Source: a virus. Taken from it: a stretch of 26,558 bases of DNA. Where the stretch lies: positions 1 to 26,558 of IMG/VR virus record IMGVR_UViG_3300034103_000641. The stretch is one strand, 5' to 3'. The translations under genes and the position numbers were made by a program. Positions 1-26,558 of this stretch are shown piece by piece (within the stretch, counting starts at the first letter, position 1; each line of letters begins with the position of its first letter). The notes beneath the pieces were generated by a model. It was not told where the DNA came from. It saw only the letters and a program-made list of their open reading frames with translations, and searched no databases.

Positions 1-218
1 TCAACTTCGGTCTCAGGTAAACGCTGAATCCAACGAGCTTGTACTGTTTTTAATTTACCGCCACCGGGTGCAACCTCAGTGCGGATTAGTTTTGCGTTTT
101 CAGGCGAAAGCAAGAACTCTAAGAAAGGCAATTGCTCACGCTGTCCAACTTCGATGAAGAGTTCGCTAAGTGACATTTGCACATTAGGACACTCCGATAG
201 AATGCGAGATATAGACAT
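1..218 (-). CDS. Probable major capsid protein, N-terminal part (cut by window edge)
   Basis: The frame starts at ATG 218-216 and runs open to base 1, giving the first 72 residues of a protein that continues outside the window. The visible part starts MSISRILSECPN, then has a hydrophobic/acidic stretch (SELFIEVGQ) and a Lys/Gly-rich segment around residues 50-60 followed by WIQRLPETEV. I cannot recognise a capsid fold from so short a piece. The call comes from position: it is the last minus-strand gene after portal, Mu F-like and scaffold-like genes, where a capsid gene is expected. It appears to have its own promoter at 316-347, behind a terminator, which would suit strong expression. It could instead be another abundant head protein. 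Confidence 0.5.
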   Translation of the reverse strand, partial: MSISRILSECPNVQMSLSELFIEVGQREQLPFLEFLLSPENAKLIRTEVAPGGGKLKTVQARWIQRLPETEV

Positions 219-315
219 GATTAATGTAGTATTAAAGAGACCTTCCAATTACAAAGGCTGGAAGTTGCGCCTACTTTGCCGCGATAAGTTGCGGCTCACT
301 ACATCATAGATGCTA

Positions 316-347
316 CAAAGATAAAAAAAAAGCCTGCATTTCTGCAA
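316..347 (-). promoter_or_regulatory. Bacteroidota-type promoter candidate for the capsid gene
   Basis: On the minus strand TATCTTTG (323-316) matches the -7 consensus TAnnTTTG. A TTG (347-345) lies 21 bases upstream as a weak -33 element. The predicted start would leave a leader of roughly 90 bases before the ATG at 218. The first T of the -7 element is the last T of the terminator tract of the upstream operon. Confidence 0.5.
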
Positions 348-354
348 GCCTTTT
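323..354 (-). terminator. Rho-independent terminator after the 409-681 gene
   Basis: Reading the minus strand, GCTTGCA (349-343) and TGCAGGC (338-332) form a 7-bp stem with one G-U pair, closed by a GAAA tetraloop and followed by nine T (331-323). Flanking A and T bases can lengthen the stem. It lies about 60 bases after the stop codon at 409, so it ends the scaffold operon before the capsid gene. On the plus strand it would have only a four-T tail. Confidence 0.8.
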
Positions 355-408
355 CAAATAGTGCCTAAACTAATTGGTATGAGAGAATAAAGAACGAACC
401 GCAATATA

Positions 409-681
409 CTAAGGCAATTCGATTCTGCCAAAAAAAGGTTTGTCACTTACCGACCTTCTCCCCTCGCAGCTCCAAAGCTGCCGAGCCCACCAATTCGCCG
501 AGCCTTTCGGCGAAGGGATGCCATTACTACGAGCACAGTAAGAATTGCCTGCATCCGTGCCGGGGTTAATCCGATACCCTTCAGCGCCAAAGTGAATCTC
601 ATTGCCGTCATCGTCTATCGCTTTATACTTTTTGCCAGCGCGATCGGATGCCGTGACATTGTAACCTTCATATTCAGGCAT
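409..681 (-). CDS. Small head-region protein with Cys/Trp-rich C-terminus
   Basis: A 90-residue protein of unknown function. The N-terminal half (MPEYEGYNVTASDRAG, then a DDDGN turn and a HFGAEGYRI strand) looks like a small beta fold. The C-terminal half has the pattern YCARSNGI, then SANWWARQLWSCEG, ending near residue 90. Small phage proteins with this RS-G-I, W-R and W-C pattern occur near capsid genes in my recollection, but I do not know a named family. It starts inside the end of the 674-829 gene (8-base overlap) and is the last gene before the terminator at 323-354. A decoration or assembly role is only a guess from position. Confidence 0.7.
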   Translation of the reverse strand: MPEYEGYNVTASDRAGKKYKAIDDDGNEIHFGAEGYRINPGTDAGNSYCARSNGIPSPKGSANWWARQLWSCEGRRSVSDKPFFGRIELP

Positions 682-829
682 GGACGCTCTGTGTTAGTTT
701 GTTTTCGAGATATGTAAGCACAATCTCAAGTGCTTTGGTCAGGTCGGCAGGGCTAACCATTTCGCTGTGTTTGCCTTGCCGCCAATCTGCGTGGTGCATC
801 AATATCTTATACGCTTGCTTGATTGTCAT
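674..829 (-). CDS. 51-residue small phage protein of unknown function
   Basis: A short gene found at the junction of its neighbours. Its ATG (829-827) overlaps the TGA of the scaffold-like gene (828-826) as ATGA, and its own TGA (676-674) lies within the first codons of the 409-681 gene. The protein starts MTIKQAYKILMHHADWRQG and has a second helical part, SPADLTKALEIVLTYLENK. Phage genomes often carry small proteins with a helix, a W-R-x-G turn and a helix ending in a Leu-rich stretch, so this resembles a known type of phage micro-protein without a defined function. Tight coupling on both sides supports real translation. No catalytic motif is visible. Confidence 0.75.
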   Translation of the reverse strand: MTIKQAYKILMHHADWRQGKHSEMVSPADLTKALEIVLTYLENKLTQSVHA

Positions 830-1650
830 TTGGTAAAGAATCGAGGGTTAACACCTTTCATGCGCTTGTCGGATTGTGCCTCAATAGGCGGTATGATAGC
901 CTGCCCAGGTCTCGGCACACGCTGCCCAGCCGATGGGTTCTTCATAATGATGCCCGCTGCCGTAGCTTCGGCAAGCAGCACATCGGAGAGGTTCAAGAAT
1001 GACCCCGCTTTCTCTTTGCTCTTCAATCGCTCGCCGCTGTTCTTATCCTTTACAAAGACATTGCCATCCTCTTCCAGGTCGATTGCGTACTTCTCGCCTA
1101 TGGTAGCCTTGAAGCCTTTGATGGTAAACTCATTCACCGATGGGTCGAGCTTGATTGCTGACAGCTCCTTCTCGAATGTGTGGTTTATCTTGCTTTGCTT
1201 TTGTTCCTCTGCCATCTTTAGCTTGAACTGGTCAAACTGATTGATGGCATCTTGCCGAGCTGAGTCGATATCGGTCACTTTCTTCTCGAGCGATTTGTAT
1301 TTTTTCTCCCACTCCTTCACCAGCTCTTCGCTGCCTGACTTATCGGCTCGCTGTTGCCACTCTTCTTGCTGTTTCTCATAAGCCTCTCGAGCTCGCTCGG
1401 ATGCCATGCGTAGAACATCTTGCGCCTTCTTGTCTTTGAAATCTTCTTCAGTGAGCGTAACTCCGAATGGCTCAAATGCTCGCTTAGCAACGTGGGCAAT
1501 TGTGCCGTTAATCTTTCCGAGCTTTTCGCTTAGCTCCTTGCTGTTTACCCAGTTCTCCTGAAACTTCTCCTTTGCTTCTTCCAGGTTCTCGGCTTCGTTG
1601 AGGTTTAGGAAGTTCACTATCTCGAGTGCTTCCTCCGGTTTGATCGGCAT
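826..1650 (-). CDS. Putative capsid scaffold protein, coiled-coil
   Basis: A 274-residue, highly charged protein. Residues 1-35 are Glu-rich helix (MPIKPEEALEIVNFLNL). A long helical, coiled-coil-like region from about residue 75 to 175 carries many Glu, Lys and Gln and an LEKKVTD heptad-like stretch. The C-terminal part after about 200 is less charged and ends in a basic tail (KGVNPRFFTK). This size, helical scaffold-like core and position just before the probable capsid gene fit phage scaffolding proteins, which guide procapsid assembly and then leave. I see no Ser/His protease motif. The start at 1650 is supported because the protein reads well from residue 1. The upstream 88-codon frame overlaps it by 143 bases. 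An alternative is a tail-region coiled-coil protein, but context argues against that. Confidence 0.7.
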   Translation of the reverse strand: MPIKPEEALEIVNFLNLNEAENLEEAKEKFQENWVNSKELSEKLGKINGTIAHVAKRAFEPFGVTLTEEDFKDKKAQDVLRMASERAREAYEKQQEEWQQRADKSGSEELVKEWEKKYKSLEKKVTDIDSARQDAINQFDQFKLKMAEEQKQSKINHTFEKELSAIKLDPSVNEFTIKGFKATIGEKYAIDLEEDGNVFVKDKNSGERLKSKEKAGSFLNLSDVLLAEATAAGIIMKNPSAGQRVPRPGQAIIPPIEAQSDKRMKGVNPRFFTK

Positions 1651-1774
1651 ATATTTGAGGGGTGTTAATTGGTTGCAGTATTAATTCCTTTGCGCCCTTC
1701 TTAGTAAGTAGGTGCTCGGCCACCATATCTGATGCTTTTATGATGCGGCCATCTGAGAGTATCAAGTGTCTCAT
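1508..1774 (-). CDS. Small protein overlapping the scaffold gene
   Basis: The frame encodes 88 residues. The first about 40 look genuine: MRHLILSDGRIIKASDMVAE, then HLLTKKGAKELI, a pattern seen in small phage head-region proteins (a beta hairpin on a DGR turn plus a helix). From about residue 42 on, the sequence is the second frame of the scaffold-like gene and is rich in Gly, Arg and Lys without clear structure. The overlap is therefore 143 bases, much longer than elsewhere in this window. Either the tail is tolerated, or the N-terminal part joins the scaffold frame by frameshifting, since that frame is open back to a TAA at 1683-1681. A TACCTTTG element lies 6 bases before the ATG, so the mRNA may be nearly leaderless. 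Confidence 0.55.
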   Translation of the reverse strand: MRHLILSDGRIIKASDMVAEHLLTKKGAKELILQPINTPQIYADQTGGSTRDSELPKPQRSREPGRSKGEVSGELGKQQGAKRKARKD

Positions 1775-1779
1775 ATTAG

Positions 1780-1811
1780 CAAAGGTAAATAAATTTTAAG
1801 TTATAAATCAA
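1780..1811 (-). promoter_or_regulatory. Promoter candidate restarting the head operon
   Basis: TACCTTTG (1787-1780) fits TAnnTTTG exactly. A TTG (1811-1809) lies 21 bases upstream as the -33 element. The gene at 1774 begins just downstream, so the transcript would have almost no leader. A promoter is expected here because the bidirectional terminator at 2161-2188 should stop minus-strand transcription coming from the portal side. Confidence 0.45.
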
Positions 1812-1886
1812 TGCAATTTTATTGGCTACATTTTCAAACGATTACAAAACCGAGTAAAAATATTTGCACTTTCTTTTTGATTTTGT

Positions 1887-1917
1887 TTTGCAGTATCGAA
1901 TAATGTTTGTATGTTTG
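1887..1917 (+). promoter_or_regulatory. Bacteroidota-type promoter of the plus-strand cassette
   Basis: TTTG at 1887-1890, a 19-base spacer, and TATGTTTG at 1910-1917 give a full match to the Bacteroidota TTTG/TAnnTTTG pattern with the usual spacing. The ATG follows 28 bases after the -7 element, leaving a short A-rich leader with no Shine-Dalgarno site. It is divergent from the minus-strand promoter at 1780-1811. Confidence 0.7.
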
Positions 1918-1945
1918 CAGAGTTAAACAATTAAAAACTCACACT

Positions 1946-2131
1946 ATGAATATCGCAGCAGGGGAATCAGCAAAAAAACAACATTTAAGTAATGGCTCAC
2001 TTACCTATTGTAATCGCAAAACATCTGGTATTGGTAAAAATGATTTTCAATCTTTTAAGTGGTGGGCAGAAAATTATCCAAATTCTTGTTGCCAAAAATG
2101 TCTCAATCGTTTTAACGAAAAGCAATCATAA
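1946..2131 (+). CDS. Plus-strand small zinc-ribbon-like protein (moron candidate)
   Basis: A 61-residue protein, the only convincing plus-strand gene in the window. It has H13 and C22 in KQHLSNGSLTYCNRK, an aromatic FKWWAENY stretch at 37-44, and C48, C49 and C52 in CCQKCLNRF. The His, Cys and CxxC set could bind one zinc ion. Phage micro-proteins with an HLSNG-like start, a single C-x-R and a late CxxC are common, but their function is unknown to me. I chose ATG 1946 rather than the in-frame TTG at 1907 because the promoter element covers 1910-1917. By hand count G+C is 61 of 186 bases (33 percent), well below neighbouring genes. Own promoter, own terminator and opposite strand make this a typical moron arrangement. 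Confidence 0.75.
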   Translation: MNIAAGESAKKQHLSNGSLTYCNRKTSGIGKNDFQSFKWWAENYPNSCCQKCLNRFNEKQS

Positions 2132-2151
2132 TCCCTGAAAGTTTAGCAGGA

Positions 2152-2188
2152 TAAAAAAATAAGAGCCGCATAATAAGCGGTTTTTTTT
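2152..2188. terminator. Bidirectional terminator between convergent genes
   Basis: AAGAGCCGC (2161-2169) pairs with GCGGTTTTT (2177-2185), including two G-U pairs, around a 7-base AT loop. Eight T (2181-2188) follow on the plus strand, and seven A (2153-2159) on the other side give a T-tract for the minus strand. It ends both the plus-strand cassette and the minus-strand head gene, whose TAA (2189-2187) touches the hairpin. Confidence 0.85.
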
Positions 2189-3098
2189 AATCAATAAACC
2201 CCTCAGCTCTCGCCCGAGCTTTGACCGTGTCCGGCACCTTTCTTTCGGGCACTGGCACAAGATAGTGCCGACAGTTCCACCCCCCTACAAGTGTAAAAAT
2301 CGACTTACTATCTGTGCCGTCTATGCGTCCAGCCCATGTGCCGTCTTGTATGTCTCTGATGCCAGCACTATTCTTACCAGCGCCCCATGCCTCAATCTCC
2401 TTGCGATGGTAGATGCCGCCCTCACGATTTTCGCAGAATGGCCGCGTTGTAGATATCTCGCCGCCGAGGTATTCGAACCACTCGATGCCGAGTTCGTCAT
2501 TGACAGCGGCTGAATAGCTTCGGTCTGCAACGGCTTGTGCGGTGGTGGCTGTGGTCTTGATGTTGGCAAGCAGCCGCCCATCATTCGCCTCTGTGCCGGT
2601 GACCAATCCCTCCAGTGCAACAACGGCCTCTCTTAGTGGTGCGCGTGCTGCGATGTTCGTGGTTAGCTGCTCGAGGAAGGGCTGCGTGAATCGTGCATCC
2701 AAGCCAGCGCCGAAGAATGTGTTAATCGCATTCTGCTTAGATATTTGCAGCAATTGCTTTTGCACCTCGGTAGGCTCGAATGCGCTTTCGAATGTTCGTG
2801 CAATCTCGTTAGTCAGCTGCACCCCTTCATCGATTGAGCCGAGGAAAGAACGAACGGCCTCCTTATATTCACTGCCTGCAAGCACCTTCTTAAGTTCATC
2901 AGCAATGAGGCCGATGCGCCTGATGTTCCCTTCGGTTTGCTCGATGTTTCCGGCGGCGCTGACATCCATGTCATCGAGAATCGGGCGAATCTTGCGCCAT
3001 ATCTCAGCCTGTGTCTTAATCGCAGCCGTTGCCAGTTTATCCGGCACCGACTCGAAGAGCTTAATCTTTTGGTTTACGAGCGAATCAAATGATGCCAT
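2187..3098 (-). CDS. Mu F-like minor head protein
   Basis: A 303-residue protein. The N-terminal two thirds are helical, as in SPP1 gp7/Mu F-type minor head proteins that bind the portal and enter the procapsid. The C-terminal domain has the family signature: TTRPFCENREGG at about 217-228, a YHRKEIEAWG stretch after it, and GGWNCRHYLVPV at 272-283. The Arg, Cys and the NCRH motif are the diagnostic residues in this domain. It starts within the end of the portal gene (14-base overlap), the usual portal/minor-head pairing. The stop lies at the edge of the bidirectional terminator, so it is the last gene of this transcript. The family function is head morphogenesis. A nuclease or toxin domain is not seen. 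Confidence 0.85.
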   Translation of the reverse strand: MASFDSLVNQKIKLFESVPDKLATAAIKTQAEIWRKIRPILDDMDVSAAGNIEQTEGNIRRIGLIADELKKVLAGSEYKEAVRSFLGSIDEGVQLTNEIARTFESAFEPTEVQKQLLQISKQNAINTFFGAGLDARFTQPFLEQLTTNIAARAPLREAVVALEGLVTGTEANDGRLLANIKTTATTAQAVADRSYSAAVNDELGIEWFEYLGGEISTTRPFCENREGGIYHRKEIEAWGAGKNSAGIRDIQDGTWAGRIDGTDSKSIFTLVGGWNCRHYLVPVPERKVPDTVKARARAEGFID

Positions 3099-4992
3099 TC
3101 AATAGTTCCTGTTGCGCCTGTTGGATTGGGTCGAGCTGCACGGCAATCCTATCCGATGCCAAGCGGTTAAGTGCTGCAATCTGCTCGGCCATTGGTAGGT
3201 CGATGAAGCGTTGCGCACCCTCGGTCGGGATGTGATTGCGAATGAGCTCCATGATTAACTGAGGTGCGCTGTGGTGGATTACATCTTGATATTTTTCGAT
3301 GGTGCCATTAGCAACTCTCAGGGCAATATCTGCCGAGCTCATTAGTAGCAATTCATCAGCGTTGAGGATAAGGTCATAAACAGCGCTGGTCTCTTCATCG
3401 GTGTAGTGAATTGCCTTGATATAATTATAGACATTGCTGAAGGTAATCGATGGCGGTACGCCTGCCTTCACGCCTTCACTGATTACAGCCAAGTAATCGC
3501 TCGGCGTGCTGATGTCGAAGCTGGTCGGATAAACCAAGTTCACCCCGCCAAAGTTTTCGCCGTAACGCATCTTGCCCATCGTCACCAAGCAGAACTCGTA
3601 AAGGTTGAATAGCTGGTCTGAGATAGGCTTAATGAAAGCATAGAGCGCACGTAGCTTATTCAATGAGCCTGTGGCTGTCGATGCCTCGCCGATGGTTCCG
3701 CTTTCGTCTGAGCTTGGCAAGTGCAATATCCTGCGAGCCTTTGCCATTTGCTGCTCAATCTCTGTGCGTAGGAAGTTCAGCGTGTCCATTGGTGGGCTCA
3801 CAAACTTCAGGTACTCGCCACTGAGTGCGCTGTCTCCTTCGCTCAATGCTGTCTTAGGCTTAATCAGTAGCATCCCTGTTGGGCTGAATCGGCTCTTAAC
3901 ACCCGAGCCATTACAGCTGGAGCAAGTACGGTAGCCGCCATTGATGGGGTCAAAGATTTGGCCATCCTGACACTTGTTACCTTCGCGATCGGTAAACTCG
4001 CAAATCTCACCCAGCGCCACCATAAAAGGAAACGCGCTTGTGGCTTTGCTGATTTGCAAATAGCTTTCATCGAGAATCACTTGGTCGAGCAATGGCACCG
4101 CTGTGATGAATGGCGATTGAAAGTTAATTTCACCAGCGATAAGCTGAGGCATCCCTTGTAGCTTTTGCGCTGGCACATATCCAAGGTTGTGCGAATAGTA
4201 GAGCTCGGGTTCGCTGAATGTGTAGTCCGACTTCTTACCGATTTGGTAAACCTTCCAGATATTCATCGTGTCATAAATCTCCAACACGATGCCGGTCTTC
4301 TCCTCCTTGCTTCCGTTACGCACCTTTGAATAGTCATCGGTAATGACCATGTAATAATCGCCGTACTTTTGCCCTACGATGCTTTTGCATGAGTAGTATT
4401 CAGGCATCGGATTAATTAGCTCGTTGCTGATTATCTCTTCGCCGTCCTCGTTCTCGTAGGTATCAACATCATTCGGCTCGATTGCGATAATGCCATTCGG
4501 GTCGATTAGCTTCAGCGTTGGGAGCATCGTCTTAACGAATGCTTCCAAAGAGCCGAAGCGTTCAATCTCTTGGTTCACGTAGCGCTGGAACGTATCCTCG
4601 CCAAAGATTGGCTCGAGCTCGGGGCTGTATCGGATGCTCCAATTTTGGTCCGCGAACGCACGGCTTATCGTGGCTTTGAAATCTTCGAACACACTCAGCG
4701 TTGTTGGCTTGTAGTTCGCTCGGATGTACTCAGCCTGTGCATCGGTTTGGTTAGGTGCGCGCACGCTGAGTAGATGTGCCGGGTAAATGTCAGGCCGGGT
4801 ATGCGGCAAGATGCTGTCATACATCTTAGCGGCATAGTTATACCCCGGCCAATACTCAGGATATTGACTCACGCCTGTGCGCTGCTTGGTGATTGGATTG
4901 ATAGGTGTCTTCATTGCTGCGGCTTCCCAGCCCTTGTGCAGCATTGCAAACCTATTCACAATCTTATCAATGTCCTCTATGCTTAGTGCCAT
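3085..4992 (-). CDS. Portal protein with embedded zinc ribbon
   Basis: A 635-residue protein, long for a portal but within the range seen in phages of this group. The N-terminal part (YWPGYNYAAKMYDSILPH, then a long mixed region to about 300) and the C-terminal helical part (LRTEIEQQMAKARRIL, GEASTATGSLNKLRALYAFI) match portal architecture: wing/stem regions and a helical crown. Portals form the dodecameric channel at the capsid vertex through which DNA is packed. Residues C331, C341, C357 and C360 (CEF, NKC and CSSCNGSG) look like an inserted zinc ribbon, an unusual addition. It is followed by the Mu F-like gene with a 14-base overlap, and its ATG overlaps the stop of the 26-residue gene upstream. 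The portal call rests on position, size and partner more than on one motif. Confidence 0.8.
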   Translation of the reverse strand: MALSIEDIDKIVNRFAMLHKGWEAAAMKTPINPITKQRTGVSQYPEYWPGYNYAAKMYDSILPHTRPDIYPAHLLSVRAPNQTDAQAEYIRANYKPTTLSVFEDFKATISRAFADQNWSIRYSPELEPIFGEDTFQRYVNQEIERFGSLEAFVKTMLPTLKLIDPNGIIAIEPNDVDTYENEDGEEIISNELINPMPEYYSCKSIVGQKYGDYYMVITDDYSKVRNGSKEEKTGIVLEIYDTMNIWKVYQIGKKSDYTFSEPELYYSHNLGYVPAQKLQGMPQLIAGEINFQSPFITAVPLLDQVILDESYLQISKATSAFPFMVALGEICEFTDREGNKCQDGQIFDPINGGYRTCSSCNGSGVKSRFSPTGMLLIKPKTALSEGDSALSGEYLKFVSPPMDTLNFLRTEIEQQMAKARRILHLPSSDESGTIGEASTATGSLNKLRALYAFIKPISDQLFNLYEFCLVTMGKMRYGENFGGVNLVYPTSFDISTPSDYLAVISEGVKAGVPPSITFSNVYNYIKAIHYTDEETSAVYDLILNADELLLMSSADIALRVANGTIEKYQDVIHHSAPQLIMELIRNHIPTEGAQRFIDLPMAEQIAALNRLASDRIAVQLDPIQQAQQELLNGII

Positions 4993-5072
4993 TACGCAGT
5001 TGCTTTAGTGGTTGGTTGGTTTATGATGTGCGAGCCGCATGATTTCGAGCGGCAAAATGTAAGTGCTTTCAT
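4992..5072 (-). CDS. 26-residue Cys-containing micro-protein
   Basis: A very short gene with coupled ends on both sides. Its ATG (5072-5070) overlaps the TGA of the methyltransferase gene (5071-5069) as ATGA, and its TAA (4994-4992) overlaps the portal ATG (4992-4990) as TAATG. The peptide begins MKALTFCRSKSCGSH, with C7, C12 and H15 as possible metal or disulfide residues, and ends in a Thr/Ala-rich tail. No family is recognised. The perfect fit between two stop/start overlaps is the main evidence for translation. An alternative is that the stretch is simply an intergenic spacer of 76 bases. Confidence 0.6.
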   Translation of the reverse strand: MKALTFCRSKSCGSHIINQPTTKATA

Positions 5073-5635
5073 GGTTTCTGAATTAGCGAAAGGCCACGAC
5101 CCTCGGATGTGTTTAACGTAATCACATTGTAGTTATAATGCGCTGCGTACTCCATCAGCTTCTTAACATCAGCAATATGAATCGTGTCATGGTAGGCAAC
5201 GATGCCACCATTGGCAAGCACGCGCTCAACCTCTTTGAACTCGGGCAATATGTTATCCCAGCTGTGGTCTCCATCGACAAAGATAAAGTCAAAGTGATTT
5301 GCCGGATAGCCTTTCAGCAATGTTATGGATTCGCCAAGGATAAACTCGACATCTGTTCCGAATGACTTGAGGTTATACTTCAGATAGTTGTTGATATCGA
5401 TGCCAGTGTACTTGCCACCGTATGGCAGGGCTTCAATCATCTTGACGGCTGTCTCCCCTTCGAACACGCCAATCTCGAGCACGTTCGCTGAATTGTTCAT
5501 CTTGATAAGTGAGCCAATGAACTGACATACATCGGGCTCGCTGTTCCATCCGTGGCGCGCCACTTCGTTGAATGTGGCAGTTGTTACAATCTTCTTTGGT
5601 CTGCCTCTCTTTGGCTTATCGCTTAGGGTCTGCAT
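5069..5635 (-). CDS. Class I SAM-dependent methyltransferase
   Basis: A 188-residue protein when started at ATG 5635. Upstream in-frame codons read through the end of the neighbour in another frame and are not used. Residues 5-16 are basic (KPKRGRPKK, AT-hook-like). The Rossmann signature follows: VLEIGVFEGET at 52-62 (SAM-binding motif I), D80 at the end of the second strand (GIDI), FIFVDGDHSW at 117-126, and GGIVAYHD at 143-150. The DGDHSW motif is typical of the Methyltransf_24 group, which includes sugar and small-molecule methylases. It overlaps the glycosyltransferase by 20 bases, so the pair is probably cotranslated. A role in modifying a glycan made by that partner is likely but unproven. 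The substrate cannot be read from the sequence. Confidence 0.85.
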   Translation of the reverse strand: MQTLSDKPKRGRPKKIVTTATFNEVARHGWNSEPDVCQFIGSLIKMNNSANVLEIGVFEGETAVKMIEALPYGGKYTGIDINNYLKYNLKSFGTDVEFILGESITLLKGYPANHFDFIFVDGDHSWDNILPEFKEVERVLANGGIVAYHDTIHIADVKKLMEYAAHYNYNVITLNTSEGRGLSLIQKP

Positions 5636-6536
5636 GCTTATGGTCTGTAATTCGGTGAATGAAGTATTTGTGCTGGATGCCGTCCTGTTGCATCCATGCT
5701 TTGAGCTTTCGGTCGAGCCATTCGATGTAAAAGGTCGGTGTGAATCCTTTGCCACCATAGTAGCTCATCAGGTAGAATCGTTCCTCGATTTGCGCATAGC
5801 TGAATTCTCGATTCATCTGAAAGCAGATAGCATCAATTTCATACGGCTTGAAATTATTCTTGCCGAATGACACATTGAAGTAAAGCTCATCGGGTTGCCC
5901 GCCGCCCCACTTCATCCGGAGCTTGTTAATCGGCATCGGATTGTTGAGGTAAAGGTCGGCAGCTGTGCGGTAAATCGCTTCAGCCTCTGGACACTTCTCA
6001 ATGAACTGGATGCTGCTGTTTATCGCATAAATCTTGTCGGCTTTCGTCAATCCAAAGTGCTGCCATAATTGGTCAGCCCATGCCCATTGCATCTCCTTGA
6101 AATCGCGGCCTTGGTCGATGGTATGCTCACCAACTACGCGGGTTGCATACTTAGCATCGTTCGCAATTAGCTGGTCGATGAGTGGCTGCAAGTCCTTCAG
6201 ACACACAGCATCGACATCGAGGTATAGGTTGTAATCGAACGGCAAGTAATCGTAAAGCAAAACCTTCGCCTTGCCGGGGTCAAGTTTCTTATTCGTGTAG
6301 ATGTGCTGCTCGGGCAGGTCAACATACACATCGATTTGGTTTGTCAAGTCATGGCAATGGTACAGTGCCCTGCCCTTAGAATCGCTGATTAGCGCAATCT
6401 GCAAATCCTTGTTGAATCGCTTAATCGAATACGCTAAGTTGTAAGCAGCCCAATAGTATTGAGGCTTACCAAAAGCAACAAGCACCACCCCGCTCGAGGT
6501 AGGCTTGCCGCTTTGATTTGTGGTTTGAATATCCAT
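5616..6536 (-). CDS. Glycosyltransferase with DxD motif
   Basis: A 306-residue protein with a nucleotide-sugar transferase fold. A hydrophobic strand GVVLVAFG (16-23) is followed by KRFNKDLQIALISD, and the metal-binding DVD at 107-109 in YLDVDAVCL. This layout is seen in GT-A enzymes related to GT8-type transferases. Further conserved-looking features are GRDFKEMQWAWADQLW near 143-158 and a GGGQPDELYFN loop near 212-222. The gene lies in the structural operon between tail genes and the portal, and overlaps a methyltransferase by 20 bases. Possible roles are glycosylating virion proteins, or altering host surface sugars. No signal peptide or membrane segment is visible, so a cytoplasmic enzyme is likely. 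Confidence 0.8.
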   Translation of the reverse strand: MDIQTTNQSGKPTSSGVVLVAFGKPQYYWAAYNLAYSIKRFNKDLQIALISDSKGRALYHCHDLTNQIDVYVDLPEQHIYTNKKLDPGKAKVLLYDYLPFDYNLYLDVDAVCLKDLQPLIDQLIANDAKYATRVVGEHTIDQGRDFKEMQWAWADQLWQHFGLTKADKIYAINSSIQFIEKCPEAEAIYRTAADLYLNNPMPINKLRMKWGGGQPDELYFNVSFGKNNFKPYEIDAICFQMNREFSYAQIEERFYLMSYYGGKGFTPTFYIEWLDRKLKAWMQQDGIQHKYFIHRITDHKHADPKR

Positions 6537-7075
6537 TATCCAAAGATGCCAGCAGGGGCATCGTATTGTGCTGGGATATTCTTGTCACGCCAGCTGAATG
6601 TAACTTCGTAGCGCTGCAATTCGTTATTTTGCTCAGGTAGGATGAAGTTCGCCGATGTGGTAATACCAACTGGAGGATTGATGTAAATAACCTTTCCGCT
6701 GTCGCACATGAATGCGAGCACCCATGCGATGCGGCGGTTGTTAACATCATTCCAGAAAGTATTATTTTCATCAGTTACGTTTGCATCGTACAAGGTTGCA
6801 GTACGGTCTTCGTTGATACGAATAGGAGTACCGCAGCCGATCGGGCTGTCAACAGTCACAGGTGAGCCAGCAGGCAACGCGAAACGGATGTCCTCGATTA
6901 GCTTCGCAGTTCCGGCAGTGATTAATGCCTCGACTTCGGTCGCATCTGAAGGGTCAACCAATTCGGTACCGCAAGCGCCCACAAGGATAGCAGACACGCC
7001 GCCGAGCTTGTATTCATTGCAGTTTACTAAGTTGTGGTCAAGTAGCGAAGAGTCGCAGTAGCTTACACAAGCCAT
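6536..7075 (-). CDS. Putative tail tube or tail-associated protein
   Basis: A 179-residue protein rich in beta strands and Cys near the N-terminus (MACVSYCDSSLLDH, C18 and C34). It has an LVGACG turn, mixed strands through GSPVTVDSPIGCGTPI, and a C-terminal stretch ending QYDAPAGIFG. It follows two large tail proteins and lies just before the glycosyltransferase (1-base overlap). Size and position suit a tail tube or similar beta-sandwich structural protein. I do not recognise a named family. Upstream of its ATG is an 84-base gap with a possible promoter element, so it may be expressed at higher levels than its neighbours, which would fit a major structural protein. Confidence 0.55.
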   Translation of the reverse strand: MACVSYCDSSLLDHNLVNCNEYKLGGVSAILVGACGTELVDPSDATEVEALITAGTAKLIEDIRFALPAGSPVTVDSPIGCGTPIRINEDRTATLYDANVTDENNTFWNDVNNRRIAWVLAFMCDSGKVIYINPPVGITTSANFILPEQNNELQRYEVTFSWRDKNIPAQYDAPAGIFG

Positions 7076-7147
7076 AGTAGTAGAGATTTAATTATTGTCA
7101 GCCTGTTGAATAGGACGGCATAACCCCTACGTTCCTATGATGTAGTG

Positions 7148-7155
7148 CAAATATA
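7148..7155 (-). promoter_or_regulatory. Weak promoter candidate for the 6536-7075 gene
   Basis: TATATTTG (7155-7148) fits TAnnTTTG and lies in the 84-base gap 7076-7159, about 73 bases upstream of the ATG. No well-spaced -33 element is seen (nearest TTG is 16 bases away), so this may be a chance match in AT-rich sequence. Nothing else is recognisable in the gap. Confidence 0.3.
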
Positions 7156-7159
7156 AGAA

Positions 7160-8830
7160 TTATTCCTGATACAAGTTAATGAAGTTCTCCGTTGTGATGC
7201 GTTCGTTATCCTGAGTCAATATAAACGGCTCATCTGCGTTGTCCAATATCGAAGGTAGGCAGTCAGCATCCACACCAACACAGACCGTCTTACGCACCTT
7301 ATCGAGCTTCTTATAAAGCTCAATTGTCAAGCTGCCAAGGTCATCGGCATTATCGTATTCAATGGTCGGGAATTCATTGTCGGCTGGGAAGGATAGCTCA
7401 CCATTCACGTAGCAGTTGTCAAAGTAGAAAACAATCGAAAGGAAGTCGAGCACGTACTCAGGCAAGCGCCCGAAGTGATAGCTCAATTTCTTTTTGCGGT
7501 CGACAAAGCTCGCCTGCCATCTACCCGATGCGTATCTGAATAGGTCGGTATCGGTATCGTATTGCGGCTGGAATCTTCTGCCCTCAAGTCGGATGCCTGG
7601 AAGGAATGATGTGCCGCTGAAGCCGAGCCCGAATTGATTCTCGCCATTGCAGCCTTCAATCTTGAAGAATCGGCATTCATCGCTGAAGTCACCAATCTGA
7701 ATCAGGTCGCTGTACTTGTCATACTTAGCCCAGTTCTTATCAGCTCGCACGGTCACACGCGTAACCGTTATCTCGCCATCGAGCGAAGCGCCGAACTGCG
7801 AACCGAGTAAGCTCAATGGTCCGCTCTGCGTTACCGTTATAGTGAAGTTATACGTGCCCGCTGTGCTTATGGCTGTGGCATAGTTAACCCCATCCACCTG
7901 AAGCCGTAGCCGTGCATTGACAATCGAATCCACTTCAATGGTGACATAGTAATCCGTGTCCTCGCATAGCTCAGTAATCGACTCAAGGCTTGTGGCATTG
8001 CCGATTGCCGTTAGGTCAATCTGTGCTTCGCCTCCGCCGATGTTCCAGGTATCGCTGCCAGTTACAGCCACACTACTCCAGCCAAGCGGCGGGCAATCGA
8101 TGCAGCCGCCCCAATCGTTGAAGTACGGATTGTAAATGTAATACTGCCCGCAAGTGTTGGTACAAAAGTCGGCAATCGCTAACCGATAGCAGCCAGGCTC
8201 AAGTTCGTAATCAGCCAACGCAATGCCAGCCGTTAGGTATTGGTCTTTCGTTGTGAGCACTGGGTCGAGCACTTGTACCACAGCCAGCGTGGTAGCATCA
8301 ACGATGCCCGCGAATAATGCGCCGTTGCAATTCGGCTGGAAGTCATCAATGGTAACGGTGCCAATGAACTCTTGCACGGTTGTGTTAGTGGCAATAAGTA
8401 AATCCTGAATGTTGCTGTTGTTATTTGCAGGGATATCGAGAGCCTTGAGATAAATCGTGTGCGTACCCACAGCACTGATATTAACCGTATCGCCGTTAGT
8501 GAAGCCAACGATTAAAGTACCAATCGAGCCTGTATTGATTGTGATGGTCAGCTTAAACTCAAGGCAGTTGATGAACTTCTTATAACCGAACACCACGCCC
8601 TGATTGCCGGGCGAATCGGGAAAGGTTATGGTGCTGTTGTTAATCGTGCAGCCGACATTAGAAATCACGCTATCGAACTGCAAGTATCCGCACTGCCCTG
8701 CTTCGAGTTGCCAGAACAATTGATCGTTGAAGTCGGCAAGCTGCGCGAACTCTGAGCCGCATCCCTCGCATACCTCGGGCAATGTGCTGCTAAATATTAT
8801 CGGTTGGTTGGGTATCGATGTATAACTCAT
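7160..8830 (-). CDS. Tail protein with two carbohydrate-binding-like beta domains
   Basis: A 556-residue, Cys-rich protein. Residues about 35-168 and 248-364 are two similar beta-sandwich regions: each has a core of alternating hydrophobic strands, a GTHTIYLKA or GTYNFTITV strand and a closing segment (TVTIDDF and TVTRVTV). That pattern is typical of carbohydrate-binding-module-like domains. The C-terminal 190 residues read as another structural domain with many aromatic residues. It shares an ATGA junction with the upstream tail gene and is two genes after the tape measure, so it is probably part of the tail tip or fibre. Binding host glycans would be a reasonable role. No enzyme motif is visible. 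Confidence 0.6.
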   Translation of the reverse strand: MSYTSIPNQPIIFSSTLPEVCEGCGSEFAQLADFNDQLFWQLEAGQCGYLQFDSVISNVGCTINNSTITFPDSPGNQGVVFGYKKFINCLEFKLTITINTGSIGTLIVGFTNGDTVNISAVGTHTIYLKALDIPANNNSNIQDLLIATNTTVQEFIGTVTIDDFQPNCNGALFAGIVDATTLAVVQVLDPVLTTKDQYLTAGIALADYELEPGCYRLAIADFCTNTCGQYYIYNPYFNDWGGCIDCPPLGWSSVAVTGSDTWNIGGGEAQIDLTAIGNATSLESITELCEDTDYYVTIEVDSIVNARLRLQVDGVNYATAISTAGTYNFTITVTQSGPLSLLGSQFGASLDGEITVTRVTVRADKNWAKYDKYSDLIQIGDFSDECRFFKIEGCNGENQFGLGFSGTSFLPGIRLEGRRFQPQYDTDTDLFRYASGRWQASFVDRKKKLSYHFGRLPEYVLDFLSIVFYFDNCYVNGELSFPADNEFPTIEYDNADDLGSLTIELYKKLDKVRKTVCVGVDADCLPSILDNADEPFILTQDNERITTENFINLYQE

Positions 8831-10833
8831 GGAAGTAGTTTGTTGGAACGTAGTTCGAATTGCGCGGCCTTGCGCATCACTGACTCAATCTGAATGTTCT
8901 TTATGTATGTATCAATCACTGCAAGGCTGTCATCCCTGCGCCCCAGTTGTATCGGCTTGGATGTCTCCGATGTGATTGCGTTAATCTCTGCCATCGTGAG
9001 CGGGCGCTTGAACTTATATAGGTAGGCTTGCACATCGTTAATGTCCACAGCCTCGAGCTCGGGTGGAGCAAGCGGCAAACCGAAGCCTTGGAAGTAGCTC
9101 GTTACTGGAACGCCGTCAAATGTCAGTGTAGGGAAAAGATATATATCAGTATTGCCACCGGTGAAACTTGACTTAGCTGATACATCGGTTCGTACTAAAT
9201 CGCCAGCATTGCATACGAATGTTTGATTCTTTGTTATCTGCATTATACCAGCACTGACACCGCTGCCCGCAATGAATGTAACCCCGCTGTTATATGTGGC
9301 AAGAGGATTGCCTAATGCATCAAAGTGATTAATGGAACAGAACGCATACTTATCGAATACTTGCGGGAAGAATTTTATGCAGTAAACCACCTCAAACACA
9401 TATACCCCTGTGAATGGTACCGTGTATGTACTTGAGTTAAATAAGTTATTCGGGTCGACTGAATCTATCCACGTAACAAAGTTGCCGTTATACCCTGAAT
9501 AAGATGTGTATGCTGTGTTGGTCTCAAATGCTACGGTAGTTGCTCCGGATTGCGGACGAACCACATAGAATGATGTATCATTTTGCGTGAAGGGCTGTTC
9601 CAAAAAAGAAAACAGCGAATTAGGATAGCCGCTAATCCAATTGCCGCTCACGCTGTTATTGGTGAACACGCCGTTATAAACAGTCTGCCCGATGTTGTAA
9701 GGGTCATATTGATTTGCAGCATAGCCCGCCGGTATCGTGTTGTTAAACGCAGATTGTATGATTACCGGATTGGTATCATAGTTCTCAACGTTGAAGCGAT
9801 ACATATCCTCAATCACATTCGTGTCAAAGATTACATCTTCAGTTTTTAATCGAAGTATGTTCGATGTATTGCATTCGCCAACGAATCCAAAGGTCTCAGT
9901 CCTGAAGCCTCTAAATGGCGTTTGATTAAACGTGCATTGTGTGTTACCGCTATCGCATTGGCCTTGCTCTAAAAATGGATTGCCGCCAAACTCAGCCGCC
10001 GCATAAAGCCGTGTGGTGTCGAACTTCATCTCAATCTCAGGCTGATCGTAAAGGTTAGCCGATGCGCCCGATTGCTGGAAGTATGCAATCGGCTCGATGC
10101 GTATTAGTGGTCTGCCATTGGCTTGCTTTTCAAAGCCCATGCCGAGGTTTAGCTTTTGCTTCATTGCGAGATAAAGCTGCTCAAAGCTCACGACGATATC
10201 TTGCTGCAATAGATTGCGAACGCTTAACCCCACAGTGAGCACAGTCACATCGTTAGTCGGGAATGAATAGGCAAATAGATTCGAATCAAAGTCAATTAAT
10301 CCATCGCTCATGCAGTTCACAAGATGCGCAAAGGCATCGTAAACAGCAACACCGAATGCAGTGTTGGGGTCATAGTTTCCTGTTGCTGGATTGAATAGCA
10401 CAAGCGGCCTAATCGTTGGCGGGGTTATCTGTGTGCCGTTCTTAGATAAGGACAAAGCCATCGAGAAAGGGATGCCCTTGTTGTTGTTTATCTTCGTGCT
10501 GAAGGTCTCATCATATACCTTTGTTTTGACCTGGCACTTATCCAAGTCGAACACTGATTCGGTGACAATGATATAACCATCGACTAAGTGCTCCCACGTT
10601 CCCTCGCTGCAAATATATTGCACGGTCACCCGCACAAGCTCGCAGTATCCTGATGTTGCAAGTTTGTTGTAAAGATACCCGAACACATCCCCGCCAAAGA
10701 TTAACTCATTGTCGAACGATACGATGCGGGCTCCTATGTTACTGTCCTCGGTAATGCTGATGCCGAAGTCTTCAGGGTTAAGCGGCTGGCCTCGGTCGAG
10801 ATTGTCGATAAGGAATTTAATTTCTACTGCCAT
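8827..10833 (-). CDS. Large tail protein with C1q-like beta segment
   Basis: A 668-residue protein directly after the tape measure (10-base overlap), where distal tail or baseplate hub proteins lie in many siphoviruses. The N-terminal part (MAVEIKFLIDNLDRGQ, then FDNELIFGGDVFGYLY) resembles tail proteins that bind the tape-measure end. Around residues 440-570 there is a likely inserted beta jelly-roll: SSTYTVPFTGVYVFEVVY is a classic C1q/TNF-like strand pair, followed by GDLVRTDVSA and a late strand. C1q-like insertions in phage tail proteins often act in receptor binding. The remaining C-terminus is helical (PPELEAVDINDVQAYLYKF). The assignment to a tail hub or tip is inferred from position. 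Confidence 0.6.
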   Translation of the reverse strand: MAVEIKFLIDNLDRGQPLNPEDFGISITEDSNIGARIVSFDNELIFGGDVFGYLYNKLATSGYCELVRVTVQYICSEGTWEHLVDGYIIVTESVFDLDKCQVKTKVYDETFSTKINNNKGIPFSMALSLSKNGTQITPPTIRPLVLFNPATGNYDPNTAFGVAVYDAFAHLVNCMSDGLIDFDSNLFAYSFPTNDVTVLTVGLSVRNLLQQDIVVSFEQLYLAMKQKLNLGMGFEKQANGRPLIRIEPIAYFQQSGASANLYDQPEIEMKFDTTRLYAAAEFGGNPFLEQGQCDSGNTQCTFNQTPFRGFRTETFGFVGECNTSNILRLKTEDVIFDTNVIEDMYRFNVENYDTNPVIIQSAFNNTIPAGYAANQYDPYNIGQTVYNGVFTNNSVSGNWISGYPNSLFSFLEQPFTQNDTSFYVVRPQSGATTVAFETNTAYTSYSGYNGNFVTWIDSVDPNNLFNSSTYTVPFTGVYVFEVVYCIKFFPQVFDKYAFCSINHFDALGNPLATYNSGVTFIAGSGVSAGIMQITKNQTFVCNAGDLVRTDVSAKSSFTGGNTDIYLFPTLTFDGVPVTSYFQGFGLPLAPPELEAVDINDVQAYLYKFKRPLTMAEINAITSETSKPIQLGRRDDSLAVIDTYIKNIQIESVMRKAAQFELRSNKLLP

Positions 10834-13487
10834 AAGTACCTCGAGTCGCTGCCGTTAATGTTTACAATGGTGTTCTTATTGCGCATGTCCTTTCGCAATC
10901 CCTTGAGCTCTTTCTCCATAGCCTTGCTATTCAGCGAAGCATTAACCGTTATGCCATCGCGCTTGTTATTCATCGCATAGCTGAGTATTGCAGGGCGTAC
11001 GTAACGCTCATCGATTAATCGCTTGAATGCTGCGCTCGATGTGTTAATCGCATCGAGTTCACGGCGGTTGCGCATCACTGAGTTCTTATTCACCACGTAC
11101 TCGCCACGCTCGGCTTCAATCAATGTTCCGCCCGCTTCATGACTTCGCCCGCCTACTGGTCCACCTTTCTTAAACTTAGGGATGGGCGTTGCTGCGATGA
11201 TGGCAATCTGAGCAATACCGGCAGCAAGGGCGATGGCTGCCGTTACTGGGTTGCCAGCCTTGGCAACTGCGACAGCCGTGCCGATCGTTGCTTGGAATAT
11301 TGCCGCTGCCTTTTCGGCTTTTGCCTGCTTGGTTTTTTCGGCTGATATCTTGAGCTGAGTCCTTGTGTTTAAGGCATCGAGCTGTCTTTGCTTATCTACC
11401 TCTCTTGCTGTGCTGCCCTCGATTGCCAACTTCTCTGCTTCGCTTGCCGCATTTATTTCCTCGATTCGCTTTTGCGATTGAATGCCTTGCAGCTCAATGA
11501 TGCTTCCAAGTGTATCAGCAACCGCCTCTGCAATCTCAAACGCTTGGTCGATTGCTTCATCAGTTGACTTCTTTCGCTCATCGCGGATGGCTTGCTCGGT
11601 CTCGGCGTTGATGAGCTTTATCTCGCTGGCATTGTCCTTAGCGGCTTCAATTCGCTTTTGTGAATCCAATTCAATAAGTTGAATCCTTCTTTCGAGCGAT
11701 GTGCCTTCAGTTATCTCTAAGGTCTTAATTGCATTGATTTGAGCATCTAAGCCAGCGATTGTTAGCTTGCTTCTTTCCTCGGCTGCCTTCTGTGCTTCTT
11801 GTGTCGCTTTATCTTCTGCTTCTTTTTTCTTTGCCGCCGCATCATCAAGTGCCTTTTGATCAAGTTCGGCAATACTCTTTGTCGCTTGGTCTTTGATTGC
11901 TAAGATGGCATCTTGCAGTTTCTTTTCTTCAGCACTTCCAGCTGCAAACTTGGATTCTAAAAACGCCTTTTCAAGTTCTGCAATCTTGGCGTTGCTCTCG
12001 CTTAGTATCTTTTCGCGTTCACCCAATTGAGACTGCAAAGCATCGGTCTCTAACTTAGCTAAGTTTTCGCGTGCTTTGGCTAAATCTTCAGCGGCTTTCT
12101 TTGCAGCCTCTTCCCTTTGGTCTCTTATCTTCTGCTCTGCCTCTGAAGCAATCCCAGCTCCGTTTTCAATTACTTCTGCCTCTGCTAATTTACTCGTGGC
12201 TAAGTTGGTAAGTATTTCAGCCTGTGCAGTCTTTTCTGTTTGAACTCTCTCCTTTGCGTTTTGCTCAACGATTAAAGTATTTGCTTTTAATGATGCAGCA
12301 GTTACAGCAGCTGTATTGCCAATTAATTTATTAAACACACCAAATGCATCGCCAATGAATGTCTGTATTTTTTCACCAAAGTTAGTAGCCTGTTCTCCGG
12401 TAACAGTTGCCGCCTCAGCTGCTAATGCAGCCGATTGAGCCAGCAACGCCTGAGCCTGCGCCCTTGCAGCTGTGGCCTGAATGAATGCTTCTTTCTTTTT
12501 AACGTAATTCGCCTCAGCTACATTGAGGTCATTTGTTTTCCCAAAACTATCGCCGAGCGTTTCGTTGTACGTTAACAACGCCTCGTCTTTTGAGATTACC
12601 CCTTTACGTGCTAACTCAAATGCAGTACCCACTTTCGATGTTTGCTCTATGGCTCCAGCCTGTGCAGTTCGAACCTCTTCGAGGGTAGCCTTCAATGCGC
12701 GTGTTGTATCGCTTGTGCCGAATATTGCATCCTTGAGCTTATCAAAGTTTGCAATCAAAGCGCCAATGGCAACAATCACCAATCCGATTCCAGTGGCAGC
12801 AAGTGCAATTCTAAATGCTTTTAATGCGCCTGTGGATGTACCAACTACGGCTGCGTATGCTGCCTCGGCTTTTGTTTGAATAAGTGTCTTGGTTGCATTC
12901 TCTTCTTTAAGTAGAATAGCTATTTGCTGAACGCCATTCGCAACCGCTGTGGCAGCCGTTATCTTCGTAAGTGCTTTCTGCAAATCCTCGTTTTCTTCAC
13001 CAAACAATGCCGCAGCGCCTTGTGCCAATTCGAATCCCGAAGCCAGCCCCTGAATAGCACCAACCGCTGCATCGAACTTAAACGTATCCGATGCAAGTAT
13101 CCTAACCCTTGCTCGCGTATCTCCAATCTGGTCCTCGAGCCGTGCAGCCTCAATCTCTAATTGCCTGAACTGAGCCGTGCCACCTTTGCCCGCTTCCTCA
13201 AGCGCGTTGAGTTCATTCTTTAATCCACGCAATACTTGAGTGAGCGGCTTAGACGATTTGTTTAATTGCTCAAACGCCTTGTTATTGTCTGCCAGTGATT
13301 TCTTTACTTCTGTACCCGCAAAAGCATTTACGAAACTTTTGCCGACCTCCTTCATCGAATTGGATATCTCCTTCGATGTTTGCTTAACAGATGCCTCTAC
13401 CGCATCGTTCGCCTTGTTTACTTCGTTGACCGTTGCCTTCAGGCTCGTTGCCTCGGCTTCGTAGATAATCTCAACCTTTACCGCCAT
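10824..13487 (-). CDS. Tail tape measure protein
   Basis: An 887-residue protein and the largest gene here. It shows the expected tape-measure layout: an N-terminal helical start with many Ala, Lys and Glu, hydrophobic membrane-like segments (ALAATGIGLVIVAIGALIA near 230-248, and AAIALAAGIAQIAIIAA around 770-786), and a long coiled-coil core rich in Ala, Glu and Lys. The C-terminal segment has KKGGPVGGRSHEAGG and then RGEYVVNKNSVM, a signature I associate with phage tape measures. Tape length sets tail length. By the usual rule of about 1.5 angstroms per residue it predicts a tail of roughly 130 nm, which fits a siphovirus. It starts inside the end of the 13471-13590 gene (17-base overlap) and follows chaperone-like genes as in other long-tailed phages. 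Confidence 0.9.
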   Translation of the reverse strand: MAVKVEIIYEAEATSLKATVNEVNKANDAVEASVKQTSKEISNSMKEVGKSFVNAFAGTEVKKSLADNNKAFEQLNKSSKPLTQVLRGLKNELNALEEAGKGGTAQFRQLEIEAARLEDQIGDTRARVRILASDTFKFDAAVGAIQGLASGFELAQGAAALFGEENEDLQKALTKITAATAVANGVQQIAILLKEENATKTLIQTKAEAAYAAVVGTSTGALKAFRIALAATGIGLVIVAIGALIANFDKLKDAIFGTSDTTRALKATLEEVRTAQAGAIEQTSKVGTAFELARKGVISKDEALLTYNETLGDSFGKTNDLNVAEANYVKKKEAFIQATAARAQAQALLAQSAALAAEAATVTGEQATNFGEKIQTFIGDAFGVFNKLIGNTAAVTAASLKANTLIVEQNAKERVQTEKTAQAEILTNLATSKLAEAEVIENGAGIASEAEQKIRDQREEAAKKAAEDLAKARENLAKLETDALQSQLGEREKILSESNAKIAELEKAFLESKFAAGSAEEKKLQDAILAIKDQATKSIAELDQKALDDAAAKKKEAEDKATQEAQKAAEERSKLTIAGLDAQINAIKTLEITEGTSLERRIQLIELDSQKRIEAAKDNASEIKLINAETEQAIRDERKKSTDEAIDQAFEIAEAVADTLGSIIELQGIQSQKRIEEINAASEAEKLAIEGSTAREVDKQRQLDALNTRTQLKISAEKTKQAKAEKAAAIFQATIGTAVAVAKAGNPVTAAIALAAGIAQIAIIAATPIPKFKKGGPVGGRSHEAGGTLIEAERGEYVVNKNSVMRNRRELDAINTSSAAFKRLIDERYVRPAILSYAMNNKRDGITVNASLNSKAMEKELKGLRKDMRNKNTIVNINGSDSRYLWQ

Positions 13488-13590
13488 TATTTTGAGCCTT
13501 TATTGCTGCCTCAAATTTAAGCAAATAAACCGAAACATCGGAAGCCATTAACTCATTGAACTCGGATATGCTACCTCCGGCAAGGTTCAT
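13471..13590 (-). CDS. Tail-assembly-chaperone second ORF (reinitiation or -1 frameshift product)
   Basis: A 39-codon frame read as MNLAGGSISEFNELMASDVS, ending QNNGGKG. Its ATG (13590-13588) lies within TGATG, overlapping the TGA of the 213-residue gene by one base. The same frame is open further upstream, in the -1 frame of the preceding gene, back to 13773, with protein-like residues (NFREQVMN) just before the ATG. It ends inside the tape-measure gene. In long-tailed phages the two ORFs upstream of the tape measure often make gpG and a gpGT fusion by -1 frameshifting. Here either a fusion or a short separate protein by reinitiation is possible. Confidence 0.6.
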   Translation of the reverse strand: MNLAGGSISEFNELMASDVSVYLLKFEAAIKAQNNGGKG

Positions 13591-14231
13591 CACTTGCTCG
13601 CGGAAGTTGTCGGCTGTTCTTTTAGCGCGGCTTTGCGGTGAGAACTCAGCTGGCGTAGTGCCTCGTTGAGCTTGCGAAGTTCTACCGTGTTGTACTCCCA
13701 GAGCGTTTGAAACTCGTCCGCTGAAATATTGAATAAGGGCATCAGCGGCTCGATACCCAAGCTGTAAAAAAAATCATGAGCACCCCCCTTGCTCAACGCC
13801 TCAAATGTTTGCAACTTCTGCTGATGTATATCGGGGTTAATCTCAGCCGGATTCTCGTCCTCTCGAATTATCCAAGTCGCTGCGATGTTAAGCAGTATAT
13901 CGCGATGGATAACCGTGTTCTGCCTCTCGCGGATTACGTGGATGTAAGCGCCCATCAATGCCGCTGTCTTAGGATTGCTCAACCCCGCGCTGAGTGCCTT
14001 CTCCATCTCAGTGAGTATCTTCTCCATCTCGCTGCCACTTAGCCCGCTGCTTAATCGCTCAAGCAGGCTCATGCTCATGGAGAACCTTTCGAGCGGCATG
14101 TTCACCTCTTTCGGGAATCGGTAGTACCTATGGCCGCCATGCTTGAATACTTCAACGAGGTTGTACGTGGTGGGCTTACTGCGAGTAAATGTTGATCGCA
14201 GTCGCTCGCCTAATCTTTTGAATAATCTCAT
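13590..14231 (-). CDS. Tail-assembly-chaperone-like protein (first ORF)
   Basis: A 213-residue helical protein just upstream of the tape measure, in the position of lambda gpG-like tail assembly chaperones. A basic start (MRLFKRLGERLRS) is followed by YRFPKEVNMPLERFSMSM, a helical core (LSGSEMEKILTEMEKAL), a HVIRERQNTV stretch and an acidic segment. The C-terminal part has ISADEFQTLWEYNTVE and LRKLNEALRQLSS. No signature motif confirms the family. The evidence is position plus a second overlapping frame. It starts 56 bases inside the upstream gene. If frameshifting is used, the longer product would share all or most of this protein. Confidence 0.65.
   Translation of the reverse strand: MRLFKRLGERLRSTFTRSKPTTYNLVEVFKHGGHRYYRFPKEVNMPLERFSMSMSLLERLSSGLSGSEMEKILTEMEKALSAGLSNPKTAALMGAYIHVIRERQNTVIHRDILLNIAATWIIREDENPAEINPDIHQQKLQTFEALSKGGAHDFFYSLGIEPLMPLFNISADEFQTLWEYNTVELRKLNEALRQLSSHRKAALKEQPTTSASK
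13767..13773 (-). promoter_or_regulatory. Candidate -1 slippery site T TTT TTT
   Basis: On the minus strand a run of eight T (13773-13766) in the frame GAT TTT TTT TAC gives the heptamer T TTT TTT. A TGA in the -1 frame lies immediately upstream (13776-13774), and that frame is then open for about 100 codons to the TGA at 13473-13471. Slippage here would fuse the first part of the 213-residue protein to the second ORF. The T-run may instead be coincidental, because the zero frame after it also looks like real protein. Confidence 0.35.
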
Positions 14232-14460
14232 CCAGTGTGTTCTTAGTTGTAATCTCTTTATCGTTGCTGATTAGCGTTATGAATGTACGCTCTGCGTGTT
14301 CATCCTCATACACCACGCTGATGTCGCTGGTGTTAATAATCAGGTCAAGCCATCTCTCATCCTTGTCGAGCAGCTCGTCCACTTCATCCTTGTGCTGCAA
14401 GGCACTTACTAAGATGAAGCCGGTCATCATGTCACCAACGTAACAGCGGGCAGGTTTCAT
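14176..14460 (-). CDS. Small structural-module protein, unknown function
   Basis: A 94-residue protein of mixed alpha/beta character. MKPARCYVGDMMTGFILVSA is hydrophobic in part, followed by a charged segment (HKDEVDELLDKDERWLDL), VVYEDEHAERTFITLIS, and a C-terminal helix KNTLDEIIQKIRRA. I recognise no domain. It overlaps the zinc-ribbon gene upstream by 29 bases and the chaperone-like gene downstream by 56, so it is part of the same translated chain. Position between terminase and tape measure suggests a head-tail connector or tail-assembly helper, but nothing in the sequence proves this. Confidence 0.6.
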   Translation of the reverse strand: MKPARCYVGDMMTGFILVSALQHKDEVDELLDKDERWLDLIINTSDISVVYEDEHAERTFITLISNDKEITTKNTLDEIIQKIRRATAINIYSQ

Positions 14461-14650
14461 CAGGCACTCGGGTCTTAGCTGGAAGGAAGCATCCGCATTC
14501 GCGGCAAGTGTCAGTTAGCTTAATGCGGTATGGGCATGTCTTGCAAATCTCCATGCGCGGCTTCGATACCTCGCGGCTCTCCTTGGTGTCAAACGCCCAC
14601 AGCGCCCAGCCGTGTGCGATGCTCTTGAGTTTCTTTAGCAGTCCAAGCAT
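14432..14650 (-). CDS. Small zinc-ribbon protein
   Basis: A 72-residue protein with a basic helical start (MLGLLKKLKSIAHGWALWAF) and a Cys-rich C-terminal half: C36, C39, C49, C52, C54 and C67. The pattern CKTC, then CRECGCFLPAK, then ETCPLLRW matches a common phage zinc-ribbon micro-protein type in which CxxC pairs and a final CP-x-x-x-W surround one metal site. The function of this group is not known. It overlaps the neighbouring genes on both sides by 16 and 29 bases. Confidence 0.7.
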   Translation of the reverse strand: MLGLLKKLKSIAHGWALWAFDTKESREVSKPRMEICKTCPYRIKLTDTCRECGCFLPAKTRVPDETCPLLRW

Positions 14651-14982
14651 TCGAGTAAGTTTACAAAAGCGGGTTCCTCAGTCACGATGTCCTTATTCAC
14701 TACGCTGAAGCTGATGCAGTCATACTCAACCTCGCAGATGGTGAACTTTGCGCAGCCATCCAGTCTAATCGTGTAGCCTTGCAGCGCATCAATCTTTGCC
14801 CCCTCGATCATCAGTGTGCCATCAAGTTCGGATGTTGCGATGAATGTCTGCATGCGCTTGGTCGCGTTGTGCGTTAGCGTTATGGTGTAGCTTTCCTCCG
14901 GTGTTACATAGCCGAACTGAATGCCGCCATTGCAAGCCGCAACGCTGATGCCTGAATCGAAACATGGTGAACATACGCTCAT
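14635..14982 (-). CDS. Small beta-rich Cys-containing protein
   Basis: A 115-residue protein. I chose ATG 14982, which overlaps the terminase stop as ATGA. A longer frame to 15024 would read into the terminase gene. Strands dominate: GIQFGYVTPEESYTITLTH, RMQTFIATSELDGTL, GYTIRLDGCAKFTICEV, and a C-terminal LLECLDC. Cys residues at both ends (CSPC near 4-7 and CLDC at the end) suggest metal or disulfide links. I recognise no family. It follows the terminase and precedes the zinc-ribbon gene, so it could be a minor structural or completion protein. Confidence 0.6.
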   Translation of the reverse strand: MSVCSPCFDSGISVAACNGGIQFGYVTPEESYTITLTHNATKRMQTFIATSELDGTLMIEGAKIDALQGYTIRLDGCAKFTICEVEYDCISFSVVNKDIVTEEPAFVNLLECLDC

Positions 14983-16256
14983 AAGTATCGCTTTAGAATT
15001 GCGTTTACAAAGTAACGGAAACAATCGAGAAAGTCAGCACGCTCGGCAATGTTTTTTCGATTGGTCTTAATGATTGACCCATTGGCATCGCACTGCACTT
15101 GCTTGGCATCGAATACGAATCCCTTGCACCGCTTGGAGTTCACGCGGATGTCGAGCTTACGCAATGCTGCGTTGCAATCGATGCGGCTATTGTAGTGCGT
15201 TGGGTTGGCCGGTATCAAGAACTGGCTGTCGCTCATGCCGAGCCTGCGCTTAATCATGGTGTAGGCGCTGGAGTTGTCACGCTGTTGCACCGTGCCACCC
15301 TTACCCATCGCATCGCCTGTGATGCGTATCAGGCCCATCGGAATGCCGAGCGCAAGCACAGCATCGCAGAACGCATCCACGCTGCCCTTCTCAATCTTTA
15401 TTTCATCCACCACCACTGCGCCTCTGCCAACGTGCTGCATCACAAGCGCACACAGCGGGTTGATGTTGAAGTCAACGCTGATGTGCACTGGCATGTTTCG
15501 GTTCAGCTGCACGCTGTCATCGATGTGCTTCGCATCGTCCCACTCGTACAGGAACGGATTCGCCACATCGTCCATCACATCCCAATCGCCCTCCACGAAT
15601 CTTGCGTACTGCACGGGCGGTAACTCCTTCAGGCTCTCGAGGTATTCGGCTGGGATGTGCGGGTTATCGGTAATCTTACTCGGGATGAATGTCCACCGCT
15701 CGGGCAACGTGCCCTCCTTGTAGCGTTCATAGATGATTGACTTCACCCAGTTGTTCGCCGGGTTGCAAGTTGCCAGGCACACGATCGGCGGCTGGCCTAT
15801 TGCCTTGTTCCAACTTCCGATGCGCTCTTGGACCTTGTAGAATGTTTGCTCTTGCAGCTCGTTTACCTCATCCAAGCCCGCGCCATTAACCTCGAGGCCC
15901 TTGAAGCGGTTGAGGTCTTTGTCATCGTCAAAGCTCTCGGCCATGAACAGCAACTCACTGCCATTGATGAATGTCACTACTTGCGTGTCGCGGTTCCAGC
16001 TCTCAACGTACTGGTTGACTCCATCGTCAAGTATCGAGTTGAATGATGGAAAGGTTGTGCGCTTCAGGTCGGGCAGGCTGCGGCGAATAATCACCCAACG
16101 GCTGCGCGGGTATTGCAGTGCAAGGTAGCTCAAGGTAAGCAACAGCCAATACGTTTTGCCACCTCTTATGGCCCCACCGAATACGATGACACGGTATGCG
16201 CCTGACTCAATTGCCTCGAATGCTGTGGTCTGCCTGCCAGTGAGTTCGAAGTTCAT
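14979..16256 (-). CDS. terL: Terminase large subunit
   Basis: A 425-residue packaging ATPase/nuclease. The Walker A motif GGAIRGGKT lies at 27-35, Walker B with the catalytic acid VNGAGLDE at 123-130, and the coupling motif LATCNPANNW at 161-170. VEGDWD near 221-226 is another usual feature. The C-terminal RNase H-like nuclease has HISVDFNINPL (D262), ITGDAMGKGG (D315) and FLDCFRYF (D411), the expected acidic triad. The enzyme cuts concatemeric DNA and drives it through the portal. Length and motif spacing are normal. Its ATG overlaps the TAA of the 41-residue membrane gene (TAATG), and its stop overlaps the next ATG. The neighbouring DUF5681 protein may be its small-subunit partner. Confidence 0.95.
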   Translation of the reverse strand: MNFELTGRQTTAFEAIESGAYRVIVFGGAIRGGKTYWLLLTLSYLALQYPRSRWVIIRRSLPDLKRTTFPSFNSILDDGVNQYVESWNRDTQVVTFINGSELLFMAESFDDDKDLNRFKGLEVNGAGLDEVNELQEQTFYKVQERIGSWNKAIGQPPIVCLATCNPANNWVKSIIYERYKEGTLPERWTFIPSKITDNPHIPAEYLESLKELPPVQYARFVEGDWDVMDDVANPFLYEWDDAKHIDDSVQLNRNMPVHISVDFNINPLCALVMQHVGRGAVVVDEIKIEKGSVDAFCDAVLALGIPMGLIRITGDAMGKGGTVQQRDNSSAYTMIKRRLGMSDSQFLIPANPTHYNSRIDCNAALRKLDIRVNSKRCKGFVFDAKQVQCDANGSIIKTNRKNIAERADFLDCFRYFVNAILKRYL

Positions 16257-16381
16257 TAATCCTCCTCATCATTCGGGTCGGGCATGCAGTCGATAACATG
16301 GCGAAGCACCAGCACCAGGCAGTATGCAAGCCCAACCATGAACAGGGTGAACAGCACTCCGATGCTAATCGATTTAAGCAT
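16256..16381 (-). CDS. 41-residue single-span membrane peptide
   Basis: A short gene whose ATG (16381-16379) lies 8 bases inside the DUF5681 gene and whose TAA (16258-16256) overlaps the terminase ATG as TAATG. The peptide begins MLKSISIGVLFTLFMVGLAY, has one hydrophobic span of about 20 residues (6-26), then RHVIDC and a strongly acidic tail (DPNDEED). The topology is probably N-in with the acidic end outside, or reversed. A holin-like or membrane-anchoring role is conceivable, but it is too short for confident naming. An upstream ATG at 16386 adds two residues and is possible. Confidence 0.6.
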   Translation of the reverse strand: MLKSISIGVLFTLFMVGLAYCLVLVLRHVIDCMPDPNDEED

Positions 16382-16685
16382 TGCCATCCTCTTTCGTCTT
16401 GATGATTACCAACGGCTCGGTAGTCTTGAGCGTTGTTTCATTGGTCTGCTTCGGCTTGCCGTAGCCTCGGTCGAGAAGCATCTCAGCTGCCTTTATATCG
16501 CCACGTAATGCCTTGGCCTCAATCGCCTTAAGGATGCGCTCCGCTGTGCTCAGTCCGTTCTTCTCATCCCCCAAGATGTCAGCCATTAGCTTGCTGAGTT
16601 CTGGCAGCTTACGCGGTCTCCCATTAGGGTTGCCTGTCTGCCCTTTCTTGAACTTATGCGGCTCTATATTTTCCGGCTTTGGCAT
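16374..16685 (-). CDS. DUF5681 protein, possible small terminase subunit
   Basis: A 103-residue protein with the DUF5681 signature FKKGQTGNPNGRPRK at 12-26, a basic Gly/Asn/Pro turn that is common in phage and mobile-element proteins next to terminase. It is followed by helices (LSKLMADILGD, TAERILKAIEAKALRGD, AAEMLLDRGYGKPKQ). The helical body after a basic arm fits a DNA-binding small terminase, and the gene lies just upstream of the large terminase with only the membrane peptide between them. DUF5681 function is not established in general. The small-terminase role is an inference from position. Confidence 0.75.
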   Translation of the reverse strand: MPKPENIEPHKFKKGQTGNPNGRPRKLPELSKLMADILGDEKNGLSTAERILKAIEAKALRGDIKAAEMLLDRGYGKPKQTNETTLKTTEPLVIIKTKEDGNA

Positions 16686-16702
16686 CGCTGTTTTATCGTT
16701 GT

Positions 16703-16843
16703 TTACCTTCTACGTGCTTTTCGATACTTCTCAGCCTCTGCCAGTGCGATTGCCTGTGCTTGCTGCGGTGGATATCCCTCGCCAATTAGCTTGCGGATGT
16801 TCATCGAAATGACCTCTTGGCTGTCTCCTTGGAATAGTGGCAT
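16703..16843 (-). CDS. 46-residue small basic phage protein
   Basis: A short gene between the DUF5681 gene and the 16847-17230 gene. ATG 16843 is followed by MPLFQGDSQEVISMNIRKL, then IGEGYPPQQAQAIALAEAEK, and a basic end YRKARRR. The G-E-G-Y-P-x-x-Q-A-x-A-I-A-L pattern with a Lys/Arg tail recurs in small proteins of many phages, which makes the translation credible. The function is unknown to me. It ends with TAA at 16705-16703, and 17 bases separate it from the DUF5681 start. Confidence 0.7.
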   Translation of the reverse strand: MPLFQGDSQEVISMNIRKLIGEGYPPQQAQAIALAEAEKYRKARRR

Positions 16844-16846
16844 AAT

Positions 16847-17230
16847 TTACAAATTTACTAAATTTTCGTACATCTTGCCCTCCTCAGTGATGTTGATGCT
16901 GAAGCCTCGGTCAACAATCTCTTCGTATTGCGATTGGTAGATGAATAAGTCATGCAGGCCACCATCGATGAAAGCCTTTGCCGTGAAGCCCTCAATGCCG
17001 CTTTTGTCAGAGGTTGGCAATAGGATGCCGAGCTTGTACTCAACATCGCGCTCCTTGCTTAAAACAAGTTTGTTGATCTTGCTGAACTTGCGAACATCTT
17101 CAATGGTAATGCCAACTGCGATGTCATACTCAAGTGCCGGATGCGTTAAGTAACCAAAGTAACAATGGTCGCGCATGTACTCAGAGTCGACAAACATGCC
17201 GGCTCTGAGTCTCGTGGTTTGGTTAGTCAT
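16847..17230 (-). CDS. Hypothetical protein, packaging module
   Basis: A 127-residue protein of unknown family. It starts MTNQTTRLRAGMFVDSEYMR, has YFGYLTHPALEYDIAVGIT, then a basic region (KFSKINKLVLSKERD), LGILLPTSDKSGIEG, and a C-terminal alpha/beta part (GLHDLFIYQSQYEEIVDRG, ending YENLVNL). The mixed strands suggest a compact alpha/beta domain. The gene overlaps its upstream neighbour by 8 bases and is one of several small genes between the promoter at 17643 and the terminase. No function is inferred. Confidence 0.6.
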   Translation of the reverse strand: MTNQTTRLRAGMFVDSEYMRDHCYFGYLTHPALEYDIAVGITIEDVRKFSKINKLVLSKERDVEYKLGILLPTSDKSGIEGFTAKAFIDGGLHDLFIYQSQYEEIVDRGFSINITEEGKMYENLVNL

Positions 17231-17435
17231 CTTTGCGTGAATGATATCGCATGCAATCTAAGTCTATCCAATCAAGCTCGCGCTCTTCATCATCGTCATG
17301 GATTGGCTCATTGTTAGCTGGAGCATATTGCATGTCTCTGAGATAGATTAAAAAATTCGGATGTTCAGTGTTCACTGTCTCAATCCCGAAGTGCTTCATG
17401 CACATCTGTTCTTTGTACTCTAAGTAGTCTGGCAT
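17223..17435 (-). CDS. Acidic small protein, unknown function
   Basis: A 70-residue acidic protein: MPDYLEYKEQMCMKHFGIE, a TEHPNFLIYLRDMQYAP segment and a very acidic stretch HDDDEERELDWIDLD before the basic end RYHSRKDD. No domain is recognised. The ATG is preceded by a CACACACACT leader and lies 13 bases after the stop of the RHH-like gene. Acidic small proteins early in a phage operon can interfere with host DNA-binding proteins, but that is only a possibility here. Confidence 0.55.
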   Translation of the reverse strand: MPDYLEYKEQMCMKHFGIETVNTEHPNFLIYLRDMQYAPANNEPIHDDDEERELDWIDLDCMRYHSRKDD

Positions 17436-17448
17436 AGTGTGTGTGTAT

Positions 17449-17637
17449 TTAGCAACCGTGTTCTGGTTCGTGTTTCTTTGGTTTAATCGTCAAGCTCGAA
17501 AGATAATTGCGGACCATCATGCGCACGGTCTCTTTTGCTGATAGTGGAACGCGGAAGGATATCGTTGACATGGCTTCGCCGTACATCGACTTTCGCCCGG
17601 CACCTGATCGCCTACCGCCTCGTTTTTCTGTGTTCAT
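17449..17637 (-). CDS. Small ribbon-helix-helix-like DNA-binding protein
   Basis: A 62-residue protein with the GGRRSGAGRKSMYG start found in many small phage and mobile-element regulators (residues 7-20). It is followed by TISFRVPLSAKETVRMM, which fits a beta strand and first helix of a ribbon-helix-helix fold, and VRNYLSSLTI as the second helix. Arg 10 to Lys 16 form a basic arm. The start at 17637 lies 5 bases after a well-matched promoter, so it is the first gene of the packaging/structural operon and may autoregulate it. The fold is inferred from pattern, not proven. Confidence 0.65.
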   Translation of the reverse strand: MNTEKRGGRRSGAGRKSMYGEAMSTISFRVPLSAKETVRMMVRNYLSSLTIKPKKHEPEHGC

Positions 17638-17642
17638 GTGTG

Positions 17643-17673
17643 CAAAGGTATTTATTTGTTTCTGTTTTGCAAA
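17643..17673 (-). promoter_or_regulatory. Strong promoter for the packaging and structural operon
   Basis: On the minus strand TTTG (17673-17670), 19 bases, and TACCTTTG (17650-17643) form an exact Bacteroidota-type promoter with ideal spacing. The ATG of the RHH-like gene follows 5 bases downstream, so the mRNA would be leaderless or nearly so. The promoter lies within the end of the 17652-17888 gene. It is the best promoter candidate for the genes from 17637 down to the portal region. Confidence 0.7.
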
Positions 17674-17888
17674 TTAATGTTATTCTTGTGCAGAAGCCTC
17701 AGCCAGTTCAATGCCTTAATCGTGTAGGTGCGATGCACTGATGTGCCATGCGCAGCTGTTGTCAGATATTTCGCAAGTGATTGGTGCGCCTGTTTCGTTG
17801 AGGTATAAGTTAGCGGACCATCCACAAGCGTGCATTCCTCTGGAAGCATCTCGGTCATGTAGTGAATTATCTTGTCGTACTTAGTCAT
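17652..17888 (-). CDS. Hypothetical protein upstream of the structural operon
   Basis: A 78-residue protein: MTKYDKIIHYMTEMLPEECT, then LVDGPLTYTSTKQAHQSLAK, and a C-terminal helical part TVHRTYTIKALNWLRLLHK-like with Asn-rich end. (The actual residues are SVHRTYTIKALNWLRLLHK.) It is the last gene of the replication-side transcript, overlapping the VRR-NUC gene by 8 bases, and its 3-prime end contains the promoter at 17643-17673. No domain is recognised. Confidence 0.6.
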   Translation of the reverse strand: MTKYDKIIHYMTEMLPEECTLVDGPLTYTSTKQAHQSLAKYLTTAAHGTSVHRTYTIKALNWLRLLHKNNINLQNRNK

Positions 17889-18207
17889 GGTTTATGATGT
17901 TTAAGAATTCTTCTTCATTGCGCACTATGTGGTACTCATGGCCGAGTGATCGGCAAATCTTTTCAAATCGCTTTTGCTCTTCCGACTGCTTGCCGGTGTC
18001 TGTCTTCCATTCAATCCAGCATGTCCGACCTTCCGGCTTCAGGTAGCACATATCGGCAACGCCAGGCACAACACCCATGGCTTTGTTCATTGCACCCTTG
18101 ATGCCGTTCATGCTGTTGTTATTGATGGCAAATACTCTTCCACGCAAGTCGGGGCGGGCGTTCCATAGGTTTGTGAAGGCTTTTGATTGGGCTTTTACTT
18201 CGCTCAT
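17881..18207 (-). CDS. VRR-NUC domain nuclease
   Basis: A 108-residue protein with the VRR-NUC pattern. GVVPGVADM at 45-53 carries D52, CWIEWKTDTGKQSEEQ at 63-78 carries the catalytic E66 and K68 (the ExK motif), and Q74/Q78 fall in the usual conserved helix. RSLGHEYHIVRNEEEFL follows at the C-terminus. Family members are structure-specific or Holliday-junction-type nucleases, and phages use them in replication or recombination. It lies directly after the iteron-like region and downstream of the primase gene. Length is normal for a stand-alone phage version. Its ATG is followed upstream by a perfect 16-base palindrome, so regulation by a repressor is possible. Confidence 0.85.
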   Translation of the reverse strand: MSEVKAQSKAFTNLWNARPDLRGRVFAINNNSMNGIKGAMNKAMGVVPGVADMCYLKPEGRTCWIEWKTDTGKQSEEQKRFEKICRSLGHEYHIVRNEEEFLNIINHD

Positions 18208-18221
18208 GGACAGGACAGCTT

Positions 18222-18237
18222 ACAACCTTGAGGTTGT
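18222..18237. repeat. 16-base palindrome upstream of the VRR-NUC gene
   Basis: ACAACCT TG AGGTTGT has perfect 7-base arms around a two-base centre. It lies 15 bases upstream of the VRR-NUC ATG and runs into the first GTTGTCC copy at 18233-18239. It could be an operator for a dimeric repressor or part of the origin-like repeat system. Confidence 0.55.
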
Positions 18238-18333
18238 CCAACGATTAACAAAAAATCTCTTGAATCCCAAAGCTGTCAAGTGTTTCAGCGGTTTGGACAA
18301 CTTAGTGCCAAAAAAAGGCGTTTTACTATAACA

Positions 18334-18376
18334 TGTGTGTGTGTGTGTGTGCATGTGTGTGTGTATATATATATAT
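18334..18376. repeat. (TG)n and (TA)n simple repeat tract
   Basis: (TG)9 at 18334-18351, (TG)5 at 18354-18363, then a 13-base TA run at 18364-18376. Alternating purine-pyrimidine runs can melt or adopt Z-DNA. The tract sits between the iteron-like repeats and could be an unwinding element, or it may be a slippage-prone simple repeat with no role. Confidence 0.85.
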
Positions 18377-18387
18377 TGTTAAGGTAT

Positions 18388-18463
18388 AAAAGTAAGTTGT
18401 AAGTTGTCCATATTGGCTGAAAGATTTGTAAAATATGGGTGTTCAAGCGGACAACTTACTTTT
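18388..18463. repeat. 13-base inverted repeat flanking a 50-base spacer
   Basis: AAAAGTAAGTTGT (18388-18400) is perfectly inverted as ACAACTTACTTTT (18451-18463). The arms extend the iteron-like units at 18394-18409 and 18449-18457. The 50-base spacer holds no other clear element. Confidence 0.8.
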
Positions 18464-18487
18464 GAGCAAGTTGTCCAAGTTGTCCAG

Positions 18488-20611
18488 TTAGATGAGATTT
18501 TTGCCCACATAGTACATTGTAACCTTTGAATTGCCTTTAGTCTTGCGGTCCTTTTGATATCCGAGTGCAGACAACAGTGAACCGATACGCTGCGTGTTGA
18601 GGTAATTAAACTTCGTCTCCAGCATTAGGAATTGCTGAATGTCGGTCAATGACATCCACTCGCCATAATTCGATGTGCTTCCAGGTGAGAGCTTCTTGTA
18701 GATTAGGTCCTCTTCAGGAGTCGAATGCTTGAATGCGCTGGTTGATTCGTTGAGCTCTTCGATATCTTGGCGCAATACTGTGTAATCCCAGCCGTTGCGA
18801 TACATGGCATAAATCTCACGCCATAGTGCAACCTTATCGCACTTGTTGTACTCAGCTTGGTCAATCCCAAGTATGTGGATCGGAATCTGCCTGCGGTTGC
18901 CAGTTGGATCGTTGAGTATCTGCGTTTCGTTCGATGTACCGCAGAACACTGCAAGTCTACGAAGGTCGAGCGACACGCGGCCATAGGGTTCGCGCACGTT
19001 GATGAACTCCTTCGATGTTAATTCCTTGAGTCGCTTCTCTTCCTTCTTAGACTTACCACCATACTCGTCATCGAGTATTATTAGCTTCAGGCACATGAGA
19101 ATTTCGTCATCCTTCCCAGCATCCATCTTCGACTCAGCGAATAGGTACCTGAGCTGCTTGGGTAGCAAGTAGCGGAACCAATGTGTTTTTCCTGTGCCTT
19201 GCTTCTCGCCTGAGAATATGAGCACCAATGGCGAGTGATTGCCATATGCAGACGCTACCACTGAGACCAGCCACTTGCAGATCCACTTGTCTGCATTTGG
19301 TGTGTCAGTGATTACGCTGTTAAGTAAGTGTGTAAGGTTAGGGCATTCGTCCTCGGTGTGCAGTTCATCTTCAAAGAACTCATGCAAAGGGTTGTATGAG
19401 TCGATGCGATTGGAGAAAATAATGGAAGTAACCAGGTCTTTTGTGGACTCTTTGAACACGGCTTTGCAATCGAGAAAAATCGAGTTAATGTCACTGTCAT
19501 CGATGGCCCTTCCGTTGAGTTCAATCTTGCGCGTAACTACGTTTTTTCTTAGGTCGAAAGTTCGGATAAATGCCGCAATGTCAGCGCTTACGTTCTCCGA
19601 TTTGAATTTAATATCCTTTGCTACTATCTCATTGACAACTTTCGTGCTTTCTTCCGGGCTGATGCCTGCCACTTCGAGGCTGCGCACGATGGCTTCAGGC
19701 GAAAGTCCAGCGGCACGTTGCGAGCTCGCAGCGCGGAGAATCTCCTTGGTCTGTTCGGAGTAGGCTTGTATGCCGTTTTGCTTGGCGTGGTAGTATATGG
19801 TTGCGATTGTGGACCGCTTGCCCTTGCTCTCGCTGTGGTTCTTCAGGCATGCAGTGTACTGGGCATTGCAGTCATCCGAGTTGTACTTTGAAGAGTGCGA
19901 TGACAGCGTGTGAAAGTAGTCGCGACCACCTTCGCCGAATTCGGACACCAGTGCGTATGCGATTTGAATCCACTCGGAGTAATCTTCGCAGAGGTTAAGT
20001 CCTTTGCGATCCATCGCGGCAATCATTGCATCGAAGTCGGTTTTAACTACCGCGACCTTTGCGAGCTTGCGCTCCTTCGGTTTGGCGAGGTACTTCTTAA
20101 ACATGATAGCCTTGGTGTTGATGTGAATCCAAGGGTCATAAGAGATGAAGCGAGCACGCGATACGTTCTTTCCGGACTGGTCAACGATGAGCTGGTATGT
20201 GTGGTAGAGATAGGATGCGATGCCATTAAACGCATCAGCGTGGCGTGTGCCATCGATTTTGACTATCAGGCATAGTCCATGCCCACTGATGGAAGTAAAC
20301 GCAGCATACACATAGCTATCGCCCTGCACGAGCTTCTTAGTATCTTCAGGATTGTCGATGTTGTCGATGTCGATGGCAATGAATCCAGAGTGCGCTCGGA
20401 TGGCATCGTCCTTTCGGGCCGAGAATGATCCGCTGATGGTGACAAGCGGTGCGGATTTCTTGAGCTTGTCACGTTCGGCCTTGTCAGGTGTTGACCTAAC
20501 TTGCAAGACTATGTCCTGCCATTTGCCGGTTCTGACTCCTTCCAAAAAGGAGCTGAGTTCGATGTCAATGTCTTGATTGTCATAGATGTTTTTGTATTGT
20601 GAGATGAGCAT
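18488..20611 (-). CDS. Primase (BT4734-like) fused to VirE-type ATPase
   Basis: A 707-residue replication protein. The N-terminal domain (about 20-180) fits BT4734-like primase: AIDIDNIDN at 79-87 holds the acidic residues, and SGHGLC at 109-114 precedes a strand. Residues about 190-285 match a PriCT_2-like module (CEDYSEWIQIAYALVSEFG, TIYYHAKQNG). The C-terminal part from about 435 is a VirE-type P-loop ATPase: Walker A GEKQGTGKT at 468-476, Walker B LIILDDE at 510-516, then KELTSKEFINVREPYGR and FCGTSNETQILNDPTGNRR near 556-574, as in SF3-like helicases. This domain union is typical of Bacteroidota phages and elements, and it probably primes and unwinds at the phage origin. It ends 3 bases from the repeat cluster. 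The upstream helicase gene overlaps its start by 103 bases. Confidence 0.9.
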   Translation of the reverse strand: MLISQYKNIYDNQDIDIELSSFLEGVRTGKWQDIVLQVRSTPDKAERDKLKKSAPLVTISGSFSARKDDAIRAHSGFIAIDIDNIDNPEDTKKLVQGDSYVYAAFTSISGHGLCLIVKIDGTRHADAFNGIASYLYHTYQLIVDQSGKNVSRARFISYDPWIHINTKAIMFKKYLAKPKERKLAKVAVVKTDFDAMIAAMDRKGLNLCEDYSEWIQIAYALVSEFGEGGRDYFHTLSSHSSKYNSDDCNAQYTACLKNHSESKGKRSTIATIYYHAKQNGIQAYSEQTKEILRAASSQRAAGLSPEAIVRSLEVAGISPEESTKVVNEIVAKDIKFKSENVSADIAAFIRTFDLRKNVVTRKIELNGRAIDDSDINSIFLDCKAVFKESTKDLVTSIIFSNRIDSYNPLHEFFEDELHTEDECPNLTHLLNSVITDTPNADKWICKWLVSVVASAYGNHSPLVLIFSGEKQGTGKTHWFRYLLPKQLRYLFAESKMDAGKDDEILMCLKLIILDDEYGGKSKKEEKRLKELTSKEFINVREPYGRVSLDLRRLAVFCGTSNETQILNDPTGNRRQIPIHILGIDQAEYNKCDKVALWREIYAMYRNGWDYTVLRQDIEELNESTSAFKHSTPEEDLIYKKLSPGSTSNYGEWMSLTDIQQFLMLETKFNYLNTQRIGSLLSALGYQKDRKTKGNSKVTMYYVGKNLI

Positions 20612-22065
20612 AGTGTGTGTAATTTATCGTCTACAAACTTCCGGTGATAGGCATCAAATCGCTTTTTCTGCTCTTTGCACCAGAGCCTTGCAAGTTCATG
20701 AATTTTTTCTTGAATTATGGGGGTGATTTCGGGAGTTATCTTTTTAGCACTGTTAAAAACTTGCTCAACTAATACATGCAGAGAGTGGTATGTTTTGTAA
20801 TGTGCCTTTGATTCGATTAGTTTTTTTACATCAATAGCCTTGCTAACTTGGATGAACTTCTCGATGGCTTCGTCCTTTGGCTTGATTACCGGAAATACAT
20901 GGCCGCAAGGAAACAACATTCCGATATATTGCGCATCGCATACCTTCTTTGCGGTGTGATGCAGAGCTCCGCACTTTGGGCACTGCCTAACTGGAGCCAC
21001 TCCATTGCCTGGCTTCTTCGGGTTGTGGAAGATATCGCTCCAGTTGCGAGGCGATGACCAAAGGCCGTGCGTGATGCAGTTCCCTCCAAGGTCTATGATG
21101 GTAAATGCGAGCTTGACATTGTGCGGCCTTGCTCCGCGCCCGCACATCTGAAGCCATAAGGGCATTGATGCTGTGGCCTTGTTTACGATGACGGTCTCGA
21201 TGTCGGGCTGGTCGAAGCCGGTGGTTGCGATGCCGATGTTGTTGAGAATTGCATCGGGAGTGTTGGCGAACCATTGCAGTACCTCAGAGCGATCAGGCGA
21301 GCCAGCATCGAGATGGCGCGAGTTGAATCCAGCGGCTTGGAATGCTGCATTGACGGCCATCGAGTGCTCGACATTGCAGTTGAAGATGATTGTCTTTTGT
21401 CCGAGTGAGTGCTGCTTGTATGCGTTAACTGTTGTCTCGATGTACTTGGGTGCTTTGAATGCAGCTGCCATCTGGGCTTGGTCGAACTCGCCAGCTTTCA
21501 TCTTTAGCTTTGCCCGGTCGACAATCTGAGCCGCTGAGTAGGTCAGCTCTGGGCATAAGTAGCCTTGCTCAATCAGGTCGGGGATATCGATGCCGCACAC
21601 AATGTCATCAAAGTAGTTGCGCAAGGGATTGGTCTTGCGAGCTGCCAATGGCGTTGCTGTGAAGCCGATGATGTACTGAGAGGTGAAGTGCTCGATGACC
21701 TTGGTGAAGTTGCCGATGTGCACTTCATCGACAATGACCAACCCGATGTTAGTGAACTTGTCGAGCCGCTTGTAAGCAGTCTCAACCATTGCCACATACA
21801 CCCGAGCATGCGGGATTGACTTCATCCCAGCGGTTACGGCTTGAGTTGGTAATGCGATGGCGCGTGAAGCTTGATGGAGCAGCTCCTCACGATGCACAAG
21901 GATTAGGATGTCTGTGCTGTTGCGGGCTGTGAAGCGGTCGCAAATCGCAGAGAAGCACACGGTCTTGCCTCCACCAGTTGCGAGCTGCGCGACAACCTTA
22001 CGATTGCTGCGCAGGCTCGCTGCGATGTTATTGATGAAAGTCTCCTGGTAGGGGCGAAGGGTCAT
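20509..22065 (-). CDS. SF2 DEAD/DEAH-type helicase with zinc ribbon
   Basis: A 518-residue protein, started at ATG 22065 because it overlaps the TGA of the small upstream gene as ATGA. A start at 22080 would add five residues. Motifs in order: Walker A ATGGGKT (29-35), DEVH box (113-116), TAT of motif III (about 136), motif VI QMCGRGARP (306-314). After the helicase core a zinc ribbon has C362, C365, C376 and C387 (QCPKCG, VCDAQ, PCGHVF). Phage SF2 helicases of this layout act in replication initiation or recombination. The last about 30 codons overlap the primase start in another frame and look unlike protein, so the natural end may be near residue 480. Confidence 0.9.
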   Translation of the reverse strand: MTLRPYQETFINNIAASLRSNRKVVAQLATGGGKTVCFSAICDRFTARNSTDILILVHREELLHQASRAIALPTQAVTAGMKSIPHARVYVAMVETAYKRLDKFTNIGLVIVDEVHIGNFTKVIEHFTSQYIIGFTATPLAARKTNPLRNYFDDIVCGIDIPDLIEQGYLCPELTYSAAQIVDRAKLKMKAGEFDQAQMAAAFKAPKYIETTVNAYKQHSLGQKTIIFNCNVEHSMAVNAAFQAAGFNSRHLDAGSPDRSEVLQWFANTPDAILNNIGIATTGFDQPDIETVIVNKATASMPLWLQMCGRGARPHNVKLAFTIIDLGGNCITHGLWSSPRNWSDIFHNPKKPGNGVAPVRQCPKCGALHHTAKKVCDAQYIGMLFPCGHVFPVIKPKDEAIEKFIQVSKAIDVKKLIESKAHYKTYHSLHVLVEQVFNSAKKITPEITPIIQEKIHELARLWCKEQKKRFDAYHRKFVDDKLHTLCSSHNTKTSMTIKTLTSNSAPFWKESEPANGRT

Positions 22066-22247
22066 GATATTTGAAACCACTGTTTGTCATGATTTATAAA
22101 AATCGCCTTTACTAAAATATCATTTATGTAAGGCATAGCAGCCTTAAAAGCTTCGTCAGGTGTTTCAAATATGCCCACCTCTTTAAGGTTTGCTGCAAAT
22201 GGATAATCGCTAACAAATAGAACTAATAAACGCGTCTGCTTTTTCAT
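22062..22247 (-). CDS. Small hypothetical protein, AT-rich
   Basis: A 61-residue protein: MKKQTRLLVLFVSDYPFAAN, then LKEVGIFETPDEAFKAAMPY, INDILVKAIFINHDKQW. The alpha/beta pattern and size suit small phage proteins of unknown role. The ATG overlaps the stop of the upstream gene as ATGA (22247-22244), and its stop overlaps the helicase ATG. The DNA is visibly more AT-rich than the helicase, as is the next gene upstream. Confidence 0.6.
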   Translation of the reverse strand: MKKQTRLLVLFVSDYPFAANLKEVGIFETPDEAFKAAMPYINDILVKAIFINHDKQWFQIS

Positions 22248-22489
22248 GATTCGTAGTTTTGGTTGTAGTATTGTTCGGATTCTGTTTGAAAAAAATCTTC
22301 GTCTTTAAACCAATATTCTGATGATAATGGTAATATGTAAGCGTTTTTTATCTGCTCCTTCTCCATTGCTTTTGCTTGCTCAACTAATTCTATGCTAATG
22401 TATGTTTGTCCAAATGCTTTTTGATATTCTTCGGAATGGATATATTGGACCAACCACTCAACTGCTGTCTGCTTTTTCATATTGCTCAA
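22244..22489 (-). CDS. Small acidic TAVEWL-type protein
   Basis: An 81-residue protein with MKKQTAVEWLVQYI at residues 4-17, a central ISIELVEQAKAMEKEQIKNAY stretch (the first 20 of it being IELVEQAKAMEKEQIKNAY), and a Tyr/Gln/Glu-rich acidic end. The same TAVEWL, then helix with KEME-like residues, appears in the 24469-24684 gene, so the two are paralogs. Such TAVEWL proteins are common in phages of Bacteroidota but lack a known function. The start may be M4 (22480), matching the motif. It lies inside the 3-prime end of the Dcm gene (32-base overlap) and ends with an ATGA overlap. Confidence 0.65.
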   Translation of the reverse strand: MSNMKKQTAVEWLVQYIHSEEYQKAFGQTYISIELVEQAKAMEKEQIKNAYILPLSSEYWFKDEDFFQTESEQYYNQNYES

Positions 22490-23651
22490 TAGCTTTGAAA
22501 ATTTGGTGAACTACTTGCGGAACTATGGCGTTTCCTCCGGCTTTTATGGATTCGTTTCGCCATTTAGAAAAGGTAATTCCGTCCAGTCCGGAGGAAATCC
22601 CATCATCTCCAGTACAAATTGGGGATTGAGTTGGGAAGTTGTGCCAGTTTCCAATCTCGCCCGCTTCGTTAGTGAATCTTGATTTTCTAATCCTGTAACC
22701 TTGTCCCCGCAATCCGAAGCCATTGGAGTCGGTAGCATTGAATTTACTTTTTGACCCAATGAATATCCCCTCGTTACTCCTATGCTCGGAGCATCTTTTC
22801 CGTTTCCTATATTGTCCTTGTAATCTCTTTGATTCGGTGTCGGCAACATCCCCATTGCCATTGCTCTTGTTAGTGTCACCGAGTGCATTGACCCTTCCTT
22901 CACTTGGCTGCTCTTCATCGTTGCTGTTGCGTTCGTTGAGTCCATTGCGGTTGGGGTGTGGAGTAGGCCGTTCATCGCTAAGTCCTTCAATGGTGCGCTT
23001 CCGTTGTGTCCTTGATTGCTTATTATTCTGCCCGATTGAGTTATTTGCCGTGGTGGATTGGTCATTGAGTCCATGGCTTGTGGAGTTGGCAGCATCCCTA
23101 GTATTAATTTTGCTTGTAGACAAGTTCCTCCTTGTTTGAATTGTGTATTCTGTTGATGACTCGTTACAGTAGGCAACAAACCAAACTCTGTCTCTTCGGT
23201 GCGGTGCGTTGACGGCACAAGCTGGAAGTACATACGGTTGAACTTCGTACCCTTCAGCTTCCAGGTCAGCCTGCACCTCGTGGAATACCAGCCCTCCTGA
23301 CCAATTAACAAGGCCGAGAACGTTTTCGCCCACGACCCAACGCGGCTGAATTTCTCGAATCGCTCTAAGCATCTCCGGCCAGAGGTGTCGCTCATCTTCT
23401 TTTCCAAGTCGCTTTCCGGCCATTGAGTATGGCTGGCAGGGAAATCCCCCTGTGAGGATGTCAATTCTGCCTCTGTGAATAGTGAAATCTGTTTTGGTAA
23501 TGTCTTCATAACTGATTGCATTTGGAAAGTGATATTTTAATACTTTTTGCCCGAATGAATTCCACTCGCAGTGGAATATGTTCTCCCAACCCATCCACTC
23601 AGCGGCTAAATCAAAGCCGCCAATTCCGCTAAATAGTGATCCGTGTGTCAT
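22458..23651 (-). CDS. C5-cytosine DNA methyltransferase (Dcm-like)
   Basis: A 397-residue protein that transfers a methyl group to cytosine in DNA. Motif I FSGIGGFDLA (7-16), catalytic PC at 71-72 in GGFPCQPYSMAG, ENV at 109-111 (motif VI), HRRDRVWFV (151-159, motif VIII), and the C-terminal GGNAIVPQVVHQIF at about 372-385 (motif X) are all in order. Residues about 163-345 are the target-recognition region, low in hydrophobic residues and rich in Asn, Ser and Gly, with repeated DSN-x-x-G-L-x-G-Q-like units. A second open frame of 978 bases overlaps most of the gene. The enzyme may protect phage DNA from host restriction. It overlaps the HTH gene upstream by 23 bases. Confidence 0.9.
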   Translation of the reverse strand: MTHGSLFSGIGGFDLAAEWMGWENIFHCEWNSFGQKVLKYHFPNAISYEDITKTDFTIHRGRIDILTGGFPCQPYSMAGKRLGKEDERHLWPEMLRAIREIQPRWVVGENVLGLVNWSGGLVFHEVQADLEAEGYEVQPYVLPACAVNAPHRRDRVWFVAYCNESSTEYTIQTRRNLSTSKINTRDAANSTSHGLNDQSTTANNSIGQNNKQSRTQRKRTIEGLSDERPTPHPNRNGLNERNSNDEEQPSEGRVNALGDTNKSNGNGDVADTESKRLQGQYRKRKRCSEHRSNEGIFIGSKSKFNATDSNGFGLRGQGYRIRKSRFTNEAGEIGNWHNFPTQSPICTGDDGISSGLDGITFSKWRNESIKAGGNAIVPQVVHQIFKAIEQYEKADSS

Positions 23652-23901
23652 CTTTTTTATTCCAAGGTTTATGTCCTTTGGTGAATCGATTCTTCACCCC
23701 GGCAATTGCCACAACTTTGCCATGCACCTCTCGAATGTACTCAGGTGCTTTCTTTAGCCCGAGCCTGAATGCGATGTTATAAACGCTCGACTCAGATATA
23801 CCAAGCACTTTGGCAATCTCTGCCGTCTTGGTGTGCGAGTAATACTCCACAACGTAATCGATTACAAGCTGGCCGTGTCGCTTACTTCCCATAATTGCCA
23901 T
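23629..23901 (-). CDS. HTH DNA-binding protein
   Basis: A 90-residue protein. Residues 25-51 fit a helix-turn-helix: KTAEIAKVLGISESSVYN followed by IAFRLGL, the classic AxxLGxSxxxV turn. The C-terminal part has RFTKGHKPWNK at 72-82, a Gly/Trp/Asn motif found in phage HNH- or homing-endonuclease-associated DNA-binding proteins. No nuclease catalytic residues are seen. It may be a small transcription regulator. The start could be at M4 (23892). It overlaps the exonuclease upstream by 20 bases and the Dcm gene downstream by 23. Confidence 0.7.
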   Translation of the reverse strand: MAIMGSKRHGQLVIDYVVEYYSHTKTAEIAKVLGISESSVYNIAFRLGLKKAPEYIREVHGKVVAIAGVKNRFTKGHKPWNKKDDTRITI

Positions 23902-24472
23902 CGAATTGATTGAGAAAGCCTGCGATTAGCTGGAATGCATGGTCGAGTTCTTGCTGATTGTGGCGGTATAGGTAGAGGTCTTTGAACTGCCCCGACTTCT
24001 TCACCTTTGGAGGCACGCCGATGTAGTAGAAGTCTTTCGGGTCCCAGCCCATCAGCATGCAATACCAAACGGCCTGCACATGGTTGAAGTGCTTTATCAT
24101 GTCATCGGCAAAGGCTTGCAGATTCTTCGCCGTTGTGGTCTTGACATCAGCGATGATTTTCATGTCATCCCAGCAGATATCCATCGCACCTTTGGCGATA
24201 ACGGTCTTATCCCCGAAGGTCAGTTCAGTAACCACGATGCGCTCCTTTTCGCTTTTGTCGAAGAGCTCTGCAAGCAGCTCGACCTGATGAATTGCATCGT
24301 AGGTGTTGCGCACTGCATCGCCCATTGTCTCATATTCGCATTCAAGCAGTGAGTAGTGGAAGTCCTTGCCATAGTTAAGTGATGCCTTAGCATAGCTGAT
24401 GTCTCCAGTGTAGTGCCGTTTGATGCGGCTTGCGCTTACCGCTGGGTAGTTGATGTAGTCTTCGCGTGTCAT
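23882..24472 (-). CDS. PD-(D/E)XK exonuclease, Cas4/RecE-like
   Basis: A 196-residue protein with the PD-(D/E)XK nuclease layout. H39 lies in GKDFHYSLLE, D98 in GAMDICW, D109 and K111 in IIADVKTTT, and QAVWYCML at 133-140 supplies the conserved Gln and Tyr. These correspond to the motifs of PDDEXK_1-type recombination exonucleases that resect DNA ends. An SSB-like protein is encoded upstream, which suggests a two-part phage recombination module, though no RecT-like annealase is visible in the window. It shares an ATGA junction with the 24469-24684 gene. Confidence 0.85.
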   Translation of the reverse strand: MTREDYINYPAVSASRIKRHYTGDISYAKASLNYGKDFHYSLLECEYETMGDAVRNTYDAIHQVELLAELFDKSEKERIVVTELTFGDKTVIAKGAMDICWDDMKIIADVKTTTAKNLQAFADDMIKHFNHVQAVWYCMLMGWDPKDFYYIGVPPKVKKSGQFKDLYLYRHNQQELDHAFQLIAGFLNQFDGNYGK

Positions 24473-24684
24473 GAGTTGAATGTCTCAGTAAAATATTCGT
24501 TAGCTGTTTGCGGACCTTCTTTTATGCCTTCGAGCTTTCCGGCATTGTACATCTGCATCATGTACTCCCGCTCAACTACCTTGGCGGTTTCGAATGCCTC
24601 GGCAAAGAAAGGCCCCATTTCTGATGCGAGCTTGTTCTGAATGGTTAGTCGCAGCCATTCAACTGCTGTCATTTTAGTTGGCAT
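24469..24684 (-). CDS. Small TAVEWL-type protein, paralog of 22244-22489
   Basis: A 71-residue protein: MPTKMTAVEWLRLTIQNKLA, then FFAEAFETAKVVEREYMMQM and an acidic C-terminus (NEYFTETFNS). It shares the TAVEWL start and the E-A-x-x-A-K-x-x-E helix with the gene at 22244-22489, but diverges elsewhere. Function unknown. The ATG at 24684 is 2 bases after the stop of the HTH gene; M5 (24672) is an alternative start. Confidence 0.65.
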   Translation of the reverse strand: MPTKMTAVEWLRLTIQNKLASEMGPFFAEAFETAKVVEREYMMQMYNAGKLEGIKEGPQTANEYFTETFNS

Positions 24685-24686
24685 GA

Positions 24687-24977
24687 TTAGGGTGTTATAA
24701 CAGGATTTGATAAAGCTTCCATGACCTCAATACATTTGAAGTAGGTGCGATTCCCAACCTTGTAAGGCTTAAGAATGCCAATCTTAGACCATTCGTGGAT
24801 GGTGACCAATGACACATCAAATAATTTTGCAACATCCTTCCGTGTCATTAACTCCTTGGTGGGCGCGGGTGGATGTTCAACTTGACGATTTAAGGTTCTT
24901 ATTTCTTGCCTTACGGCTTCTGCAATTAGATTAGCCAACTCCCTTGGCGTGGTCTGAATGAATTGAATTGTTTCCAT
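24687..24977 (-). CDS. MerR/excisionase-like HTH protein
   Basis: A 96-residue protein with a helical N-terminus (TPRELANLIAEAVRQEIRTL) and a winged-helix or MerR-type HTH in residues about 43-90: LMTRKDVAKLFDVSLVTIHE, WSKIGILKPYKVGNRTYFK, ECI-like wing and ALSNP. The pattern of A-x-L-F-x-V-S-x-x-T-I-x-x-W is common to the HTH_17 excisionase-like group. With no integrase nearby it is more likely a regulator of the phage early genes. It is separated by 2 bases from the gene downstream. Confidence 0.75.
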   Translation of the reverse strand: METIQFIQTTPRELANLIAEAVRQEIRTLNRQVEHPPAPTKELMTRKDVAKLFDVSLVTIHEWSKIGILKPYKVGNRTYFKCIEVMEALSNPVITP

Positions 24978-24980
24978 GTT

Positions 24981-25604
24981 TTATCGTGTTATGGTTTGTA
25001 TTTGTTCTTCGTAAATCTCGATGCCAGCGATGGCGGTCACTCCGCACTTCTCCATTGCCTTGAGCAAGTTCTGCGTGAGGTCTTCGGGCTTGTACATTCC
25101 CGAGCCGAACAGCACACTGAGCACCTTCATCCAGTCCACTTCCCCAGTGATGCGAGTGCGCCGGATTGTGCGAATGCCTTTGATGTGGCTGTGCTGGATG
25201 CTTACCTCAGCGAGCTGATCGGTTAAGGCTGCCATCGAGCTTGCTTGTTCTTGAATGAGCCTCTGCTCTTCTTGCTGCTTGCGATTAAGCTCGGCGGTGT
25301 ACTTCAGCATCTCAGCTTTGGTCGATGCGATGAAAGCCTGGAGAGGCTCGGTGGCATCTGACTCGATGCGCATGAGTTCTTTTTTGTAGGCATCGAGCGG
25401 ACCGGTTACCATCTTACGCGCATCTTGGATAGCCTTAACAGCGGAGTTAACCTGAGCGATGGCGTTGGATGCGGCGGTGTATTGGTTTGGGCTTTCGATT
25501 GGCTGAATGTTAGCCGTTAGCCTCTGAGCATTTAATGTCTCGGGAGAATTTATTGATTGATACAATTTCTCAATAGGAATTGTTATCTTTGCGATACTGT
25601 TCAT
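24981..25604 (-). CDS. Coiled-coil recombination-module protein
   Basis: A 207-residue protein with a central helical coiled-coil from about 55 to 140, rich in Ala, Gln, Lys and Glu (LDAYKKELMRIESD, LNRKQQEEQRLIQEQ). The C-terminal part from about 145 (IRRTRITGEVDWMKVLSVLF, then PEDLTQNLLKAMEKCGVT) is a compact alpha/beta domain ending in TAIAGIEIYEEQIQTITR. Coiled-coil proteins of this type lie beside SSB-like and exonuclease genes in many phages, but I cannot name the family. It lies behind an attenuator-like hairpin and starts with a CACATG leader. Confidence 0.6.
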   Translation of the reverse strand: MNSIAKITIPIEKLYQSINSPETLNAQRLTANIQPIESPNQYTAASNAIAQVNSAVKAIQDARKMVTGPLDAYKKELMRIESDATEPLQAFIASTKAEMLKYTAELNRKQQEEQRLIQEQASSMAALTDQLAEVSIQHSHIKGIRTIRRTRITGEVDWMKVLSVLFGSGMYKPEDLTQNLLKAMEKCGVTAIAGIEIYEEQIQTITR

Positions 25605-25619
25605 GTGTTTTGTATTAGT

Positions 25620-25656
25620 AAAAGCCCGGCTATAGTGTGTATGCCGGGCTTTTTTT
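25620..25656. terminator. Strong hairpin between SSB-like and coiled-coil genes
   Basis: AAAAGCCCGGC (25620-25630) pairs perfectly with GCCGGGCTTTT (25643-25653) around a 12-base loop. The plus strand ends in seven T (25650-25656), whereas the minus strand, which carries the genes, ends in only four T (25623-25620). It could end or reduce minus-strand transcription after the SSB-like gene, acting as a partial terminator, or set the level of the coiled-coil gene. Confidence 0.75.
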
Positions 25657-25667
25657 GTGGTTAGAAA

Positions 25668-26315
25668 TTAGAATGGACCCTTATCGTCTGACTCTGAAAA
25701 TAGTGAATCGAAGTCTGTGGCTGATGCTTCCCATGTTGGAGCTGGCACAGCTGGCTTGGCGGTAGTTCGCGCAATCCATTCATCGCTTTTGCGAATATCT
25801 TCCTGAAGGAACTCCGGCAGCTTTGCGAAAACCTCAGCATTGTGCTCGGTTGTGTCATAGGCCAGCAGCTCGTTGATGGCAGGGGGGCAAGTAAGGCCCT
25901 TCGGCAGCGGAGAGATGCCCATGATATTGGCATACACTCGGTCCTCTTTGCCATTGTGTGCGATGTTAATCATGCCGGGATGTCCGAGTAGCTTGGTGAT
26001 GTCGAAGTCAGCGGCTTGCGCATCTGTGAGCTTCTTGCCAATCCATGACTCGATGAACTTGCGAAGGGATGCCTTCTCGCCCATTGTCAGGTTAAACACG
26101 CCCTTCACGTAGAACGGCTGTTCGCCTTTGTCTTCGCTGAATACAGCGGTCTCTGTTGGCAGTTCAAAGAGGAATTGAACTTTGCGTTTTTTGTTGCCCC
26201 ACTTTTCATCGAAGGTAGTGCCCTTGTCAATGATTTGGTAGCAGCGCGCAGGATATGCGCCTTCGGGTGCGATTTGGCGGGTTTGACTTCCGCCTGAGTT
26301 TACTGGTGCTTTCAT
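25668..26315 (-). CDS. Phage single-stranded-DNA-binding-like protein
   Basis: A 215-residue protein of the type found in phage replication/recombination modules. EGAYPARCYQIIDKGTTFDE (18-37) is the typical start, followed by strands in KRKVQFLFELPTE and FYVKGVFNLTMGE, then LRKFIESWIGKKLTDAQ and LLGHPGMINIAH. The last residues are acidic and end SESDDKGPF, resembling the C-terminal tip of bacterial SSB that recruits partner proteins. The predicted role is binding ssDNA during replication and exonuclease-driven recombination. It is the second gene on the right side, and its transcript meets the hairpin at 25620-25656. The OB fold is inferred, not demonstrated. Confidence 0.7.
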   Translation of the reverse strand: MKAPVNSGGSQTRQIAPEGAYPARCYQIIDKGTTFDEKWGNKKRKVQFLFELPTETAVFSEDKGEQPFYVKGVFNLTMGEKASLRKFIESWIGKKLTDAQAADFDITKLLGHPGMINIAHNGKEDRVYANIMGISPLPKGLTCPPAINELLAYDTTEHNAEVFAKLPEFLQEDIRKSDEWIARTTAKPAVPAPTWEASATDFDSLFSESDDKGPF

Positions 26316-26324
26316 GATTAAAGA

Positions 26325-26549
26325 TTAAATTGAGGTTAAAAGTGCTTGAGTTGATTGTTCGTGAAGGTATTCAGTGACGAATGCAAACTGATTATGGAAT
26401 TCTTCCATGTTGCAAGGGTCATAGATTCGCTTCTCAGGTGATACGCCGTGCTCCATCGAGCGGTGATACTGGCGCGCAAGGTTTGCGGCTTGGCTGTCGC
26501 ATCGGGTGTAAAGGCCCTTGATGCAGCCGTCATTTACAACCATGACCAT
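26325..26549 (-). CDS. Hypothetical small protein at the right window edge
   Basis: A 74-residue protein: MVMVVNDGCIKGLYTRCDSQ, then ANLARQYHRSMEHGVSPEKR, a DPCNMEEFHNQ stretch and a helical end. The frame stays open to the window edge (only three more codons, ACC GGC ACT), so the true start may lie outside. ATG 26549 and ATG 26543 are both possible. No domain is recognised. It is 9 bases upstream of the SSB-like gene and probably in the same operon. Confidence 0.5.
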   Translation of the reverse strand: MVMVVNDGCIKGLYTRCDSQAANLARQYHRSMEHGVSPEKRIYDPCNMEEFHNQFAFVTEYLHEQSTQALLTSI

Positions 26550-26558
26550 AGTGCCGGT

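Follow-up and report, generated by a model that had tools for sequence, protein, structure and literature searches.

Introduction

The SaPI Rep and SCCmec Cch2 proteins carry a C-terminal domain that binds iterons located directly downstream of their own genes (PMC7581432). In the PLE satellites of ICP1, the RepA_N DNA-binding domain varies together with the origin, and the two are exchanged as one cognate unit, as origin-swap experiments have demonstrated (PMC8263062). A few Rep residues together with nearby iterons set the specificity in geminiviruses and other CRESS-DNA viruses, where this compact module passes between viruses by recombination (PMC3187698).

We examined a linear IMG/VR viral record of 26,558 bases (the window), in which the genes lie on the minus strand. 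Judging from sequence comparison, it is highly probable that positions 18213-18485 of the window are a phage replication origin, and that the adjoining primase-helicase is the initiator that binds the iterons by its C-terminal winged helix. The origin is very probably of the SaPI/P4 kind, in which the helicase that acts as initiator recognises iterons lying immediately 3' of its gene. Given the SaPI/SCCmec, PLE and geminivirus parallels, this kind of system is therefore already known. As far as our searches showed, what is new is that such a system is found in these phages, how it is laid out there, how many classes it has and that its residues correspond to bases. Its specificity, which can be read and switches rapidly, is the unusual feature.

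The likeness to SaPI Rep and PriRep comprises a VapE/D5-type helicase (primase-fused in SaPI5), a C-terminal DNA-binding domain and downstream iterons. Here, we found a helicase with a primase part, downstream iterons and two sets of iterons flanking an AT-rich stretch, while the C-terminal winged-helix origin-binding domain is predicted from a structural model. By contrast, the present system belongs to tailed phages that probably infect Bacteroidota; its primase part is of the BT4734 type, its unwinding tract is (CA)n/TA, and it has many specificity classes with a residue-to-base correspondence. The alpha protein of phage P4 is likewise a primase-helicase with a C-terminal winged-helix origin-binding domain, though the layout of the P4 origin differs from the one in these phages. 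RepA_N of the PLE satellites belongs to another protein family and comes in two classes, compared to more than 10 here with single-residue resolution, and the geminivirus/CRESS module relies on a rolling-circle Rep of ssDNA viruses, in contrast to the helicase-primase of a dsDNA phage.

A repeat array between the primase-helicase and VRR-NUC genes

The array occupies a gap of 280 bp (18208-18487) between the stop codon of the primase-helicase gene and the start of the VRR-NUC gene. Its features, in order of position, are:

17881-18207, minus strand: VRR-NUC nuclease, Holliday-junction-resolvase-like; conserved far boundary of the putative origin
18213-18221, minus strand: outer iteron, degenerate variant AAGCTGTCC, just before the VRR-NUC start
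18231-18239, plus strand: outer iteron, variant AGGTTGTCC
18259-18294, plus strand: mirror copy of the accessory box
18295-18303, minus strand: inner iteron AAGTTGTCC, beyond the unwinding element as seen from the primase, in opposite orientation to the copy at 18401-18409
18305-18398, no strand: predicted unwinding element, AT-rich, containing a (TA)n tract as well as (TG)n/(CA)n
18401-18409, plus strand: inner iteron AAGTTGTCC, primase side of the unwinding element
18410-18445, minus strand: accessory box that precedes the inner iteron; its consensus is CCAAGG.TT.CAGCGATTT
18449-18457, minus strand: iteron AAGTTGTCC, inverted
18468-18476, plus strand: iteron AAGTTGTCC, head to tail with the copy at 18477-18485
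18477-18485, plus strand: iteron AAGTTGTCC, primase-proximal

The heptamer GTTGTCC was present seven times in the window, and six of these copies fell within 18233-18485, five of them as AAGTTGTCC and one as AGGTTGTCC, in agreement with the count in the initial annotation. The expected number in 280 bp was 0.029 (the earlier estimate was about 0.03), and the Poisson probability of at least six copies is about 7e-13, before correction for the choice of motif. A seventh iteron copy, AAGCTGTCC (18213-18221), was absent from the initial list and corresponds to a conserved iteron position in the relatives. The 13-base inverted repeat that had been proposed (18388-18400 and 18451-18463) proved exact. 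The proposed 16-base palindrome at 18222-18237 does have 7-bp arms, but it is centred on TG and belongs to a facing pair of iterons. The proposed (TG)n/(TA)n tract, thought able to melt, is indeed present, and of all 40-bp stretches in the window the one with the lowest stability (18364-18403) lies within the repeat region.

The accessory box was weakly conserved, independently of the iteron class, and was found on both sides in the long-type origins. The mirror-image boxes of the window (18259-18294 and 18410-18445) flank the inner iterons, and might provide a further site for binding or form a cruciform. No DnaA box (TTWTNCACA), a mark of Rep_3/RepA-type iteron plasmid origins, was found anywhere in the window.

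The primase-helicase and its predicted winged-helix domain

The features of the protein that adjoins the array are as follows:

18488-20611, minus strand: primase-helicase, putative initiator, 707 aa, with BT4734-like N-terminal part, PriCT-2, VapE-like helicase and C-terminal winged helix
18491-18730, minus strand: codons for residues ~628-707, which an AlphaFold model predicts to form the C-terminal winged helix, the putative origin-binding domain
18518-18592, minus strand: putative specificity residues 674 and 678 (recognition helix), and 686/687, 691, 693, 695, 696 and 698 (wing)

Three Pfam families were assigned to the primase-helicase above the cut-off: PF08800, PF08707 and PF05272 (E 1.6e-28). 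The best PDB match of the full-length model by Foldseek was 7pds, PriRep1 with dsDNA (E 1.2e-6), followed by the ASFV PrimPol and the poxvirus D5/E5; 7ola was also matched. A phmmer search of the full protein against PDB sequences recovered 7pds alone.

The AlphaFold model of residues 580-707 (128 aa) contains a winged helix with pLDDT values of 85-93 (~90) in the domain, and places residues 674 and 678 on the recognition helix and residues 686-698 on the wing hairpin. Its best structural matches were of the RFX type, namely RFX5 (8zjr, Z 7.6) and RFX1 (1dp7, Z 6.3), together with the C-terminus of ASFV PrimPol (Z 7.0). The RFX proteins differ from the phage protein in being eukaryotic transcription factors. 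RFX1 recognises DNA through its wing, which agrees with the position in the wing of specificity residues proposed here. Compared with the origin-binding domain of phage P4 (1ka8), the model gave Z 5.4 over 71 residues, a value typical of many winged helices, and no sequence match was found. The Z values of these C-terminal matches would not prove kinship by themselves, as Z below 8 may reflect a shared arrangement.

The product of the VRR-NUC gene scored just under the cut-off of PF08774 in Pfam, and was assigned to a Holliday junction resolvase/endonuclease PHROG. Among the ten window proteins that were scanned there was no Rep_3 match; the protein that co-varies with the repeats is the primase-helicase and not an initiator of the Rep_3/RepA type that marks iteron plasmid origins.

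Elsewhere in the window, a C-5 cytosine methyltransferase gene (22458-23651) had orthologs in 3 out of the 73 related loci, the replication module being otherwise conserved, and methyltransferase-like and glycosyltransferase-like genes were found amid structural genes at 5069-6536 (translations judged by eye).

Layout and letters of the repeats in related phages

Our primase search of viral contigs recovered 80 relatives, and further queries added more. Among the in-clade relatives with enough downstream sequence (73 mapped loci), the layout 3' of the primase gene was the same with small variations: 2-3 head-to-tail repeats (two in the basic pattern), an inverted repeat, a forward repeat, the TA-rich (CA)n unwinding tract and inverted repeats, often with an extra facing pair (> > < >, tract, < and optionally > <). 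The unwinding tract was found in all 73 loci and stays while the iterons change. Repeat density was 27 per kb inside the region and 0.37 per kb outside. The initial annotation had proposed to examine motif density, GC skew and conservation, and the outcomes favour its origin reading. The exact iteron was confined to the region in near-complete relatives of 35-38 kb and in shorter contigs, and the cumulative GC-skew minimum fell within about 1.6 kb of the site in 5 out of 5 sequences (the window and four relatives). As for conservation, the layout is kept in the relatives, but the letters of the repeats are not.

The letters vary between phages, and all copies within one phage switch as a set. 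Iteron types in the relatives include GGACAACTT, GTTGCCACTT, GTTGCAACTT, GTATCAACTT and GCATCATCTT, as well as GCACCACCTT, GGACCACTT, GGACTACTT, GGACAGGCA and others. The left halves were GGAC, GTTGC, GTATC, GCATC and GCACC, and the right halves include AACTT, AGCTT, CACTT, TACTT, ATCTT, ACCTT, AGGCA and ATGCA.

The 280-nt strand folded more stably than its shuffles (z -6.0), because of the inverted iterons and the mirror boxes, which still leaves room for a structural role. The array could then act as an RNA or a cruciform, with inverted copies pairing and the concerted changes being compensatory, so that stems are kept; the two arms are partly mirror images even beyond the iterons. However, the 2-3 head-to-tail copies have no fixed partner and change along with the inverted ones, the upkeep of stems cannot explain letters that are predicted by primase residues 695-698 (see below), and the repeat region matched no Rfam family. 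We therefore consider such an action very improbable.

The 18-mer AAGTTGTCCAAGTTGTCC had 12 matches in viral contigs, with the primase present in two of them only (L083 and L088). Several of the other matches seem to be chance occurrences within reading frames and not further users. One unrelated 38-kb phage contig (L085) had an inverted GGACAACTTGGAC/AAGTTGTCCAAGTTGTCC cluster between genes (2192-2258), with no such primase on the fetched stretch. The single match in cellular genomes was in a MAG labelled Peregrinibacteria, and is possibly a stray viral contig.

Two distant relatives carried an orthologous HNH-endonuclease-like gene exactly between the origin and the VRR-NUC gene (L002, offsets 280-657; L081, offsets 312-692; counted from the primase stop), and a DNA methyltransferase gene was found between the origin and VRR-NUC in L040 and L031. 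The edge of the origin resembles an insertion hot spot, which might drive cassette exchange. In addition, the 40-kb record IMGVR_UViG_3300008259_000070 (L007 and L028) has two primase-origin modules near its ends with different iteron types; the contig is chimeric, or else the phage has two modules for replication.

We also considered that the array is an operator, through which the primase-helicase or another protein controls transcription of VRR-NUC and the downstream packaging and structural genes, with the origin elsewhere. In favour of this, the start codon of VRR-NUC lies immediately beside the final repeat, and the gap is a long gene-free stretch within a series of genes on a single strand. 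Against this, repeats flank the part of the window with the lowest stability, the repeats are tracked by a helicase-primase, which is not a dedicated regulator, and a methyltransferase or HNH gene can separate the origin from VRR-NUC, the array then keeping its place 3' of the primase gene. An operator is thus very unlikely, and the control region for VRR-NUC that was initially suggested as the other option found no support of its own.

Cultured isolates and host

The closest isolates infect Flavobacteriia, and on this sole basis the phages are probably phages of Bacteroidota. In the Flavobacterium phage Muminvirus mumin6-4 (MN812223.1), the VapE gene is followed on its 3' side by GGTAAC repeats, in an array that is similar but distinct, and 11 out of the 14 GGTAACY copies of the genome were located at 16.3-17.2 kb. 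In this phage, a nuclease gene splits the GGTAAC array inside the probable origin (16302-17202; L228, L479). No clear repeat cluster was found near the primase in Cellulophaga phi46:1 and Nonlabens P12024S, whose primases are 33-35% identical.

Wing residues and iteron letters

We collected orthologs of 22 window genes and, for every family with 40 or more usable orthologs (1,543 variable columns in all), scored how well each variable protein column predicted the iteron letters. Primase residues 696, 691, 693 and 695 ranked as the top four columns for the left half; for the next base, the top three were residues 698, 687 and 686. Residues 695-696 gave the left half in 82/82 phages, and residue 698 gave the next base in 82/82 phages. 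The contingency tables for these 82 phages had zero exceptions and read as follows:

Residues 695-696, left half: S-K, GGAC; S-I or S-V, GTTGC; S-L, GTATC; Q-L, GCATC; Q-K, GCACC
Residue 698, next base: T or M, A; R or L, C; A, T
Residues 674/678, end of the iteron: Q-S, CTT-type; N-Q, GCA; H-T, GGT

The combination 687Q/698R accompanied CACTT in both GGAC and GTTGC backgrounds. On a tree of residues 1-640, the left half, residues 695-696 and both jointly took 21 changes each.

The iteron labels and the code were derived from a discovery set of 74 loci, after which the rules were fixed; four labels (L057, L069, L072, L073) were set by hand, the automatic labeller having failed or been ambiguous. 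All nine in-clade loci outside the discovery set fit the code, several of them being close to discovery loci. The outgroups (L081, L169-L178, L461-L468) have other wing residues and other iteron letters, and the code was applied within the clade.

That all iterons change in concert with specific residues of the primase wing strongly supports the origin reading, and it points to the VirE/VapE primase, one of the binders initially suggested, as the probable reader. A different phage- or host-encoded DNA-binding protein might instead read the repeats, and small HTH genes do occur in the window. Yet the best columns of the other gene families scored below those of the primase wing (0.28 vs 0.68 for the left half, and 0.41 vs 0.91 for the next base). 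The HTH_17 gene had orthologs in only 5 out of the 73 loci, so the HTH protein, which had also been suggested as a binder, cannot be the conserved reader. We regard another binder as extremely unlikely.

Since the wing codons and the first repeats are neighbours, the association had to be tested for linkage, that is, for wing and iterons within about 100 bp recombining together without functional coupling. The wing and the origin do travel as one cassette (see below). Nevertheless, synonymous sites of residues 560-707 scored at most 0.24, compared to 0.68 for residue 696 and 0.62 for residue 691, and one residue was served by different codons within a single iteron class. Moreover, same-class C-termini shared as little as 55% DNA identity (differences at up to 45% of nucleotides), and the right-hand iterons, 150-270 bp away, have identical letters. 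The lack of tracking by synonymous sites and the divergence of same-class C-termini place the association at the amino-acid level, and linkage is therefore not its cause; there is hardly any likelihood left for linkage alone.

Exchange of the wing and origin

Sister phages of different class were mostly 92-97% identical in the DNA of the primase body and VRR-NUC. Between the wing codons and a point shortly before VRR-NUC, the segments that contain iterons were about 40-65% identical, while the unwinding tract keeps about 72-92% identity. The C-termini of L018 and L020 differ in three residues. The primase body nearest to that of the window (L035, 94%) has an origin of 56% identity, while the origin of L002 is 99% identical, and in L025 and L020 the nearest origin likewise belongs to a different primase body. 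As the nearest origin often goes with a different primase body, the comparison indicates that the wing and origin are exchanged, moving between phages as a cassette of about 400 bp.

A wider reading, which we put forward tentatively as possible, is that the phage lineage circulates many mutually exclusive origin specificities, in which wing and helix residues spell the iterons near-deterministically and diversifying selection spreads the ~400-bp cassettes, in the manner of restriction-specificity or mating-type cassettes. The selecting pressure would be replication parasites, competing phages or origin-directed defence; selection for diversity is what we infer from the pattern. An avoidance of equal iteron types within one metagenome was not detected in an underpowered comparison (4 out of 23 pairs alike vs 2.1 expected).

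Proposed mechanism and implications

In the mechanism that we propose, the C-terminal winged-helix domain of the primase-helicase would bind the iterons, with the wing reading GGAC-A and the recognition helix reading the final CTT. With iterons to either side of the TA/(CA)n tract, two helicase rings would assemble in opposite orientation, melt the tract and lead to bidirectional replication, and the primase fused to the helicase would start synthesis. Binding of the primase to the iterons may also autoregulate the operon.

The origins of most environmental phages are unknown, and here the origin, its probable reader and the letters can be inferred from sequence alone. The relatives provide more than 10 natural initiator-origin pairs with near-minimal differences. 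Two questions are now testable: how the wing of a winged helix encodes DNA specificity, and why phages that are about 95% identical use origins that a neighbour's initiator may not recognise. A likely consequence would be that coinfecting phages fall into groups of replicative incompatibility, for which the PLE satellites and geminiviruses offer parallels.
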